Shown here: in pieces, positions 1 to 64,000 of the stretch
How the letters are laid out: each line of letters begins with the position of its first letter
How positions within the stretch are numbered: position 1 is the stretch's first letter
DNA from: Natronolimnobius sp. AArcel1
GTDB lineage: Archaea; Halobacteriota; Halobacteria; Halobacteriales; Natrialbaceae
NCBI RefSeq assembly: GCF_011043775.1
Contig: NZ_JAAKXY010000001.1
Location: 124,001-188,000, forward strand
Reading direction: 5' to 3'
Length of the DNA stretch: 64,000 nt
Notes under the pieces: model-generated
Seen by the model: the letters and a program-made list of their open reading frames with translations, nothing else
Told to the model about the DNA's origin: nothing
Database searches by the model: none
Program-made: the position numbers and the translations under genes

Positions 1-2
1 CA

Positions 3-2054
3 GAGGCGGCAGACGCGTCGACTGCTAACGAGACTGGTGACGAAACAGCGTTCGGTGACGGTAAAACCCACGACGACTCGCTCGAGACCGACGACGAGTG
101 GACCACACCCGATGCTGATTCGGTCGACTCGTTTACCGATGCCGACACTCTCGACGAATCGGCGTTCACGGATGATGATCTTTCGGACTCATTCGAGACG
201 ACAGTCGACACTGACGCCGCTGCGTTCGACCAAGACCTCGAGTCCGGCGTCGAATCGGAACTCGATGATGATCGCTTCGACGACGCGGCCGATGAGTTCG
301 AGACGCCAGACGACGACACGGCGGCGTTTGAGGCCGTTAGCGACACCTCGGATGCGGAGGCGTTTGAAATCGATGACGATGCCTCCTTCGATGCACTTGA
401 GGCGTCGACGAACGCGACTGTCGAGACCGATTTCAACGAGTCCGATGCGGTGTCCGTCGACACGGAGGCATCACTCGATGACACAGCGGACTCCCTCGAG
501 TCGCTCGAGGATACGCTCGACACCGATGACGCGGAATCCTTCGAGGATACCTTCGGTGACGATGCGTTCGGCGAACTCGAAGACGGCAAGTTCGATATCG
601 CTGATACCTTCGAAGCGGACGACAGCGAGGGCTTTGGCGACGACGCAGCCGACCGTGATGGTGACCGCTCGGACACCGCAGCCGACGACAAAGCGGTTGA
701 ACCCGAGATCCGCATCGACGAGCCGTCACTCGAGATACCGGACATCGATCTGCCAGACGATTCGCGTGTCCGCGAGACCGACGACGGGCCCGATGAAATG
801 CAATCCGTTCACGTCGATGTCGAACAGATCGACGAACTGCTCACGCTCGTCGAGGGACTGGTGACCAGCCGTGTTCGGCTCCGACACGCTGTTGACGCCG
901 ACGAGGATCGCCAGGCACTCGAGAGTGAACTCGACGCACTCGAGGACCTCACGGGTGAGTTACAGGAGACGGTCATGGACGTTCGCCTCGTCCCGCTTGG
1001 GACCGTCACGAACCGTCTCCCGCGGGTCGTCCGCGATATCTCGCGCGAACAGGACAAAACTGTCTCGTTCGAAATCACGGGCGAAGACGTCGAACTCGAT
1101 CGGACGATTCTCGATCGCATCAGCGATCCGCTGATGCATCTGGTTCGAAACGCCGTCGACCACGGCATTGAAGCGCCCGACGAGCGAGCGGACACGGACA
1201 AGCCTGAAGCGGGATCGGTCGAGGTTACTGCAACGCGGACGCGCGATCGCGTCGAACTCACTGTCGAAGACGACGGAAGTGGCCTCGATCCGGACCGCCT
1301 TCGATCGGAAGCGATCGACGCAGGCGTAATTGGCGAAGACGATGCTGAAGCGATGTCTGACGAACAGGTCTACGACCTCGTCTTCCACCCCGGGCTCTCG
1401 ACAGCCGATGAGGTCACTGATGTCAGTGGCCGCGGTGTGGGGATGGACGTCGTCAAACGAACCGTCACTGAACTCGACGGCTCGGTCTCGGTCGACAGCA
1501 CCCCTGGCGACGGGACGACCGTCACGATGATGCTGCCCGTCTCGATCGCGATCGATGACGTGCTGTTCCTCGAGATCGCAGGCCAGGAGTTTGGCATCCC
1601 GATCGACGTGGTTCACGATGTTGAATCGGCCACGCTGATCGAGACGGCAGACGGCAAACCGGTGTTGCCCGTTTCCAACGAACCCGACGACGGCGTCGGT
1701 GCTGGTTCCGGAGCGACAGCAGTACAATCCACTGTCAGTGCTGGCGCCGAAGAGTCCGGCTCCGGGCACGCTGGAAGTGTCCCAGTCGTCTCACTTACAG
1801 ATGTTCTCGAGACAAAGGCTGAGACTGAGACGGATGCTGAGCCGGCAGCCGATGGTGATACCAAGAGCGGTGTCGTCGTGCGAATTCGCGACGACGTTCG
1901 ACAGGTCGCGTTCCAGTGTGACCATGTCTACGGCCAACAGGAGGTCGTCGTAAAACCCTTTGAGGGCTTTATGAGCGGCATTCCGGGCCTCAGTGGCGCA
2001 ACCGTTCGCGGACGAGGAGAGATAGTTAATATCCTTGATGTGACAACACTATGA
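3..2054 (+). CDS. cheA: Chemotaxis histidine kinase CheA (5' end outside window)
   Basis: This is the sensor kinase that phosphorylates CheY and CheB under control of the transducers, acting at the membrane-proximal signalling array. The open frame runs in from the left edge, so the N-terminal HPt domain is not visible. The first ~790 bases encode a very acidic, Asp/Glu/Ser/Thr-rich linker. Then come the dimerisation helices (around MQSVHVDVEQIDELL), the HATPase domain with N-box HLVRNAVDHGIE and G boxes DDGSGLDPD and GRGVGMDVV, and a C-terminal CheW-like domain from about base 1550 to the stop. An acidic Gly/Ser/Ala/Glu-rich insert interrupts the CheW-like domain near bases 1690-1860. An in-frame ATG at 450 is inside the linker and is not the true start. 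The TGA stop is followed by a coupled mini-ORF and cheC. Confidence 0.95.
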   Translation, partial: EAADASTANETGDETAFGDGKTHDDSLETDDEWTTPDADSVDSFTDADTLDESAFTDDDLSDSFETTVDTDAAAFDQDLESGVESELDDDRFDDAADEFETPDDDTAAFEAVSDTSDAEAFEIDDDASFDALEASTNATVETDFNESDAVSVDTEASLDDTADSLESLEDTLDTDDAESFEDTFGDDAFGELEDGKFDIADTFEADDSEGFGDDAADRDGDRSDTAADDKAVEPEIRIDEPSLEIPDIDLPDDSRVRETDDGPDEMQSVHVDVEQIDELLTLVEGLVTSRVRLRHAVDADEDRQALESELDALEDLTGELQETVMDVRLVPLGTVTNRLPRVVRDISREQDKTVSFEITGEDVELDRTILDRISDPLMHLVRNAVDHGIEAPDERADTDKPEAGSVEVTATRTRDRVELTVEDDGSGLDPDRLRSEAIDAGVIGEDDAEAMSDEQVYDLVFHPGLSTADEVTDVSGRGVGMDVVKRTVTELDGSVSVDSTPGDGTTVTMMLPVSIAIDDVLFLEIAGQEFGIPIDVVHDVESATLIETADGKPVLPVSNEPDDGVGAGSGATAVQSTVSAGAEESGSGHAGSVPVVSLTDVLETKAETETDAEPAADGDTKSGVVVRIRDDVRQVAFQCDHVYGQQEVVVKPFEGFMSGIPGLSGATVRGRGEIVNILDVTTL

Positions 2055-2104
2055 ACGTGAAACGACACGAAGCGATACAATCACACCCACGGAGGAACCC
2101 ATGA
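2051..2104 (+). CDS. 17-codon mini-ORF bridging cheA and cheC
   Basis: An ATG at 2051 overlaps the cheA stop (ATGA) and the frame ends in a TGA at 2102-2104 that overlaps the cheC ATG at 2101 (again ATGA). The frame encodes a short basic peptide starting MNVKRHEAIQ. The Shine-Dalgarno-like GGAGG at 2091-2095 lies inside it. The arrangement would let ribosomes pass from cheA to cheC by two stop-start steps. It may only be a chance frame in the spacer, since there is no independent sign of a functional peptide. Confidence 0.3.
   Translation: MNVKRHEAIQSHPRRNP
2091..2095 (+). promoter_or_regulatory. Shine-Dalgarno motif of cheC
   Basis: GGAGG lies five bases before the ATG at 2101. It supports that start over the later in-frame ATGs (codons 3 and 4). 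An internal operon gene is where a haloarchaeon would be expected to use such a site. Confidence 0.6.
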
Positions 2105-2706
2105 CGATGATGGTCGATATTCGAAAGTTGAGCTTTATAAACGAAATGGCAAAAGTCGGTACGAACGGCGTCGCCGACAATATGAGCAAGCTGACTGGGC
2201 AGGACGCCCAGATGGAAGTGACGAAGACAAACTTCGTCGACGTCGCCGATATCGAGTCTCAACTCGACGGTGGCAAACGCGTCGGCGTCCGGGTCAGACT
2301 ACTCAACCCGCCACACGGACACATTCTCATCCTCTTCCCGGAGGCAAGCGCCAAGAAGATCACCGCGATCATGCTTGACGACGTTGTTGACGACATGTCC
2401 GACGTCTCCGGAAAGATGGCACGCAGTGCCGTCGAAGAGATGGGGAACATGATGGCCAGTGGCTTCATCGACGGCTGGGCCGACGTACTCGGGCGCGTGA
2501 TCGACGTTGCTGCACCACAGCTCGTCTACGCGCCAACCGAGGAAATCGTCACCCGAACGGCAAATCTGGGCGATGATGATCTCGCCCTGTTTTTCGATTC
2601 GGACCTGTCGGTGCCAAGCTACCAGATCGAAGCCGAAATTTATGCCTTCCCCGAACTCGAAGAGTTCGTTGAAATGGTCAACCAAACCGACGTCAAACCG
2701 GCATGA
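2101..2706 (+). CDS. cheC: CheC family CheY-P phosphatase (single domain)
   Basis: CheC removes phosphate from CheY-P and, with CheD, links adaptation to kinase output. The 201-residue protein has the expected CheC fold order: helix 1 (FINEMAKVGTNGVADNMSKL), a beta region with HGHILILFPE, then helix 2 with RSAVEEMGNMMASGFIDGWA. In the second helix the catalytic Glu-x-x-Asn is intact (EMGN). In the first helix the usual E-x-G-N is replaced by AKVGT, so only one active site is likely to work. The stop overlaps the next gene by four bases (ATGA). A single-domain CheC followed by a double-domain CheC resembles the Halobacterium che locus. Confidence 0.92.
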   Translation: MTMMVDIRKLSFINEMAKVGTNGVADNMSKLTGQDAQMEVTKTNFVDVADIESQLDGGKRVGVRVRLLNPPHGHILILFPEASAKKITAIMLDDVVDDMSDVSGKMARSAVEEMGNMMASGFIDGWADVLGRVIDVAAPQLVYAPTEEIVTRTANLGDDDLALFFDSDLSVPSYQIEAEIYAFPELEEFVEMVNQTDVKPA

Positions 2707-3950
2707 AACTCGACGTCAACGCACTCGGGACGTTCTACCGAATGGCCCGAGAGGGTGCTGGGTTAGCCGCCGGTCGGCTCACTCATATGACCGATGTCGA
2801 GACGCGCGTCGGCGTCACGAAACTCAACTTCATGCGCGGGCACGAACTCCGCCACGATTTTGAGGACGCTGGCGAGAAGGTCGGCGTTCGCGTCGAACTC
2901 AGCGGTGCGATCGACGGCTACTCCGTCATCGTCTTCGACCGCGCAAACGCCTTGCGCATCGTCGAAACGCTCGTCGAGAAGTCCGACGCAGAGGAGTTCG
3001 ACGAGATGAACCGCAGCGCAGTCACCGAAGTCGGCCAGATTATGAACAACGGGTTTATTGATGGCTGGGCCGACGTTCTCGAGACTGTCATCGACGTTTC
3101 GACCCCCGAGTTCATCAAAGGCGACTCCGCAGAACCGTTCCTCGGCGACATTGAAACGGCCTCAGGCGATGAACTCGCCCTTCTCTTTCAGAGCCAGATC
3201 GAAGCCGTCGGCACCGAAGTCGGCTTCAGTCACTATCTGTTCCCAACGCGGGACTCGATGGCCGATCTGTTAGAGCAACTGCGAGCAAGCAACGGCATTG
3301 AGTACGACAAACTCGACGGCTTCGACCGCATGGCCGAACGCGGTGCCGAAGAGATCGCCAAAACGGCGACCACGCTGACCGGCATCGAAACCAGCGTCGA
3401 CATCCGCCGGCTGAATTTCGTCTCGCTCGAGGCGATCCCCCAGCAGGTGCCAAACGAGAAACTGGTCGGTGTCGCCTTCGAATTTGAGGGCACGCCGAGT
3501 GGCTTTTTGCTCTTCTTGTTCGACGAGGAGTCGGCCGATGAGATCATCGATGCAATGGTTCCGTCGGGTACGGCGTCGGGAGACGACGACACGGACGGCT
3601 ACGACCAAATGGGCCGCAGCGCGATCACTGAACTCGGAAACATCATGGCCAGTGGCTTTCTCGACGGCTGGGCAAACGTCCTTGATACGACAATCGACCA
3701 CTCGACACCGGAGTTCATCCACGACATCGGTGCTGCAGCCGTCGACCCGGTCGTTATCCGACTTGGAGAAAATCAAGAGTTTGCGTTCGTCTTCGATACG
3801 GTCATCACCGCCGACGGCCGAGAGTTCGACTGTGAAGTGTACGCCATTCCCGACGAATCCGACCTCGAACGTGCGCTGAACGACCTCGATGTCGAACGAA
3901 TCGAGGAGACGCCGACGACAGCGGACTTCCAGCAAGTGAACAACACATGA
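2703..3950 (+). CDS. cheC: Tandem-domain CheC family protein
   Basis: The 415-residue protein carries two full CheC domains, roughly residues 1-200 and 205-395. The second active helix in domain 1 reads RSAVTEVGQIMNNGFIDGWA, and in domain 2 RSAITELGNIMASGFLDGWA. Domain 2 keeps the Glu-x-x-Asn pair, whereas domain 1 has Gln in place of Asn, suggesting one domain is catalytically weak or a scaffold. Known haloarchaeal CheC paralogs interact with CheD and with archaeal CheF adaptors; which role this copy has cannot be read from sequence. It overlaps cheC upstream and cheD downstream by four bases each. Confidence 0.9.
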   Translation: MKLDVNALGTFYRMAREGAGLAAGRLTHMTDVETRVGVTKLNFMRGHELRHDFEDAGEKVGVRVELSGAIDGYSVIVFDRANALRIVETLVEKSDAEEFDEMNRSAVTEVGQIMNNGFIDGWADVLETVIDVSTPEFIKGDSAEPFLGDIETASGDELALLFQSQIEAVGTEVGFSHYLFPTRDSMADLLEQLRASNGIEYDKLDGFDRMAERGAEEIAKTATTLTGIETSVDIRRLNFVSLEAIPQQVPNEKLVGVAFEFEGTPSGFLLFLFDEESADEIIDAMVPSGTASGDDDTDGYDQMGRSAITELGNIMASGFLDGWANVLDTTIDHSTPEFIHDIGAAAVDPVVIRLGENQEFAFVFDTVITADGREFDCEVYAIPDESDLERALNDLDVERIEETPTTADFQQVNNT

Positions 3951-4480
3951 AAACATACGGAAGCGAACCGGGCATGCCATCGTCTGTCCAGGTCGGGATT
4001 TCCGAACTGGTCGTCAGCGATGGCACCGAAGACAGCGACGAGACGCTCAAATCGTACGGGCTCGGCTCGTGTCTCGCGATTGCACTGTACGACCCCGAGA
4101 CCGGCATTGGCGGCCTCGCACACGCAATGCTCCCTGATGGCGATACGGCCGACCACAGCGATCGCAAACCCGGCAAGTACGCCGACACCGCGATTCGTGC
4201 GATGCTCCGTCGAATGGTCGAACGCGGAGCCAGCTACACAGCCGTCGAAGCGAAACTCGCTGGCGGCAGTGACATGTTCGATTTCGATAGCTTTGGCGAT
4301 GGCGTCGGCCAGCGCAACATCGTCGCCGCCAGAGAGGAACTTGAGCGCCTCGGCGTCCCAATCGTCGCCGAAGACGTCGGCGGCGACCGCGGGCGCACCG
4401 TCGAATTCTCTCCCGAGTCCGGAACGCTTCTGGTAAAGTGCTCGAGCGACGAGGGGGAAGACGGAGTGACTAAATTGTGA
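3947..4480 (+). CDS. cheD: Chemoreceptor glutamine deamidase CheD
   Basis: CheD deamidates glutamines in transducers and binds CheC, so it tunes receptor sensitivity. The 177-residue protein has the conserved core with catalytic Cys in YGLGSCLAIALYD, catalytic His in GGLAHAMLPD, and the KLAGGSDMF segment. An N-terminal extension of ~25 residues precedes the core. The ATG overlaps the preceding stop (ATGA) and the stop overlaps the GTG start of cheR. Length and motifs are normal for the family. Confidence 0.94.
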   Translation: MKTYGSEPGMPSSVQVGISELVVSDGTEDSDETLKSYGLGSCLAIALYDPETGIGGLAHAMLPDGDTADHSDRKPGKYADTAIRAMLRRMVERGASYTAVEAKLAGGSDMFDFDSFGDGVGQRNIVAAREELERLGVPIVAEDVGGDRGRTVEFSPESGTLLVKCSSDEGEDGVTKL

Positions 4481-5292
4481 CCGACGAGTCGTTCGACGAA
4501 CTCCTCGAGTACGTCGAGCACGAACTGAATTTCGCGACGAGCCACTACAACGACAGCTATCTTGACCGCCGTGTCTCCTCGCGCATGCGACGCACGCAAA
4601 ACGAAACGTATACTGAGTACCTCGAACTGCTACAGGGAGACCCCGACGAACAGGAGGCGCTGTTGCAGGCGATGAGCATCAACGTCACCGGCTTCTTTCG
4701 CAATCCCGATGTCTGGGCAGGCATTCGAGACGTGTTGCGAACCCTCTCCACTGCAAACGACGACGTTCGCATCTGGAGTGCCGCCTGCGCAGACGGACGC
4801 GAACCCTACTCGCTGTCGATGCTTGCCCACGACGATAGCCAGATTGACGAATCGGCAGTCTCAATTCTCGGCAGCGATATCAGCGAACCCGCCCTCGAGA
4901 CGGCAAGAGAAGGTGTCTACGAGGAGTCCCGAACGGTTGATTTCAGCGAGCAACTGTCCTTTCTGGATCGCTACGAACAGTACGTCGACCAAGACGAGCG
5001 ACTGTACTCCATTACCGACCAGATCCAAGAACGCGTCACGTTCGAACGCCACGACCTGATCAATGACGACCCAAAATCCGGCTTTGACCTCGTCGTCTGT
5101 CGGAATCTGTTTATCTACATCGACAACGAGTACAAGCGATCGATGCTCGCCTCAATCGCGAAATCGCTTCGGCCGAAAGGCTATCTCGTCATCGGGAAAG
5201 CCGAAACAATCCCGCCGAACCTCAAATCCGCCTTCGAAGTCGATGACGCGCGGCTGCGGATCTACCAGCGAGATCCGGACGTCTCGCTGTAG
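4477..5292 (+). CDS. cheR: Chemotaxis protein methyltransferase CheR
   Basis: CheR methylates glutamates on transducers with S-adenosylmethionine, opposing CheB. The 271-residue protein has an N-terminal helical domain, the FFRNPDVW segment, a SAM-binding motif in WSAACADGREPYSLSML, and the conserved FDLVVCRNLFIYID region. The start is a GTG at 4477 that overlaps the cheD stop (GTGA), which makes translational coupling likely. It is the last gene of the visible che operon; the next gene begins 90 bases later. Confidence 0.94.
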   Translation: MTDESFDELLEYVEHELNFATSHYNDSYLDRRVSSRMRRTQNETYTEYLELLQGDPDEQEALLQAMSINVTGFFRNPDVWAGIRDVLRTLSTANDDVRIWSAACADGREPYSLSMLAHDDSQIDESAVSILGSDISEPALETAREGVYEESRTVDFSEQLSFLDRYEQYVDQDERLYSITDQIQERVTFERHDLINDDPKSGFDLVVCRNLFIYIDNEYKRSMLASIAKSLRPKGYLVIGKAETIPPNLKSAFEVDDARLRIYQRDPDVSL

Positions 5293-5382
5293 CTCGCCGT
5301 ATATTCCTTGGAGCGGTCGTCTGTATCGCCCCCTGAATAACACCCTGACATTACATACTCTCTGATCGAATACACTCGCGTA

Positions 5383-6645
5383 ATGACCGGCTCCGATCTC
5401 CGCTCGTTTGTCTCACGAACAACCGCCCTTATTTCTGCCACCCCGCCCTCGACCGGCCGCGAAACTCGGGCGTGGATCGTCGATCCGCTCCTCGAGACAC
5501 TCGGCTGGGACCGCTACGCTGCGTCAACGATCACCGATACAGCCGTCGAGGATGCCCATCTCGAGTACATCCTCGCTGTCGAATCGACCCCTGCGCTGTT
5601 CGTCGCCGTCGAGCCGTACGGTCGTGACCTCTCTGAACAGCGCGCTCGTACCCTTCTCGAGGCGATGGCCTGGACGGGCGTCGACCGCGCCCTCTACACA
5701 AACGGCCACTCGGTCGCGTTCTTTGCTGGGACGACCGACGCAGACCGATTGCTGTGTCCTCTCACATCGCTTCCCGACCACGAGTCATCACTCGAGCACT
5801 ACACTCGAGCCGCGGCATCCAAGCGCCTCGAGACGGACACAGCAGACGCTGTTGCCCGTCGGCTCGCGGTCAATCGCTCGAGCGTCACGGAGTCGATTAC
5901 GGACGAACTGGTAACTGTTGGGGGCGAGACCTACCGCGACGAGTTCGAAACTGCAGCGGATCGACTGCTCGACCGCCTCGTCGTCTCCTTTGCCGACAAC
6001 GACGCCGAGCGATTCGAACCCGACTCGGACGATGTCGCACTCGAGTTTACGGACTCCTCTCAAGAGCACCCCCAGACAGACTCGGCCGCTGTGTCTCGAG
6101 ACCCCACTGAAGACGAGTTGAGCGGTGGCTCCGTCGATGAGACAGCACCCACAGCAAATACGGATTCGGACGTGATCGAGGGTGAGAACACAGCCGAAAC
6201 CAGCAGCAATGAGTCAGCAACCGAACCTGAACCGTCCGAACCTGCGACAGACAGCACTGACGAGGATGCAAATACCGACGAGACTAAGAGCGACCCCGAC
6301 ACCGAATACGTCGCGCGATTCTTCAACGACCGCGGCTCAATCGGCGCGGTCGGCCACTCCCAATCCGAACAGGCACTCGTCAGTGTCGCCGACTATCTCT
6401 TCGAGCGCGGCCTCTCTGGGATCACCGTCCCCTGGAGCCCTGATGACGACTCCGTTCCAACGCTTCTCAACGACAACCCACAGCGAGCCACCGGCGACCC
6501 AATGGCCTCGCCTCGAGAGTTATCGAACGGACTCACCCTCGAGACTGCCGGTGACGCCGAGTCTCACGCCCGAATTGCAGAAGCACTCGCCGCTCGAGCA
6601 GGGTTGCGGGTGATGTTGACGGGCGATTGGGAGTCGCCGGAATAG
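5383..6645 (+). CDS. Protein with type I restriction HsdR-like N-terminal domain
   Basis: A 420-residue acidic protein of unknown function. Residues ~10-120 resemble the N-terminal nuclease-like domain seen in type I restriction R subunits and stand-alone archaeal relatives (pattern W-x-V-D-P-L-L-x-x-L-G-W near residue 30, then an AVEPYG strand). Residues ~215-305 are an acidic, low-complexity linker rich in Ser, Thr, Asp and Glu. A compact C-terminal domain follows (residues ~308-420, starting EYVARFFNDRG). No helicase motor, methylase or specificity subunit is nearby, so this is not a complete restriction system. It lies 90 bases after cheR and converges on the pilus operon. Confidence 0.6.
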   Translation: MTGSDLRSFVSRTTALISATPPSTGRETRAWIVDPLLETLGWDRYAASTITDTAVEDAHLEYILAVESTPALFVAVEPYGRDLSEQRARTLLEAMAWTGVDRALYTNGHSVAFFAGTTDADRLLCPLTSLPDHESSLEHYTRAAASKRLETDTADAVARRLAVNRSSVTESITDELVTVGGETYRDEFETAADRLLDRLVVSFADNDAERFEPDSDDVALEFTDSSQEHPQTDSAAVSRDPTEDELSGGSVDETAPTANTDSDVIEGENTAETSSNESATEPEPSEPATDSTDEDANTDETKSDPDTEYVARFFNDRGSIGAVGHSQSEQALVSVADYLFERGLSGITVPWSPDDDSVPTLLNDNPQRATGDPMASPRELSNGLTLETAGDAESHARIAEALAARAGLRVMLTGDWESPE

Positions 6646-6665
6646 TCCAGAACAGAACCGTTCGA

Positions 6666-7424
6666 TTAGTAGTCGATTTCGACTTCGACGATTGTGATAA
6701 GAATCCGATCCATATCTTCATTATTCCAGTGGGCCTCGTCGAGATAGTCTTCCCATATCTCACTTTCGTCACCACCTGAAACGCTTATCTCAACATCATC
6801 TTTGACCAATTTGCTCGTTCGATTTTTAACTGAAACAGAGAATCCTTGACTCCCATCGCTCTGAATGGATTGCCGGTCACCGTCAATTTTGACGAGCGAG
6901 AGGATGGCGACATCATCATTGTACTGTAACTTCGGATCAGAGAGGAATAGTCCACCGCCACTCTCAGCTTCTCGGGCCACAGCGCCGCCTTCGTACGAAA
7001 TCGTGTCCGAACCGGACTCGTAAGTCAGCGATCCGAGGGGGATTGAGTCACCACTGTTCTCGAGGTGTTCGAATCCGTCGGTATCCGTAAGTTGGTTTCC
7101 ATCGACTTCGATGTCCAGTTCTGGTCCACCGTCGCCATCGACTGTCACCGTCCCGCCACGCACCGTCAATTCACCGTAGCGTTCCTCGAGGCCGTCGTAT
7201 CGTAGAACATCGTTGAAATTGTCCGCGAGTGTTTGCATCGCTCGGTCCGCGTTCTGCTGTTGTTCGCTTTCCTGATAGCTGTCCATCGCCTGGAAACCAG
7301 TCACCGAGAGAATGGCAACCGAGGTGAGAATAATCCCGAAGACGAGGACGAACGCCAGCACCTCAGAGACACCACGGTCATCTCGAGCAAATGTTATCTC
7401 GACAGTACAACGATTGTCTCGCAT
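6666..7424 (-). CDS. Pilin-like membrane-anchored protein 5 of pilus operon
   Basis: A 252-residue protein with one N-terminal membrane segment preceded by an archaeal prepilin-type motif (DDRGVSEVLAFVLVFGIILT), then an extracellular acidic beta-rich domain. The RG-V junction fits the cleavage context of the archaeal prepilin peptidase PibD. It is the last gene of the operon. Its ATG overlaps the TAA of the preceding gene (TAATG). The product is probably a minor pilin or a scaffold of the type IV-like filament built by the ATPase and membrane protein upstream; the exact function is unknown. Confidence 0.75.
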   Translation of the reverse strand: MRDNRCTVEITFARDDRGVSEVLAFVLVFGIILTSVAILSVTGFQAMDSYQESEQQQNADRAMQTLADNFNDVLRYDGLEERYGELTVRGGTVTVDGDGGPELDIEVDGNQLTDTDGFEHLENSGDSIPLGSLTYESGSDTISYEGGAVAREAESGGGLFLSDPKLQYNDDVAILSLVKIDGDRQSIQSDGSQGFSVSVKNRTSKLVKDDVEISVSGGDESEIWEDYLDEAHWNNEDMDRILITIVEVEIDY

Positions 7425-7939
7425 TAGTTGGCCCTCTCAAGTGTGATTCCGTCGTCTTCGTCGTAGCTGATCTCGATTGATCCACCGGAGGCCGTGCTTT
7501 CATGGTCGACAGCCGAATCGACAGCAACCGGTACATGGACGACTGCATCGTGATCGTATGTTTCTAACTCGAGACAGGCAGTCTCGGTGTCCTCGAGTAA
7601 CGGTGCATCCTCCTCGTCACCGCATTTCTCGAGTAACGTGACTGTATATCCTGAATTCGAAACTGTTCGCGGATGATCGACAGTCAGGGTCACGTCCTCT
7701 GTTCCATCAGTGCTCGCGATCTGATCGACGTTTCCAATCTCACCCGCGATTCGTTCGCCAACCGTCTCGAGGGAGGTATCCGCTGAGCGGTCAGTCTCTG
7801 ACTCGAGGAGCGTACTTCCGCTCATTAACAGCATGGCGATGAGAATCGTTGTGATTCCGATGGTCAGGACGTGCGTGATCGCAACAGAGACACCACGTTC
7901 CTGTGTTTGGGCTTGGGATTCGTTTCGCGGCCCGATCAT
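7424..7939 (-). CDS. Pilin-like membrane-anchored protein 4 of pilus operon
   Basis: A 171-residue protein with an N-terminal hydrophobic helix after an ERGVSVAITHVLTIGITTIL motif, which resembles archaeal class III (prepilin) signals. Two Cys residues in the exterior domain (in EKCGDEED and ETACLELE) could form a disulfide. The gene overlaps both neighbours by a few bases, so it is read as part of one message. I infer a minor pilin role from the motif, size and operon. Confidence 0.72.
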   Translation of the reverse strand: MIGPRNESQAQTQERGVSVAITHVLTIGITTILIAMLLMSGSTLLESETDRSADTSLETVGERIAGEIGNVDQIASTDGTEDVTLTVDHPRTVSNSGYTVTLLEKCGDEEDAPLLEDTETACLELETYDHDAVVHVPVAVDSAVDHESTASGGSIEISYDEDDGITLERAN

Positions 7940-8394
7940 GGATGCCCTCCTGGACAGTCATCGGGTTCAATCTCCTCGAGTTCCTGCGTGTAACTGAGGT
8001 CAGATGAATCATACCTAATCGAAACAGTTGTATTGACAATTTCCTCTCCATCACGTTCGTACTCATCCAAAGTAATTGTCTGAACCGATGGGCTTGATTG
8101 CGCTGTTACGTTCTGATAGTGATCACTCAGTGGTTCAATCTCGTTTCCAAGGTCGTCAGTATCTGCTGTGAAATCTTCGTCATCATTGAGTGCTGCAAGC
8201 AGACATCCGATGCTCTGATTCACCTCTGTGTTTGTCACATCGGCCGTACTGGCGCTCTGACTCGAGGACCCCGATGAAACGGTCTCCGTATAGAGAACGC
8301 CATTAAAGACGACGACGACACCGAGGATGATGAACGCAAGCGCGATTGCCCCAATGAGGATGACTTGCCCGCGAGAGTGGTCCTCGGTTACCAT
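7936..8394 (-). CDS. Pilin-like membrane-anchored protein 3 of pilus operon
   Basis: A 152-residue protein beginning with a short basic stretch, the motif SRGQVILIGAIALAFIILGV, one membrane helix and a Ser-rich exterior domain. The RGQ junction is shared with pilin-like proteins 1 and 2. It overlaps the next gene by four bases and the previous gene by seven. It is probably exported and inserted with its N-terminus inside. Function is inferred from position only. Confidence 0.72.
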   Translation of the reverse strand: MVTEDHSRGQVILIGAIALAFIILGVVVVFNGVLYTETVSSGSSSQSASTADVTNTEVNQSIGCLLAALNDDEDFTADTDDLGNEIEPLSDHYQNVTAQSSPSVQTITLDEYERDGEEIVNTTVSIRYDSSDLSYTQELEEIEPDDCPGGHP

Positions 8395-9032
8395 ACGATC
8401 ACCCGGACCTCCACGACATTGTATAGTTGTGGGTCATCTTTTACTCGCGGAATTGGAACCTCGTAGTCATCTTCTGCACCTTCGAGTGTCTCTTCCCCTA
8501 TGTTGTTGTCGTCTGGATCAGACGTTACAGTCTGATTGTCATACAGTGCAACAGTATAGCTCGCCGTCACCGCATCGGACGGTGGACTCCCTTGATAGAC
8601 AAGTGAGCTATTTGCTGGGCCGTGGCCCTCGTCTTCGTAATGTAATTCGACGTTGTAGCTCCATCCACGATCGGCAAAGCGCTCTTCTAGAACGCCACCG
8701 AGTGTGGATTCATTGAATTCGGAGACGCTGTACGTATTGTGATCTTCACCCGGTGCAGATGGATCCGTAGCTCCTTCGAACCCGCTATTACCATCCCAGT
8801 ATCGGATCGTCTCTGAGAGATCTCCATCGTGGGTCGATACCAACAGCGCATCTTGTGCCTCCTGCTGAATCTGGTCTTGTACTGTCCGGTCAGCCAACCC
8901 GCCGGTTGTTGGTGTGATAACGACCGACTGCAACGCAAACAACAGCGCCATCAAGACGATCATCGCACCGATGAATCCCTCGAGGGTGTAGGCCTGTCCA
9001 CGCTCGTCATTGGTGGGTGTATTCCCTCGCAT
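8388..9032 (-). CDS. Pilin-like membrane-anchored protein 2 of pilus operon
   Basis: A 214-residue protein with the motif DERGQAYTLEGFIGAMIVLM at its N-terminus, then a single hydrophobic helix and a long acidic exterior domain. The Glu five residues after RGQAY (TLEGF) sits close to the Glu5 position of bacterial type IV pilins, which helps subunits pack in the filament. The gene lies four bases after its upstream neighbour in the same operon. It is likely a minor pilin or pseudopilin. Confidence 0.75.
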   Translation of the reverse strand: MRGNTPTNDERGQAYTLEGFIGAMIVLMALLFALQSVVITPTTGGLADRTVQDQIQQEAQDALLVSTHDGDLSETIRYWDGNSGFEGATDPSAPGEDHNTYSVSEFNESTLGGVLEERFADRGWSYNVELHYEDEGHGPANSSLVYQGSPPSDAVTASYTVALYDNQTVTSDPDDNNIGEETLEGAEDDYEVPIPRVKDDPQLYNVVEVRVIVW

Positions 9033-9036
9033 GTGA

Positions 9037-9582
9037 TCACCAGACCCTCACGATGAGTCGGTAGGCGTCTTCATCATCATCATCAACGGAAACGATCCGA
9101 GCCGAACTCGCGGCTGGTTGGTCCTCGTCATACGTATCACCAAACGACCACTCATCGTCGTCGCTATCGAGTTCCTGTACAGTCACGTTCAGACGATCAA
9201 TATTATTGCCACTATTGGCTGTTCGAAGTCCAAACGCCTTCACCATATCGTGCTCATCTTCGAACTCTTCGAGAGCATCGGCATCGATTTCGTTCGGGTC
9301 AGCACCCGTCGAAAGATTGTCAAGGGCCTTATCCGAAATCCGATCTGCCTGTGCCGTCTCTGCACCGCCGATGGACGAATCATAGGGTGTCACGATCGAG
9401 GGCAGAAACGAGAAGACGAACGCGACGGCGAGGATAAAGATCCCGATGCCGACGGCGAAATCCTGCGTTGTCTGGCCGCGATCGCGGTCGCGCTCGAGTG
9501 GAGACGAAATCGTGACCGTCCGTGAGCGCTCGCTGGGGCGGTCGGTCGTCTCGTCTCGAGTGTCGAATCGATCCCGGAACAT
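9037..9582 (-). CDS. Pilin-like membrane-anchored protein 1 of pilus operon
   Basis: A 181-residue protein with a basic, Arg-rich N-terminus, the motif DRDRGQTTQDFAVGIGIFIL and one membrane helix. I start it at the ATG at 9582, one base after the stop of the tadC-like gene. An upstream in-frame ATG at 9630 would overlap tadC by 47 bases and adds a non-acidic stretch unlike the rest. The exterior domain is acidic. It is the first of five small proteins that share an RG-[VQ] junction. Confidence 0.75.
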   Translation of the reverse strand: MFRDRFDTRDETTDRPSERSRTVTISSPLERDRDRGQTTQDFAVGIGIFILAVAFVFSFLPSIVTPYDSSIGGAETAQADRISDKALDNLSTGADPNEIDADALEEFEDEHDMVKAFGLRTANSGNNIDRLNVTVQELDSDDDEWSFGDTYDEDQPAASSARIVSVDDDDEDAYRLIVRVW

Positions 9583-9583
9583 C

Positions 9584-11659
9584 TTAGGCCACCAGTACCC
9601 AGCCGACGAGTGCGATCGTTGCGAGCGCAACCGCGTATTTCAGCCCGCTGAGGACGTCTGCATCACGGATGTACCCGCAGATAAATCCGGAGAGGATCCC
9701 CTGCATCGCGACGGCGTGGAAGAACAACACCGATAGCATATCGACATCGATGTTTTCACTCAGATCTGCATCGGCGATCCCATCGGCACCGCCACCTGCA
9801 GCATCGGCGTCAACATCACCACCACCGGCCTCGAGTCCGGCCATCGTATCGATGAACTGAGTTTTAAGGATTGCAATGACGGCGAGGACGGTCATGAACG
9901 TCATGATGATGATGACGACCTGCATCCGAGTTCGGGATTTGCGTTCGCGCTCGATGTCGTCGTGATTCTCGCTGGCGCGGGCAGCCGTCCGCAGGACATC
10001 GGTGATCTGATTCGACGCTTCCTGTGCTTCGGTAATCAGTCGCGTCGAGCGAGCGAGTCGCGGAATATGATACTTGTTGTTGAACTCGATAAGTGCCTCT
10101 TTGAGGCTCATGCCGTAGTTGACCTTCGTGTGCATCATCTCGAACTCACGAGCTAGTTTGCCGTTGGTCGTATCAGAGACGGATTTGAGCGACTCGAGTA
10201 AGGTCAAGCCGGTGTCGTTGGCGCTGCCGAGTTTACGGAGGTTCTCCGAAAGGTTGTTGACGACTGCGTTTCGGTGTCGAACGTTCCACTCGCGGAAAAT
10301 CGAGAGTGGAATTGCAATACAGTACAGCGGCACGTAGAGGTAGATGAACGTCCCCCAGATCGGATTCTCGAGGAGGGCGTTCCACGAGAGCGGAGCCGAG
10401 TCGGTCACCATCGCAGTTGTGACGACGACCAGTGAGACTGGCACCGTTACTGCAAGCGTATACAGGGGGTTATCTCGGAAGAAAATATGTGGCTTTTTGA
10501 GGACCTGCATGGTCTCGTGGGTTCCCTCGCGGTTCTTGATGCGGTCGAAGACACTGCGCTCGCCGGTGAACTGCTCGACGAGTCCGAGGTTGAGCAGGCC
10601 GCGCTCCTGAGCACTTTTGATCCGCTTGTCGTCACCGCCCATCGTCAGGAAGCCATCGCCAGGTTCGTCGTGTTTGACCGTCGAGACGAGTACGAGAAAG
10701 GCGATGCTGGTGAGCGGAATCAACCCGTAAACGGTCAGATACAGCATCTCGTTAGAGACCTCCGCGTCGGGAATCATCTGCATGACGACCATGATGATGA
10801 TCAAAAGCAACGGGAACAGCGACAGCGTCATGTACATTTCGCCGAACAACTCGAGTGTCTCGAGAGTGATTTCCTGTTCCTGCTTGGCTGTCCGCATGTG
10901 TTTTTCTTTTTTATCCTCGAGGAAGCTCTCCATGTCACCGCCGCTGTTGACAATCGAGAGCATATCCGTCAGGAACTGCGAGAGTTCGTCACTTGGCGTC
11001 TCGAGTGCCTGTTTGCGGATCGCAGTCCGGTAGTCGACGTCGAAGTACTCGGTCTCTTTGACGATGCTCTGGAACTCTTTTGAGACCTCACCGTAGGTGT
11101 CGTCAGCCTGTGCCATCGCGTCGATGATCTCGAGTTGGTTGAGACCTCCGACCGACAGCGCGTACATGAACGAGACCGAGTCGGTGAGGAGCATGTTGAT
11201 CTCGCGCTTTCGGGCTGATGCCCTCGAGTACGGAATCGCGACGAGCGAGCCAAAGCCAGTCGCGAATCCGATGGTCCCGAAAACAAGACCCGTGATGAAC
11301 ACGAGCGCTGGCACGCGAAGCGTCTCGAATGCCGTGATGAGCGTCTCATTCTGGAGTGGCATGCCAAACGCGCCGACGGTGATGAGCCCAGTCGCAAAGA
11401 GCGCGTAGCCAAGGGTCAATCCGAGAAGCCACAGCGCGAGGCCGGCGATGAACCCAATGCCAAGTGCGCGCGAGAGATACAGTTCAACCGGGTCGGTCAT
11501 CCGGGCCTGTGCGAGTTTGGTTTCGACGTCCGCAGTGAACTCGCTTCCCTCGCCGAACAGGCGGTTGTACAGGGGATAGAATGCGTTGCCGAGTACGTCT
11601 GAGCCGGAGCCAAGACTCCCAGTTCCCCCGCTGGCGCTATCATCGGTCTGGAGGCTCAT
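9584..11659 (-). CDS. TadC/PilC-type type II/IV secretion membrane protein (double GspF domain)
   Basis: This is the membrane platform of a type IV pilus-like machine. The 691-residue protein contains two GspF/T2SSF domains (about residues 150-255 and 460-565), each followed by long hydrophobic segments, with more membrane helices near residues 60-140, 270-330 and 400-445 and at the C-terminus. A Gly/Ala/Asp-rich loop near residues 610-650 is probably exterior. The ATG overlaps the ATPase stop (ATGA), so the two are coupled. Size and domain duplication match haloarchaeal PilC-type proteins rather than ArlJ/FlaJ. It pairs with the ATPase upstream to assemble the five pilin-like proteins downstream. 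Confidence 0.9.
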   Translation of the reverse strand: MSLQTDDSASGGTGSLGSGSDVLGNAFYPLYNRLFGEGSEFTADVETKLAQARMTDPVELYLSRALGIGFIAGLALWLLGLTLGYALFATGLITVGAFGMPLQNETLITAFETLRVPALVFITGLVFGTIGFATGFGSLVAIPYSRASARKREINMLLTDSVSFMYALSVGGLNQLEIIDAMAQADDTYGEVSKEFQSIVKETEYFDVDYRTAIRKQALETPSDELSQFLTDMLSIVNSGGDMESFLEDKKEKHMRTAKQEQEITLETLELFGEMYMTLSLFPLLLIIIMVVMQMIPDAEVSNEMLYLTVYGLIPLTSIAFLVLVSTVKHDEPGDGFLTMGGDDKRIKSAQERGLLNLGLVEQFTGERSVFDRIKNREGTHETMQVLKKPHIFFRDNPLYTLAVTVPVSLVVVTTAMVTDSAPLSWNALLENPIWGTFIYLYVPLYCIAIPLSIFREWNVRHRNAVVNNLSENLRKLGSANDTGLTLLESLKSVSDTTNGKLAREFEMMHTKVNYGMSLKEALIEFNNKYHIPRLARSTRLITEAQEASNQITDVLRTAARASENHDDIERERKSRTRMQVVIIIMTFMTVLAVIAILKTQFIDTMAGLEAGGGDVDADAAGGGADGIADADLSENIDVDMLSVLFFHAVAMQGILSGFICGYIRDADVLSGLKYAVALATIALVGWVLVA

Positions 11660-14600
11660 GTGTCACGCTCCGCAGATTCGTCACTCGAATCTTGCTGGTC
11701 ACCCTCACTATTCTCGTTTGGCTCACTGTCTGCGTCTGTGCTATTGTCCGCATCTGCGGCGTTCTCGTCTTCAGTGTTTATTTCGTCTGCGTCGCCAGCC
11801 TCGTCCTCGTTGTCGGTGAAGATCGACCCGTCGTCAGTCTCTTCCCGTTCATCAAATAACGAACCGGATTCCGTGGTCTCTTCCTCGTCGGTCTCCGTGA
11901 ACACCGATTCGGATTCGTCACCAAATATCGACGATGTGTCTGTTGGTGACTCTCCATTTTCTGCTGGAATCGCCTCATTGTTGCCATCCGTCACCGCGTC
12001 GCCAGTTTCATCGGGTGACTCGTCCTCGGTCGCAGCAGATTCGGCGTCTCCTGCTTGTGACTCGAGTGTCGGGTCGTCAAGTTCAATCGTCGGCGGGTCG
12101 CTGTCTGGTGCTGACTCCGCCGCTGGCTCATCTTTCCCCGCTGATTCAGCGCCAGTATCGTCCGGTGCTGTCGCCTCCTCGCCGTCAGACTCGCTCGTCA
12201 TCGACTCGTCGATCTCGATCGTTGGAACGTTCTGTTCGGATACCTCATTCGAGTTGGCGCCGTCGTCTGTGGCCGATGTGTCCGATGATGACTCTGTGTC
12301 TGGTGCCGGCTCTGATTCGAGTGTTGATTCGACTTCTGAATCCGGTTCAGGCTCCGTCTCAGATGCTGGCGCGTGGTCGGGCGCTGGTGTCGACGCGGTC
12401 TCGGCTTCCGACGTCGACGTGGTCTGTGAGCCTGCGTTCGTCTCCCAGGCGTCCGAAGCCGACGGTGATTCTTCTGACTCTGTCTCAACGTCGGACAGAT
12501 GCGCGGTGAAATCACCAGAGCCTTCGCCTGCACTCGAGTCCGGATCGAAAATCGAACCGGACGATTCCTGAGCGAAGACCGGGGAATCGTCGTCTCCGTC
12601 GGTCCCCTCATGGCCTGGCGCTGGTGCATTCGTAGTCGCTGTCTCGGCTTCATCGAGTTCTGCAAGCGCCTCACCCATATTTTCAAAGAGTCCACCGAGG
12701 TCGTCATCGGCATCGGGCGCGACCGAGGATCCGCGCGCTCCGAGTTGCTCGTTGACCGCATCCTCGGTCGACGGCTCTGCATCTGCGGTCTCGATCGGAT
12801 TCATATCGAACTGCCCGGTCGAGGATCCACCACCTACGCCACCAATATCCGTACTACTTCCGGCACTCGAGAACGGATCTGAATCGGCACCGCTGCTCTC
12901 GTCAGTTGGCCCAAACCCACCGTTGGACCCCGATGCAGTACTGGCACTGGCCGTCGTACTCGAGCCGGTGTCCGCACCTGCGGTTGCCGTATCAGTGGTT
13001 CCTGATTCATCGAACCCAACCTCGAAGTCGGTGTCGTCAGTGATCCACGACGGCTGGTCACTGGACCCATCCGAACCGACTGTAAAGCCACTCGCATCGG
13101 ACCACGAGTCGTTCCCGGTGCTAAACGAGTCGCTGAAGCCGAACTCCTCGTCATCGCTGGTATCGTCGGCCTCAACATCGATCGTCTCTGCGTCCTCGAT
13201 ATCCCCGAGTGCACTTGCAAGCCCGCTGGGAACTTTCCCACGATACTCTTCGAACAGCGACTCCTCAGCTCGCTCGAGGATGTCCGTCGACGTATTGTAC
13301 GTCTCTGTTGTCGGGTCCGGCCGGGGGACGAGTTCCTCCTTGTCCTGATCGACGTCGATCAGCACGCTCTCCATCTCACGGAGATCATCGAGGCTGTCCT
13401 CGAGTTGCCCGTTTGCGATGAGCGTCAGAATCGTCTCTGGATCATTGATAAACGCCTGTGCGGTCGCGGCGACTTCCGCGTAGGTGTTCAGTTCGTTCTT
13501 GATGAGATAGGCGAGGATGACCTGGCGCTTGAACAGTTCCTGCTGGAGTTTCTCGTTGTTCCAGCCGCGGTCGAACTGGATTTCCTCTAAGGTGTTCGAG
13601 TCCCCCATCTTGAGGTACTCGTCAGTTTCTGCTTGCCACTGGTAGACGTCCTGAACGTTGATCTCGTCGTTTTCGGCCTCGTAGTGGTTAATCTCCGTCA
13701 GGGACTTGTTCCGGCGAACCTTGTTCCCCTGTACACGTGTCTGAGTCTGGATCGAAACCAGATCCAGCGCGGTGAACATCGTCTTCGAGACGTTGATCGG
13801 GTCCGTCGTGAATCGTTTGAGGACCTCGTCGACGGAGTCCGCGTGGAACGTCGTATACGTGGTGTGACCCGTCGACATGACCTGGAACAGGGTTCGACCT
13901 TCCTCACCACGGATCTCACCCATGACGATGTAGTCAGGCCGCTGTCGCAGTGCAGCCTCGAGCAGGTCGAACTCGTCGACGTCACCCTGCTCGTCGTCGG
14001 AGAACGAGGGGCGCGTAATGCTTGCAATCCAGTTTCGCTGTGGCAACTCGACCTCGCGTGTGTCCTCGATGGAGACGATCTTTGCACTGCTTGGGATGAA
14101 CAGCGAGACCGCATTCAGCGAGGTTGTCTTCCCGGATGCCGTCCCGCCAGCGAAGATCAGGCTCTTGTGGTTCTCGATACAGAGCCAGAGAAACGCCATC
14201 TCGTCGAGTGAGAAGGTGTTCCAGTTGATCAGGTCGATTGGCGTGAACGGGACGTCCTTGAACTGACGGATGGTGTAGTTGGTCCCGTGGTCGGAGACTT
14301 CCTTCCCCAGAGTGAGTTGGGCACGCGACCCGTCGGGAAGCGTCGCATCGACCTGTGGGAGCCGTTTACTGATCCCCTTGCCCGAGCGCTGGGCAAGTTT
14401 GACGACGAAGTCGTCGAGTTCGTCCTCGCCGTGGTAGATGTTCGAAATAATCTGCTCGTAGTCGGAGTGATAGACGAAAACGGGCGAGTTGTAGCCATCA
14501 CAGGAAACGTCCTCCACGTTGATGTCGTGTTTGATGCCATCAATCCGCTCGTAGCCGATGAAGTTCCGTTTAAGTAAATAGAGGAGTTTCTCGACCTGGT

Positions 14601-15768
14601 ACTCGTTCAACGTATCCGGATCGTCCGCGAGGATAGCAGGTTCGGGACGGACCTCGATTCCCTCGAGTTCATCGGGACCGTCCTCGTCATCCTCATCGTC
14701 GTCGTTCAGGAGCGACTGGACGGTTTCGATGATGCCCGCCGTCTTGCTCCCCGCAGTCTTCTCGAATAGGTCGTAGCGTTTCAGCAGCCGGCGTGTCTCG
14801 TCTTCGATGACGTTTCGCCGGCCGTCCTCGTTCGCTTTCTCTTTAATACCGTCGTCGGAGTACTTGATTGCCGTCCGGAGTTTGCCCGAGAGGAACTCCT
14901 GTAAGTCCCCCTCGATCTCGTTGATGTACGGCTCGATCATGTAGTACTTCTTCTCGTTTTCCTTCTCGGAATGGAAGATGACGACGTAGGCGTAGGGCTT
15001 GTTGACCCAGTAACGCTCGACCTCTTGGTAGTGGGTCTTTTTGTCCATCGGCACCGACTTCTCGAGATCGTAGCGATTCGAGAGCGTCGTCGCGCCGTCG
15101 GCCGTCGAGAAGAAGTCGTCTTCCTCGATATCGTCTTGGACGTTGACCGTCCGTTCCTCGACAACATCGTCGAGTTCCATCGCCCGGTCCGCGCCGACAG
15201 TCAGTCGCTCCTCGAGCGTCTCGGGATCGAATCCGAGCGCCTCTTCCTTGTCGTGGCGGACGATCTTGCCGTCACTATCGCGCGGTCGACTGCCGTCTTC
15301 CTCGTAGTAGTACTCCCACTTGTAGTGCTCCCAGGTCCAGACGTCTTTGACGACCGGCGTTGTCTCCGGATCGACATACTTGAGAAACGATCGCTCGAGA
15401 ATATCGTTGTTCGTCCCTGCAGTTGGAAGCACGTGGTCACGAATATCGTCCGGATGATAGCCCAGATAGACAGACGGATCGAACGAAACGCGATCCCAGT
15501 CCTCACCACGTGGCACCGTCGAGACGCTCGCTTCACCAGTCTCGAGACCGAGCTGGTCGTCTTCGTCGGGAGTCGGATCGTCCGGATACAGCGCGGAAAT
15601 CTCCTCGCCGTAGCCGTATTCGGTCATAAAATCTTCCCACGAATAGTCGCCGACGCGAACCCGGCTCGAACCCGACGTGGCAGCCCGATTGCCCTCCGAC
15701 ATAGCATCGGACGCGTCACCCGCTGACGTCCCCCCGGCGCCCGATTGTTTGCCCTCGTCAATAGCCAT
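11656..15768 (-). CDS. TadA/PilB-type secretion ATPase with giant acidic C-terminal tail
   Basis: This cytoplasmic ATPase powers pilus assembly or secretion. The ~1370-residue protein has an N-terminal region (to ~residue 330) special to haloarchaeal homologs, then the GspE/VirB11 core: Walker A GGTASGKTTSLNAV near residue 540, an Asp-box EDTREVELPQ, Walker B-like DYIVMGEIRGEEG and the conserved STGHTTYTTFHADS. The last ~500 residues are low-complexity Asp/Glu/Ser/Thr/Ala, far longer than in usual homologs and probably disordered. I use the ATG at 15768; a GTG at 15789 is possible. It is the first gene of the minus-strand operon. Confidence 0.92.
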   Translation of the reverse strand: MAIDEGKQSGAGGTSAGDASDAMSEGNRAATSGSSRVRVGDYSWEDFMTEYGYGEEISALYPDDPTPDEDDQLGLETGEASVSTVPRGEDWDRVSFDPSVYLGYHPDDIRDHVLPTAGTNNDILERSFLKYVDPETTPVVKDVWTWEHYKWEYYYEEDGSRPRDSDGKIVRHDKEEALGFDPETLEERLTVGADRAMELDDVVEERTVNVQDDIEEDDFFSTADGATTLSNRYDLEKSVPMDKKTHYQEVERYWVNKPYAYVVIFHSEKENEKKYYMIEPYINEIEGDLQEFLSGKLRTAIKYSDDGIKEKANEDGRRNVIEDETRRLLKRYDLFEKTAGSKTAGIIETVQSLLNDDDEDDEDGPDELEGIEVRPEPAILADDPDTLNEYQVEKLLYLLKRNFIGYERIDGIKHDINVEDVSCDGYNSPVFVYHSDYEQIISNIYHGEDELDDFVVKLAQRSGKGISKRLPQVDATLPDGSRAQLTLGKEVSDHGTNYTIRQFKDVPFTPIDLINWNTFSLDEMAFLWLCIENHKSLIFAGGTASGKTTSLNAVSLFIPSSAKIVSIEDTREVELPQRNWIASITRPSFSDDEQGDVDEFDLLEAALRQRPDYIVMGEIRGEEGRTLFQVMSTGHTTYTTFHADSVDEVLKRFTTDPINVSKTMFTALDLVSIQTQTRVQGNKVRRNKSLTEINHYEAENDEINVQDVYQWQAETDEYLKMGDSNTLEEIQFDRGWNNEKLQQELFKRQVILAYLIKNELNTYAEVAATAQAFINDPETILTLIANGQLEDSLDDLREMESVLIDVDQDKEELVPRPDPTTETYNTSTDILERAEESLFEEYRGKVPSGLASALGDIEDAETIDVEADDTSDDEEFGFSDSFSTGNDSWSDASGFTVGSDGSSDQPSWITDDTDFEVGFDESGTTDTATAGADTGSSTTASASTASGSNGGFGPTDESSGADSDPFSSAGSSTDIGGVGGGSSTGQFDMNPIETADAEPSTEDAVNEQLGARGSSVAPDADDDLGGLFENMGEALAELDEAETATTNAPAPGHEGTDGDDDSPVFAQESSGSIFDPDSSAGEGSGDFTAHLSDVETESEESPSASDAWETNAGSQTTSTSEAETASTPAPDHAPASETEPEPDSEVESTLESEPAPDTESSSDTSATDDGANSNEVSEQNVPTIEIDESMTSESDGEEATAPDDTGAESAGKDEPAAESAPDSDPPTIELDDPTLESQAGDAESAATEDESPDETGDAVTDGNNEAIPAENGESPTDTSSIFGDESESVFTETDEEETTESGSLFDEREETDDGSIFTDNEDEAGDADEINTEDENAADADNSTDADSEPNENSEGDQQDSSDESAERDT

Positions 15769-15789
15769 TACATTCACGCTATCAGTCAC

Positions 15790-16096
15790 CCTTCAAAAAC
15801 CTCATCCATACATTACCACATCTGATAATCTTCTTCGCTAAAATTGTGTGAAAATACACACGTTCGTAGTGCCATACTCGAGTACTCACTCGCATATGAG
15901 TTACTCGGCTATGACACAGTGCAAACGCGGTATGCTAGTCGTTGTCCACACCTGACACTGGTGGACTGTCTCACGCAGACTGTTCAGGGCGCTCGATAAA
16001 TCGTCTCGAGGACGGAACAGCCTCGAGAAGCGAGTTCGATGATGCCCCCGGTGTCACTCAGCTAGCACTGTCGCTATCGTTTGATTTTCAGGAAAA
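15790..16096. other. Non-coding stretch upstream of the pilus operon
   Basis: About 300 bases without a convincing gene. AT-rich sequence at 15795-15860 should contain the promoter of the pilus operon; a minus-strand GATTATC at ~15824-15830 is a weak TATA candidate for the GTG at 15789. Short frames here have no supporting features. Confidence 0.4.
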
Positions 16097-16120
16097 CGGG
16101 CGTGGCGGGATTCGAACCAC
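16097..16120. repeat. tRNA-Arg 3'-end copy (att-like scar) 1
   Basis: The 22 bases at 16097-16118 are identical to the 3' end of the tRNA-Arg gene at 16306-16327 (acceptor strand plus most of the T arm, with discriminator base). The match breaks after AACC, where this copy lacks one C. No other tRNA part is present. Tandem tRNA 3'-end copies are the usual footprint of tyrosine-integrase elements. Confidence 0.75.
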
Positions 16121-16170
16121 CTGAACGTCGCTCGCTATCGCTCGCTTGTTCCATAGTTCAAGAATCCCGC

Positions 16171-16211
16171 ACGATCCGTTATCGCCCTCGTATTCACTCG
16201 GTACGATAACG
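16171..16211. repeat. Inverted repeat between tRNA scars
   Basis: A short stem of GTTATCG and CGATAAC flanks a 19-base loop just before the second tRNA 3'-end copy. On the minus strand it lies downstream of the tRNA gene and could help stop transcription. It may equally be a remnant of the inserted element. Confidence 0.35.
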
Positions 16212-16233
16212 GGCGTGGCGGGATTCGAACCAC
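16210..16233. repeat. tRNA-Arg 3'-end copy (att-like scar) 2
   Basis: The 22 bases at 16210-16231 are identical to the tRNA-Arg 3' end at 16306-16327 and to scar 1, again with one C missing after AACC. The three copies are spaced 113 and 96 bases apart, all in the same orientation. No integrase gene or cargo remains between them. Confidence 0.75.
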
Positions 16234-16305
16234 GGTCGTTCCGCTTCGTTTCACTCCCTGATTCGAATCCGTGCCCGTCCACTCCTCACGTCCGTTCGTC
16301 GCGGA

Positions 16306-16378
16306 CGGGCGTGGCGGGATTCGAACCCACGATCAGAAGGTTAGGAACCTCCTGCCCTCTCCGCTAGGCCACACGCCC
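16306..16378 (-). tRNA. tRNA-Arg (anticodon CCT)
   Basis: A 73-base cloverleaf on the minus strand. The acceptor stem GGGCGTG pairs with CACGCCC with discriminator G. The D arm is GCCT/GGGC, the anticodon stem GGAGG pairs with CCTTC around loop TTCCTAA, the variable loop has five bases, and the T arm GTGGG/CCCGC encloses TTCGAAT. The anticodon CCT decodes AGG. There is no intron and CCA is not encoded. It lies 14 bases after tatA on the same strand and carries two extra 3'-end copies downstream. Confidence 0.95.
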
Positions 16379-16392
16379 CGGCAAAAACCGCG

Positions 16393-16710
16393 TTAGTTGG
16401 TTTCCGTTTCTGTCTCGGTGTCGACGTCAGCGTCAGTGTCCTCGGCAGAGACCGGCTCCGTGTCGACGAAGTCGGTGTCAGCCTCGTCCTCGTCGAAGTC
16501 CCCTTCGAAGTCTCCGTCGCGCATCTCCTCGAGTTCTGTTTCGACCTTCTCACGCCCCTTCTGGAATTCGCCCATAGCCTCACCGGTCGAGCGAGCCAGC
16601 TTCGGGATCTTGTTCGCCCCGAAGAGCAAAATGGCGATGAAAAGGATGATCAAAAGTTCCGGACCCCCGGGTGCGCCGGGGATGAACAGCGGTGCGATTT
16701 CGGCTACCAT
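16393..16710 (-). CDS. tatA: Twin-arginine translocase subunit TatA
   Basis: TatA forms the pore-like component that moves folded proteins across the membrane, the main export route in haloarchaea. The 105-residue protein has an N-terminal membrane helix (GPELLIILFIAILLFG), the conserved hinge FG followed by ANKIPKLARSTGEAMGEFQKG amphipathic helix, and an acidic Asp/Glu/Thr tail. I use the ATG at 16710; the TATA-like TTATAAT lies ~27 bases upstream, which fits a leaderless message and argues against the TTG at 16737. Several proteins in this window carry twin-arginine signals and would be clients. Confidence 0.93.
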   Translation of the reverse strand: MVAEIAPLFIPGAPGGPELLIILFIAILLFGANKIPKLARSTGEAMGEFQKGREKVETELEEMRDGDFEGDFDEDEADTDFVDTEPVSAEDTDADVDTETETETN

Positions 16711-16734
16711 CTCTATGCGTGGCTTACCGGCTGG

Positions 16735-16745
16735 CAATTATAACC
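16735..16745 (-). promoter_or_regulatory. TATA-like box of tatA
   Basis: On the minus strand the sequence reads GGTTATAATTG, ~27-35 bases before the tatA ATG at 16710. The spacing is that of leaderless haloarchaeal promoters. Confidence 0.55.
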
Positions 16746-17099
16746 TTTTTGGACCACTTAGTAACGTACAAGACATCGAAAGTCCGGTTTCGAGGCGCTG
16801 CCAGCCACATCGTACTCGAGGACACAAACCCTCCGGGAGAGCAACGCAAACGCGTTTTTCTCACGCACTGGCAACTCACAGTCCCTCTCCTCGGGTAGCG
16901 CTCTCGAGGCGCAACTCGCCACCGTTCCGCGGCAGACGCCTTGTGAGCGGGACCGAAAGTGGTACGATAAGTAAAACCACTGCTGCTCGAGGCGGGGTCG
17001 AATGCAGCTCACGCACCTCCTCACAACCCACCACGAACAGAACGGCGCAGTCGTCCGCGAACGAAACTATCTTTCCCGGTTAGACATAAGGGATAGTCG
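16738..17099. other. Intergenic region between tatA and peroxiredoxin
   Basis: About 360 bases between divergently transcribed genes. It holds the tatA promoter at its left end and should hold the peroxiredoxin promoter at its right end (ACTATCTT-like sequence ~30 bases before 17100). Short frames in between have no domain, motif or ribosome-binding support, and I see no RNA gene. Confidence 0.5.
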
Positions 17100-17579
17100 A
17101 TGGTAGATACTGGCGACACTGCACCCGACTTTACCGCACCGCTCGCAAACGGCGACGTCGACTCGTTCACTCTTTCGGACCGACTCGAAGACGACGCGCC
17201 AATCGTTCTTGCGTTCTTCCCCGGTGCGTTCACGGGCGTCTGTACCGATGAGATGTGTACGTTCCAGGACCGCCTCTCGGCCTTCGAGGATCTCGACGCC
17301 TCGGTCTACGGCGTCAGCCGTGACTCGCCGTTCTCGCTCAACGAGTTCCGCGACCAGAACGACCTCGAGTTCGGCCTCCTGAGCGACTTCAACAAGGAAA
17401 TCATCGACGACTACGGCATCGCGATGGACTTCGACGACCTCGGCGTCTACGGCGTTGCCAAGCGTTCGGTCTTCGTCGTCGACGCCGACGGCGACGTCAC
17501 GTACGCGTGGGTCAGCGACGACCCCGGCGTCGAACCGGACTACGACGAGGTCGAGGCCGCTGTCGAGGACGCAGCCTAA
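17100..17579 (+). CDS. Peroxiredoxin (AhpE/Bcp type)
   Basis: A thiol peroxidase that reduces hydrogen peroxide and organic peroxides. The 159-residue protein has the thioredoxin-like peroxiredoxin core with peroxidatic Cys in FFPGAFTGVCTDEMCTFQD (T-x-x-C pattern) and the conserved Arg in YGVSRDSPFSL. A second Cys four residues after the first is unusual for the 1-Cys AhpE type and could act in resolution. Length is normal. A T-run at 17642-17648 after the gene may end transcription. Confidence 0.9.
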   Translation: MVDTGDTAPDFTAPLANGDVDSFTLSDRLEDDAPIVLAFFPGAFTGVCTDEMCTFQDRLSAFEDLDASVYGVSRDSPFSLNEFRDQNDLEFGLLSDFNKEIIDDYGIAMDFDDLGVYGVAKRSVFVVDADGDVTYAWVSDDPGVEPDYDEVEAAVEDAA

Positions 17580-17670
17580 CGACGCGAACCGATACCGATT
17601 CCACGCGGGTTGCGCGCGACGTCACCACCCGCGCCGTAGCGCTTTTTTGTACCGCAGTCGACCATCCACT

Positions 17671-18504
17671 ATGAGTGATTCTGCCGCCGATGATCTCCCC
17701 GAGGAGGCTGATGAGGATTCCGGACGGATCTACGAACCCGACGCTGCACACCACTTCCCCGACGAGAAACTCAACCGCGTCCTCGAGTTCATCACAACCG
17801 ACGAGGAGATCCAGACGTATCTCGAGGCCCAAAACATCAATGCGGTTGATCGGATGCAGTACAACGACCACGGTGCAAAACACATCGAGATCGTCCGCAA
17901 TCGCGCGCTGTGTTTATACGACCTGCTGAAAGCCGGTGGTGTCGAGTTTCACGCACATCAGCAGGGACTCGCCGAAGAAGACGAGGCGGTCATCGTCGCG
18001 CTTGCTGCGACGCTTCACGACGTTGGCCACGTCGTCCACCGTGACGACCACGTCTACTACTCGATCCCGCTTGCGGCCGATATCATGGATCGCGTGCTCC
18101 CCGAATTCTACGACATCGCAGACACGGTCCGTGTCAAAGGTGAGGTCCTCCACGCTATTCTGTGTCACCACACGGCCGAAACACCGCTGACGAACGAAGC
18201 AGGCGTCATCCGCGTCGCAGATGCCCTAGATATGGAAAGCGGGCGCTCACGCATCCCCTACGAACACGGCGGGCGGGGTATTAACACGCTCTCGAGTCAG
18301 GCGATCAAACGCGTCTCACTCTACGAAGGCGAGAGCCGCCCCGTAATGGTCGAAATCGCGATGACCAACGCTGCAGGTGTCTATCAGGTCGATAACCTCC
18401 TGAAGGAAAAACTGCACAACTCTGGACTCGAGGATTGCATTCGGATCGTTGCGGTCAACACGAACGAGAACCACGAGCAGTTAGTCGAACGGATCGAGCT
18501 CTAG
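17671..18504 (+). CDS. HD domain phosphohydrolase
   Basis: A 277-residue soluble protein with a metal-dependent HD domain. The His-Asp pair is in LAATLHDVGHVVHRDDHVYYS (near residue 118), preceded by a conserved His (YNDHGAKHIEIV). Downstream are FHHTAET-like and ADALDMESGRSR segments. The family includes phosphohydrolases of nucleotides; the substrate cannot be deduced. The ATG at 17671 is chosen because the upstream in-frame extension is basic, reads through the 3' end of the peroxiredoxin and is unlike a haloarchaeal protein. An unusual array of hairpins follows the stop. Confidence 0.82.
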   Translation: MSDSAADDLPEEADEDSGRIYEPDAAHHFPDEKLNRVLEFITTDEEIQTYLEAQNINAVDRMQYNDHGAKHIEIVRNRALCLYDLLKAGGVEFHAHQQGLAEEDEAVIVALAATLHDVGHVVHRDDHVYYSIPLAADIMDRVLPEFYDIADTVRVKGEVLHAILCHHTAETPLTNEAGVIRVADALDMESGRSRIPYEHGGRGINTLSSQAIKRVSLYEGESRPVMVEIAMTNAAGVYQVDNLLKEKLHNSGLEDCIRIVAVNTNENHEQLVERIEL

Positions 18505-18527
18505 GGACGAAGTTTTGCTCTGTCGTT

Positions 18528-18783
18528 CGAAAGACGCTCGCGTCTTTCGTGATGACGAGAGAGCTCCGCTCTCTCGAACCACGGGCGCGGCACGCCGCGC
18601 CCTCGGCAAAAATTCGATTAAAAGCACTCCTCTTTCCCCGCCAGCCGCGCACAGCGCGGCTTTTCGGTCAGTCGTCGGCCCGCTCGCTCACTTCGTTCGC
18701 TCGCGGTCGATAGCTGTGTGATGGCCTACCCTCCCCCGGTTCGCGGAGTCGCCGTCAATCGCGGCGACTCCGCTCTCGGCCAT
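18528..18783. repeat. Array of perfect hairpins
   Basis: Five perfect inverted repeats stand in a row: 18528-18549 (9-bp arms, CTCG loop), 18556-18576 (9 bp), 18583-18602 (9 bp), 18643-18661 (8 bp, followed by TTTT) and 18743-18773 (11 bp, enclosed by ATGGCC/GGCCAT at 18721-18726 and 18778-18783). No two stems share sequence. The fourth resembles an intrinsic terminator for the HD gene. The rest could form a structured 3' UTR or an independent RNA. No coding frame fits. The flank to 18828 holds nothing else clear. Confidence 0.7.
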
Positions 18784-18828
18784 TGTTATCGCCCGTACAA
18801 GCACTGTACTACGACTCCGACCGCAAAA

Positions 18829-19053
18829 TCAAACCAGTTCGTAGCGTCCGTTTCGGCGCTCGAGGTGGCCGCGCTCACGGAGCGTGCCAGTGATCGAAAG
18901 GACAGTGCTCTTGTTGACGTCAAGCGCAGATCGGAGTTCATCCGCCGTTGCGCTGCCGTTTGTGGTGAGATAGAGATAGACCAACTTCGCACGAGGAGAG
19001 GCGAGGTCCTCCGGCATCGACACATCGATTCCCTGTACCGTTGTCGGACTCAT
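18829..19053 (-). CDS. Small winged-helix DNA-binding protein
   Basis: A 74-residue transcription regulator made of little but a winged helix-turn-helix: SPRAKLVYLYLTTNGSATADELRSAL leads into recognition helix NKSTVLSITGTLRERGHLERRNGRYELV. The shape is MarR/TrmB-like. There is no effector domain, so it may dimerise or work with a partner. The target is unknown. A direct repeat, TTTCgACGAT at 19069-19078 and TTTCaACGAT at 19091-19100, flanks its TATA box with a 22-base period, which may be an autoregulatory site. Confidence 0.8.
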   Translation of the reverse strand: MSPTTVQGIDVSMPEDLASPRAKLVYLYLTTNGSATADELRSALDVNKSTVLSITGTLRERGHLERRNGRYELV

Positions 19054-19068
19054 ACTCGTGAGTCACTG

Positions 19069-19100
19069 TTTCGACGATAATAAACCTATGTTTCAACGAT
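19069..19100. promoter_or_regulatory. Direct repeat flanking the promoter of the small wHTH gene
   Basis: Two 10-mers differing at one base (TTTCGACGAT and TTTCAACGAT) lie 22 bases apart, start to start, on either side of the minus-strand TATA (GGTTTATTAT). Two helical turns of spacing suit a dimeric regulator binding one DNA face. The assignment as operator is inference. Confidence 0.4.
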
Positions 19101-19315
19101 TGTCGAAGATTGGCCCACGATAGCGGGGTGTCGCGGCCTCTTCGAACTTTCTTTGAACCTCAAAACGGACCTACTTGCCGCCGTTGGGACTCAACGCTCG
19201 AGAATGTTGGTTTCACTGATCGTCGTGAATATCGTTCCGTGTGACCAATACCCACAGGGTGCCGGAGCACTACGAACATGCCGTAAGCGAGTGGCAGTGC
19301 GGGTTTCAGTCGCGT

Positions 19316-19504
19316 TCAGGAAGACTCGAGTACCAGTGAGAGTTTGGACATCCCCCAGGCGAACGATAGGAGTCCAACGAACGTGAGGTAGGCGACACCG
19401 AACGGGACGATGATGACCGGCAGCGACCCGTAGAACGCGTAGCCGGCCGCCAGCAGTAACGGCACCACGACCAGATTCGCCTTGATGAACCGCTCGAGAC
19501 CCAT
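19316..19504 (-). CDS. Small two-helix membrane protein downstream of sdhA
   Basis: A 62-residue protein with two likely membrane helices (NLVVVPLLLAAGYAFYG and VIIVPFGVAYLTFVGLLSFAW) and short charged ends. The longer upstream frame overlaps sdhA and is basic, so I start at the ATG at 19504. It follows the sdh operon on the same strand after ~95 bases and may be cotranscribed. I do not recognise the family; an accessory role to the respiratory complex is only a guess from position. Confidence 0.6.
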   Translation of the reverse strand: MGLERFIKANLVVVPLLLAAGYAFYGSLPVIIVPFGVAYLTFVGLLSFAWGMSKLSLVLESS

Positions 19505-19598
19505 AGCTGCATAGCAGCCCTGCGTGTACAAAGTCGTGGTGATGTTACGGACGCGGCGCTGTGGGCGAACGATATCACGAGGAGAAATAGAGGCGGTG

Positions 19599-21434
19599 TT
19601 AGTAGCTGCGGACTTTCGGCTCGTAGGTCTTGTCCTGGCCCTCGAGGATGACGGGGCGGTAGAAGATGTTTGGTTCGCCGTCGTCCCACGAGATGAGCGT
19701 GTGTTTGAGCCACTCCTCGTCTTTGCGCTCTTGGTGTTCCTGACGCCAGTGAGCGCCGCGGAACTCCGTGCGGACGAGTGCGCCAAGTGCAATTGTCTCG
19801 GCGACATCGATCAGATTGCGCGTCTCGTAGGTCATCTGGAGGTCGGTGTTGAACGTCCGCGATGGGTCATCAACGTAGACGTTCTGGTACTCCTCGCGGC
19901 ACTCGCGGATGACCTTCAGTGCCTTCTTGATGCCGTCTTCGGTCCGGAAGACGTTGACGTAGTCGGTCATCGCGTTCTGGAGCTTCGAGCGGATCTCGGC
20001 GTGCTGGACGCCATCGTCTTTGTCCATTAGATGGTCGACACGCGTTCGCTCGCGTTCGACGGCACGCTCGAGGAGGCCGTCAGCGTCGGCGGTGACGCCT
20101 CCGTCGGCGGCAACACCATCGCTTGTCTCGATTCCGGCCTCACCGGGCTGGACGGGCAGTTCGGTGTCGTCGTCTTCGACATCGTCGCCGTAGCCAGTGC
20201 GAATCTGTGGCTCGCCGAGGTCGTCGCCGGCGGCGTGGCGGCCGGCGCGTTTCCCGAAGACGATCAGTTCCGGCAGTGCGTTGCCGCCGAGTCGGTTCCC
20301 ACCGTGGACGGAGACACAGGCACACTCACCGGCGGCGTAGAGACCGTTGATGTTGGTCTGGCCGTTCTCGTCGGTCTCGATGCCGCCCATCGCGTAGTGC
20401 TGACCGGGCTTGACTGGCATCGGCTCGACGAGGCCGTCGACGCCCTCGAAGTCTTCTGCAAGGTGCAGAATGTTCTCGAGGCGGTCGAGGATGCGGTCTT
20501 CGCCGAGGTGGCGCATGTCGAGGTGGACGTACTCGTCTTCGACACCGCGGCCTGCATCGACTTCGTCGAGTTCGGCGCGGGCGACGACGTCACGGCTTGC
20601 GAGTTCGCCGGAGTTGTTCGCGTAGCCGTGTTCGAACATGAATCGCTCGCCCTCGTTGTTGTAGAGGATCCCACCTTCACCACGGACACCCTCGGAAATG
20701 AGGACACCGGTGGATGGTAGCGAGGTTGGGTGGAACTGGATGAACTCCATATCCTCGAGGGGGACGCCTGCGCGGTAGGCCATTGCGTGGCCGTCACCGG
20801 TACAGGAGACAGCGTTAGTGGTGTGATCGAAGGCCTGTCCGGGGCCGCCGGTCGCGAGGACGACACCGTTGTTGGCTTTGAAGCCCTCGATCTGACCGGA
20901 CTGGACGTCGTAGGCGACGACGCCGTGGCACTCGCGGTCGTTTGGATCGGCTTCGTCGGTGGTGACGAGATTCATTACGTACCACTCGTCGTAGACCTGA
21001 ATGCCGTGTTTGACTGCCTGCTCGTACATCGTATGCAGCAGGTGGTGTCCCGTCTCGGCACCGGCGTAGGTCGTTCGTGGATAGGAAAGGCCACCGAACG
21101 GGCGCTGGGAAACGGTTCCGTCCTCTTCGCGCGAGAACGGCATTCCCCAGTGCTCGAGGTTCATCGTTTCCTCTGGGGCGTCCTGTGCGAGGGTCTCGAC
21201 TGCCGGGGCATCGCCCAGGTAGTCAGAGCCTTTCATCGTGTCGTAGGCATGGAGTTCCCAGTCGTCGCCCTCTTGCAGGGCGGCGTTAATGCCACCCTCT
21301 GCTGCGCCGGTGTGGCTGCGAACCGGGTGGAGTTTCGTGACGAGGGCCGTGTCGGCTCCCGCCTCGCTCGCTGCGACCGCGGCTCGGAGGCCGGCACCAC
21401 CTGCGCCGACCACGATAACGTCGTGTTCGTACAT
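19599..21434 (-). CDS. sdhA: Succinate dehydrogenase flavoprotein subunit
   Basis: SdhA oxidises succinate to fumarate with covalent FAD in the TCA cycle and passes electrons to SdhB at the inner membrane face. The 611-residue protein has the FAD dinucleotide fold VVGAGGAGLRAA at the start, the flavin-linking His region RSHTGAAEGGINAAL, substrate-binding segments HPTSLPSTG and EGVRGEGGILYNNEGER, the HYAMGGIETDENG motif and the C-terminal helical domain. Length is typical. It is the last gene of sdhCDBA, one base after sdhB. Confidence 0.96.
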   Translation of the reverse strand: MYEHDVIVVGAGGAGLRAAVAASEAGADTALVTKLHPVRSHTGAAEGGINAALQEGDDWELHAYDTMKGSDYLGDAPAVETLAQDAPEETMNLEHWGMPFSREEDGTVSQRPFGGLSYPRTTYAGAETGHHLLHTMYEQAVKHGIQVYDEWYVMNLVTTDEADPNDRECHGVVAYDVQSGQIEGFKANNGVVLATGGPGQAFDHTTNAVSCTGDGHAMAYRAGVPLEDMEFIQFHPTSLPSTGVLISEGVRGEGGILYNNEGERFMFEHGYANNSGELASRDVVARAELDEVDAGRGVEDEYVHLDMRHLGEDRILDRLENILHLAEDFEGVDGLVEPMPVKPGQHYAMGGIETDENGQTNINGLYAAGECACVSVHGGNRLGGNALPELIVFGKRAGRHAAGDDLGEPQIRTGYGDDVEDDDTELPVQPGEAGIETSDGVAADGGVTADADGLLERAVERERTRVDHLMDKDDGVQHAEIRSKLQNAMTDYVNVFRTEDGIKKALKVIRECREEYQNVYVDDPSRTFNTDLQMTYETRNLIDVAETIALGALVRTEFRGAHWRQEHQERKDEEWLKHTLISWDDGEPNIFYRPVILEGQDKTYEPKVRSY

Positions 21435-21435
21435 A

Positions 21436-22320
21436 TTACCAGAATTTCAGGTTCTTCTTGACTGCTTCGCGCTTGAGCTCCTGAATGTGCTCGGTGAGCG
21501 GAATGTCTTTCGGACACACCTCGGTACAGGAGAACTGGGTCTGGCACCGCCAGACGCCGTGTTCCTGCTCGAGAATGCGGAGTCGGTGCTCTTTGATGTC
21601 GTCGCTTTCGCGGTCGTCCATCGCGAACTTGTAGGCCTTGTTGATCGCGGCCGGGCCGAGATATTCGTTGTCGCCGGCGGCGATGTTACACGAGGACATA
21701 CACGCAGCACACCAGATACAGCGCGAAGACATCTTGATCTTCTCGCGGTTTTCTGGGCTCTGGCGTTGCTCCTCTAAGTCGTCCGGATCTGGCGTATCCT
21801 CGTCCTGGAAGTACGGCTCGACGGCGTGCATCTGGTCGTAGAAGTGGTCCATATCGACGACCAGGTCCTTGACGACCTCCTGATGTGGCAGGGGTTCGAT
21901 GCGAACCGGCTGCTCGAGTTCGGAGATCTGGGTTTTGCAGCCGAGTTTCTGCGTGCCGTTGACGAAGAAGGCGTCGGAGCCACAGACTGCCTGGCGACAG
22001 GAGTGACGGAAGGTAAGTGAGGAATCGAACTCGTCGCGGGCATACATGACCGCGTCGAGGACGGTCATCCCCTTCGTGAAGGGGACGTGGAAGTCGTCGA
22101 AGCGCGGTTCCTGTTTGGCTTCGACTTCGGGGTCGTAGCGGAACACTTTGAGGTGGACCGTCTCGTCAGCGAGTTCGGCCTCCTTCTCGGCGTGTTCGTC
22201 GACCATACCGCCTTCTTTTTCTTTGAGTCGGCGCTGCTGTGGCGACTCCGCCCCTTTCATCTCGGGGTCTTTCGGTGACTCCTGGCTCTCTGGCTCTTGT
22301 TGCTGCTGTTGTGTACTCAT
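21436..22320 (-). CDS. sdhB: Succinate dehydrogenase iron-sulfur subunit
   Basis: SdhB carries electrons from FAD to quinone through three clusters. The 294-residue protein has a ~40-residue acidic, Gln-rich extension, then the [2Fe-2S] ligands in SCRQAVCGSDAFFVNG with a further Cys in KLGCK, and cluster-binding Cys in CIWCAACMSSCN and CQTQFSCTEVCPKDI. The third [2Fe-2S] position is Asp (CGSD), as in a number of SdhB proteins. I start at the ATG at 22320; the longer frame runs into sdhD. It lies between sdhD and sdhA with one-base gaps. Confidence 0.95.
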   Translation of the reverse strand: MSTQQQQQEPESQESPKDPEMKGAESPQQRRLKEKEGGMVDEHAEKEAELADETVHLKVFRYDPEVEAKQEPRFDDFHVPFTKGMTVLDAVMYARDEFDSSLTFRHSCRQAVCGSDAFFVNGTQKLGCKTQISELEQPVRIEPLPHQEVVKDLVVDMDHFYDQMHAVEPYFQDEDTPDPDDLEEQRQSPENREKIKMSSRCIWCAACMSSCNIAAGDNEYLGPAAINKAYKFAMDDRESDDIKEHRLRILEQEHGVWRCQTQFSCTEVCPKDIPLTEHIQELKREAVKKNLKFW

Positions 22321-22321
22321 G

Positions 22322-22687
22322 TTAGATGAAATCCCCCATGACAAGTGCAACGTAGGTACCCTGCGCGACGAGTGCTACCCCGGCAATGACAAGGACCGCA
22401 AGCACGACCTTCTTCTGGGTGCCCTCGAGGCCCTGATTGACCAACGCGTTGTAGACGCCGTTGACGCCGTGGAACGCCGCGGTGACCAAGAACAGTATCA
22501 TCGTGATAAAGTAGCCCACGTTCTCCATGCGGGCTTGTGTTCCCTCGAACGTCACGTCTGCGGCGTGATTGACGAAGTGTAGTTGGAAGAAGTGGAACGC
22601 GAGCACGACAACGAGAAATGCCGCCGTGATGCGCTGGAGCAACCAACGCGTCCCGCCTGGCGTGAACGACGAGTATCGTTCTGCCAT
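22322..22687 (-). CDS. sdhD: Succinate dehydrogenase membrane subunit D
   Basis: A 121-residue membrane anchor with three helices (around residues 17-36, 56-75 and 92-113). His residues in FVNHAADV and TAAFHGVNGVYN are the kind used for haem b or quinone binding. The start overlaps the sdhC stop by one base (TAATG). It anchors SdhAB to the membrane and helps pass electrons to menaquinone. Confidence 0.9.
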   Translation of the reverse strand: MAERYSSFTPGGTRWLLQRITAAFLVVVLAFHFFQLHFVNHAADVTFEGTQARMENVGYFITMILFLVTAAFHGVNGVYNALVNQGLEGTQKKVVLAVLVIAGVALVAQGTYVALVMGDFI

Positions 22688-23112
22688 TAGAAGCCCACCC
22701 CGTCCATGAAGGTTGGGACGCTGGCCACGGTAATAAGACCAGTGAGGATCAGCGAGGCGTAGAAACTCTTATCTTGGGCATCAAGTCCAATCCCGAGATC
22801 GACCATCAGCAGACGAAGCCCGTTCAGGATGTGGAAGACGGCCACTGCGAGCAGGCCGACCTCGAGCACTCGGATGATAAAGAGGGACTCGAGACCCTGA
22901 ATCGTTACTGTGTAGATATCTGTCTGGTCAGCGATTGCCGCTTCGTTTCCTGCTGCACCAATAGCTGTACTCAGCACGGCGATGTGGGTAAACAGGTAGC
23001 CGATCAGCATCCACCCGGTGAATTTGTGGAAAATCCACGCCCACATCCCGGCCGAGAACTCCTTCCACCGCCCGAAGTCCTCTATGAGGCCGCGATTGTA
23101 AGACTGACTCAT
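22687..23112 (-). CDS. sdhC: Succinate dehydrogenase cytochrome b subunit C
   Basis: A 141-residue membrane anchor with the SdhC signature [20 protein letters not shown] (two conserved His) and a later His in [13 protein letters not shown], giving three membrane helices. I start at the ATG at 23112. The in-frame extension to 23208 is Cys/Ser-rich, not haloarchaeal in character, and would include the promoter region. It is the first gene of sdhCDBA. A TATA-like TTCTATAC at 23142-23149 on the minus strand fits initiation just before the ATG. Confidence 0.92.
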
Positions 23113-23139
23113 GCGCTCATGTGGACCGTTTGACCGTGG

Positions 23140-23160
23140 GGGTATAGAACTTACTTTTAT
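23140..23160 (-). promoter_or_regulatory. Candidate promoter of sdhCDBA
   Basis: On the minus strand ATAAAAGTAAGTTCTATACC lies 28-48 bases before the sdhC ATG. TTCTATAC is the best TATA match. No other promoter-like sequence is closer. Confidence 0.45.
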
Positions 23161-23266
23161 CTCGCCGAGAACGTGTGACGCGCATGAATAATTGGCAGTG
23201 ATTCGCAACCGGTGTCAAGTCGATTGCGCTCGAGTGCCAGACCCAGTGACAGGCCTCGAGACACAC

Positions 23267-24382
23267 TTACTCGCGCTGTCGAAGCTTCGACTGTGAACGC
23301 TGTTCTGTATGTTCACGCTCGAGGGCAACTTGCGTGTCCGGCGAGAGCCCAACGAGGTGACAGAGCGGGTTTCCGGGGTAGACAACCGGATTCTCGAGGA
23401 CACCGACGACGAGGCCGGTAAAGGGCGCTTCAACGGAGACGATGTCCTCTTCTTCTTTGAAGGGGTTCGTAATCGAACAGATGACGTCGCCGCCTCTGAC
23501 GAGTTCGCCGCGGCCGTGTTTCATGTCGACGATCCCGCCGGCGTCGGCGCGAATCCAGGTCTTCTTGCTCGAGTCGTCGATGACGGTGCGCCAACCGGGC
23601 CAGTGGACCGACGAGTCGGGATGACAGCCAAATTCGGCGAGGACACTCGCGACGCCGGTTAGCGCACGGTCGATGAGGCGGCGCTGGAAGCGGTGGGCTT
23701 CGCCCATCTCGACGGTGATTGCCGGCACACCTGCATCAGTTGCTTCGCGCCGGAGCGTCCCGGATGGGCCTTCGCCACCGATGATGACGTTCGAACTGAA
23801 CGCGTTGGCAAGGCGGGCGACCTGCCCGTTGCCCATGTTGGCTCGGACGTGGAGCATGTTGGTTCGCCCGCGCGTCGAGGTGTGAAAGTCAATCCCCAGA
23901 TCGCAGGGCTCGATGAAGTTCGTAAAGATACGGTGGGCCATCCGCCGCGCGCTCGTCGAGCCTTCCCGGCCGGGAAACGATCGATTCAGGTCTCGGTCGT
24001 AGATCGGCAGATAGCGCTCCTGGGCGAGAAAGCCCGGGACGTTCATCACGGGCAGACAAACGAGCGTGCCGTGTAACTCGCTGTGATCCCAATCGTGGGC
24101 CACCTCGCGGACGACTTCGATGCCGTTGAGTTCGTCGCCATGGGCCGCCGCCGAGAGAAATACTGTCGGACCAGGGTGCTCGCCGTTGACGATTGTCACC
24201 GGAATCCGTACCGGATCGCCCAGATACGTCTCACTAATCCCATAGCGAATGTTCGCCGATTCGCCGGGATCAACTCGCCCGCCGTCGTAGGTAAACGCCT
24301 CCTCGAGAGGATCGGCGTCAGCGGTGGTCCCGCCATCACAGACGGGCCTGTCACCGTCGACGTCCGAACCGTCGTCGCTCAT
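23267..24382 (-). CDS. Succinylglutamate desuccinylase/aspartoacylase family metallohydrolase
   Basis: A zinc carboxypeptidase-fold enzyme that would cleave an N-acyl amino acid or similar amide; the substrate is not identifiable. The ~371-residue protein has the zinc motif AAAHGDELNGIEV (H-x-x-E), substrate-binding DRDLNRSFPG, the third zinc His in GIDFHTSTRG, catalytic Glu in ITVEMGEAHRF, and a C-terminal biotinyl-like beta domain with RGGDVICSITNPF. I use the ATG at 24382; a GTG at 24436 would add 18 residues. It follows sdhC's upstream region on the same strand. Confidence 0.85.
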   Translation of the reverse strand: MSDDGSDVDGDRPVCDGGTTADADPLEEAFTYDGGRVDPGESANIRYGISETYLGDPVRIPVTIVNGEHPGPTVFLSAAAHGDELNGIEVVREVAHDWDHSELHGTLVCLPVMNVPGFLAQERYLPIYDRDLNRSFPGREGSTSARRMAHRIFTNFIEPCDLGIDFHTSTRGRTNMLHVRANMGNGQVARLANAFSSNVIIGGEGPSGTLRREATDAGVPAITVEMGEAHRFQRRLIDRALTGVASVLAEFGCHPDSSVHWPGWRTVIDDSSKKTWIRADAGGIVDMKHGRGELVRGGDVICSITNPFKEEEDIVSVEAPFTGLVVGVLENPVVYPGNPLCHLVGLSPDTQVALEREHTEQRSQSKLRQRE

Positions 24383-24582
24383 ACCCTCGTCTGGGTGGGC
24401 AGCAATGTGAATCTTGTCGTTAGCTATAGTAGTCACTGCACGTCAGTGTACACCTGATCGCCAGGGGATTCGGCGAGCAGTGGGTCACTCGGTGCAGTTG
24501 TCACGGTCCGAACGCCGGGCAACTGCGGGAGAAACTCGCCCCGTGGGCATACGTTTTGTAGGAGGGCGTGATACCACCTCGC

Positions 24583-25332
24583 ATGGAGATCCGTACTGCG
24601 ACCGATTCGGATACCGAAACCATTCGCTCGATTGCCCAGCAGTCGCTCAGTTCGACGTATACGGACTTCCTTGAGAGCGAAACGATCGATCAGGCTATCG
24701 AGCAGTGGTACGGCGACTCGTTCAGCGACGACCTCGATACCGCGGACAGTCTCGTCCTCGTGGTCGAACGCGATGGCGACGTCGTCGGCTTCTCACAAAG
24801 TGACCTGATCGGTCAGCAACACAGCACCGGTCGCATCCTCTGGCTCCACATCGACCCCGACCATCGTGGCGGCGGGACAGGTGTTCGTCTGCTCGTTCGC
24901 ACCCGTGAACGACTGCTCGAGGAGGGTGCCGACCACATTCAAGGCCTCGTCCTCGCGGATAACGAGGGCGGGAACGCCTTTTATGAAAATCACGGCTTCG
25001 AGCAGGCCGGCCAGCGCGAGGTCGACATCGGCGAGGAAACGTTCACCGAAAACGTCTACGCCGAAGGCGATCTCGAGGATGAGGGCTGGAGCGCAATCGA
25101 CGAACTCGAGATAGATGGCGAAACGGTCTACGTCAACTACGGCGAGGCCGCTCGCGGCTCGAAATCGCCGTTTTACAGCGCCTACGAGACGGATGACCGT
25201 GAGGAGGTGTACGCCTGGCTCTGCGGGCAGTGTGACTCACTCGATAATACGATGGATACGATGGGCAGAATCCAGTGCAACGTCTGTGGTAATCAGCGAA
25301 AAGCGACTCGCTGGGACGCTTCCTACCTCTGA
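24583..25332 (+). CDS. GNAT acetyltransferase with C-terminal zinc ribbon
   Basis: A 249-residue protein with two parts. Residues ~1-150 are a GNAT domain: the acetyl-CoA motif lies in HIDPDHRGGGTGVRLLV (Q/R-x-x-G-x-G/A pattern) and the family's conserved NEGGNAFYENHGF near the end. Residues ~205-249 hold two Cys pairs, CGQCDS and CNVCGNQRK, which look like a zinc ribbon for nucleic-acid or protein contact. The ATG at 24583 is preferred to the GTG at 24568. Substrate unknown. It is divergent from the aspartoacylase-like gene. Confidence 0.85.
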   Translation: MEIRTATDSDTETIRSIAQQSLSSTYTDFLESETIDQAIEQWYGDSFSDDLDTADSLVLVVERDGDVVGFSQSDLIGQQHSTGRILWLHIDPDHRGGGTGVRLLVRTRERLLEEGADHIQGLVLADNEGGNAFYENHGFEQAGQREVDIGEETFTENVYAEGDLEDEGWSAIDELEIDGETVYVNYGEAARGSKSPFYSAYETDDREEVYAWLCGQCDSLDNTMDTMGRIQCNVCGNQRKATRWDASYL

Positions 25333-25656
25333 GTGCACCGGAAAAAGACGGTTACGACGTCCTTGTGCAGTACCGAATTGGGACGTAACGCATCCCTAGT
25401 GTGGAACGATGGTATCAGGATAGCAGTGCGGCGGTGTTCGCTTGGCTTCGAGCGTTACTGGGCGACAATCGCTCGAGACCGCCTGTATGAGGCTATTTCG
25501 CCGGAGTATCTTGGTCTTTCGTCCCTGTGGACTCGAGTTCGTCCCTGTTGACGCTGCATTACAATTGTCCCACTCCGTGACCGACAGAGTAGTTCGGTCG
25601 TCAGCTCGCAGTGACCGGAGACCATCGTCCGGTGCTATTCACCCGCTATCATCTCT
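25333..25656. other. Intergenic region before the flippase gene
   Basis: About 320 bases with no gene I can support. Frames are short and basic. I see no tRNA, strong hairpin or clear TATA box near 25630. Confidence 0.5.
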
Positions 25657-27126
25657 ATGAGTACCCAGGATCACATCGTTCGCGGCTTCAAGGCAACGCT
25701 CGTCGCTCGAGCAATCTACATGGTCTCGAGCGCACTCTTGATGTTCGTTCTCGCGCGCTTTCTGCTCGACCCGGACGGCTACGGCGCGCTGTACTGGGCG
25801 ATAGGCATCTTGGCTATCGTCCAACTGTTCGCCGACGTGGGCCTCGGGAAGTCCGTCGCGAGATACATTTCTGAATACAGCGAGAAAGACCCCGGTCAGA
25901 TCCCGCATCTGCTGCGCTCGACCATCGCGTACAAACTGGTTATCATCGCTATCGTGGCCTATGCGCTGTTGCTCTTTCACGAACAGATTGCGGTCATGCT
26001 CGGCGAGCCAAGTGCCGCTCCCTTCCTTGCCGCAGGCGTCCTCTACATCGTCGTCAACTCGTTTAACTCCTTTACGCAGGTCGCGTTTCAGGGCTTCAAT
26101 CATCTTCAGTATAGCGCGGCAACGCAAGCCATCGGCGGCGCGATGCGTCTCATCTTCGCCGTCATCTTCGTCATGGCAGGTTTTGGCGCACTCGGCGCGC
26201 TGTTTGGCTACATTGTCGGCTACGCCATCGCCGCCGCGTTCGGGCTCGGAATCCTCTATTTCAAATTCTATCGCACCTACGATCCGGCCGAAGAGTACGA
26301 GCAGGGCCTCTCGAGGCGCTTGCTCGAGTACAGCGTACCGTTGACAGCGACCCGGAGTGCGAACGTCGTCGATAAACAGATCGACACCGTCCTCGTCGGT
26401 GTCTTTCTGACGCCGACGGCAGTTGCGTTCTACACACTGGCAAAGCAGATTACGGATTTCGTGCTTGCGCCCGCCGAATCGCTCGGCTTTACGATTTCGC
26501 CGAACTTTGGGGAGTACAAGGCGAACGGCAATCTTGCGGAGGCGCGCCAGATCTACGAAACGTCACTGCTGAACACGATGTTGCTGTACATTCCTGCTGC
26601 GGTGGGCCTCGCAATCGTCGCCGGCCCGTTCATTACGATGATCTTCGGTGCCGACTACGCCGGTGCCATCGTCGTCTTGCAAGTGCTCACCGCGTTCGTC
26701 GTCTTGCAGGCGATCACGAACCTCACCAGTGACAGTCTGGACTACCTCGGTCGCGCTCGCTCCCGCGCGATCGCAAAAGGAGTCACTGCCGCGGCGAATC
26801 TCGTCCTCAACATCATCCTTATTCCGACGATGGGCGTCGTCGGCGCAGCGGTTGCGACGGTTGCGACGCACTCGGTCTACGTCGCGGTCAACGTCTACAT
26901 CGTCCACAGCGAACTGTCGCTTCGACTCGGTTATCTTGCCCGGTCGATGGGGCTGATCTGTGCAATCACTGGCGTGATGGCTGTGACTGTCCTCCTCGTG
27001 ACGCCGATGGTCTCGAACATTCTGATGCTGTTTGGCGCGGTCGCACTCGGTGCGGCAATCTGGGCGGTACTGGCCGTTCTCAGTGGTCTTGTTGACCCGA
27101 ATGAAGTTCGCTCCGTGATGAGTTAA
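25657..27126 (+). CDS. Polysaccharide/lipid-linked oligosaccharide flippase (Wzx/MATE-like)
   Basis: A 489-residue integral membrane protein with about 14 hydrophobic segments across its length, matching the polysaccharide exporter branch of the MOP superfamily. The N-terminal helix region (RGFKATLVARAIYMVSSALL) and the repeated ARFLLDPDGYGALYWAIG are typical of O-antigen flippases. It would move lipid-linked glycans across the membrane, for instance in S-layer glycosylation. No glycosyltransferases lie next to it in this window, so its pathway cannot be assigned from context. Confidence 0.85.
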   Translation: MSTQDHIVRGFKATLVARAIYMVSSALLMFVLARFLLDPDGYGALYWAIGILAIVQLFADVGLGKSVARYISEYSEKDPGQIPHLLRSTIAYKLVIIAIVAYALLLFHEQIAVMLGEPSAAPFLAAGVLYIVVNSFNSFTQVAFQGFNHLQYSAATQAIGGAMRLIFAVIFVMAGFGALGALFGYIVGYAIAAAFGLGILYFKFYRTYDPAEEYEQGLSRRLLEYSVPLTATRSANVVDKQIDTVLVGVFLTPTAVAFYTLAKQITDFVLAPAESLGFTISPNFGEYKANGNLAEARQIYETSLLNTMLLYIPAAVGLAIVAGPFITMIFGADYAGAIVVLQVLTAFVVLQAITNLTSDSLDYLGRARSRAIAKGVTAAANLVLNIILIPTMGVVGAAVATVATHSVYVAVNVYIVHSELSLRLGYLARSMGLICAITGVMAVTVLLVTPMVSNILMLFGAVALGAAIWAVLAVLSGLVDPNEVRSVMS

Positions 27127-27189
27127 CGTGACGGCCAGGTAACTCCTACAAGCCGCTCAGAGCCGCAGAAACAGAGAGATGACGGCGAA

Positions 27190-27200
27190 TACTTAACCTC
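27190..27200 (+). promoter_or_regulatory. TATA-like box of the ATP-grasp/retropepsin gene
   Basis: TACTTAACCTC lies ~27 bases before the ATG at 27221, the spacing of a leaderless haloarchaeal promoter. Confidence 0.5.
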
Positions 27201-27220
27201 GCAGTCGATGTCTAGGAAAT

Positions 27221-28567
27221 ATGGCTGTCGACGAGCCCGTCACCGTTGGGGTACTAAGTTTACACACAAGCAAAGAGACCAAAGCAATACTCAACGCCGT
27301 CGAGGCATTGGGACACGACACCGCGTGGCTACGCGCGGAAAACACGTCGATCAGCATTGAGGACGGAAGCGTCGTCCTCGAGCCGACTGTCGACGTGATC
27401 GCGAACCGAATGCTGTTATCGAACACCGAGCAGCCAGCGGAGGAACTCGGCCTCGCAAATACGTTTGCCCAACTCGTCCCAATGCTCAACGAGCCGTCGT
27501 CGGTACTGACGGCAATGCACAAGCTCTCGACGGCGACGACACTTGCGGCCAACGATGTCATCGTTCCCGACGTCACCCTCGCGTTACATAGCGACACCCT
27601 CAATGCGGCTCGAGACCGCTACGGCGAGGAGGCGGTCTACAAGACTGCAATTGGGACACACGGCGGGGGGACATGGAAGGTCGGCCCCGAGGATCCGATC
27701 AACGCCAAGGTCGGCAACCGATATGCTTTCTTACAGGAACTCATCGACCGCGACGACGCGCGCCACCGAGATATTCGCATCTACGTCGTCGACGGCGAGG
27801 TTATCGGCGCGATGTATCGCTATGCACCTGACAACGATTGGCGCACGAACGTTGCACTGGGTGGCAGTGTCGAAAATGCGACTGACGACCTGCCCGACGA
27901 AGCCCGCGAGATGGCTCGCCGTGCGGCTGACTCCATTGGCCTCGACTACGCCGGCGTCGATCTCGTCGAGAGCGACGACGGCTGGTTCGTCCTCGAGGTA
28001 AACCCGACGGCTGGATTCAAAGGGCTGTATGAAGCGACTGGTATCAGCCCTGCACCGGCCATCGCGAAACTCGCAATCGAGCAGGCAGGCGGCACGGTTG
28101 ATACTGAGCGCGTGTCGGAGCTCTCGACCGTATTAGACGACTCACAGCCAACGGCGCGACCGCCTCAGTCGATTCAAGACGACAGCGAACGAAGCGTCAT
28201 TGGCTACACTGAAGAGGTGGTCCTGTCGGGAACAAGTGGCTCGAAATCGGTGCTCTCGAAGTCAGATACCGGCGCAACCCGGACGAGTATCGATACGGCA
28301 CTTGCGGCAGAGATCGGGGCCGGCCCAATCAAGTCGATCACACGTGTTCGCTCGGGCAGCAGCAAAACCGCAAAGAGCCGCCCAGTTGTCGATGTTGTCG
28401 TCGGCGTTGGTGGCAACCAACACACTGTAACCGCAAGCGTCGAAGACCGCAGCCATATGGACTACCCTGTCATCCTCGGACGTGACATTTTGGGCAACTA
28501 CCAGGTCGACGTGAGCCGACGCGCGGACGCCGATATGGAGGACATGCCCGAGGAAGAAGAGGAGTAA
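27221..28567 (+). CDS. RimK-like ATP-grasp ligase fused to a retropepsin-like protease domain
   Basis: A 448-residue two-domain protein. Residues ~1-290 form a RimK-type ATP-grasp amino acid ligase, with phosphate-loop-like AIGTHGGGTWKVGP, an IYVVDGEVIGAMYR strand and the metal-binding VLEVNPTAGFKGLYEATG. RimK relatives add glutamate to protein C-termini or build gamma-glutamyl peptides. Residues ~325-430 resemble the RimB/retropepsin-like family with active-site KSDTGATRTSI and VILGRDILGNY. An acidic tail ends the protein. Separate rimK and rimB-like genes often neighbour each other; here they are one chain. Substrate unknown. Confidence 0.87.
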   Translation: MAVDEPVTVGVLSLHTSKETKAILNAVEALGHDTAWLRAENTSISIEDGSVVLEPTVDVIANRMLLSNTEQPAEELGLANTFAQLVPMLNEPSSVLTAMHKLSTATTLAANDVIVPDVTLALHSDTLNAARDRYGEEAVYKTAIGTHGGGTWKVGPEDPINAKVGNRYAFLQELIDRDDARHRDIRIYVVDGEVIGAMYRYAPDNDWRTNVALGGSVENATDDLPDEAREMARRAADSIGLDYAGVDLVESDDGWFVLEVNPTAGFKGLYEATGISPAPAIAKLAIEQAGGTVDTERVSELSTVLDDSQPTARPPQSIQDDSERSVIGYTEEVVLSGTSGSKSVLSKSDTGATRTSIDTALAAEIGAGPIKSITRVRSGSSKTAKSRPVVDVVVGVGGNQHTVTASVEDRSHMDYPVILGRDILGNYQVDVSRRADADMEDMPEEEEE

Positions 28568-28627
28568 GCTCGAGCCAACAATACACCGATCGTAATTGCC
28601 GTCTCTTATGACTGCTTCACCGATTAG

Positions 28628-28636
28628 TTTATTGAC
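28628..28636 (+). promoter_or_regulatory. TATA-like box of the PRC-barrel gene
   Basis: TTTATTGAC stands ~25-33 bases before the ATG at 28661, consistent with a leaderless transcript. Confidence 0.5.
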
Positions 28637-28660
28637 TATTCTTACGAACATGAATCTACG

Positions 28661-28906
28661 ATGGCGACGGTCCTCGCATCCACCCTCTCCGGCAAACCCG
28701 TGATGAGCACGAACGGCGAAGAACTCGGCACGGTCGAAAATATCACGATGGACGTCAACAGCGGCGCGCTCGAGGCGGTTCGCGTTGCGCCAGCCAGCGA
28801 CACGATTCGTGGATTCGACCGTACTGACGACGGGTCGTTACTGGTCCCCGCAGCGTGTCTGTGTGACGTCGATGACTACTTGCTCGTCGAGCGTCCAAGT
28901 CACTGA
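28661..28906 (+). CDS. PRC-barrel domain protein
   Basis: An 81-residue small protein consisting of one PRC-barrel: SGKPVMSTNGEELGTVENITMDVNSGALEAVRV gives the typical strand-turn order with G-x-x-x-G-x-V. PRC-barrels occur in ribosome maturation and photosynthetic reaction-centre proteins and in many small archaeal proteins, including CdpB cell-division proteins of haloarchaea. Whether this copy belongs to that group cannot be told here. It stands alone with its own TATA-like box. Confidence 0.82.
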   Translation: MATVLASTLSGKPVMSTNGEELGTVENITMDVNSGALEAVRVAPASDTIRGFDRTDDGSLLVPAACLCDVDDYLLVERPSH

Positions 28907-29108
28907 GGCCACTACCGACGACTGCTGTGTGGCAGTGTGCAGACAGTTGTAGTTGCGACTATATTGTCACCTGAGTCTATCATCGAGTGACGATCGTTTG
29001 AATGGTGACTCGAGTCAGCAGTCTGGCTGTTGTGAGGGGTTGTCTCGCGACCGACGATAACAAAAATTCGCAGATTGGAAAGTTCAGTTCTCACTGGCAA
29101 AAGACATC

Positions 29109-31341
<2,233 letters not shown>

Positions 31342-31344
31342 TCG

Positions 31345-31370
31345 CGACACGTCTTTTTGTTTTTCTCCCT
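31345..31370 (+). terminator. T-rich terminator after katG
   Basis: The sequence GTCTTTTTGTTTTTCTCC follows the katG stop within 15 bases. T-runs of this kind are the usual archaeal intrinsic stop signal. The next gene converges from the other strand. Confidence 0.5.
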
Positions 31371-31383
31371 GCTACCGCTCTCG

Positions 31384-32739
31384 TCACTCGCTTCGAATGA
31401 TGATTTCGTCGTCCGTGATTTCTGCGATCTGTGCGGGTTCGACCGGATACTCGTCGCTTCCGTCACCACCCCATCCGAGTCGTGCTTTGAGCCGGTCGGC
31501 GAGGCCGGCCTCCGGGTCGACGTAGACTGTCTCATTCTCGACTTGGGAGGCGATTCCAACCTCCTGTCCGGAGGCGTCAACGACGACTTTTCCCTGATCG
31601 TCCGCCGAGGGCGTATGCATCACTGCCGGATCGACCGATGGCTGGCTGTCGCTGCTATTGGTATCGGGGTCCATCGCCGAGTCAACACCCTGTCCAGTCG
31701 CTGGCGGTGACGCTGTCTCATCGTCGTGGGCCGTCGCTTCACCGGCTTCGGCCGCCTCGTGTTCCCCAGCCAGAACCGTCTCGTACTCCTCGAGGGCGAT
31801 GAGTTCGCTCTCGAGGATGTCGCTGCCGATTACGTCGGTGTCGACGGTGTGAGTCTCCTCGAGGATGAACGTCATGTGCGTTTGCTCCGAGATTTTTTCG
31901 TCCCGCGTGCGGCGTTCGATGAGTTCGGTTCGGACGGTGTCGCCTTCGCCGCGCTTGCTCTCGATGACCTCTCGCTCGATGACCTCATCCGGCGCCACGT
32001 CGGCGGTGACGACATCGCTCTCTACAATCGAGCGCTGGACGGTCTCGAGTTCGACATCGGTCTCGAGGTCGTCGCGTTCAACATGCTCGTCTGACTGGAG
32101 GTCGACGTCGACGACGCGGCTCTCGATCGTGTAGCGTTCGATCTCCTCGATCGTCTCGAGTCGGGTTTCCTCCGTCGTCACGTCGATCGTGTCGGCGCTG
32201 ACGAACTCGGTATCGGTAATTTCGCGCTCGAGCAACTCTGAGTCAACAACGTGTCGGTCGGCGAGTTCGGTGTCGATGATCTCGCTTTCGATCGTATCTC
32301 GTTCGACGATTTCGCGTTCGATCACCTGCGTCTCGACGAGTTCGGTCGTGACCGTCTCACCCTGTCGGAGCCGATCCTCGAGTTCGGTCTGCCCGAGGTC
32401 TGCCCGTTCGAACGCCGCGTCGCGTTCGACGAGGTCGAAGGAACCGAGTCCCTCGCGTTCGCTTGCGCGATCATCTTCGTAGACGAAGACCAGTTCCTCC
32501 GTCGTAAACGTCTCCGAGAACTCCTCCCAGGTGTGTTCCTCGTGGTCTTGCTCGAGTTCGTTTCGACGAGCGAACGTGTGGCCATGGCCCTCACCACCAT
32601 GGGTTGAAACCGGGACAGCATCACGTTCTTCAGCCCACTCACGAATCTGATCTGGATCAGTTGTCATCCGTCGCGTCGACTGGGTGTCATCGACAGCGTG
32701 GTCTGCGTTGGAGTCGGGATCAGGTGTGTCGTCCGTCAT
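31384..32739 (-). CDS. Acidic ten-residue-repeat protein with PRC-barrel-like C-terminus
   Basis: A 451-residue protein of unknown function. Residues ~25-95 form a small domain (DPDQIREWAEERDAVPVSTH, then FTTEELVFVYED). Residues ~115-295 are built of imperfect repeats about ten residues long with alternating V/I/E/D/T, for example IEREIVERDT, IESEIIDTEL and LEREITDTEF, suggesting stacked beta strands. An acidic linker follows, then residues ~385-451 resemble a PRC-barrel (VVVDASGQEVGIASQVE and AQIAEITDDEIII). The ATG at 32739 is preferred to 32763. It converges on katG. Confidence 0.75.
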   Translation of the reverse strand: MTDDTPDPDSNADHAVDDTQSTRRMTTDPDQIREWAEERDAVPVSTHGGEGHGHTFARRNELEQDHEEHTWEEFSETFTTEELVFVYEDDRASEREGLGSFDLVERDAAFERADLGQTELEDRLRQGETVTTELVETQVIEREIVERDTIESEIIDTELADRHVVDSELLEREITDTEFVSADTIDVTTEETRLETIEEIERYTIESRVVDVDLQSDEHVERDDLETDVELETVQRSIVESDVVTADVAPDEVIEREVIESKRGEGDTVRTELIERRTRDEKISEQTHMTFILEETHTVDTDVIGSDILESELIALEEYETVLAGEHEAAEAGEATAHDDETASPPATGQGVDSAMDPDTNSSDSQPSVDPAVMHTPSADDQGKVVVDASGQEVGIASQVENETVYVDPEAGLADRLKARLGWGGDGSDEYPVEPAQIAEITDDEIIIRSE

Positions 32740-33087
32740 CGACCCCCACTGCAGGCGGCGCACACTTCAGTCGACAGGGCCGTCTCTGCAATTCAGCCTG
32801 GGATTTCCTACAATGTACGATCGACTCGAGCCGACGTCCGCTGTAATCGATGATTGAACTCACTAGCGGCGCTCTCGAGTAGTCATTCTACACGTATTCG
32901 AAGGTGCCTATGCAAGTGGCGCAAGCCCTTCTTTTGGTATTGTCATGTCTTCGGCTCCGAAAACAGTAGCCGCTAGCTGCCAGTGAGAGATTACTGTTGC
33001 CGGCTCTCATACTACTGGACACAAGTCAGTACAAATTTTCGACTCCCCGTTCGGTCGAAAATCTGCTACTCGTTTTGTCCGATGGTA
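32740..33087. other. Intergenic region with a terminator-like hairpin
   Basis: About 350 bases. I see no gene. The left end must hold the promoter of the repeat protein. The only clear structure is the hairpin at 33036-33061, listed separately. Confidence 0.5.
33036..33061 (-). terminator. Hairpin after the AlkA-like gene
   Basis: TTTTCGAC and GTCGAAAA form a perfect 8-base stem around a 10-base loop, ~27 bases past the stop of the minus-strand glycosylase gene. On that strand the stem ends in a T-run. It may act as terminator. Confidence 0.4.
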
Positions 33088-33678
33088 TCAGTCTGATTCG
33101 TACTCCGCCCAGATATACCGCGTCGCAACACTCCGATACGGCTGCCACGGCTCAGCAATCTCGCGCATTTCTGCGCGAGTCAACTCCGAACCATCGGCGT
33201 ACAACTGCTCGATTCCGCGCCGGACCGCCAGATCACCGAGCGGAAGGATATCTGGCCGCTCGAGGACGAACAAGAGGTACATCCGGGCCGTCCAGTCGCC
33301 GATTCCCTTGATTTCGGTGAGTTGGTTGATGACCTCCTCGTTCGAGTAGTCGGCCAGTCCGGTTCGCGTGTAGTCGTTTTCTTGGAACGCACGCGCGGCG
33401 TTCCGAACGTATTCGATCTTGCTCCGGGCGAGTCCGGCCTCGTAGAGTGCGTCTTGATCGGCCGCCAGCACTGTCTCTGGCGCAACGTCTCCGCCGAGGA
33501 CGTCGAACACACGCTCGCGAATCGCCAGCGCGCTCGCGGTCGAGACCTGCTGGTTAATAATCGAAATACAGAGTCGCTCGTACTCGCTCCAGTCCGGTTC
33601 CTCGTAGGGGTCGTGGTCGTCGATCAGCCGTGCCATGACGGGATCATCTCGCAGGACGGATTCTGCCTCGTCTCTCAT
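33088..33678 (-). CDS. DNA-3-methyladenine glycosylase (AlkA-like, HhH-GPD)
   Basis: A base-excision repair enzyme that removes alkylated bases. The 196-residue protein has the helix-hairpin-helix LTEIKGIGDWTARMYLLF and the catalytic Asp in ILPLGDLAVRRG, the HhH-GPD signature, with no [4Fe-4S] Cys cluster at the C-terminus, so it is not an EndoIII. It lacks the extra N-terminal beta domain of E. coli AlkA and is closer to the compact archaeal or yeast Mag1 form. The ATG at 33678 is chosen over the GTG at 33696. Confidence 0.88.
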   Translation of the reverse strand: MRDEAESVLRDDPVMARLIDDHDPYEEPDWSEYERLCISIINQQVSTASALAIRERVFDVLGGDVAPETVLAADQDALYEAGLARSKIEYVRNAARAFQENDYTRTGLADYSNEEVINQLTEIKGIGDWTARMYLLFVLERPDILPLGDLAVRRGIEQLYADGSELTRAEMREIAEPWQPYRSVATRYIWAEYESD

Positions 33679-33759
33679 GCGATAGGGGGTGACCAAACTA
33701 CAGGACCGAATCCGGATAGGCGTCTCGCTTCCGGCGAGTTGCGAGCGAGCCCGAGTAGC

Positions 33760-35634
33760 TCACTCGAGATGATGATAGTCGAGTTCGTATCCGACATCCA
33801 GCGCCTGCTGGACTGGCTCACTCGGCTCACCGACGCCACGACGCCGAACGTCCGTACCGCGTTCGTCTGCCGAGAGGACGAGATTGACACGCCAGTCTGC
33901 GTCCGTCTCCGGATAATCCGTCCGGTAGTGCGATCCCCGAGATTCAGTGCGCTCGAGTGCGGTCCGGAACAGAGTCTCAGCGACTGTGAGGCTAAACGAG
34001 AGATCGACAGCGTACTCGAACGAGCGCGACGTGCGGTCGCCGTCAACTCGAAGTGCACCCGTGCGATCTCGAAGCGAGGTGAGCCGTTCGAGGCCCTCTC
34101 GAAGGGTCGATTCGTCTCGCAGGATGCCGGCGTGGTCCCACAGTATCTCGCCAAGTTCGCCGAGCAGTGTTTCCGGTGTGTGGCGACCGTCTGCGGCCTC
34201 GAGTTGGGCGAGCGCCCGGAGTTCGCGCTCGGCAAGTGCTCGCTGGTCGGCGGTGACGGTTGGCTCCAGATTCACGTCCGTCACCATGTTGGCGACGTGC
34301 TCGCCGACGAGTTTGCCGATGGCAACGGTTTCGGCCAGCGAGTTACCGCCGAGACGGTTTGCACCGTGGACGCCCGCAACGGCTTCGCCGACCGCGTAGA
34401 GTCCGTCGACGGCTGTTTCGCCCGTCTCGAAATCGATATCGACGCCGCCCATCGTGTAGTGGGCGGTTGGAGCAACTTCCATCGGCTCGCTAGTGATATC
34501 GACGCCGAGGCTGTCGAAGCGCTCGACCATCGTTGGCAGGCGCTCGCGGATGTACTCGTCGTCGCGGTGTGAAATATCGAGGTAGACGCCGTCGGTGTCT
34601 GTTCCGCGGCCTTCGCGGAGCTCCTGGGCAATTGCTCGAGCGACGACATCGCGGGCGTCGAGTTCCATCTGGTCGGGCGAATAGCGTTCCATGAACCGCT
34701 CGCCGTCTACATTGTAGAGCCGTCCACCCTCGCCGCGGACGGCTTCAGTGACGAGGCGGCCGTCCCACTCTTCGCCGTAGCGTTCGCCGACCATCCCCGT
34801 CGGATGAAACTGGACGAATTCGAGGTCGAGCAACCGAGCGCCGGCCTCGAGTGCCAGCGCCTGTGCGTCACCGTTGTTCTCGTCATCCCTCGAGGAGTGG
34901 CGATCATAGATTGCAGAGAAGCCGCCTGCGGCGAGGACGACGTGGTCCGACCGAAACAGCAGGCCCGTCCCGGTGTCCATGTCGAAGCCAACTGCACCCG
35001 AGACGCGGTCGCCGTCAGAGAGCAGTCGCGTGATCATCACGTTCTCGCGATAGGGGATCTCGAGCGCCTGTGCTCGGTCGATCAACGTCTCGAGGATTGC
35101 CTCGCCCGTGCGGTCGCCGATAAAGCAGGTTCGGCGGTAGGACTGGGCACCGAAGTACCGCTGGTTGATCGCACCCTCTTCGGTGCGGTCGAACGGTGTC
35201 CCCCACGCGTCGAGTTCACGGATGCGGTCGGGCATCTCCTGTGCAGTGAGTTCGACCGCCACCGGATCGTTCAGGTGGTGGCCCTCATTGAGCGTATCGG
35301 CCGCGTGGATCGTCCAGTCGTCTTCCTCGTCAAGCGAGCCGAGCGCGGCGTTGATGCCGCCGGCCGCCCAGACCGTGTGTGCATCGCCGTGATTGCGCTT
35401 ACCGATCACCAGCGGCTCGAGGCCGGATTCTGCGAGTTCGATTGCAACCCGCGCCCCAGCCGCACCAGCACCGATGACGAGCACTGGCGTCTGTACAACC
35501 TCGTACTCGAGGCCGTTCGCTGACGGCGTGCCGGTTCCCGGGCCGAGTCGGTTCTCGACGCCGGCTCCGCGCCCGCTTGCCGCACTCGTCGGCCGATTCC
35601 CCTCACCCGGATCAGCATGTTCGTCAGCAGGCAT
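33760..35634 (-). CDS. SdhA/NadB-family FAD-dependent oxidoreductase
   Basis: A 624-residue flavoprotein of the succinate dehydrogenase/fumarate reductase/L-aspartate oxidase family. After a ~45-residue Gly/Ser-rich lead, the FAD fold reads LVIGAGAAGARVA. Other motifs are HTVWAAGGINAALG, HPTGMVGERYG, the catalytic Arg region EAVRGEGGRLYN, HYTMGGVDID and HGANRLGGNSLAET. It is not next to SdhB-like or NadA/NadC genes, so fumarate reductase, aspartate oxidase or another dicarboxylate oxidase are all possible. It is clearly a paralog of the SdhA in this window. An operator-like palindrome is three bases before its ATG. Confidence 0.8.
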   Translation of the reverse strand: MPADEHADPGEGNRPTSAASGRGAGVENRLGPGTGTPSANGLEYEVVQTPVLVIGAGAAGARVAIELAESGLEPLVIGKRNHGDAHTVWAAGGINAALGSLDEEDDWTIHAADTLNEGHHLNDPVAVELTAQEMPDRIRELDAWGTPFDRTEEGAINQRYFGAQSYRRTCFIGDRTGEAILETLIDRAQALEIPYRENVMITRLLSDGDRVSGAVGFDMDTGTGLLFRSDHVVLAAGGFSAIYDRHSSRDDENNGDAQALALEAGARLLDLEFVQFHPTGMVGERYGEEWDGRLVTEAVRGEGGRLYNVDGERFMERYSPDQMELDARDVVARAIAQELREGRGTDTDGVYLDISHRDDEYIRERLPTMVERFDSLGVDITSEPMEVAPTAHYTMGGVDIDFETGETAVDGLYAVGEAVAGVHGANRLGGNSLAETVAIGKLVGEHVANMVTDVNLEPTVTADQRALAERELRALAQLEAADGRHTPETLLGELGEILWDHAGILRDESTLREGLERLTSLRDRTGALRVDGDRTSRSFEYAVDLSFSLTVAETLFRTALERTESRGSHYRTDYPETDADWRVNLVLSADERGTDVRRRGVGEPSEPVQQALDVGYELDYHHLE

Positions 35635-35637
35635 AAT

Positions 35638-35650
35638 GGTACAATGTACC
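35638..35650. promoter_or_regulatory. Palindrome at the start of the SdhA/NadB-like gene
   Basis: GGTACAATGTACC is a perfect 6-1-6 inverted repeat three bases before the ATG at 35634. A minus-strand TAAATAC at ~35667-35674 may be the TATA box, so the palindrome covers the expected transcription start. This is a good operator position for a repressor. Confidence 0.5.
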
Positions 35651-35785
35651 CTCAGAAGCGACCGTATTTAGGGCACACCCCGAACGATGCAATTCCCTCG
35701 AGAAGGGGGCTGTCGAACCCGTTTGGCGGACTTGCCGGCCCACCGTTTACGTCACTCGAGTCCATACACGCGACCAAACTGACGG

Positions 35786-36313
35786 ATGCAACCGATCGTC
35801 CACCTCGTGGTTGGCTACCTCTGCTATGCAGCCTATGCACGCTGGCGTTTCGACGGGCCGCCCGCCGAGGTTCCGGCGCTCGTAGCCATCGGCGGCGCGG
35901 CGCTGCCGGATCTGATAGATCAGTCGCTTGCCGCCGCCGGGATCACTGGAGTTACCCGGACGATTGGCCACTCGCTGCTGTTTGTCGTCCCACTCATCAT
36001 CGTCGTCTGGCTCTACGCGCGCGCTCGAGACCGAGAAATTCTGGGCGTTGCCTTCGCTATCGGACTGCTCTCACACATCGCGACGGACATTCCCTGGCAC
36101 GTCCTTGCCGGCGATTACCACGAACTCGGCTTTCTCCTCTGGCCGATCACGCCGATGCCGGAGTACAGCGGCGTCAAGAACCTCGGAACCGTTGCCGGCC
36201 TCGAGGTCACGACACTCTGGCTCGAGGCCGTGATCTTCGTCGCTGGCGTGGCGCTCTGGTGGCACGACGGGAAGCCGGGACTCGAGCCACTACGGAAATT
36301 CGGCCGCAAGTAG
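35786..36313 (+). CDS. YdjM-like membrane-bound metal-dependent hydrolase
   Basis: A 175-residue membrane protein with about five hydrophobic segments. The metal-ligand pattern of the YdjM/LexA-regulated family is visible: His6 in MQPIVHLVVGY, Asp residues in ALPDLIDQ, His in TRTIGHSLLF and HIATDIPWH. The reaction is unknown. The gene is divergent from the SdhA/NadB-like gene and converges on the metal ATPase; nothing links it to either. Confidence 0.75.
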   Translation: MQPIVHLVVGYLCYAAYARWRFDGPPAEVPALVAIGGAALPDLIDQSLAAAGITGVTRTIGHSLLFVVPLIIVVWLYARARDREILGVAFAIGLLSHIATDIPWHVLAGDYHELGFLLWPITPMPEYSGVKNLGTVAGLEVTTLWLEAVIFVAGVALWWHDGKPGLEPLRKFGRK

Positions 36314-36317
36314 GGCG

Positions 36318-38873
<2,556 letters not shown>

Positions 38874-38904
38874 CACGCTGCTGTAGGACCCAGTCTCGGA
38901 TAGG

Positions 38905-38924
38905 GGTTATTTGGCGTGCGCCAA
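38905..38924 (-). promoter_or_regulatory. Palindromic operator-like site at the metal ATPase promoter
   Basis: On the minus strand TTGGCGCACGCCAAATAACC joins a perfect palindrome (TTGGCG-CA-CGCCAA, 38911-38924) to a TATA-like AAATAACC about 33 bases before the ATG at 38873. A regulator bound there would cover the BRE and TATA box and so could switch the gene by metal level. The adjacent HTH-10 protein is the obvious candidate regulator. Confidence 0.5.
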
Positions 38925-38954
38925 CTCGAGTGTTGGAACAGGCTGATTAGGGCG

Positions 38955-39704
38955 TTACAATCGCGCTGGCATAGCCTCGAGAGACGCCATCTCGTCGGCG
39001 AATTCGGTCGCCAGCGCGGCTTCAGCGCGCCGGAGTCGATAGGAGAGCGTCGAGCGCGGAATCTCGAGTTTCTCGGCGAGATCGGACAGTTCGACCTGCC
39101 GCGGCGTTTCGTAGTAGCCGTGCTCGACGGCCGCCTGCAGGGCCGCTTGTTGCTCGCGGGGCAACTCGGTCGCGCCGACATCGTCGTCGCTATGGTCGGG
39201 GTCGACATCGGTCAGCCGAAGCATTTCCATGCCCGTACACTCGCCGACCTCCTCGCCCAGCGCGTCGAAAAAGTCGTGAATCGGTGCCTCGTTCCCGAGG
39301 ACGATCCGCCAGCGGTAGCGCCGGCCCTCGCGATAGGTTTCGAACAGCAGCCCCTCTCCAAGGTGCTCGAGGGCGACGTGGGGAACTGACGTACACACGT
39401 CGGTGCGCTCCCAGTAGGTGTAGACGACGAGCGTGTCGCCCGAGCGATCTAACACCTGTACCTCACACGCTGCGCCGCAGTCGTCTTTGACCAAACAGTC
39501 GGCGAAGTAGTCCGCCGTTTTGTACGCTTGTTCTAAGGATTCGAGAGCCTCTTCGGAGCCGCTTGCGTGGTCGACCCGCCAGAGGCTATCGGCGCTGACG
39601 TGACACGACAGCGATCGAATGGAGGCGTCGGGGTGGTCCGCGAGCACGTCGGCCACCGGGTTCGTCCCCGGTTCGTACTCGAGGGCGAAGACGAATTCTC
39701 TCAT
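38955..39704 (-). CDS. HTH-10 (bacterio-opsin activator-like) regulator, probably metal-responsive
   Basis: A 249-residue transcription regulator. The C-terminal ~55 residues are the HTH-10 domain (LPREQQAALQAAVEHGYYETPRQVELSDLAEKL, then STLSYRLRRAE). The N-terminal ~170 residues are a sensor domain with Cys residues in LSCHVS, ADCLVKDDCGAACEV, DVCTSVPH and EVGECTGME, and a His-rich context. Thiol clusters of this kind suit zinc, cadmium or copper. It is upstream of the metal ATPase on the same strand, 79 bases apart. The ATG at 39704 is preferred to the one at 39731. Confidence 0.85.
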   Translation of the reverse strand: MREFVFALEYEPGTNPVADVLADHPDASIRSLSCHVSADSLWRVDHASGSEEALESLEQAYKTADYFADCLVKDDCGAACEVQVLDRSGDTLVVYTYWERTDVCTSVPHVALEHLGEGLLFETYREGRRYRWRIVLGNEAPIHDFFDALGEEVGECTGMEMLRLTDVDPDHSDDDVGATELPREQQAALQAAVEHGYYETPRQVELSDLAEKLEIPRSTLSYRLRRAEAALATEFADEMASLEAMPARL

Positions 39705-39763
39705 AGCTGTTGAAAGGGCCTCGGCGACCAAAGGGTTTCTCGCTGGCGACCGTAGCCTCGCCT

Positions 39764-40336
39764 ATGGTCGCGCTGTGTGCAGTTCACTCGAGCGTTTCGA
39801 GCCGGCTGAGTGCGTTCTGGGCGTTCTACCGCGGCTATACCAAGACGGCGGTTCACACCGCCGCGACGGCTGCACTCGCGATCTTCGGACTGCTCATCTT
39901 TCTCGATCCGTGGTTTGCCGCGCTCGCGATTGCGGCGTACGTTCTCCCGCCGGTCGTGTTATTCCTGCGCCACTCAAAACAGGTCGAGGCGACTGTGGGT
40001 CAGGCTGCTGCGGACGCGAATCATCCACGACCGGCGGCGTCCACCCAATCGGACACTGGATCGACCCAGTCGGCGCGTCCCGAATCGGTGACGACGCATC
40101 GACAACGGGAGGGAGAGACAACAACAGAGACCGGCGGCACCGATTCGGATTCGGACACAGACAGCGATGGCACGGATTCAGACAGTGACTCGGATTCTGA
40201 CTCAGACAGCGACGGGGCAGATTTAGACAGCGACGGACTGGACACTGATAGCGACGGGCCAGACACAGGCACGGATTCAGACAGCGATACCGATGGGTCA
40301 GACGGAGACTCCGATACGGACAGCGACTCCGACTGA
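39764..40336 (+). CDS. Membrane protein with Asp/Ser-rich repeat tail
   Basis: A 190-residue protein. Residues ~20-70 hold two membrane helices (TAVHTAATAALAIFGLLIFL and WFAALAIAAYVLPPVVLFL). From ~residue 120 to the end the sequence is an Asp-Ser/Thr-Asp-Gly repeat such as DSDSDSDSDSDGADLDSDG, reminiscent of the calcium-binding D-x-D-x-D-G motifs of thrombospondin type 3 repeats and Sdr proteins. Whether the tail is inside or outside is unclear. The start is ATG 39764; the upstream frame overlaps the regulator promoter. Confidence 0.65.
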   Translation: MVALCAVHSSVSSRLSAFWAFYRGYTKTAVHTAATAALAIFGLLIFLDPWFAALAIAAYVLPPVVLFLRHSKQVEATVGQAAADANHPRPAASTQSDTGSTQSARPESVTTHRQREGETTTETGGTDSDSDTDSDGTDSDSDSDSDSDSDGADLDSDGLDTDSDGPDTGTDSDSDTDGSDGDSDTDSDSD

Positions 40337-40355
40337 GGCGAACACTCGAGGCAGC

Positions 40356-40366
40356 AGTATTATACT
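40356..40366 (+). promoter_or_regulatory. TATA-like box of mobA
   Basis: AGTATTATACT stands ~30-40 bases before the GTG at 40395 and supports that codon as the start. Confidence 0.45.
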
Positions 40367-40394
40367 GATCTCGGCGGTACCTCGAGCCAGAGCC

Positions 40395-41057
40395 GTGTCG
40401 TCCACTCACACCCCATCGCTTGTCGGACTCGTCATCGCTGGTGGCTACTCCACGCGCTTTGGCGAGGCCGACAAAGCAGTCGCCGACCTCGCCGGGACGC
40501 CGATGATCCGCCGGGTTGTCGACCGACTGGCCCTCCTCACCGACTCGGTCGTCGTCAACTGCCGCGAGGACCAACACGAGGCGATCCGGGGCGCACTCGA
40601 GGGCTGTACACCGGAAATCCGATTCGCGTTCGATCCAGTCGACGATCAGGGACCAGTGGCCGGCATCCGGACCGGCCTCGAGGCACTCGAGCGGGAGTAC
40701 GCGGCCGTCGTCGCCTGCGACATGCCCTTCGTCGACCCGGCGCTGTTCGAGGTGCTTCTCGAGCGCGCACGCGAACACGACACCAGTGCTGACGCTGCCG
40801 GTGCCGACGCCGCCCTCGTCAAACTCGAGGACGGCTGGTATCAGACGACACAAGCGCTGTACCGGACTGATGCGATGGCACACGCCTGTGGTGACGCACT
40901 CGCAGTCGACGACGGCCGCATTCTCAGCGCACTCGAGCGTCTCGAGTACGTCACCGTCAACGGGGACACGCTCGAGCGTGCCGGCATCGACGAGACGAGT
41001 TTCGAGAGCATCGACACGCGGGAGGCACTCGAGGCAGCCGCAGATCGACTCGAGTAG
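40395..41057 (+). CDS. mobA: Molybdenum cofactor guanylyltransferase MobA
   Basis: MobA adds GMP to molybdopterin to make the guanine dinucleotide cofactor of the DMSO reductase family. The 220-residue protein has the nucleotide-binding loop GLVIAGGYSTRFGEADKAVADL, the DQGPVAGIRTGL motif and metal-binding Asp in ACDMPFVDP. The GTG at 40395 is chosen because a TATA-like box stands ~30 bases upstream and the longer frame continues into a low-complexity, Ser/Thr-rich stretch overlapping the preceding gene. No other Mo-cofactor genes are in the window. Confidence 0.88.
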   Translation: MSSTHTPSLVGLVIAGGYSTRFGEADKAVADLAGTPMIRRVVDRLALLTDSVVVNCREDQHEAIRGALEGCTPEIRFAFDPVDDQGPVAGIRTGLEALEREYAAVVACDMPFVDPALFEVLLERAREHDTSADAAGADAALVKLEDGWYQTTQALYRTDAMAHACGDALAVDDGRILSALERLEYVTVNGDTLERAGIDETSFESIDTREALEAAADRLE

Positions 41058-41151
41058 TGCGACTCGAACGTTCGAACGACAATCCCCTCGTTGCAGGCGA
41101 ACATGTTCGTCAGTTTTCTTCTGGGGAGCACCATCGTCCGAGAAGGCGTGA

Positions 41152-41159
41152 CTTATCAT
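41152..41159 (+). promoter_or_regulatory. TATA-like box of ilvD
   Basis: CTTATCAT lies ~24-29 bases before the ATG at 41181 and fits a leaderless start there. Confidence 0.45.
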
Positions 41160-41180
41160 GCCTCGACGCAAGGTGCGACC

Positions 41181-42905
41181 ATGAGCAGCGATGAGTTCGA
41201 CTACGGCAAAGACGAGCAGTTGCGCAGTCGTGAGGTGACCGAGGGCGCAGAGAAAGCCCCACATCGCGCGATGTTCCGCGCGATGGGATTCGACGACGAC
41301 GATTTTGGCTCGCCGATGATCGGCGTACCAAACCCCGCGGCCGATATCACGCCGTGTAACGTCCACCTCGATGATGTCGCAGACGCCGCACTCGCCGGCG
41401 TCGACGACTCCGGCGGGATGCCCATCGAGTTCGGGACGATCACGATCTCGGACGCAATCTCGATGGGGACCGAAGGGATGAAAGCCTCGCTCATCTCTCG
41501 AGAACTGATCGCCGACTCCGTCGAACTGGTCAGTTTTGGCGAGCGGATGGACGGGTTGGTCACCATCGGCGGCTGTGACAAGAACATGCCCGGGATGATG
41601 ATGGCCGCGATCCGGACGGATCTCCCAAGCGTCTTCCTCTACGGCGGCTCGATCATGCCCGGCGAGCACGAGGGTCGCGAGGTCACCGTTCAGAACCTCT
41701 TCGAGGGCGTTGGTGCCGTCTCTGACGGCGATATGTCTGCCGAAGAACTCGACGAGATGGAACGCCACGCCTGCCCCGGTGCCGGTTCCTGCGGTGGCAT
41801 GTTCACCGCGAACACGATGGCCTCGATTTCGGAGGCACTCGGCTTCGCACCGCTTGGCAGTTCCAGTCCGCCAGCAGAAGACGAGGCTCGCTACGAGGTC
41901 GCCCGCGAAGCCGGTGAACTCGCCGTCGAAGCCGTCGAAGCCCAGCGCAAACCCTCTGACTTCCTGAGTAAGCAATCGTTCGAGAACGCTATCGCCCTGC
42001 AGGTCGCCGTCGGCGGTTCGACCAACGCCGTCCTCCACCTGCTCGCGATGGCCGCCGAAGCCGGTGTCGACCTCGAGATCGAGGAGTTCGACGAGATCAG
42101 CCAGCGCACGCCGAAGATCGCCGACCTCCAGCCCGGCGGCACGCGCGTGATGAACGACCTCCACGAAATCGGCGGCGTGCCGGTCATCCTGAACGCCCTC
42201 TACGAGGCCGATCTGCTCCACGGCGACGCACTGACCGTCACCGGGAACACAATCGGCGAGGAACTCGAGGCACTCGACGTGCCGGCTATCGAGGACCTCG
42301 GCGCAGACTTCCTCTACACCGTCGAGGAGCCGAAAAACGAGCAGGGCGCGATCCGTATCCTGACGGGCAATCTCGCGCCCGGCGGCTCCGTTCTCAAGGT
42401 GACCGGCGACGACGACCTGCGCCACGAGGGACCAGCCCGTGTCTTCGAGGAGGAAGAAGCTGCGATGAAGTACGTCCAGGAGGGCAACGTCGAATCCGGC
42501 GACGTGCTCATCATCCGTAACGAGGGGCCACAGGGCGGCCCCGGCATGCGTGAGATGCTCGGCGTCACGAGCGCTGTTGCCGGCCAGGGCCACGCCGAAG
42601 ACGTCGCACTCATCACCGACGGCCGCTTCTCTGGTGCCACACGTGGCTTTTCGATCGGCCACGTCGCACCCGAAGCCTTCGCTGGCGGCCCAATCGGCCT
42701 CATAGAGGACGGGGACGTCGTTGAGATCGACATCGACGAACGGACGCTTGCTGTCGATCTGACCGACGACGAACTCGCCGAACGCCGCGACGAGTGGGAT
42801 CAGCCAGAACCAAACTACGACACCGGCGTGCTCGCGAAGTTCGGCCGTGACTTTGGCTCCGCTGAAAACGGTGCCGTGACCAATCCTGGCGTCAAACACG
42901 ACTAA
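41181..42905 (+). CDS. ilvD: Dihydroxy-acid dehydratase IlvD
   Basis: IlvD makes 2-keto acids from dihydroxy acids in valine, leucine and isoleucine synthesis. The 574-residue protein has the Fe-S cluster Cys motifs TIGGCDKNMPGMM and CPGAGSCGGMFTANTM and an earlier Cys in ITPCNVHLD, the conserved GRFSGATRGFSIGH near the end and the family's usual length. The ATG at 41181 is supported by a TATA-like box and by the acidic N-terminus MSSDEFDYGKDE. A long open frame on the other strand through this gene is a shadow. Confidence 0.97.
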   Translation: MSSDEFDYGKDEQLRSREVTEGAEKAPHRAMFRAMGFDDDDFGSPMIGVPNPAADITPCNVHLDDVADAALAGVDDSGGMPIEFGTITISDAISMGTEGMKASLISRELIADSVELVSFGERMDGLVTIGGCDKNMPGMMMAAIRTDLPSVFLYGGSIMPGEHEGREVTVQNLFEGVGAVSDGDMSAEELDEMERHACPGAGSCGGMFTANTMASISEALGFAPLGSSSPPAEDEARYEVAREAGELAVEAVEAQRKPSDFLSKQSFENAIALQVAVGGSTNAVLHLLAMAAEAGVDLEIEEFDEISQRTPKIADLQPGGTRVMNDLHEIGGVPVILNALYEADLLHGDALTVTGNTIGEELEALDVPAIEDLGADFLYTVEEPKNEQGAIRILTGNLAPGGSVLKVTGDDDLRHEGPARVFEEEEAAMKYVQEGNVESGDVLIIRNEGPQGGPGMREMLGVTSAVAGQGHAEDVALITDGRFSGATRGFSIGHVAPEAFAGGPIGLIEDGDVVEIDIDERTLAVDLTDDELAERRDEWDQPEPNYDTGVLAKFGRDFGSAENGAVTNPGVKHD

Positions 42906-43063
42906 GTAGACGATTGCGGACGCGACGTTCGCGCTGTGTTAGACTTATTCACCTCTACAGCGTTCGAGTGAGGCTCGGTCGGAGGTCTCACTCCGGTGCG
43001 TGCCTTCGATTTCCTGCATGAACCTTTCGACGCCCTATCACAAAATGACCTATAGAGGAACGA

Positions 43064-43219
43064 ATGTGCAAATACTGTCTCGAGTGTAACTGGCAAATCA
43101 GTACGATGCAGGGCTACACGGAAGCAGAAACGTCAGAGAAAGCGATCGAGCATTTCGTCGAGACAGGCCATACAGTCGATACACTGCGACCACCGCCGAA
43201 AGCAGTGCTTCAAAATTGA
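43064..43219 (+). CDS. Small zinc-finger protein (51 residues)
   Basis: A 51-residue protein starting MCKYCLECNW. The first ten residues contain Cys2, Cys5 and Cys8, and a His-x5-His pattern is in IEHFVETGHTVD, so a treble-clef or Cys2His2-like zinc site is likely. The aromatic-Gly-Tyr and ETGHTVDTL segments resemble widely found haloarchaeal small zinc-finger proteins. A GAGGAA ribosome-binding-like stretch lies a few bases before the ATG. It stands alone between ilvD and the lipoprotein gene. Function unknown; such proteins have been linked to regulation in other haloarchaea. Confidence 0.7.
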   Translation: MCKYCLECNWQISTMQGYTEAETSEKAIEHFVETGHTVDTLRPPPKAVLQN

Positions 43220-43310
43220 CCCGCGGTTCGTTGCTGCGTGCACTCGATCGGTGCAAGTGCAGTGATTCCAAACCCGTTTTCAGACCAACTCGAGAGCGGA
43301 CCTGGTCGCC

Positions 43311-44708
43311 TTAGAACGGCGGCGAGTTCGGAATGTCGCTCTCGAAGTCGTCGACTGGGCGAACGCCGATACCGTGGAAGTCCGGCGTGCTGATGTCTTC
43401 GTCCTCGATCTCCTCATCAGAGTAGCCCGTAATCGGATCCGGCTGGGCAACGTCGACGATCTCGTGCGTCTCGATGTCAAGAATCGAGAAGCCAGGTGTG
43501 ACACCGGTCGCGGCGTGTGGGTCACCGGAGACGGGCTCAGGGCCGCGCAGACTGACGAACATGTATTCGCCGTCGGGCGACGACCACATGATGTCTGGTG
43601 CGTCTCGCTCTTCTGGCTCGTCGTTTTGCCATTCGCCGAAGGCATCGATTTCGTCGATGACTTCGTCGGTCTCTGGGTCGACGACAACGCCGTCGTTGGT
43701 CTCGCGGTTCAGGACCCACAGTTCCTCGCCATCTGGCGTGAACCAGAAGCCGTGTGCGTCGACACCTTCCGTGCTGACACCGTCTTCCGTGAGAATCTCG
43801 TCTTCGGCAGTGTCGTAGACGTAGAACTCGCCAACGCCTTCGTAATCAATGGAGTCCTCGTCAGCCTCTGGATCGGACGGAAGTCCGGCCGTGAGGTAGA
43901 ATTTCTCCTCGTCAGGGTGGGGCATCGTCCCGCAGTTGGTTGGCAGTTCGTCGTGGGAGTACGCAAGGTCGACCGTAAAGTCATCGTGGTCAACGATCAC
44001 GAGCGCGCCGTCGTGGTAACTTGGGCCGAGTGTGTGCAGCGAGCGACCGTCATGAGCGAACTGGTGACAGATCGGTGCACCGGAATCGATACCGGCGTCC
44101 TGAACGACATCATTTTCGAGAACCTCGATGTAGTCGGTCTCTTCGAACTCCTCTTCCTCGAGGTCGGCTTCGACGCGGACGATCTTTCCATCGTCGATCA
44201 CGTCGACGTGAATGTACTCGTCGTCAGGCGAGAACGCGGCCATGTGTGAGCCAGGACCGGTCTCGATGTTGCCAACGAGTTCGTAGTCTTCGGTCCGGAA
44301 GACAAGGGTCCGTGCACCAGCCGTACAGGCGATTGCGGCGTACTCGTAGTCCGAACTGAAATCGATCATGTGCGGAACGACGCCTTCGTCTGGGACACCC
44401 TCGAGTTGGTTGAGATCGATCAGTTCGCTGGTCTCAACCGTAGACCCGGCACTTGGTCTGTAGATGTAGATCGTATCCTGGCCCTGGTCAAGCGCCCAGA
44501 TATCGTACATCAACTGTTCTTCTTCCTCTTCTTCTCCCTCCTCCTCTTCTTCCTCTTCCTCTTCGCTCTCGTCGTCGTCTTCTGGTTCTTCCTCTTCCTC
44601 GGGTTCGTCGTCAGTATCGTCATCAGCACCGGCGCAACCAGCAATAGCAATAATACCTGCGCTGGCACTACCGGCGAGAAGTTTTCGTCGAGTCGGATCG
44701 ATCGTCAT
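43311..44708 (-). CDS. Tat-exported lipoprotein with beta-propeller
   Basis: A 465-residue secreted protein anchored by lipid. The signal has twin Arg in PTRRKLLAGSASAGIIAIAGC with a lipobox ending in Cys. A remarkable linker of ~35 residues, almost all Glu and Asp, follows. The rest has a seven-fold pattern of WD40/YVTN-like blades (for example AAFSPDDEYIHVDV and FWFTPDGEELWVLNRE). Extracellular beta-propellers bind proteins, metals or cofactors; the ligand is unknown. It has its own transcript; the gene downstream is separated by ~90 bases and points the other way. Confidence 0.85.
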   Translation of the reverse strand: MTIDPTRRKLLAGSASAGIIAIAGCAGADDDTDDEPEEEEEPEDDDESEEEEEEEEEGEEEEEEQLMYDIWALDQGQDTIYIYRPSAGSTVETSELIDLNQLEGVPDEGVVPHMIDFSSDYEYAAIACTAGARTLVFRTEDYELVGNIETGPGSHMAAFSPDDEYIHVDVIDDGKIVRVEADLEEEEFEETDYIEVLENDVVQDAGIDSGAPICHQFAHDGRSLHTLGPSYHDGALVIVDHDDFTVDLAYSHDELPTNCGTMPHPDEEKFYLTAGLPSDPEADEDSIDYEGVGEFYVYDTAEDEILTEDGVSTEGVDAHGFWFTPDGEELWVLNRETNDGVVVDPETDEVIDEIDAFGEWQNDEPEERDAPDIMWSSPDGEYMFVSLRGPEPVSGDPHAATGVTPGFSILDIETHEIVDVAQPDPITGYSDEEIEDEDISTPDFHGIGVRPVDDFESDIPNSPPF

Positions 44709-44995
44709 GTCTGCGTACTCCGAACTACGGGATGAAAAGTTTGCGGGTTTCAGTCCGTCTCTGTGGCAAATATGGCGGATGTGGGGTATAGAGGAAAGTA
44801 TTGTCGTGAACTCTGTTGCCCATCAACGCGACTGTCCAGATTCAACCGTTACCCGTCATACTACGACTCATCTCAACCTTTTACCAGAAATTATTTCCGC
44901 TAACTGTGTCACACTCCACACACGTTGGTGAGTGATAGCGTGGGTGGTTTTCCCATGACTACACGAGTTTCAGTTACAACTGTTGGCGGGCGAAC

Positions 44996-45427
44996 TCAGT
45001 CCCGTCGCTCAAGAATTCGGTCGATTATGTGTCGGGTCGATAATATTTCGCTATCGGCTGTGGGCTCGCGGGCGCTTGCGCGTTTGACGACACACTCAAT
45101 TTCGCGGCGCTCGAGTTCGTCCTCGATAGCTGACTCGTCGTGGTGCTGGTCGTGACCGAGTGCAATCACGTCAGGGTCGATCGCTTCGATTGGCACAAAA
45201 ATATCTTCCTCGTGGCCGAGAATCGCCCGGTCGACCGGCTCGAGGGCATCAACGACGTCGCGGCGCTGTTTGGCTGGACAGATCGGAGTTTCCTTGTGAT
45301 CGACGTTAGCCTTACGCGCGACGATAACGACGAGTTCGTCACCCATCGCAGCGGCCTCCTCGAGATAGTGGACGTGCCCGGGGTGGAGTATATCAAACGT
45401 CCCCTGGGCGATGATCGTTCTGGTCAT
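44996..45427 (-). CDS. ribL: FAD synthase RibL (archaeal nucleotidyltransferase)
   Basis: RibL transfers AMP to FMN to make FAD in archaea. The 143-residue protein is a single cytidylyltransferase-like domain with [17 protein letters not shown] (HxGH motif), conserved [11 protein letters not shown] and STRHIIDRI near the C-terminus. Related enzymes use glycerol-3-phosphate (TagD), but the archaeal context and the Cys in [12 protein letters not shown] and IECVVKR fit RibL. It follows the JAMM protease gene by 106 bases on the same strand. Length is normal. Confidence 0.85.
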
Positions 45428-45533
45428 TGTTCTGGCCCTACGGTTTCAGCGGTTTGCGTTGCCCGCCGCCTCGTCGCTGGTTGGCTGCTCAGTGCGCTCA
45501 TCGTCGAATCTGTCCCCTGGTACAATCCCATCG

Positions 45534-46031
45534 TTAGCCTCGCAAATCCTCATCGATATCCGCCTGCGTAAAGTCGAAGAAGTCCTCCGAATCGGGGAGT
45601 TCGACATCGATAACGTGCAGATTCGTCCGTTTCCCACTCGAGTCGAACGCCGTCCAGTCTGAGCGGCGATACGGTGCGCCGATAATGATGTGGACGCTTC
45701 CCCGACCGAACGTTTCTAAATCCGCGCTGCTCGGCCTAATAACGCCGTTTGGATGCGAGTGGACGCTTCCGAGAGCCTTGACATCGTTCGGAATCTGGCT
45801 CGTTCTGACAGTGGCGCTCACGCTGTTGGATTCCGTTCCTGGGACCACGAGAACGTCCGTGATCACCAGTCCATCTTGCTCGAGTCCAAGTTGGCTCGCT
45901 TCAGTCCCGCGCAGAAAGCCCATGTACTCGTCCGGGTGGGCGGCTTCCGAGGATTCGATGGCAAACTCGAGGGTTTCCTCGGCGATGCCAAGAATCTCGT
46001 TCGACCGAAACAGCGCGTCGAGCAGCCCCAT
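45534..46031 (-). CDS. JAMM/MPN+ metalloprotease
   Basis: A 165-residue protein with the full JAMM zinc motif: Glu in DEYMGFLRG, then SVHSHPNGVIRPSSADLETF (H-x-H-x7-S-x2-D). Haloarchaeal JAMM enzymes cleave the ubiquitin-like SAMP proteins from their targets, so a desampylase is one reasonable role (inference). The ATG at 46031 follows a GGGGAGAT ribosome-binding-like stretch; the frame upstream to 46112 is basic and overlaps the divergent promoter. RibL is downstream on the same strand and the RecJ-like gene is divergent. Confidence 0.87.
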   Translation of the reverse strand: MGLLDALFRSNEILGIAEETLEFAIESSEAAHPDEYMGFLRGTEASQLGLEQDGLVITDVLVVPGTESNSVSATVRTSQIPNDVKALGSVHSHPNGVIRPSSADLETFGRGSVHIIIGAPYRRSDWTAFDSSGKRTNLHVIDVELPDSEDFFDFTQADIDEDLRG

Positions 46032-46159
46032 ATCTCCCCGTCCGGGCTTGCGGTTGCTAAACGTTCCGATGCGTCGGTTGGGGAATCCGAGGCATGTGCC
46101 GAGTCGCTCCATCTCCTTGGCAAGGGTTATACGCGGCCACCCCCAAACGACGAGTCAAG

Positions 46160-48070
46160 ATGACACGAGCGTCCGCCGGGGAGCCCGGCGCGGACGACGG
46201 GGATTCCGTCGTCTACGATCTCGATGCTGATTGTACCGCAGATGATATTGACCGCAACCAGGCCTATCTCGCCACAATTAACGGTATTGTCGATTACGGC
46301 GTCTTCGTCGACCTCTCCGAATCCGTCTCCGGCCTCGTCCACGAATCCGTTCTCGAAGGCACCTTTGCTGTCGGCGACGACCTCGCCGTCGAACTCGAGA
46401 CGGTCCGCGACAACGGCGACATGGCGTTCGAACCCGCCGACATCGACCTTGAGGATGCGCCCATCGAAGCCATTTCTCACGAGTACTCGCTGACCGGAAC
46501 CGGCCGCCTCGAGGCCAACGTCGGCGAACAGGTCCACCTCGAGGGCGAGATCGTTCAGGTCAAACAGACCGGCGGGCCGACAATCTTCCACATCGCGGAC
46601 GAAGACGGTGTCGTCCCGTGTGCGGCGTTCGAAGAAGCTGGCGTCCGCGCCTACCCGTCCGTTGAAGTCGGCGATGTCGTCCGCGTCACCGGTACCCCCG
46701 AACACCGTGACGAATCGGTCCAGATCGAAGTCGACGGCCTCTCGAAACTCGAGGGCGAAGACGCTGAAGACGCTCGCGAGCGCATCGACGCTGCACTCGA
46801 CGAACGCGCAGAACCGCACGATGTCGAGCCGCTGATCGACTGGCCTGCCTTCGAAAAGCTCCGCCCAAGCCTGCAAGAAGTCGCGAAACGACTTCGCCGA
46901 ACAGTGCTTGAGGGGCGCCCAATTCGCGTCCGCCATCACGCAGACGGCGACGGCATGTGCGCTGCCGTGCCCGTCCAGATTGCCCTCGAGCGATTCATCG
47001 CTGATGTCCACGAGGACGACAACGCGCCACGCCACCTCATCAAGCGCCTGCCCGCGAAAGCGCCGTTCTACGAGATGGAAGATGCGACGCGCGACCTCAA
47101 CTTCGCGCTCGAGGACCGCGAGAAACACGGCCAGCAACTGCCTCTCCTGTTGATGCTGGACAACGGCTCGACCGCAGAGGATGTCCCCGCCTACGAGACG
47201 CTGGCTCACTACGATATCCCAATCGTCGCTATCGATCACCACCACCCCGACCCTGACGCAGTGAGCGACCTGCTCGATTCCCACGTCAATCCGTACCTCC
47301 ACGACGAGGACTACCGGATCACGACGGGAATGCTCTGTGTGGAACTCGCGCGGATGATCTATCCGGACCTCACCGAGGAACTGCGCCACGTCCCCGCCGT
47401 TGCCGGCCTCTCGGATCGCTCGAAAGCCGACGCGATGACCGACTACCTCGAGTTAGCTGGCGAGGAAGGCTACGACGAAGACCGCCTGCAGGACCTGAGC
47501 GAAGCGCTCGACTACGCCGCGTTCTGGCTGCGCTATAACTCCGGTGACCGCCTGATTCAGGACCTCCTGCAGGTCGGCAGCGACGACGAGGACCGCCACG
47601 ACGAACTCGTCTCCTTCTTTGCCGACCGCGCCCGCGCAGAGGTCGACGAGCAACTCGACGCAGCCATGCCCCACCTCGAGCACGAAGACCTCGAGAACGG
47701 CGCGCATCTCTACCGGATCGACGTGGAGAACCACGCCCACCGATTTACCTACCCTGCACCCGGTAAAACGACCGGCGAGATTCACGACCGTAAAATCGAA
47801 GAAACTGGCGATCCTGTCATCACGGTCGGATACGGCCCTGACTTCGCTGTGCTTCGATCCGATGGCGTCCGCCTTGACATCCCCACGATGGTCACCGAAC
47901 TCGAGGAAGAGATCCCCGGCGGCGGCGTCTCCGGCGGCGGCCACCTCGTTGTCGGCTCGATCAAGTTCGTGAAAGGCAAACGTGAGGAAGTGATCGACGC
48001 CCTGGTCGAGAAGATGGAAGATGCAGAACTCGACGAAGCGCTCTCGAGTGCGGCACCGATTGACGACTGA
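46160..48070 (+). CDS. RecJ-like DHH-family nuclease with S1 and OB domains
   Basis: A 636-residue protein that resembles the archaeal RecJ-like/GAN family (single-strand exonuclease or phosphoesterase). It has an N-terminal S1 domain (NGIVDYGVFVDLSESVSGLVHES), an OB-fold (residues ~105-190), then the DHH domain with RHHADGDGMCAAVPVQ, LLMLDNGSTAED and AIDHHHPDPD. The DHHA1 motif GGGVSGGGHLVVGSI closes the protein. All catalytic Asp and His residues are visible. The ATG at 46160 is chosen over the upstream one at 46094. It is divergent from the JAMM gene. Confidence 0.88.
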   Translation: MTRASAGEPGADDGDSVVYDLDADCTADDIDRNQAYLATINGIVDYGVFVDLSESVSGLVHESVLEGTFAVGDDLAVELETVRDNGDMAFEPADIDLEDAPIEAISHEYSLTGTGRLEANVGEQVHLEGEIVQVKQTGGPTIFHIADEDGVVPCAAFEEAGVRAYPSVEVGDVVRVTGTPEHRDESVQIEVDGLSKLEGEDAEDARERIDAALDERAEPHDVEPLIDWPAFEKLRPSLQEVAKRLRRTVLEGRPIRVRHHADGDGMCAAVPVQIALERFIADVHEDDNAPRHLIKRLPAKAPFYEMEDATRDLNFALEDREKHGQQLPLLLMLDNGSTAEDVPAYETLAHYDIPIVAIDHHHPDPDAVSDLLDSHVNPYLHDEDYRITTGMLCVELARMIYPDLTEELRHVPAVAGLSDRSKADAMTDYLELAGEEGYDEDRLQDLSEALDYAAFWLRYNSGDRLIQDLLQVGSDDEDRHDELVSFFADRARAEVDEQLDAAMPHLEHEDLENGAHLYRIDVENHAHRFTYPAPGKTTGEIHDRKIEETGDPVITVGYGPDFAVLRSDGVRLDIPTMVTELEEEIPGGGVSGGGHLVVGSIKFVKGKREEVIDALVEKMEDAELDEALSSAAPIDD

Positions 48071-48400
48071 TCGGATCGTCGCTGTTCTGAACTTCGGTTT
48101 TCGTTGTGATCACGCTTGGTAGTGTTCCGCCACGGAGAGGCGTCACTCCGCGACGACACCAACCCAAAATCGTCTTAATCGGAGCCGTGACGTGGCGTAT
48201 GACCGCATTCAGTGCACTCGAGTGCGCCGTGTCGTACTCGCAGTGCGCCGGTGCATTCGTTACAGCGGAGGCCGGTATCGGTTGGGGACTGACTGATTGC
48301 CATGGGCGAATGCCAGAACTGGACGATTATAAACTCGCCTATTACAGTGATTAGATAGTTCTGTGGGATATAAACGCATACCTGTGTGCCGGGCAGACGG
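48071..48400. other. Intergenic region without clear gene
   Basis: About 330 bases. A 51-codon frame at 48199-48354 is open but has no family features, so I do not call it a gene. The genes on either side converge here, so this is a 3' region. Confidence 0.5.
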
Positions 48401-48724
48401 TCAGAACTGATAGCGCCGCTCGTCGTCCATCGTCGGATACTGATCCGCGCCAGTCATCTCCTCGAAGGTCATCCCCGAGAGATACTCATCGTAGGTCACG
48501 TCGTAGCCAGATCGAAGTTGGAAATCGAGTTTGCCGGTTTCGACGGTCGACTGAAACAGCAGGTGAATGGCTCGGCGGACGAGTTCGTCCGTCTCGTCGG
48601 GTTCGAGTGCTGCCTCGAGCAAGGCGAGTTCGTTTCGCGTCTCCCGGTCGAGTGAAACCGTTAGTTCGTCGTCGAAGGCGGTGTACGATGCCTGCATCTC
48701 CTCGTTTAGATCCTCGAGGGACAT
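48401..48724 (-). CDS. Ribbon-helix-helix-like protein
   Basis: A 107-residue protein. The segment FDDELTVSLDRETRNELALLEAA followed by DETDELVRRAIHLLFQ has the strand-helix-helix order of CopG/MetJ ribbon-helix-helix DNA-binding domains. A C-terminal tail of ~45 residues carries aromatic residues (DYDVTYDEYLSGM-like). DNA targets are unknown; no toxin partner is next to it. The ATG at 48724 is preferred to the in-frame one at 48748. Confidence 0.65.
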   Translation of the reverse strand: MSLEDLNEEMQASYTAFDDELTVSLDRETRNELALLEAALEPDETDELVRRAIHLLFQSTVETGKLDFQLRSGYDVTYDEYLSGMTFEEMTGADQYPTMDDERRYQF

Positions 48725-48833
48725 GGCCGATTGCAGGTGAGCCCGCACGATAGTCCTTTCGTGGTCGGTTGACGATGCTCAGTCAACCCACACAAAGATC
48801 GGAGGTGAATCACTGCCGACGCCGCAGGTGAGA

Positions 48834-49253
48834 TTACTGCTCTGCCAGCCAGTCGAGCGCTTCCGACTCGGAAGCGAACATGCGGTACTCGAAGGAGGGA
48901 TCGATCGCATTCAGTTTGCCTTCGATTTCCTCCATATCCATGCTCGCGAGCGCGGAATCACCAAAGACGCCAGCGCCGTATCGAACACCGTGGTCGATGA
49001 GGTTTGGAATCCACGTCTCGGCAAGCCACTGTTTGTCTTCGGCGTCGTGGGCAGTGATCGACTGGGTGTTGACGACGTACTTGTCCGCACCTTCCGATTC
49101 GATGACGTCCTCCCATTGGCTGGCGATCTCCCGAAGGCCCTCACCGGAAACGTATTTGTTGTACGTGAAAATCGGAATGTCGAGTTCGGCGTCTAGTTCG
49201 ATCGTGTGTTGATCCGTTTCTTCCAACGTTTTCGTTGCCATCGTCTGGTCCAT
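48834..49253 (-). CDS. STAS/SpoIIAA-like protein
   Basis: A 139-residue soluble protein that resembles the SpoIIAA-like STAS fold: KYVVNTQSITAHDAEDKQWL, then an amphipathic helix WIPNLIDHGVRYGAGVFG and a closing strand with YRMFASESEALDWLAEQ. No sigma factor or anti-sigma kinase is nearby. The start may be ATG 49253 or 49241. The function is unknown. Confidence 0.6.
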   Translation of the reverse strand: MDQTMATKTLEETDQHTIELDAELDIPIFTYNKYVSGEGLREIASQWEDVIESEGADKYVVNTQSITAHDAEDKQWLAETWIPNLIDHGVRYGAGVFGDSALASMDMEEIEGKLNAIDPSFEYRMFASESEALDWLAEQ

Positions 49254-49399
49254 CAAACGCCGTCAGGGTAAGTGTTCTCGCCGAATTTACATCCATTATA
49301 GTCCATACTCAAATAGTTAACTCGAGAGCACTTCCTGGAACTTGAACAAAGTGGAAGGCCTAACCGAATCGGTGGACCGATATCGTCTTCAGTCCTGAT

Positions 49400-50146
49400 C
49401 TACGGGTTCGGTTTGACCCCGAATCGCTGATCGACAGCCTCTCGAACTCGCTCGAGGACGACCGGATTGTCGCTTGGCCGGCCAACACTCACTGCATCAG
49501 CGCCGTACTCGACGTACTCACGGACGGTCTCATCGTCGCGAACGCCGTTGTTGGCGATAATAAATAGATCAGTCGCGTCCGCAACGTCGGCAACCACCAA
49601 TTCGGAGTCCATCGCATCGACATGAACGAACGTTGCGCCCGCCTCCTCGAGTCGCTTTGAGAGGGCTGCAAGGTCGACACCAGGAACTTCGGCTCGAACT
49701 TTGACGCCGGTCGTCACCCCGGTCTCGGCAGCGGTTTCGACGTATGCACAGAGCCGGTCGTCATCCTGAAGCAACGTCTCACCGCAGCCAACGGCACACA
49801 GTTCGTCCTGTCGGCAATGGGCGTTGATCTCGAGGAGGCCGTCCCGATCACGACAGACTCGAGCGGCGTCGCTGATCGGGCCGACAGTCGCACTCCGGAC
49901 ATTGAACCCCGTCTGAATCGGTACGTCTGCGAGTGCCTCCAGTTGCTCGTCGATGAATGTGAGCGGGTCGTCCGGAAGGAACTCAGTCCGGTCGCGCGCG
50001 ACGAGGTCGCGGGCCGCGGCTCTCGAGTCCGCATCGAGTGCGATGCCGCCAAGGATGGCCGCGCCGGCGTAGTCGGCACCTGCTCGAGCCCATTCGGCGT
50101 CTGCTTCCCCGCTGAGGCTGGCGAGTGCGAGCGGTGGGTGGAACAT
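49400..50146 (-). CDS. Dus-like flavin TIM-barrel protein next to cofD
   Basis: A 248-residue TIM barrel related to tRNA-dihydrouridine synthases. Features are an N-terminal LASLSGEADAEWARAGADYAGAAILGG, ENAHC-like EINAHCRQDELCAVGCGETLL, conserved KVRAEVPGVD and C-terminal FIIANNGVRDDET and ADAVSVGRPSDNP. The barrel is shorter than bacterial Dus and has no tRNA-binding C-terminal domain. It overlaps cofD by one base on the same strand, so a role with F420 is plausible; it may be an F420-linked or archaeal flavin oxidoreductase. Confidence 0.75.
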   Translation of the reverse strand: MFHPPLALASLSGEADAEWARAGADYAGAAILGGIALDADSRAAARDLVARDRTEFLPDDPLTFIDEQLEALADVPIQTGFNVRSATVGPISDAARVCRDRDGLLEINAHCRQDELCAVGCGETLLQDDDRLCAYVETAAETGVTTGVKVRAEVPGVDLAALSKRLEEAGATFVHVDAMDSELVVADVADATDLFIIANNGVRDDETVREYVEYGADAVSVGRPSDNPVVLERVREAVDQRFGVKPNP

Positions 50147-51138
50147 TAGCTGGCGAGGTCGATCGCTTCATCGACCGCACGGGCAACGCGTGTTGCGTCT
50201 TCCGGCGAGTCGATTGTAATATCCGTCTGGATGGTCGGTCGGTCGAACTCGACGTCGTCGCCGTCGTCAACGATAAACACGTCCGCAAAAGGATAGGCGG
50301 TCGCCAGTCCGTGCGTGTTCGGTTCAGCGTTGACCGCTTCCATCAGATCCTCGGCGGGCCCCGAGAACGCTTCGTCACCCAAAAACGGCGAGACAGCGAC
50401 GACGGTTGTCTTTGCGAGTGCGTCCGCAAATCCTGGCAGCGCGAGCATCGGTCCGATACTCGTCACCGGATTCGACGGCCCGATTACGACCGGTCCCTCG
50501 AGTGCCTCGAGGACGCCGGGTGCGGGTGTCGCGTTCGAGGAGCCCCGGAACTCGACAGTTTCGACGTCGGGCTCACCGCGGTGGCCAACCCAGTATTCCT
50601 GAAAGTGCATCATGCCTTGGTCGGTGTGGACGAGACTGGCGACGGGGTCGTTGCTCATCGGCAGGAGTGAGACGGAGAGATCAAACGCGTCCGCGAGCGT
50701 CTGGGTTGCGTCGACTAGCGTGTTCCCCTGATCCAGCAGACTTGTGCGCGTGAGGTGGACGGCCCGGTCACGGTCGCCAATCGTCATGAACTCGGCGATG
50801 CCGGAGAATCGCCGCCAGCGCGCGAGTCGCCGGCCAGCGGTCTGTTTCTCGTCGGGCAGATACTGCGGTCCCTCGGGTAGATCCGCGGCGGCGGCGAGAT
50901 CCATTAGCGCCGAGTTCGTCCGGTGTGTATCGCCGGCGATCCCCCACCACGTCTCGCGGTCGAGGACGCCCCCACCCTGAAAGAGCAGCGTATCGACGTC
51001 CGGCGAGACGAACAGCCCACCAAGCTCGATGTCGTCGCCGGTGTTGGCGACGATTGTCGTCTCCTCCGGCGAGAATACAGCCCCAGCACCGTCTAATAGC
51101 TTCGGCGTTCCCGTACCCCCGGAGAGGAAGGTTACCAT
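50146..51138 (-). CDS. cofD: 2-phospho-L-lactate transferase CofD
   Basis: CofD joins the lactyl/enolpyruvyl phosphate unit to the deazaflavin Fo in coenzyme F420 synthesis. The 330-residue protein begins with the nucleotide loop [19 protein letters not shown] and continues with [36 protein letters not shown] and the conserved [18 protein letters not shown]. Length and motifs are standard. It is translationally coupled to the Dus-like TIM-barrel gene (one-base overlap) and lies just before the AT-rich island. Confidence 0.94.
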
Positions 51139-51484
51139 ACGCTAGACTCTCGGCTGAAGATGTTTAATGACTTTTGGCTCAGGAGAGTAACCACCGATAC
51201 ACCAGAAATTCCCATTCGACATTATTCCACAATCACAATGCTTGGGGTAATGTGTGGGAGAATATGTGGATTAATACCGATATAATTAGAGATCTAGGAA
51301 AATGGATCTCAATAGCATAGAGGATATTGAATGTTTGGCTCGATGTCCATACTATTGGGTATTTGGCAAATAACACCGTTTTGCTGTTTTTGTATGTGAA
51401 TATCAACACAAATTCATATATAGTGCATACATTCATACATGTGTGAAATACTAAAATAAATATAAGAACCAATGGCTACTACCA
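51139..51484. other. AT-rich non-coding left part of the island
   Basis: Base composition changes sharply at about 51170 from GC-rich to AT-rich. No frame has support; a 79-codon minus-strand frame at 51233-51472 is Phe/Ile/Tyr-rich and is only an effect of composition. It ends with the promoter of the protease at 51456-51467. Confidence 0.5.
51456..51467 (+). promoter_or_regulatory. TATA-like box of the out-of-frame protease gene
   Basis: ATAAATATAAGA is ~18-29 bases before the ATG at 51485 and fits a leaderless start at that codon, which begins the Tat-like signal. Confidence 0.5.
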
Positions 51485-52377
51485 ATGGATATGGGTGATG
51501 AAAAGCACTACCCAACCCGGAGAACTGCTCTTAAAGCAACTGCTGCACTCGGTTCAATGATCGAATTGAAGACGGCGAAGACGAGCGTAGTCTAAATACA
51601 ATTACAATCGACACTTCTGAATTAGATGGAGATATCCAAAGCGAGTTGGATATAACAATTCCGGAACAGTATCAGGGACTTAATGTTGATGCAGAGTTAG
51701 TCACCTCTGAGAAAGCATGTGTGAATCGAACAACATTTGATCCGGTTCCAGGAGGCGTTGCAATGAATGAGCCACCAAATGAATCCGGTACCACTTGCTG
51801 TCGTGTAAATCATGACGGGTTTGGAGACCACCTAATGCTCACTGCAGATCACGTAATACCGGATGGGGAGGGTGCAACGGTTTATCAGGATTCAAACTTC
51901 TTTGGAACAGCAACCTCATATGGTTCGGAATATTTAGACTATCGGCTTGTTGAAAGAGAACGTTCTGGCATATCTATGGATTGTACTGTTGAACATGATG
52001 GTGTCAACGAAGAATTCCACGGCCATGCAACAAATATGGAGGCACTTGATCACGATGGTGAAACAATCTATAAAACCGGTATCTCAACAGGGTATACTAG
52101 TGGGGAATTGGATATTCTTGATGATGACTTTGCAAATGTCGGGGCTGAGGCTGCTTCAGGTGATTCAGGTGGACCTCTATTTTATTATGAGGACTTTCCT
52201 CATCCGGTCGGAACAGGTGCGGTTATAGTTGGTATGACTATCGCAACATTAACTACAAATGATAGCATTGAATGTGCGGGCGAAGAAAGACAGTGGGGGC
52301 CTGGAACGACAATTACCCGAGCTGATGCAATAGCAGATGATGATGACGACATTATGTTTGACGGATGTGATGTCTAG
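51485..52377 (+). pseudogene. Trypsin-like serine protease with frameshifted Tat signal
   Basis: Two frames together make one gene. The first (51485-51595) reads MDMGDEKHYPTRRTALKATAALGSM and then stops; it has a twin-arginine signal start. The second frame, open from ~51555 to 52377, carries the protease: His in MLTADHVIP, Asp in SEYLDYRLVE, nucleophile Ser in EAASGDSGGPLFYY (chymotrypsin fold, D-S-G-G-P). The break is inside the hydrophobic signal core. Either a deletion has killed export, or the sequence has an error, or frameshifting is used. Codons are AT-rich unlike the neighbours, as in a transferred gene. An in-frame ATG at 51646 would make only a signal-less protein. Confidence 0.72.
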
Positions 52378-52649
52378 AAGACACTTATAGAATCCCACAT
52401 ATATTTCTACCCAGACAATAATTCTGGGAAATTATTTCGTATTAGCCAGGATTACTGTATTATGGCCGATCGTGATTGTACAGTCCATTCTCTTGTGAGT
52501 GATACAGTTTGCTGTAACAATTCACCGCTACGATCGCAGGACAGTCGAGATGGTACCGGAAATGGCTTACTGCGGTTCATATGAACGAATCGCTTTTGGT
52601 TATATCCATGACCCCAATATTTTTGTGATATTGTGATAAACATTCTATT
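52378..52649. other. AT-rich right part of the island
   Basis: About 270 bases with no supported gene. AT-rich sequence continues to ~52640 and includes the promoter for the secreted protein (weak TATA-like sequence ~52620-52645). Confidence 0.45.
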
Positions 52650-53345
52650 ATGAACCGTCGGACATATCTTGTGGCCGTGGCTGGTAGCAGCAGCCTCGCA
52701 GTTGGAGGACTCGTTGCGGCCCATACGCAACAAAAGTCGTCTCCAGAGATAGCAGAAGATCCTCCTGAGGACGCCGAGCGACAAATCTCGATCGAAGACG
52801 TTGGGTCGATCCCCGACGAATCGCCGGTCGCGTTCGACGTGGAAGTCGACGATCCGTGGATCACGCCGTCCTCGACCGCGACGGTCGAGATTACGACGAC
52901 GAACAGGGACGATCGGTCACACCAGGTCGACGCCGCATTTTTGAAGGGAGCGAGCGCCGACCGGAGCGACCGCGGAATCGTCGTCTACAACCACCGGGCT
53001 GCGGATTTCGAGGTCGACGAGTACGTGCCGCCGTGTTTCGCCGAGGACGTGGACCCAATCGTCTGGACCTCCGAGGGCTACATCGACGAGGACGTGGACC
53101 TCAACGACGTCGACCCGGCTGAGGAGGACGTCGGCATCATGTTCACGATGGAACCAACGCCGCAGGATCGGTTGGGACCAGGGGAGTCGCGGACGGAGCA
53201 GTTTATCGTCGCGGACGATCCGCTCGTTGACGCGTGTTTTCCGCCCGGAACCTACGAGTTCGCGGGCGAGGACCTGGCGTTCGAGGTCGACGGGGCGTCG
53301 GTCGACGTTCGCCTGACGTGGGAACTTACGGCCGAGTCGGTCTGA
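52650..53345 (+). CDS. Secreted acidic protein
   Basis: A 231-residue protein with an N-terminal signal, MNRRTYLVAVAGSSSLAVGGL, with twin Arg and a hydrophobic core. There is no lipobox Cys, so it is probably secreted or held by the signal. The mature part is acidic and beta-rich, with two isolated Cys (in PPCFAED and DACFPPG). No family is recognised. The gene sits directly right of the AT-rich island but its own codons are GC-rich from about codon 30, so it seems native. It converges on the next gene. Confidence 0.75.
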   Translation: MNRRTYLVAVAGSSSLAVGGLVAAHTQQKSSPEIAEDPPEDAERQISIEDVGSIPDESPVAFDVEVDDPWITPSSTATVEITTTNRDDRSHQVDAAFLKGASADRSDRGIVVYNHRAADFEVDEYVPPCFAEDVDPIVWTSEGYIDEDVDLNDVDPAEEDVGIMFTMEPTPQDRLGPGESRTEQFIVADDPLVDACFPPGTYEFAGEDLAFEVDGASVDVRLTWELTAESV

Positions 53346-53355
53346 GAATGTCCGA

Positions 53356-54909
53356 TCAGTCGCCGATCCAGTCCGCAAAACTCCCCTCGAGTAGGGTCTC
53401 GCGCTGTCGGTCCACATAGGTCCGCTGCATCGTCGCGATTGCCTCCTCGAGCGAGTCCCCGTCCTCGAGTGCCGCGTGGACGTGCTCGCGTTTCCAACTC
53501 GCGGGCGTGACGCCCTGTCGAACGCGACGCCGAAGCGGATAGAGATACTTTGCGGCCTGTTCGTCGGTCAGCCCCCGATTCGTCAGACCGTCTTCGGCGT
53601 GTGCCAGTAGATCCTCGTAGATGTCGAGCGTGTCCGTGGTCTCTTTGCCGTCGTTCGTGATCCACGTCAGGTCTGCCTCGAGGCCATCGCGCATCGCGGC
53701 GTAGAAGTTCTCGCGGGCGAGTTCCCAGTCGAGTTCGTGGACCGGATGCTCGAGACGGGTCAGGCTCTCGAGGAGCCCGGCGAAGGCAGCGAGGAAGGCC
53801 GTCGAATCTCGCACCGTCGGCTGGGCGGGGATCGGACGGAACTCGATGCGGGCGTTTGCCGCCGAGCGGGTCGGGCCGCCAAAGACCGGGCGAACCCAGC
53901 GCCAGTAGGTGCCGTGTTTCTCGCGGAAGTGCGGGAACTGATCGTCGAAGCGCTCTCCCTTCTCGACTGGCATCGGGACAATGGTATCGTCGTCGGCGAC
54001 GCGGTCGACCGCCTCGTGGACCGACTCGAGGTCGTGAGGGAATCGGACCTTGCCTTCGCCCGTCGTGGGATCGTTCAGGACGGTTTCGAAGACGCTGATG
54101 CGGTTTTCCATCCAGCTATCGGCGAGGATGTCCTCGGGTGTTGCCTCGTCGTCGTAGAGATCCGCAGGGAAGAACGGAGAGTTGACGCCGAGTGCGAGCA
54201 GCGGGCCAGCAACGCGGACGGCGTAGTTGAAGTACGTCGGCAGATCGATTGCGTGGGCCACCTGATAGTGAGGCTGGATCGAGGTGATGAGACTCTCCGG
54301 CATCACGGTCTCGGCCTCGAGCGAGACGTGTGGCGCATCGAGGTGCATCCCGGCCGATTGGGCTTGGTCCGTGTTGGCCATCGCGTGATAGCGCGCGGAG
54401 TCGCTCATGTTCGTCGCGATGCGAATCGAGCGCTCGCTGCCGTTGGCGTCGTCCGCTGGTCGTTCGATACTGTCAGTAAGATACGTCGTCGCCGACTCGC
54501 CTTCTGGCGGGATGGTCCACAGGCCGTCGCTGACCAGTCGCATCCGCTCGGATTCGGTTACCCTGAGCGCCGTCTGCAATCGGGCTTTGACCTCTGATTC
54601 TTGTGCCGCGATTCCGTAGGCGTTCAGCGGCTGTGGACTCGTTGTCATCTCGGCGTTGTGCAGCCCCAGTTCCTTCTCGAATCCGATCAGTTCGAGCAAG
54701 CGACGTGGCACCCGCCGCAGCGTCGCGTCGTCATCTTTGATCGCATAGAACTCGTACTCGAGGCCGACAATGGCTTGCGGATTGTCGAACACCCCATCTT
54801 CGATGGCGTCTTTGATCACGTCCGCATCGGCCACGGCCCGGTCTCGGAACCCGTCGGCATCGACCGAGAGGACGTCAGCGACCCGCGGCGCAAGTGCTCC
54901 CTCTGTCAT
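53356..54909 (-). CDS. Glutamate-cysteine ligase-like (GCS2 family) protein
   Basis: A 517-residue ATP-dependent carboxylate-amine ligase of the GCS2 family. Active-site features are IVGLEYEFYAIKDDD (Glu metal ligands), QSAGMHLDAPHVSLE, HYQVAHAIDLP and ARIEFRPIPAQPT. Haloarchaea use gamma-glutamylcysteine as main thiol, made by a shorter GshA; this longer version may use another amine. The ATG at 54909 is chosen; a GTG at 54978 would add 23 residues. It ends 10 bases from the stop of the convergent secreted protein gene. Confidence 0.7.
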   Translation of the reverse strand: MTEGALAPRVADVLSVDADGFRDRAVADADVIKDAIEDGVFDNPQAIVGLEYEFYAIKDDDATLRRVPRRLLELIGFEKELGLHNAEMTTSPQPLNAYGIAAQESEVKARLQTALRVTESERMRLVSDGLWTIPPEGESATTYLTDSIERPADDANGSERSIRIATNMSDSARYHAMANTDQAQSAGMHLDAPHVSLEAETVMPESLITSIQPHYQVAHAIDLPTYFNYAVRVAGPLLALGVNSPFFPADLYDDEATPEDILADSWMENRISVFETVLNDPTTGEGKVRFPHDLESVHEAVDRVADDDTIVPMPVEKGERFDDQFPHFREKHGTYWRWVRPVFGGPTRSAANARIEFRPIPAQPTVRDSTAFLAAFAGLLESLTRLEHPVHELDWELARENFYAAMRDGLEADLTWITNDGKETTDTLDIYEDLLAHAEDGLTNRGLTDEQAAKYLYPLRRRVRQGVTPASWKREHVHAALEDGDSLEEAIATMQRTYVDRQRETLLEGSFADWIGD

Positions 54910-55003
54910 ACTATCTCCGAGTGCGAGCGCGAACGCCTTGAAAGCACTCTCTCGGTGTGCCGGTTGGCGAACCGTCACACCCGCTCAAGGCCAGCCACCC
55001 GAA

Positions 55004-55012
55004 GGTATATAG
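55004..55012 (+). promoter_or_regulatory. TATA box of the membrane protein gene at 55036
   Basis: GGTATATAG stands 24-32 bases before the ATG at 55036, an excellent match for a leaderless haloarchaeal promoter. Confidence 0.6.
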
Positions 55013-55035
55013 TTCAGTCAGTTGAACAGTTGGCT

Positions 55036-55596
55036 ATGAACCGAACAACCGCACTCTCGAGTCTCAGCCGCGCCTGCAAGCGCTATGGACCGGGTCGATT
55101 GCCAAAGGCAGACCACCGGGCGATCGGGGCTGGCTACGCTGGTGCCGCAGCGGCAGTGGGAATTGCGACCGTCTTTGCACTCGGTATGTTCGGCCTGTTT
55201 TACTACGGCCCGCCGCTCGAGACGTGGGCAATCGCGCCGTTCTGGGGACTCAGCGCACTTGTCGCGATTCCAATCGTGCTTACGACCGCGTTTCTCGCGG
55301 GCGCACTCACCTGGAACGTCGTACCCGCGTCGATCCCGTACGCCGGCGCTGTTGCAGGGTTTCTCGCGACGATCCTCACCTACATCGCCTCGCTCGCTGT
55401 CGTCTTCACGATTCTGTTTGGTGTCGCCGCCACTGATGGAGCGACATCGCTTTCGGCTGGCCTCACCGAAGCGGGTACCCTCACCGCCCTCATTGGCATC
55501 TTCGCTGTCGTCCTAACCGCCTGGTTCACGCTCCCGCTTGGCTGTGTCTGCGGGGAAATCTATGAGCGGGCTCGAGACACCACTTCTGAGTCCTAA
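55036..55596 (+). CDS. Membrane protein, four predicted helices
   Basis: A 186-residue integral membrane protein with about four helices (near residues 34-57, 67-92, 95-125 and 148-170) and a short charged N-terminus. I do not recognise the family. The gene has a strong TATA box and is divergent from the GCS2-like gene; the ligase gene follows 74 bases later. Confidence 0.7.
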   Translation: MNRTTALSSLSRACKRYGPGRLPKADHRAIGAGYAGAAAAVGIATVFALGMFGLFYYGPPLETWAIAPFWGLSALVAIPIVLTTAFLAGALTWNVVPASIPYAGAVAGFLATILTYIASLAVVFTILFGVAATDGATSLSAGLTEAGTLTALIGIFAVVLTAWFTLPLGCVCGEIYERARDTTSES

Positions 55597-55669
55597 CACG
55601 GACACAAACAGACAAGCCGACCACCGCTTCTCAGAACCGTTTTACCGTCCCCGACGATAGCAGTCGGTG

Positions 55670-57382
55670 ATGGAGTTCGCCACGTTCGCCGACCGTGTCG
55701 CTGCAATCGACGACGAGTCTGCAGACCTCGAGATCGTTGCTCACGTCACCGACTTGCTGACGGACGCGGAGACGGATCTCGACGTAGTCGCCCGCTTCGT
55801 GCAGGGTCGAGTATTTCCAGCATGGGAGTCCCAAACGCTCGATATCGGGCCGCGGACGTGCTACGAGGCGATTGCTCGTGCGGCAGGGACGAACGTCGAC
55901 AGCGATGACGTGGAAGACCGTCTCGCCGAGGTCGGCGAAATCGGCGCGGTGGCGGCGAGCTACGACTTCGGCGGTCAGCAGGGTCTGGGCGCATTTACCG
56001 GCGGCACAGACACCGACGACCTCACCGTCAGCGAGGTCAATACTACCCTCATCGACCTGGCTGCCGCAGACGGGTCAGGAAGTCAGGATCACAAGGTCGA
56101 TCTCCTATTTGGATTACTCAATCGCTGCTCGAGCGAGGAGGCACGCTATCTCGCCCGTCTCGTGCTCTCGGAAATGCGTATCGGCGTCGGCGAGGGCACT
56201 GTCAGAGACGCGATCGCCGAGGCGTTCGACGTTCCCGGCGAGCGCGTCGAACGCGCCCTGCAGGTGTCGAACGATTACGGTCACGTCGCCCACGTCGCCC
56301 GCGATGACGGACTCGAGGGGCTGGATGCCATGGACCTCGAGATTGGCCGCCCCGTGCAGGCCATGCTCGCGCAGGCCGGGACAGTTACCGAGGCGCTCGA
56401 GGAGTGGGAGGAGGCTGCGGTAGAATGGAAATATGACGGTGCCAGAATACAACTGCACCACGATCCGGCTGGAATGGCTGCTGCAGATGGTGAGACGACC
56501 GAAACCCGCGTCTTCTCCCGAAACATGGAGGAAGTCACCGACGCCCTCCCCGAAGTCGTTGAGTATGCAGAACGCACCCTCTCCGAGCCGACGATTCTCG
56601 ATGGCGAGGTCGTCGCCGTCGACGACGATGGCGCGCCACTGCCGTTTCAGGAAGTTCTCAAGCGGTTCCGCCGAAAACACGACGTGGCGAAAGCCCGCGA
56701 AGAGGTGGCCGTCCGCCCGGTCTTTTTCGACTGCCTGCACACCGACGGCGAAGATTTGCTCGAGAAGGAATTAACAGCACGACACGACCGCCTCGAGTCA
56801 CTGCTGACACCCGACGGGGCGGCTGTCGAGCCTGCAGACGTCGAGGGCTTGTCCCTGCTGTGGACCACCGACGACCCCGAACGAATCGAAGCAATCGATG
56901 CCGATGCACTCGAGGCAGGCCACGAGGGAATCATGCTCAAGAACCCCGACTCGACGTACTCACCGGGTCGGCGCGGGAAGAACTGGCGCAAGCGCAAACC
57001 CGACATCGAGACGCTCGACTGCGTCGTCACGGGCGCGGAGTGGGGCGAAGGCCGACGGGCAACCTTCCTCGGGACGTTCGAACTCTCGGTCTGGAACGGT
57101 GACGACCTCGAGACTGTCGGGAAAGTCGCGACGGGCATTACGGATGAAAAACTCGAGGAACTCACGGACCTGCTCGAGCCCCACGTCACGGCTGAGGACG
57201 GCCAGGAGGTCGACCTCGAGCCAGCAGTTGTCTTCGAGGTGGGCTACGAGGAGATTCAGACCTCGCCGACGTACTCGTCGGGCTACGCGCTTCGATTCCC
57301 GCGATTTCTGGCGGTTCGATCAGATAAGGAGCCAGCAGATGCAGAAACGCTCGAGCGAGTTGAATCCCTGCGTTCGGCGTGA
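55670..57382 (+). CDS. lig: ATP-dependent DNA ligase
   Basis: The replicative and repair ligase of archaea, sealing nicks with ATP. The 570-residue protein has the N-terminal DNA-binding domain, the adenylation motif I EWKYDGARIQLH with the nucleophile Lys at ~residue 254, motif III region TILDGEVVAVD, motif IV GHEGIMLKNPDS, motif V RGKNWRKRKPD and a C-terminal OB-fold (GKVATGITDEKLEEL). I start at ATG 55670 rather than the GTG at 55667. It ends 17 bases from the convergent HD gene. Confidence 0.96.
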   Translation: MEFATFADRVAAIDDESADLEIVAHVTDLLTDAETDLDVVARFVQGRVFPAWESQTLDIGPRTCYEAIARAAGTNVDSDDVEDRLAEVGEIGAVAASYDFGGQQGLGAFTGGTDTDDLTVSEVNTTLIDLAAADGSGSQDHKVDLLFGLLNRCSSEEARYLARLVLSEMRIGVGEGTVRDAIAEAFDVPGERVERALQVSNDYGHVAHVARDDGLEGLDAMDLEIGRPVQAMLAQAGTVTEALEEWEEAAVEWKYDGARIQLHHDPAGMAAADGETTETRVFSRNMEEVTDALPEVVEYAERTLSEPTILDGEVVAVDDDGAPLPFQEVLKRFRRKHDVAKAREEVAVRPVFFDCLHTDGEDLLEKELTARHDRLESLLTPDGAAVEPADVEGLSLLWTTDDPERIEAIDADALEAGHEGIMLKNPDSTYSPGRRGKNWRKRKPDIETLDCVVTGAEWGEGRRATFLGTFELSVWNGDDLETVGKVATGITDEKLEELTDLLEPHVTAEDGQEVDLEPAVVFEVGYEEIQTSPTYSSGYALRFPRFLAVRSDKEPADAETLERVESLRSA

Positions 57383-57399
57383 CTGACCGGGTCGACTGG

Positions 57400-58626
57400 T
57401 TACTCCATGAACCGGTCGAGCGTCGTATCGACACCGTCCCGAACCTCACTGACTAGCGCACCATCGATATCGAGTCCGAGCACGTCGACGGCCGCGTGGC
57501 CGACGGATTCGCGCATCTCGTCCGGACAGTAAACGCCGAGTCGCCACTGCGAGTACTGTGCAGCCCGTAGCGCGGCGACAAGCGGTGACTGTTGGCCAAG
57601 CGAGCGAACCTCACCGTTGACCATCACGCGCGTCGTCGACTCGGTCATTGACGGCCGGCGTGGAACGTCGATAATGACGCTTTCTGGGTCAACGCTGGCG
57701 ATTTCTGCAATCTCGCGTTCGAACGCTCGCACTTCTTCGTGGCCGCTTTCGATCACACCGCCCGGAACGTCATCGATTTCGGCCCAGACGGCTCGCTTGA
57801 ACAGGTCTCGCTCGTCTAATCGACGGGAGAACTCACTCGTTGTCTCGCTCGAGCGAAGCGCGACGAGCAAGTCGGCATCGTCCATTCGCTGCAGCGTTGC
57901 AGCGTCCGTTTCAGTCTGCTCGAGGAGTCGTTCGGCCGCGCGCCGGAGCATGGCCTTGCTGATTCGGGCGACGCTATGGCTGTAGACGGTCGGATTCATC
58001 AACGCGCGTGCGACGAGCAGACTCTCTGCGGCCTGGACGTTCCCCTCAGCTAAGACGAGTTCGCCGTCGACGAACGCGAGTTCGCGCAGCAGTCGCTCGT
58101 GGTCGATCGTCCCGTAGGGAACGCCAGTATGGTGGGCGTCCCGGACGAGGTAGTCCATCCGGTCAACGTCGAGTTCACCCGAGACGATCTGACCGAACCG
58201 GCCATCACCCGCGATTAGCCCCGCAACTCGGGCTGGCTCGAGGTTGTGGGATCGCAACACATCGCCGACAGCGCCGTCTGCGAGCAGATCGTGAACGTCG
58301 TCGTGATAACGGCCGGTCTCGCGGTAAGTCAGCGACTCGAGATTATGGCTGAACGGCCCGTGGCCAACATCGTGGAGCAAGGCTGCAGCCTGGACGCGGT
58401 CGGCTTGCTGGCCGTCGATGTCGAGGTTCTCGAGGGCTTTGCAGGCGAGGTGGTAGACGCCGAGACTGTGCTCGAACCGGGTGTGATTTGCGGAGGGATA
58501 GACGAACGAGACCGTTCCGAGTTGGGTAATCCGGCGGAGTCGCTGGACCTCGGGCGTATCGAGGAGATCGCGGGCAACGCCGTCAACCCGGATGTGATCG
58601 TGAACGCTGTCCTTGATGACCTTCAT
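57400..58626 (-). CDS. HD-domain hydrolase of the SAMHD1/dGTPase-like family
   Basis: A 408-residue protein with the HD fold: HTRFEHSLGVYHLACKA (first His), AALLHDVGHGPFSHNLE (HD pair) and GELDVDRMDYLVRDAHH (last Asp). These are the metal ligands of dNTP triphosphohydrolases and related stand-alone archaeal proteins. It starts with MKVIKDSVHDHIRV, as typical homologs do. The role may be dNTP pool control; it lies convergent to the DNA ligase. The C-terminal ~150 residues lack known motifs. Confidence 0.85.
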   Translation of the reverse strand: MKVIKDSVHDHIRVDGVARDLLDTPEVQRLRRITQLGTVSFVYPSANHTRFEHSLGVYHLACKALENLDIDGQQADRVQAAALLHDVGHGPFSHNLESLTYRETGRYHDDVHDLLADGAVGDVLRSHNLEPARVAGLIAGDGRFGQIVSGELDVDRMDYLVRDAHHTGVPYGTIDHERLLRELAFVDGELVLAEGNVQAAESLLVARALMNPTVYSHSVARISKAMLRRAAERLLEQTETDAATLQRMDDADLLVALRSSETTSEFSRRLDERDLFKRAVWAEIDDVPGGVIESGHEEVRAFEREIAEIASVDPESVIIDVPRRPSMTESTTRVMVNGEVRSLGQQSPLVAALRAAQYSQWRLGVYCPDEMRESVGHAAVDVLGLDIDGALVSEVRDGVDTTLDRFME

Positions 58627-58733
58627 TGGCTGTACTTACTGCCGATCATACAAAAACCGTCGTTCACGGAGTGGGTTGGAGAGCCGTCACAGGGAGTCTC
58701 CATGCGCCTCGAGTGGCTGTGGACCGGTAGCCC

Positions 58734-58742
58734 TTTTATTGG
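58734..58742 (+). promoter_or_regulatory. TATA box of the 31-residue membrane protein
   Basis: TTTTATTGG lies 19-27 bases before the ATG at 58761. This supports expression of that tiny gene. Confidence 0.5.
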
Positions 58743-58760
58743 CGGCTTCGAAGCCCCGCT

Positions 58761-58856
58761 ATGCCATCACAACAGCTGATGACAATCGGTCTGTTCGTCA
58801 TCGTAATCCTCTGTCTGATTGCGCTGTTGTACATTTCGACCCAGTGGGAGGCGTAG
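58761..58856 (+). CDS. Small single-helix membrane protein (31 residues)
   Basis: The frame encodes MPSQQLMTIGLFVIVILCLIALLYISTQWEA with a stop at 58854-58856. One membrane helix covers nearly all of it, with polar ends. A TATA-like box stands at the right distance upstream. No partner is known; the small acidic protein gene follows 70 bases later on the same strand. It is short enough to be missed by standard gene callers. Confidence 0.6.
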   Translation: MPSQQLMTIGLFVIVILCLIALLYISTQWEA

Positions 58857-58926
58857 CCAGCACAAAAGCGCCCGTCATCTGACGCCGCCGTACTTACCCG
58901 CTTCGGCGTGGTCGTCTTTGACACCG

Positions 58927-59175
58927 ATGACAGAGCTTGAAATCCCGCCGGATGCCTCCGAAGAGCGCGCCGCGAAACTCGTCCAAGAACACGTCTCGGT
59001 CGGTGACGTCGTCGAAGTCTGGGAAGCCGATCGGACCGATGCATCGGACGCTGACCGCACGGGAGAGGTAACTGGTATCGAACACGGCTATCTCGAACTT
59101 GACGGCCACGACCTCAACGAGGGGAGCGTTCGCTACGACGAGATACGTACCCTTATCAGAGTCAAGTCGAGATAG
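58927..59175 (+). CDS. Small acidic protein with SH3-like beta pattern
   Basis: An 82-residue protein of unknown function. The sequence HVSVGDVVEVWEADRTDASDADRTGEVTGIEHGYLELDG looks like a small beta-barrel (V-G-D-x-V, then G-x-V-x-G-I), ending with YDEIRTLIRVKSR. I take the ATG at 58927; upstream in-frame codons lie in the 3' end of the membrane protein region. It may be one of the haloarchaeal DUF families. Confidence 0.65.
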   Translation: MTELEIPPDASEERAAKLVQEHVSVGDVVEVWEADRTDASDADRTGEVTGIEHGYLELDGHDLNEGSVRYDEIRTLIRVKSR

Positions 59176-59290
59176 CGACCGGGTCGTGGGCGGTCCGATT
59201 GTGGAACATCTGCCTGCATGCGACCGGAACGACGTCATTCTGCCCGACAGGATTAGTATTATGGTAGCGACTTCACGTCACTGCACACCT

Positions 59291-59387
59291 GATTGCACGA
59301 CGGGAGCGCGGTTCGGTGTAAGCGAAGCGAACAAGAACCGCGGAAAAGCGAACGGGCACGATGTGCCCGTGAGTCGGCTGTGCAATC
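59291..59387. repeat. Nested hairpin element
   Basis: Outer arms GATTGCAC (59291-59298) and GTGCAATC (59380-59387) are perfect complements. Inside lie a stem CGCGGTTC/GAACCGCG (59307-59314, 59335-59342) and a stem CGGGCAC/GTGCCCG (59353-59369). The set folds as a three-stem structure, like a small cloverleaf without tRNA conserved bases. It could be a structured RNA, a 5' regulatory element of the importer or a MITE-like palindrome. Confidence 0.6.
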
Positions 59388-59670
59388 ACTGTGTAACTCG
59401 TTGCAGTTGTTACTGTCCCACAGTCGTGTGTACCAATTCGTCGCAGTATCATGGACTGAGGATGCTGATACTGCTGATTACTGAAGAACGGACCGATATC
59501 ACAGAGAGTATCTGGTCTGCCATATGATAATATGTAGGAAGCTACCGTTCCACAAACGAGACAGACGAGAGAGAATGGCGGTCGCTCGTGTTTTTATTCT
59601 CATGCGAGTAAGTGCATAGTTCATTCGTATCAGCAGTTAGTTTAGTTGCTCGAACAAATGTCTATTCGCT

Positions 59671-59683
59671 TAAGTTTATTAAC
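59671..59683 (+). promoter_or_regulatory. TATA-like box of the nucleoside-importer operon
   Basis: TAAGTTTATTAAC lies ~25-37 bases before the ATG at 59708 and supports leaderless initiation at that codon. Confidence 0.55.
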
Positions 59684-59707
59684 AATGGTGAAGTATCTGG
59701 ACAAGTA

Positions 59708-60856
59708 ATGTTGTCAACTGACACTGCAGAGCGGACCGAGTCATCCGGAATCGATCGGCGAACGGCGCTCGCATCGGGGGTCGCTATCGTTGCTGGATCA
59801 TCATTAGCGGGCTGTCTCGGTGACGATGACGACGGCAATGACAATGGGAACGGGGACGCGGACGACACTGACGATACGGGCGACGAAGATGCGGCAACAT
59901 CGGTCGCAATCATCTCGAGTCCGGCTGGCTTTGATGACAACGCGTTCAATGACAACGCCGCGTCTGGTCTCGAGGAAGCGTCAAACGATTTTGACCTCGA
60001 GTATACAACGATTGAAGAGACTGAAGAGGCCCAGTACGAGTCGGTACAAGCGGACACAGCTGAGAGCGGCTACGATCTCATTGTCTGTGTCGGCGACCAC
60101 CATACGGATCCGATGGCGACGAATGCTGAGCAGTATCCGGACCAGAACTGGATGCTTATCAATAACGTCGTTGAGGGCGCCGATAATGTGTCAGGTTGGA
60201 TCGAAATGAACAACGAAATGTCGTTCCTCGCGGGCGTTGTCGCCGGTGTGATGACTGACGAGGAGTTCGAACACGAAGACAGTGAAACCGATCCGGACGA
60301 GTCAATTGTTGGCTTCGTCGGCGGCGAGGATATTCCACTCATCAACGCGTTCGAGCAGTCCTACATCGAGGGAGTCGAGTGGGTCAACGACGACGCGGAG
60401 GTGCTGACGGGCTACGGCGGGAGCTTCTCGGATACCGGTTCGGCGAACAACGTCGCTGAATCCCAAATTGACGACGGTGCAGACATCGTCTGGCACGCTG
60501 CCTCGGCGGCAGGAGCCGGTGCGTTTGCAGCCGCCCAGGACAATGACCGCTTCGCGATCGGCGTCGACGTCGATCAGTCCATCGAGGAAGAGCAGTACCA
60601 GGATGTCATCCTTGGCTCTGCAGTGAAGGAACTCAACGAGGCGACCTACCAGGTCTCCGAAGCCGTCGTCAACGACGACTTCGAGAGCCAGGTTGGCGAG
60701 CAGAACTTGAGCATCGAACAGGAGAGTATCGACTTCATCGTCGGTCAGGCGTTCGAAGGCGAACTCCCCGACGCCGTCGAAGAGGAACTCGAGGCTGCGA
60801 AAGATGCTATCGTCGCAGATGAGGTCGAGCTGACGTGCGGTCCGACGAGCTGCTAA
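59708..60856 (+). CDS. BMP-family substrate-binding lipoprotein (nucleoside ABC importer)
   Basis: The external binding protein of a purine-nucleoside-type ABC importer. The 382-residue protein has a Tat lipoprotein signal with DRRTALASG and lipobox SLAGC at residues ~30-36, an acidic Asp/Asn/Gly linker, and a BMP domain: SVAIISSPAGFDDNAFNDNAASGLEEA, YDLIVCVGDHH and FVGGEDIPLINAFEQSYIEG. The last residues contain two Cys. I use the ATG at 59708 because the TATA box is at the correct distance; the frame upstream to 59612 is not acidic. It heads the operon with the ATPase and two permeases. Confidence 0.92.
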   Translation: MLSTDTAERTESSGIDRRTALASGVAIVAGSSLAGCLGDDDDGNDNGNGDADDTDDTGDEDAATSVAIISSPAGFDDNAFNDNAASGLEEASNDFDLEYTTIEETEEAQYESVQADTAESGYDLIVCVGDHHTDPMATNAEQYPDQNWMLINNVVEGADNVSGWIEMNNEMSFLAGVVAGVMTDEEFEHEDSETDPDESIVGFVGGEDIPLINAFEQSYIEGVEWVNDDAEVLTGYGGSFSDTGSANNVAESQIDDGADIVWHAASAAGAGAFAAAQDNDRFAIGVDVDQSIEEEQYQDVILGSAVKELNEATYQVSEAVVNDDFESQVGEQNLSIEQESIDFIVGQAFEGELPDAVEEELEAAKDAIVADEVELTCGPTSC

Positions 60857-60910
60857 CGTCGGTATTTTTCCATTTGTACACATGAGCGCACTTTCAACGG
60901 AGGGGAGACA

Positions 60911-62524
60911 ATGACACCGGACGGGCCACCAGCGGTCCATCTCGAGGGAATCACCAAACGGTTCGGGGACGTGGTCGCGAACGACGACATCGAGTTCATG
61001 CTCGAGACGGGCTCGATCCACGCGCTGCTCGGCGAGAACGGGTCGGGAAAGACGACCCTGATGAGCGTCCTCTATGGGTTGTACGACCAGAACGACGGGA
61101 CAATCTACGTCGATGGTCAGGAACGGTCGTTTGACTCGCCGCGGGACGCGATGGACGCTGGAATCGGCATGATCCACCAGCACTTTCAGCTGGTGAAGCC
61201 GATGACGGTTCTGCAAAATATCGTCCTGGGTCACGAACCGACCGAGAACCGGTTTGGCCAGATCAATGAGGATGTAGCCAGAGACGAGATTGAGGCAATC
61301 TGCTCGCGGTATGATTTCGACGTGGATCAGTACCTCGACACACCGATCGAGGAACTCGACCTTGGCGCACAACAGCGCGTCGAGATTGTCAAGAGCCTTT
61401 ACCGAGGGGCAGCGGTGCTCATCCTCGACGAACCGACCGCGGTGCTTACGCCTCAGGAAGTCGAGAGCCTGATGGACGTCATGGCCGACCTCAAAGCCGA
61501 CGGCCACTCGCTCATTTTCATCTCACACAAACTCGATGAGGCGCTGTCGATCGCCGACGACATCACCGTTCTCCGGGATGGCAAGGCAATCGGAACCGTC
61601 GACGCCGCCGACACGACCGAACAGGACCTAGCGCGGATGATGGTCGGCCGAGAAGTGCTGTTCGACCGCCTCGAGCGCGAGACTGAACCCGGTGAGCCTG
61701 TCCTCGAGGTTGAACGGCTCCAGATGCGTGGCGATCGAGGGCGAGAGCAGGTTGACGGCGTCGACCTCACTGTTCGAGAGGGCGAGATTCTCGGTATCGC
61801 GGGGGTACAGGGGAATGGCCAGCGCGAACTCATTGAGGGCATCACCGGCCTTCGCACTGTCGCGGACGGCACGGTTCGCCTCGATGGGACGGACATTACA
61901 AACGCTAGTCGCCGCCGCCGTATCGAGGCTGGTATCGCCTACATTCCCGAAGATCGCCAGAGTGAAGGGCTGGTTCAGGGTGATTCGCTCGTCCGAAACG
62001 CGCTGCTCGGAAATCAGACGATCGATCCCTACGCGAGCGACGGTATCCTCGACTGGTGGGCAGTCCGCGATCACGCCGAAGATATCATCACGGAGTTCGA
62101 CGTGCAGCCACCCGATCCCAACACAACGGCCGGATCGCTCTCCGGAGGAAATCAGCAGAAGTTCATTGTTGGACGCGAGATTGGCCACGATCCCGACGTA
62201 ATCGTCGCCTCGCACCCGACTCGAGGCGTCGATATCGGCTCGATCGAGTTCATTCACAACCGACTGATCGAACTACGCGATGAGGGGCTGGCGATTCTCG
62301 TCGTCTCCTCGAAACTCGATGAAATTCAGAAGCTCTCGGATCGCATCGCGGTCATGTACGAAGGCGCGTTCATCGATGTCGTCGATCCCGAATCCGTCTC
62401 CGAGGCGGATCTCGGACTCTTGATGGCTGGCCAGTCCCTCGAGAATGCCCAGTCCCTCACAAACGAACAAGAGGACGCCGACGAGGCCGAGTCCGGCGAA
62501 TCTGATCGAGGTGTCCAAACGTGA
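60911..62524 (+). CDS. Double ABC ATPase of the nucleoside importer
   Basis: A 537-residue ATPase with two nucleotide-binding domains, as in the BMP/sugar importer (CUT2-like) group. NBD1 has Walker A GENGSGKTTLMSVLYG, a signature-like LDLGAQQRVEIVKSL and Walker B AVLILDEPTAVLTPQ. NBD2 has a degenerate P-loop (GVQGNGQRELIEG), a normal signature LSGGNQQKFIVGRE and an odd Walker B region VIVASHPTRGVDIG with Ser-His where Gln-Pro or Glu-Pro is usual. The stop overlaps the next gene's GTG by four bases. Confidence 0.93.
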   Translation: MTPDGPPAVHLEGITKRFGDVVANDDIEFMLETGSIHALLGENGSGKTTLMSVLYGLYDQNDGTIYVDGQERSFDSPRDAMDAGIGMIHQHFQLVKPMTVLQNIVLGHEPTENRFGQINEDVARDEIEAICSRYDFDVDQYLDTPIEELDLGAQQRVEIVKSLYRGAAVLILDEPTAVLTPQEVESLMDVMADLKADGHSLIFISHKLDEALSIADDITVLRDGKAIGTVDAADTTEQDLARMMVGREVLFDRLERETEPGEPVLEVERLQMRGDRGREQVDGVDLTVREGEILGIAGVQGNGQRELIEGITGLRTVADGTVRLDGTDITNASRRRRIEAGIAYIPEDRQSEGLVQGDSLVRNALLGNQTIDPYASDGILDWWAVRDHAEDIITEFDVQPPDPNTTAGSLSGGNQQKFIVGREIGHDPDVIVASHPTRGVDIGSIEFIHNRLIELRDEGLAILVVSSKLDEIQKLSDRIAVMYEGAFIDVVDPESVSEADLGLLMAGQSLENAQSLTNEQEDADEAESGESDRGVQT

Positions 62525-63654
62525 GTGAGGATTCCGACGGACGAGCGCGCGGAACGCTTGATCGAATAGCGACTCGCATGTTGGATGCGACGGTGCTCGA
62601 GCGGATCGGAATCGCGGTCGGGTCGACGGTGTCAGCGCTACTTATTGGGCTGGTGATCGTCGCGATTTCAGGCTACAATCCAGTGGAGTTTGCCAGCCAG
62701 TTGCTCGTTGGTTCGTTCGGGAGCGAGCGAGCGGTGGCGCGAACGCTTCGCTATTCGGTGCTGTTCGTGCTGGCAGGTGTCGCCGTTGCGATTGCGTTCC
62801 GGGCTGGCGTGTTCAATATCGGCGTCCAGGGCCAGTTCATCGTCGGTGGCTTCGCGACTGTCGTCTCGATCATTACACTCGCACCGTACCTGCCGAACGG
62901 TACGGGCGGCGGGGTTGCCCTGATGCTCATTGGTACCGTCGCGGCGATCGCCGCAGGCGGGCTGTATGCGGCACTCCCGGGCGTATTGAAAGCCTACGGC
63001 GGCGCGAACGAGATCATTACGACGATCATGTTGAACTTCATCGCGATCGGCTTCGTTGGCTGGCTCGTCGCCGGCCGGTTCGGCGATCCACAGGCGACGG
63101 CGACGCGGACCGAGCACATGCCAGAGAACGTCGGATTCCCGTCGGTCATCTTTGACGATCCGAACCTCTCAATTGTCGGAATTGTGCTGACGCTGGTTGT
63201 CGTCGCGCTCATTGCGGCCGTCATGACTCGAACCAGTTTCGGCTACGACATGGTGACAAGCGGCACGCAGGAAGCCGCCGCGACGTACTCCGGGGTCGAC
63301 GCCAAACGCATGATCGTTTCGACAATGACCCTGTCCGGAATGGTCGCCGGACTGGCCGGCGCGATCTTCGCCATCATGATCCAGGGCTATTTCACCGACC
63401 CATCCGGAATCGGTAACTACGGGTTCGACGCGATTGCCGTGAGCCTGCTTGCGGCGAACAACCCAATCGGGGTCATCCCCGCAGGTCTCTTATTCGGCGG
63501 CCTCGAGTCTGCTGGCTCGCACATCCAGATCAGCACCGATGTGCCAGTGCAACTAATCGACGGCATCGTCGGGCTGGTCGTGCTGTTCGTCGCCGTCCCG
63601 GAACTGTTCAGGATGATTGCGAAACGAACCGGGCTGGGAGGTGACGGCGAATGA
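62521..63654 (+). CDS. ABC importer permease 1 (nucleoside type)
   Basis: A 377-residue membrane permease with about ten hydrophobic helices and the motif [17 protein letters not shown] (family FNIG-x-E/Q-G) plus [22 protein letters not shown]. The start is a GTG at 62521 that overlaps the ATPase stop (GTGA). It forms a heterodimer with the next permease. An acidic N-terminus of ~35 residues precedes the first helix. Confidence 0.92.
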
Positions 63655-64000
63655 GCGTCGTCGACTACACCGAGCAACGACGGGTTCGACTCGGCGCGGT
63701 CGCCCTCGCCGCAACGCTCGTCGCGCTTGCGGTCGTTGGTACCCAGACCGACATTGCTCTCGAGCGACTGTTCACGCTTGGCTTCCTGACCCGTTCGCTC
63801 GAGATGGCGACCCCGATCGCGCTCGCAGCTATCGGCGGCCTCTACGCCGAAAAGAGCGGTGTCTTCAACATCGGCCTCGAGGGATTCATGATCTTCGGGG
63901 CGTTCACCGCCGCAGCGAGCATGTACGCCATCGGGGGAACGGCCTCGACGCAGGTTCACGTCTGGTCTGCGATCGGGATTTCGGTGCTGATTACGGGGGC
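63651..64000 (+). CDS. ABC importer permease 2 (3' end outside window)
   Basis: The ATG at 63651 overlaps the previous stop (ATGA) and the frame stays open to the window edge. The visible ~116 residues contain two hydrophobic helices and the [17 protein letters not shown] motif that marks this permease family. It is the second half of the importer channel. No C-terminal part can be judged. Confidence 0.9.

Follow-up and report, generated by a model that had tools for sequence, protein, structure and literature searches.

A 451-aa protein is encoded on the minus strand of the window, the 64,000-nucleotide stretch of the Natronolimnobius sp. AArcel1 genome that was analysed. The open reading frame lies where the original prediction had placed it (Table 1). 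Comparison with three orthologues showed that third codon positions differ most and that coding selection is strongest in the repeat region. Against the orthologue L006, the substitution at codon positions 1, 2 and 3 was 0.166, 0.099 and 0.380 over the whole gene and 0.111, 0.058 and 0.327 over residues 97-322, the repeat region, which of all parts varies least at the first two codon positions. Because third positions vary most and the first and second positions of the repeat are the most conserved, the gene is real and under selection. The share of acidic residues is 29% in the protein as a whole and 31% in its repeat, as against 16-21% in six neighbouring proteins. No hydrophobic segment of membrane-helix strength was found in the 451 residues (maximum KD19 0.75).

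Table 1. Features of the gene and its upstream region (positions are those of the window).
Feature	Residues	Position	Strand	Evidence
Conserved upstream element GACGGCCNYGYCGACTNAAGTR		32763..32784	minus	24-45 bases upstream of start codon; common to orthologues
Whole gene	451 aa + stop	31384..32739	minus	ATG ends at 32739; orthologue starts correspond in alignment
Small globular N-terminal domain	23-90	32470..32673	minus	AlphaFold pLDDT mostly 70-85
Helical connector, motif RADLGxxELEDxLRxGET	97-125	32365..32451	minus	alignment; helices in both models
Pentad block 1, first long strand	129-182	32194..32355	minus	periodicity; strand 148-181 in both models
Predicted hairpin tip	181-184	32188..32199	minus	insertion hot spot directly after residue 183
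Return strand	184-214	32098..32190	minus	both AlphaFold models
Variable spot and short helix	215-240	32020..32097	minus	deletions cluster at 222-228; helix 227-240 in model of 97-322
Pentad block 2	241-322	31774..32019	minus	phase periodicity; second predicted hairpin at RGEGD turn, strands 253-263 / 268-292
Acidic Ala/Ser/Thr-rich linker, predicted disordered	323-376	31612..31773	minus	pLDDT <50; length varies
PRC-barrel-like domain	377-450	31390..31611	minus	pLDDT up to 91; Foldseek RimM; annotated homologues

The gene lies between a convergent katG and a gene for an HhH-GPD DNA glycosylase in all 27 orthologous loci, and a RimK-type ATP-grasp gene is found beyond katG in 26 of the 27. No common neighbour was seen in more distant loci by a rough ORF comparison, itself disturbed by antisense frames. 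In the window, positions 27221-28567 encode a RimK-like ATP-grasp domain joined to one that is retropepsin-like, a putative zinc protease (PF08443 and PF05618). The upstream element is part of a wider, strongly conserved stretch (32750-32830, minus strand; GAGAAACGAGATACTGA ... GAGACGGCCNYGCCGACTCAAGTG) common to orthologues of many species. Within it lie a near-palindrome, GACGGC-NNN-GCCGAC, and the TATA-like sequence CTCAAGT, which would fit a leaderless transcript. The element has a single perfect match in the genome with no second good copy, and a regulon carrying it was sought there and not found; it is probably the gene's own promoter.

Searches with the whole protein against Pfam, NCBIfam, PHROGs and PDB gave no match, and a PDB profile search gave only chance-level matches, all in the linker. 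There was no Rfam match and no phage match, and none of the libraries searched supplied a name for the middle part. A weak match of two members to NCBIfam Mfer763 (best E 0.006) was not accepted as homology. A first scan of genome contigs with the single protein as query also returned nothing. Searches of other halophile genomes, a check suggested at the outset, found the family across many haloarchaea. Long matches occur in at least 65 of the 125 genomes of its own family, Natrialbaceae, with about ten more divergent ones, and occurrence is patchy in three other families of the order Halobacteriales (17/170, 22/146 and 4/26 genomes). Where 393 genomes were drawn from the phylum, all those with a match belong to this order and none was seen outside it. 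Relatives include Natrinema, Natronorubrum, Natrialba, Natronococcus and Haloterrigena, and plasmid-borne ones occur in Halorussus and Haladaptatus. The order of parts is fixed, also in distant homologues: small N-terminal domain, pentad block, acidic linker, PRC-like domain. The annotated members found bear hypothetical names only, and the searches turned up nothing of known function that is similar to the middle, in agreement with the initial remark, which knew of no characterised protein with this form.

The repeat extends from about residue 129 to 322 rather than over the 115-295 given originally. Its phase shifts once by one residue, and a helical spot at about 215-240 is variable. By phase, the unit in residues 129-214 is [V/I/L/T]-[V/I]-[E/D]-[S/T/R]-[E/D], and the hydrophobic pair is displaced by one position in residues 237-322. 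BLOSUM autocorrelation gave z scores of 6.1, 4.7, 5.5 and 7.0 at lags 5, 10, 15 and 20 and peaks at further multiples of 5, with z at or below 1.5 at other lags up to 40. The Fourier power was 19.2 at a period of 5.0 and 0.17 at 10, and the peak was reached by none of 2000 shuffles (largest shuffle peak 10.7). Because the power sits at 5.0 with almost none at 10, the basic period is five residues and ten is a harmonic. Thus the original prediction stands in its repeat, in its alternating hydrophobic and acidic residues and in the peak expected at lag ten, but ten is not the fundamental period. The strongest single lag is 20 in the AArcel1 protein, but not in most distant homologues; in several of these it is 10, as would be expected if the chain is extended with its residues alternating between two faces. 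A BLAST match between the two pentad blocks was not accepted as proof of duplication, as composition may drive it.

The domains at the two ends were both anticipated. The small N-terminal domain is borne out by the model of the whole protein, and with the corresponding domain of the homologue L074 as tblastn query, matches were found in plasmid sequences of Sinorhizobium, Rhizobium, Rhodococcus and Xanthomonas, with E down to 1e-11. The C-terminal domain matches RimM (2f1l) by Foldseek with a probability of 0.98, but with E 0.19 and TMt 0.30, and some homologues are annotated as PRC-barrel. PF05239 matched 7 of 17 members below threshold (best E 0.012) and the AArcel1 protein not at all, the curated cut-off not being reached, and profile comparison with a neighbouring PRC protein gave 41% probability over 21 columns only. 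The assignment is formally below threshold and the domain is called "PRC-barrel-like" here; in that form the suggested PRC-barrel is upheld by the local model confidence, the RimM match and the annotated relatives. Elsewhere in the AArcel1 genome the domain stands by itself or is joined to different partners. In L002, a locus of the same genome (1498-2454; contig C6, near 197215), an extraordinarily acidic repeat (DDDDDLIGDDDDSGLMDDDDDDLIGD ...) comes after a PRC-barrel-like domain as another kind of repetitive partner.

Two AlphaFold runs were made, one on the whole protein with an alignment of 28 sequences and one on residues 97-322, with pTM values of 0.29 and 0.42. In the first, local confidence was good in both terminal domains and in strands 150-181 and 184-209; residues 127-148 and 212-227 were poorly modelled in this monomer. 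The second gave strands 148-181, 184-211, 253-263 and 268-292. The very long antiparallel strands 148-181 and 184-211 agree across both runs (pLDDT about 83-89) at low overall confidence, and the runs are not independent evidence because they share the method and overlapping input. A separate line of evidence comes from insertions and deletions. Of the 119 homologues that aligned in a single piece, 51 have up to 146 extra residues directly after residue 183; elsewhere residues 115-320 are mostly near indel-free, the exception being a spot at 222-228 where deletions are common. A hairpin tip would be expected to show this pattern, and no sequence with an insertion at 183 was in the alignment given to AlphaFold. 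In the same indel map no such hot spot appears at the second predicted turn (264-267). Covariation in 108 sequences (Neff 60), too shallow to judge, gave no clear hairpin signal and no clear solenoid signal. Foldseek searches with the models gave no well-matching solved structure, and the matches to phage neck proteins and MHC, low-TM generic β matches, were given no interpretation. The tip inserts of L074 (610-2340) and other homologues are large and hydrophilic, with varied sequences that differ between genera; they may carry a function of their own. The β character proposed originally holds up, with long antiparallel strands predicted.

The preferred reading, held at a little less than an even chance, is that this haloarchaeal protein is soluble, resides in the cytoplasm and serves as an adaptor or scaffold. 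The small N-terminal domain would be mounted on a stiff arm of long antiparallel β-strands built from acidic pentads, and a flexible acidic linker would bear the PRC-barrel-like domain at the opposite end. The arm would keep two putative binding modules at a distance from each other, and a third may be presented at its tip, the site of large inserts in many relatives. In an extended strand the five-residue spacing would give each face hydrophobic residues separated by acidic ones, an arrangement suited to a thin sheet that has to remain in solution at high salt. The period of five, the agreeing strands, the tip inserts, the selection on the repeat, the kept domain order and the absence of a strong membrane-helix segment count in favour of this reading; the low pTM values, the want of a good structure match, the unclear covariation, the turn at 264-267 and the neighbourhood not shared by distant loci count against it. 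The role is suggested by the anatomy and by other PRC-barrel proteins: CdpB1/2 are divisome organisers in Haloferax (PMC12186497), and CdvA, a filament-forming protein, has an N-terminal domain for which a PRC barrel was modelled (PMC3132758). It is possible, though doubtful, that the middle represents an undescribed β architecture, a free-standing, very long and highly acidic hairpin or a fibre of such hairpins, with a hydrophobic-pair pentad and serving as a rigid arm with an insert-accepting tip. Long two-stranded sheets with both faces exposed are, to our knowledge, rare among known structures. If such a sheet is kept under strong selection at molar salt, it would be a testable case of charge and a five-residue code stabilising an extended β structure, and the reading would give direction to a family found in many haloarchaeal genomes.

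Alternatively, the middle domain might assemble only as an oligomer, such as an intermolecular β fibre or sheet, making the protein a structural polymer. The two badly modelled segments would fit this, as would hydrophobic residues lying on both strand faces and open hairpin edges; the very high acidic charge disfavours packing of many copies unless it is screened by salt, and the alternative is considered unlikely. An equally improbable alternative is that the middle forms a solenoid of the pentapeptide-repeat kind, close to the β-solenoid of the original prediction. The period is exactly five, it holds over at least eight contiguous units, the length expected of pentapeptide repeats, and the strongest lag in the AArcel1 protein is 20. 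Read as [S/T/R]-[D/E]-[V/I/L]-[V/I]-[E/D], the unit loosely resembles the pentapeptide-repeat pattern, whose consensus is [STAV][DN][LF][STR]x (PMC8145042). However, none of 45 pentads fits the strict consensus and no PF00805 match was found (E 10), which rules out membership by consensus, while the same genome has genuine PF00805 proteins. The residue after the central position is hydrophobic, unlike in the published consensus, and the prominence of lag 20 is lost in most distant homologues. In place of a right-handed quadrilateral β-helix, AlphaFold shows uninterrupted long antiparallel strands, at low overall confidence. Structure prediction gave the β strands that had been expected but not the solenoid, against which the mismatched consensus and the hot spot at the predicted tip also speak. 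At the limited model confidence a homo-oligomeric solenoid or fibre, though unlikely, is conceivable.

More doubtful still is a role in stress survival as the haloarchaeal counterpart of bacterial YsnF-type proteins. YsnF proteins combine a PRC barrel with DUF2382, a repetitive charged domain, and the AArcel1 protein likewise joins a PRC-barrel-like domain to a charged repetitive one. A search of 195 genomes of the order found no DUF2382, and the gene adjoins katG and a DNA-repair glycosylase in every orthologous locus. On the other side, these neighbours are not kept in distant loci by the rough comparison, the domain order is reversed, and no member scanned matched DUF2382, so that membership by profile is ruled out. 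A search of plasmids for DUF2382 also found none; it used an approximate consensus query and carries little weight. A plain coiled coil, named at the outset as the outcome that would overturn the prediction, is not borne out, since the Fourier power lies at 5.0 with only about 0.1 at 3.4-3.6 and at the heptad period of 7.0, and strands are predicted.

The AArcel1 protein can be set beside four known groups. The pentapeptide-repeat proteins (PF00805) share the five-residue period; the AArcel1 protein differs from them in its consensus, its hydrophobic pair, its acidic spacing and its predicted long antiparallel strands. The YsnF/DUF2382 proteins (PF09557) resemble it in joining a PRC barrel to a charged repetitive domain, but there is no sequence match and the order of domains is opposite. 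The N-terminal domain, by way of that of L074, resembles stand-alone hypothetical bacterial proteins of about 90 aa for which neither Pfam nor NCBIfam has a name; the annotated example, a 90-aa protein from Xanthomonas, consists of the domain alone, unlike the haloarchaeal fusion. The PRC-barrel proteins (PF05239; RimM, CdvA, CdpB1/CdpB2) share a compact predicted β domain with the C-terminus, and we know of no characterised member that carries a pentad arm or such an N-terminal domain.

Follow-up and report, generated by a model that had tools for sequence, protein, structure and literature searches.

The window, by which we mean the whole 64,000-nucleotide stretch of DNA that was analysed, carries an accessory insert at 51180–53358, recognised by its composition and by comparison of neighbouring genes, between two conserved genes on the minus strand. 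On the left is cofD, encoding 2-phospho-L-lactate transferase (50146–51138; TIGR01819 at 2.1e-106), which is present in 59 of 61 genomes; on the right is a glutamate-cysteine ligase-like gene (53356–54978; a weak Pfam GCS match below the cut-off), present in 57 of the 61. The region 51181–52649 has a GC content of 41.3%, compared to 59.2% for the window, and the lowest-GC 800-bp segments of the window fall here. The second gene of the insert (52650–53345, plus strand) has a twin-arginine start (MNRRTYLVAVAGSSSLAVGG) and is GC-rich (62.5%), unlike the adjoining protease gene. Its relatives are patchy, with matches in nine of the 61 genomes, its own included, and NCBIfam, Pfam, PADLOC and PHROGs gave no match for it at the thresholds applied.

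The interval between cofD and the glutamate-cysteine ligase-like gene is a recurrent insertion site. Both neighbours lie close together on one contig in 36 of the 61 genomes, a count that includes one genome (G027) with a gap of 52; in 21 of these 36 the interval is empty, with a gap no longer than 300 bp, and in the other 15 it is filled, with 0.98–4.5 kb. The nearest genome, from the same genus, is approximately 91–92% identical on both flanks and has a different 4.3 kb between them, with no blastn match. That interval (G001:C1, approximately 450.4–454.7 kb; L065) encodes an SMC-like ATPase with a PADLOC LmuB match at 1.3e-19. For Haloquadratum, the part of the study drawn on here describes similar cases: inserts that have been swapped, deletions located at short direct repeats, and pseudogenes lying in regions of odd composition (PMC3119063).

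Two plus-strand reading frames make up the protease locus. The frame at 51485–51595 encodes a twin-arginine (Tat) start, MDMGDEKHYPTRRTALKATAALGSMIELKTAKTSVV, and ends at a TAA stop at 51593–51595; the resulting fragment (RRTALKATAALGSM...) has 36 codons plus the stop and is cut off inside the hydrophobic core of the signal. A TATA-like AT-rich stretch, read from the sequence at 51454–51466, lies approximately 20–30 bases upstream of ATG 51485. A leaderless promoter for this ORF is only plausible, the TATAA-like stretch sitting in DNA that is 41% GC throughout 51181–52649. The protease reading frame extends from 51535, after an upstream TAA stop (51532–51534), to 52377, where it ends in TAG (52375–52377), and is displaced by two bases from the 51485 frame, which is equivalent to −1. 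As far as 51800, the protease frame has possible start codons at 51646 (TTG), 51721 (GTG) and 51763 (ATG). By alignment to relatives, it contains the surviving C-terminal part of a pro-region (SLNTITID...IPEQYQGLNVD..., 51589–51738) followed by a chymotrypsin-like serine protease domain that starts at DPVPGG (51739–52374). The preliminary description of this DNA had placed a Tat start in one frame and a protease with intact His, Asp and Ser motifs in another, and this is confirmed: the former occupies 51485–51595 and the latter runs in the −1 frame to 52377, in place of the single reading frame expected of a family member.

The catalytic residues of the protease half are encoded at 51850–51852 (His, in LTADHV), 51937–51939 (Asp, in YLDYRLV) and 52165–52167 (Ser, in GDSGGP), all three in the conserved context that characterises the family. 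His corresponds to profile column 185, which is H in all 34 sequences with a residue there; Asp to column 217, D in 33 of 34; and Ser to column 308, S in 33 of 33, the window being counted in each case. A profile built from 19 relatives, with the window left out, matches the protease frame at 6.4e-39, and hence this is not a chance ORF. Conserved columns of the catalytic domain are kept at 17 of 21 positions in the window protease and at 71–100% in 28 others; two of the four missed columns are cysteines that are also absent from certain relatives. GC content by codon position in the protease half is 58/43/30%, which we read as a coding pattern.

In the PDB, streptogrisin B (2.8e-12) and alpha-lytic protease are both matched by the family profile built with the window included, the alignments covering the protease domain from roughly the DPVPGG position onwards and taking in the H, the D and GDSGGP; the window protein alone has no relevant PDB match, neither of these proteins being found. 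NCBIfam and Pfam return sub-cut-off matches only for the protease half, Pfam Trypsin_2 scoring 20.8 bits against a cut-off of 27.6, and structure prediction for the protease half with three relatives gave a pLDDT of 27.5, which is uninformative about the fold. Pfam did not match the family's pro-region in any of three members, PHROGs had no match for three proteins, and PADLOC had none for both window proteins. Alpha-lytic protease needs its propeptide to reach the active fold, according to the portion of the source consulted (PMC3352829), and by analogy the pro-region here may act in the same way.

Relatives of the protease half are sparse at close range. As a query against its own genome (E 0.01) it found no second copy; matches occurred in five of 100 genomes at E 1e-5 and in 21 of 392 genomes of the order at E 1e-3, its own genome being included in both counts; within the family to which the genome belongs, four of 125 genomes match, again including its own. 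The best identity of any relative to the window protease is 38%. The sole match among plasmids was WP_158059253.1, a hypothetical protein on a Halorussus halophilus plasmid, and there was no relative of the protease half in phages, viral contigs or the first scan of genome contigs; a second contig scan with a narrow alignment of relatives returned three named loci. With the 19-relative profile, matches at E 1e-8 occur in at least 190 of 392 genomes, counting distant paralogues. The wider family is thus common, yet the window gene has no close relative in the genomes searched. One fetched locus (L021) was dropped, because the frame read, of 821 residues, was not homologous. A literature search aimed at haloarchaeal trypsin-like Tat-signal serine proteases yielded no paper, and one on Tat signal peptides with pseudogenes and frameshifts in archaea listed no archaeal-protease paper by title.

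Four further family matches in the same genome below E 1e-4 are separate genes. One encodes a free-standing pro-domain protein, two are intact paralogues at a greater distance, each having twin arginines and a pro-region, and the last is a distant paralogue (L030, E 8.7e-6) without a twin-arginine start in the part read. A weak own-genome match on C9 (E 0.07), which contains a stop, was not recovered at E 1 in its frames.

The 21 relatives found through the protease half, after exclusion of L021, share a common plan: a Tat start, a pro-region of approximately a hundred residues with a VPxxWxxH-type motif, an LPxxxxG motif, and a DPVPGG-like start of the protease. To quantify spacing, 37 fragments besides the window were aligned to the profile and four were skipped for a missing anchor. 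In all 33 relatives with both anchors, the distance from RR to LP is 103–145 residues (median 110); in the window it is 140 bases, or 46.7 codons, and the VPxxWxxH-type motif is absent. The 33 include three genes from the window's own genome, one encoding a pro-domain only (L027) and two more distant paralogues (L028 and L029). Loci from L034 onwards were found with a full-length profile, which favours full-length members, but the 20 of the 33 that were fetched with the protease half alone are free of this bias, since they were not selected for possessing a pro-region, and they give the same distance of 103–145 with a median of 111.

Hence, 169–295 bases (approximately 170–300), or about 190 at the median, are missing from the window, equivalent to 56–98 codons; if nothing else changed length, the missing segment would be 3k+1 bases long. 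Lost with this segment are the last part of the hydrophobic core, the cleavage region and the bulk of the pro-region, including VPxxWxxH. The uncharged run after RR is nine residues (ATAALGSMI) in the 51485 frame, compared to 12–28 in the 33 measured relatives, in which twin arginines followed by at least 12 uncharged residues define a complete Tat signal; the locus retains the arginines only. Furthermore, none of 82 frame joins made in the script had an uncharged run exceeding 11 residues over the same measuring length, so a frame join never reaches the shortest run of any relative. Given this, and the 169–295 bases gone, neither a one-base error nor a ribosomal shift can explain the break. 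The preliminary description had rightly put the signal in another frame, but in placing the break in the hydrophobic core it understated the damage, given the additional 56–98 absent codons. The comparison with relatives that it proposed bears out the frame break and points to a deletion of approximately 170–300 bp, rather than a one-base indel, as its cause; even if a single missing or extra base were found, which was to have overturned its reading, the core of the signal and the bulk of the pro-region would still be absent. With no close intact relative (best identity 38%), we infer the deletion from distant relatives rather than seeing it directly, and its putative junction on the plus strand, where signal-like letters stop and pro-region-like letters start in the −1 frame, is placed only approximately by their alignment, at 51555–51590.

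Defects are not confined to the window gene. Three of the 21 relatives are broken, each at another place: L017 has a stop within the twin-arginine motif, L003 a frame break upstream of Ser, and L019 a disrupted middle; L013 is cut by the end of its contig, while L079 and L081, outside the 21, are also broken. Distinct lesions in distinct genomes fit the loss of a dispensable gene and not a conserved recoding signal, although some genomes are incomplete drafts and a few lesions could be errors. Six partial profile matches were read, among the matches listed. Both RR and a long pro-region are present in L082 and L083. In L079 and L081, RR and a pro-region can also be read, but each gene is divided between two or three frames; L080 starts near the end of its contig; and in L078, from a 66%-complete draft (G086), neither a Tat start nor a pro-region can be recognised ahead of the protease. 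With L078 and L030 as exceptions, the Tat and pro-region plan is general, not universal, in the wider family.

Free-standing pro-domain proteins are encoded in the window's own genome (L066:1499–2236, minus strand, on G000:C4) and in L017 (approximately 3050–3581, plus strand). These have a Tat-like start, a VPxxW region, no protease, an acidic linker and a C-terminal hydrophobic tail, for which the L066 protein has a PGF-CTERM match below the Pfam cut-off. The L017 gene has a family protease approximately 600 bases away, one of the broken members. Such proteins could be inhibitors, or folding helpers acting in trans.

We consider the locus very probably to be a deletion pseudogene of an acquired, streptogrisin-like (S1), Tat-exported pre-pro-protease. 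The ancestor would have been an exported pre-pro-protease of the streptogrisin or alpha-lytic kind, and its gene would have arrived with the AT-rich accessory insert between cofD and the glutamate-cysteine ligase-like gene. A deletion of approximately 170–300 bp (about 190) would then have fused the first half of the signal, out of frame, to the last part of the pro-region, taking out the remainder of the hydrophobic core, the cleavage region and that portion of the pro-region which carries VPxxWxxH. From ATG 51485, translation would now yield a dead peptide of 36 residues. No active exported enzyme is expected, because the protease half is left without a proper start, a signal or a complete pro-region; that an intact ancestor preceded the deletion, and that activity was lost with it, is what the sequence suggests. 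The protease half contains no stop and no visible decay beyond the deletion, and the deletion may therefore be young. Of the recent loss proposed in the preliminary description, the loss is supported by the spacing deficit relative to relatives, and it may also have been recent.

The intact catalytic residues, and a frame that stays open for 243 codons from TTG 51646, would allow the protease half still to be made from an internal start such as this TTG and to work inside the cell without a signal. This is unlikely: all 33 of the measured sequences are Tat-type with a pro-region, the first in-frame ATG (51763) falls after the conserved DPVPGG start, and no promoter has been shown for an internal-start ORF. 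L030, which lacks a twin-arginine start, indicates that Tat-less proteases of the wider kind may exist, and together with L078 it takes slightly more weight to this alternative and slightly less to the pseudogene. Were it true, an exported zymogen would have turned into a cytoplasmic enzyme; that the deletion fixed such a new protease, signal-less, mostly without its pro-region, and folding and working intracellularly from an internal start, is if anything more doubtful. An assembly or sequencing error, with a segment lost from what is really an intact gene, might be entertained for a draft genome of 22 contigs, but is very improbable here, since the locus lies inside an 833 kb contig, approximately 190 bp is too much for a base-calling error, and the sole repeat in 51140–52700, an imperfect 18-base direct repeat at 51644 and 52506, is away from the junction.

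Two explanations offered in the preliminary description would retain a functional gene, and neither is supported. Programmed −1 ribosomal frameshifting would join the two halves, which do lie in the 0 and −1 frames, and archaea have a known example of programmed −1 frameshifting in fucA1, according to the part of that report used here, which also gives X-XXY-YYZ as the heptamer form described for it (PMC8211752). However, no in-frame X-XXY-YYZ slippery heptamer occurs in 51485–51595, and the joined product, which should equal the full-length homologues, is still short by 56–98 residues, among them the last part of the hydrophobic core and VPxxWxxH, a gap beyond repair by any frame change; we give this scant credence. 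Phase-variable export, switched by a repeat tract or an inversion, is suggested by the position of the frame break within the signal and is the least credible of all. There is no homopolymer above three bases in 51520–51600, no inverted repeat in 51140–52700 and no repeat of either orientation at the junction, so that the locus has neither the repeat tract nor the invertible segment by which phase-variable genes are recognised; a change of frame could not restore the missing pro-region, and the genome showed no second copy of what was lost, the four other matches below E 1e-4 being separate genes. Lacking a long homopolymer, a heptamer or an inverted repeat, the locus supports neither switching nor recoding.

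The window locus is most probably a case of ordinary gene loss. It illustrates how a Tat start beside an intact protease frame can mimic recoding or phase variation, a question that the spacing in relatives settles, and it has drawn attention to a family of Tat-exported proteases in haloarchaea whose pro-region is distinct and of which several members are broken. Among known systems, fucA1 of Saccharolobus solfataricus is likewise described, in the part of the report used here, as an archaeal ORF pair in the 0 and −1 frames (PMC8211752), but the window has no slippery site and its joined product is not full-length. The likeness to Haloquadratum walsbyi, as far as the cited portion of that work goes, lies in a deletion in accessory, compositionally odd DNA and in a relative that carries unrelated inserts at the corresponding site; there both alleles were seen in two strains, whereas the window locus is known from the short allele alone (PMC3119063). 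Streptogrisin B and alpha-lytic protease (S1) align with the family profile over the protease domain, including H, D and GDSGGP, but are bacterial, and the window protein alone matches neither. WP_158059253.1 of Halorussus halophilus has, like the window, an RR start, an LPxxxxG end to the pro-region and a protease domain with His, Asp and Ser; it differs in having 114 residues from RR to LP, compared to the 46.7 codons, spread over two frames, of the window.
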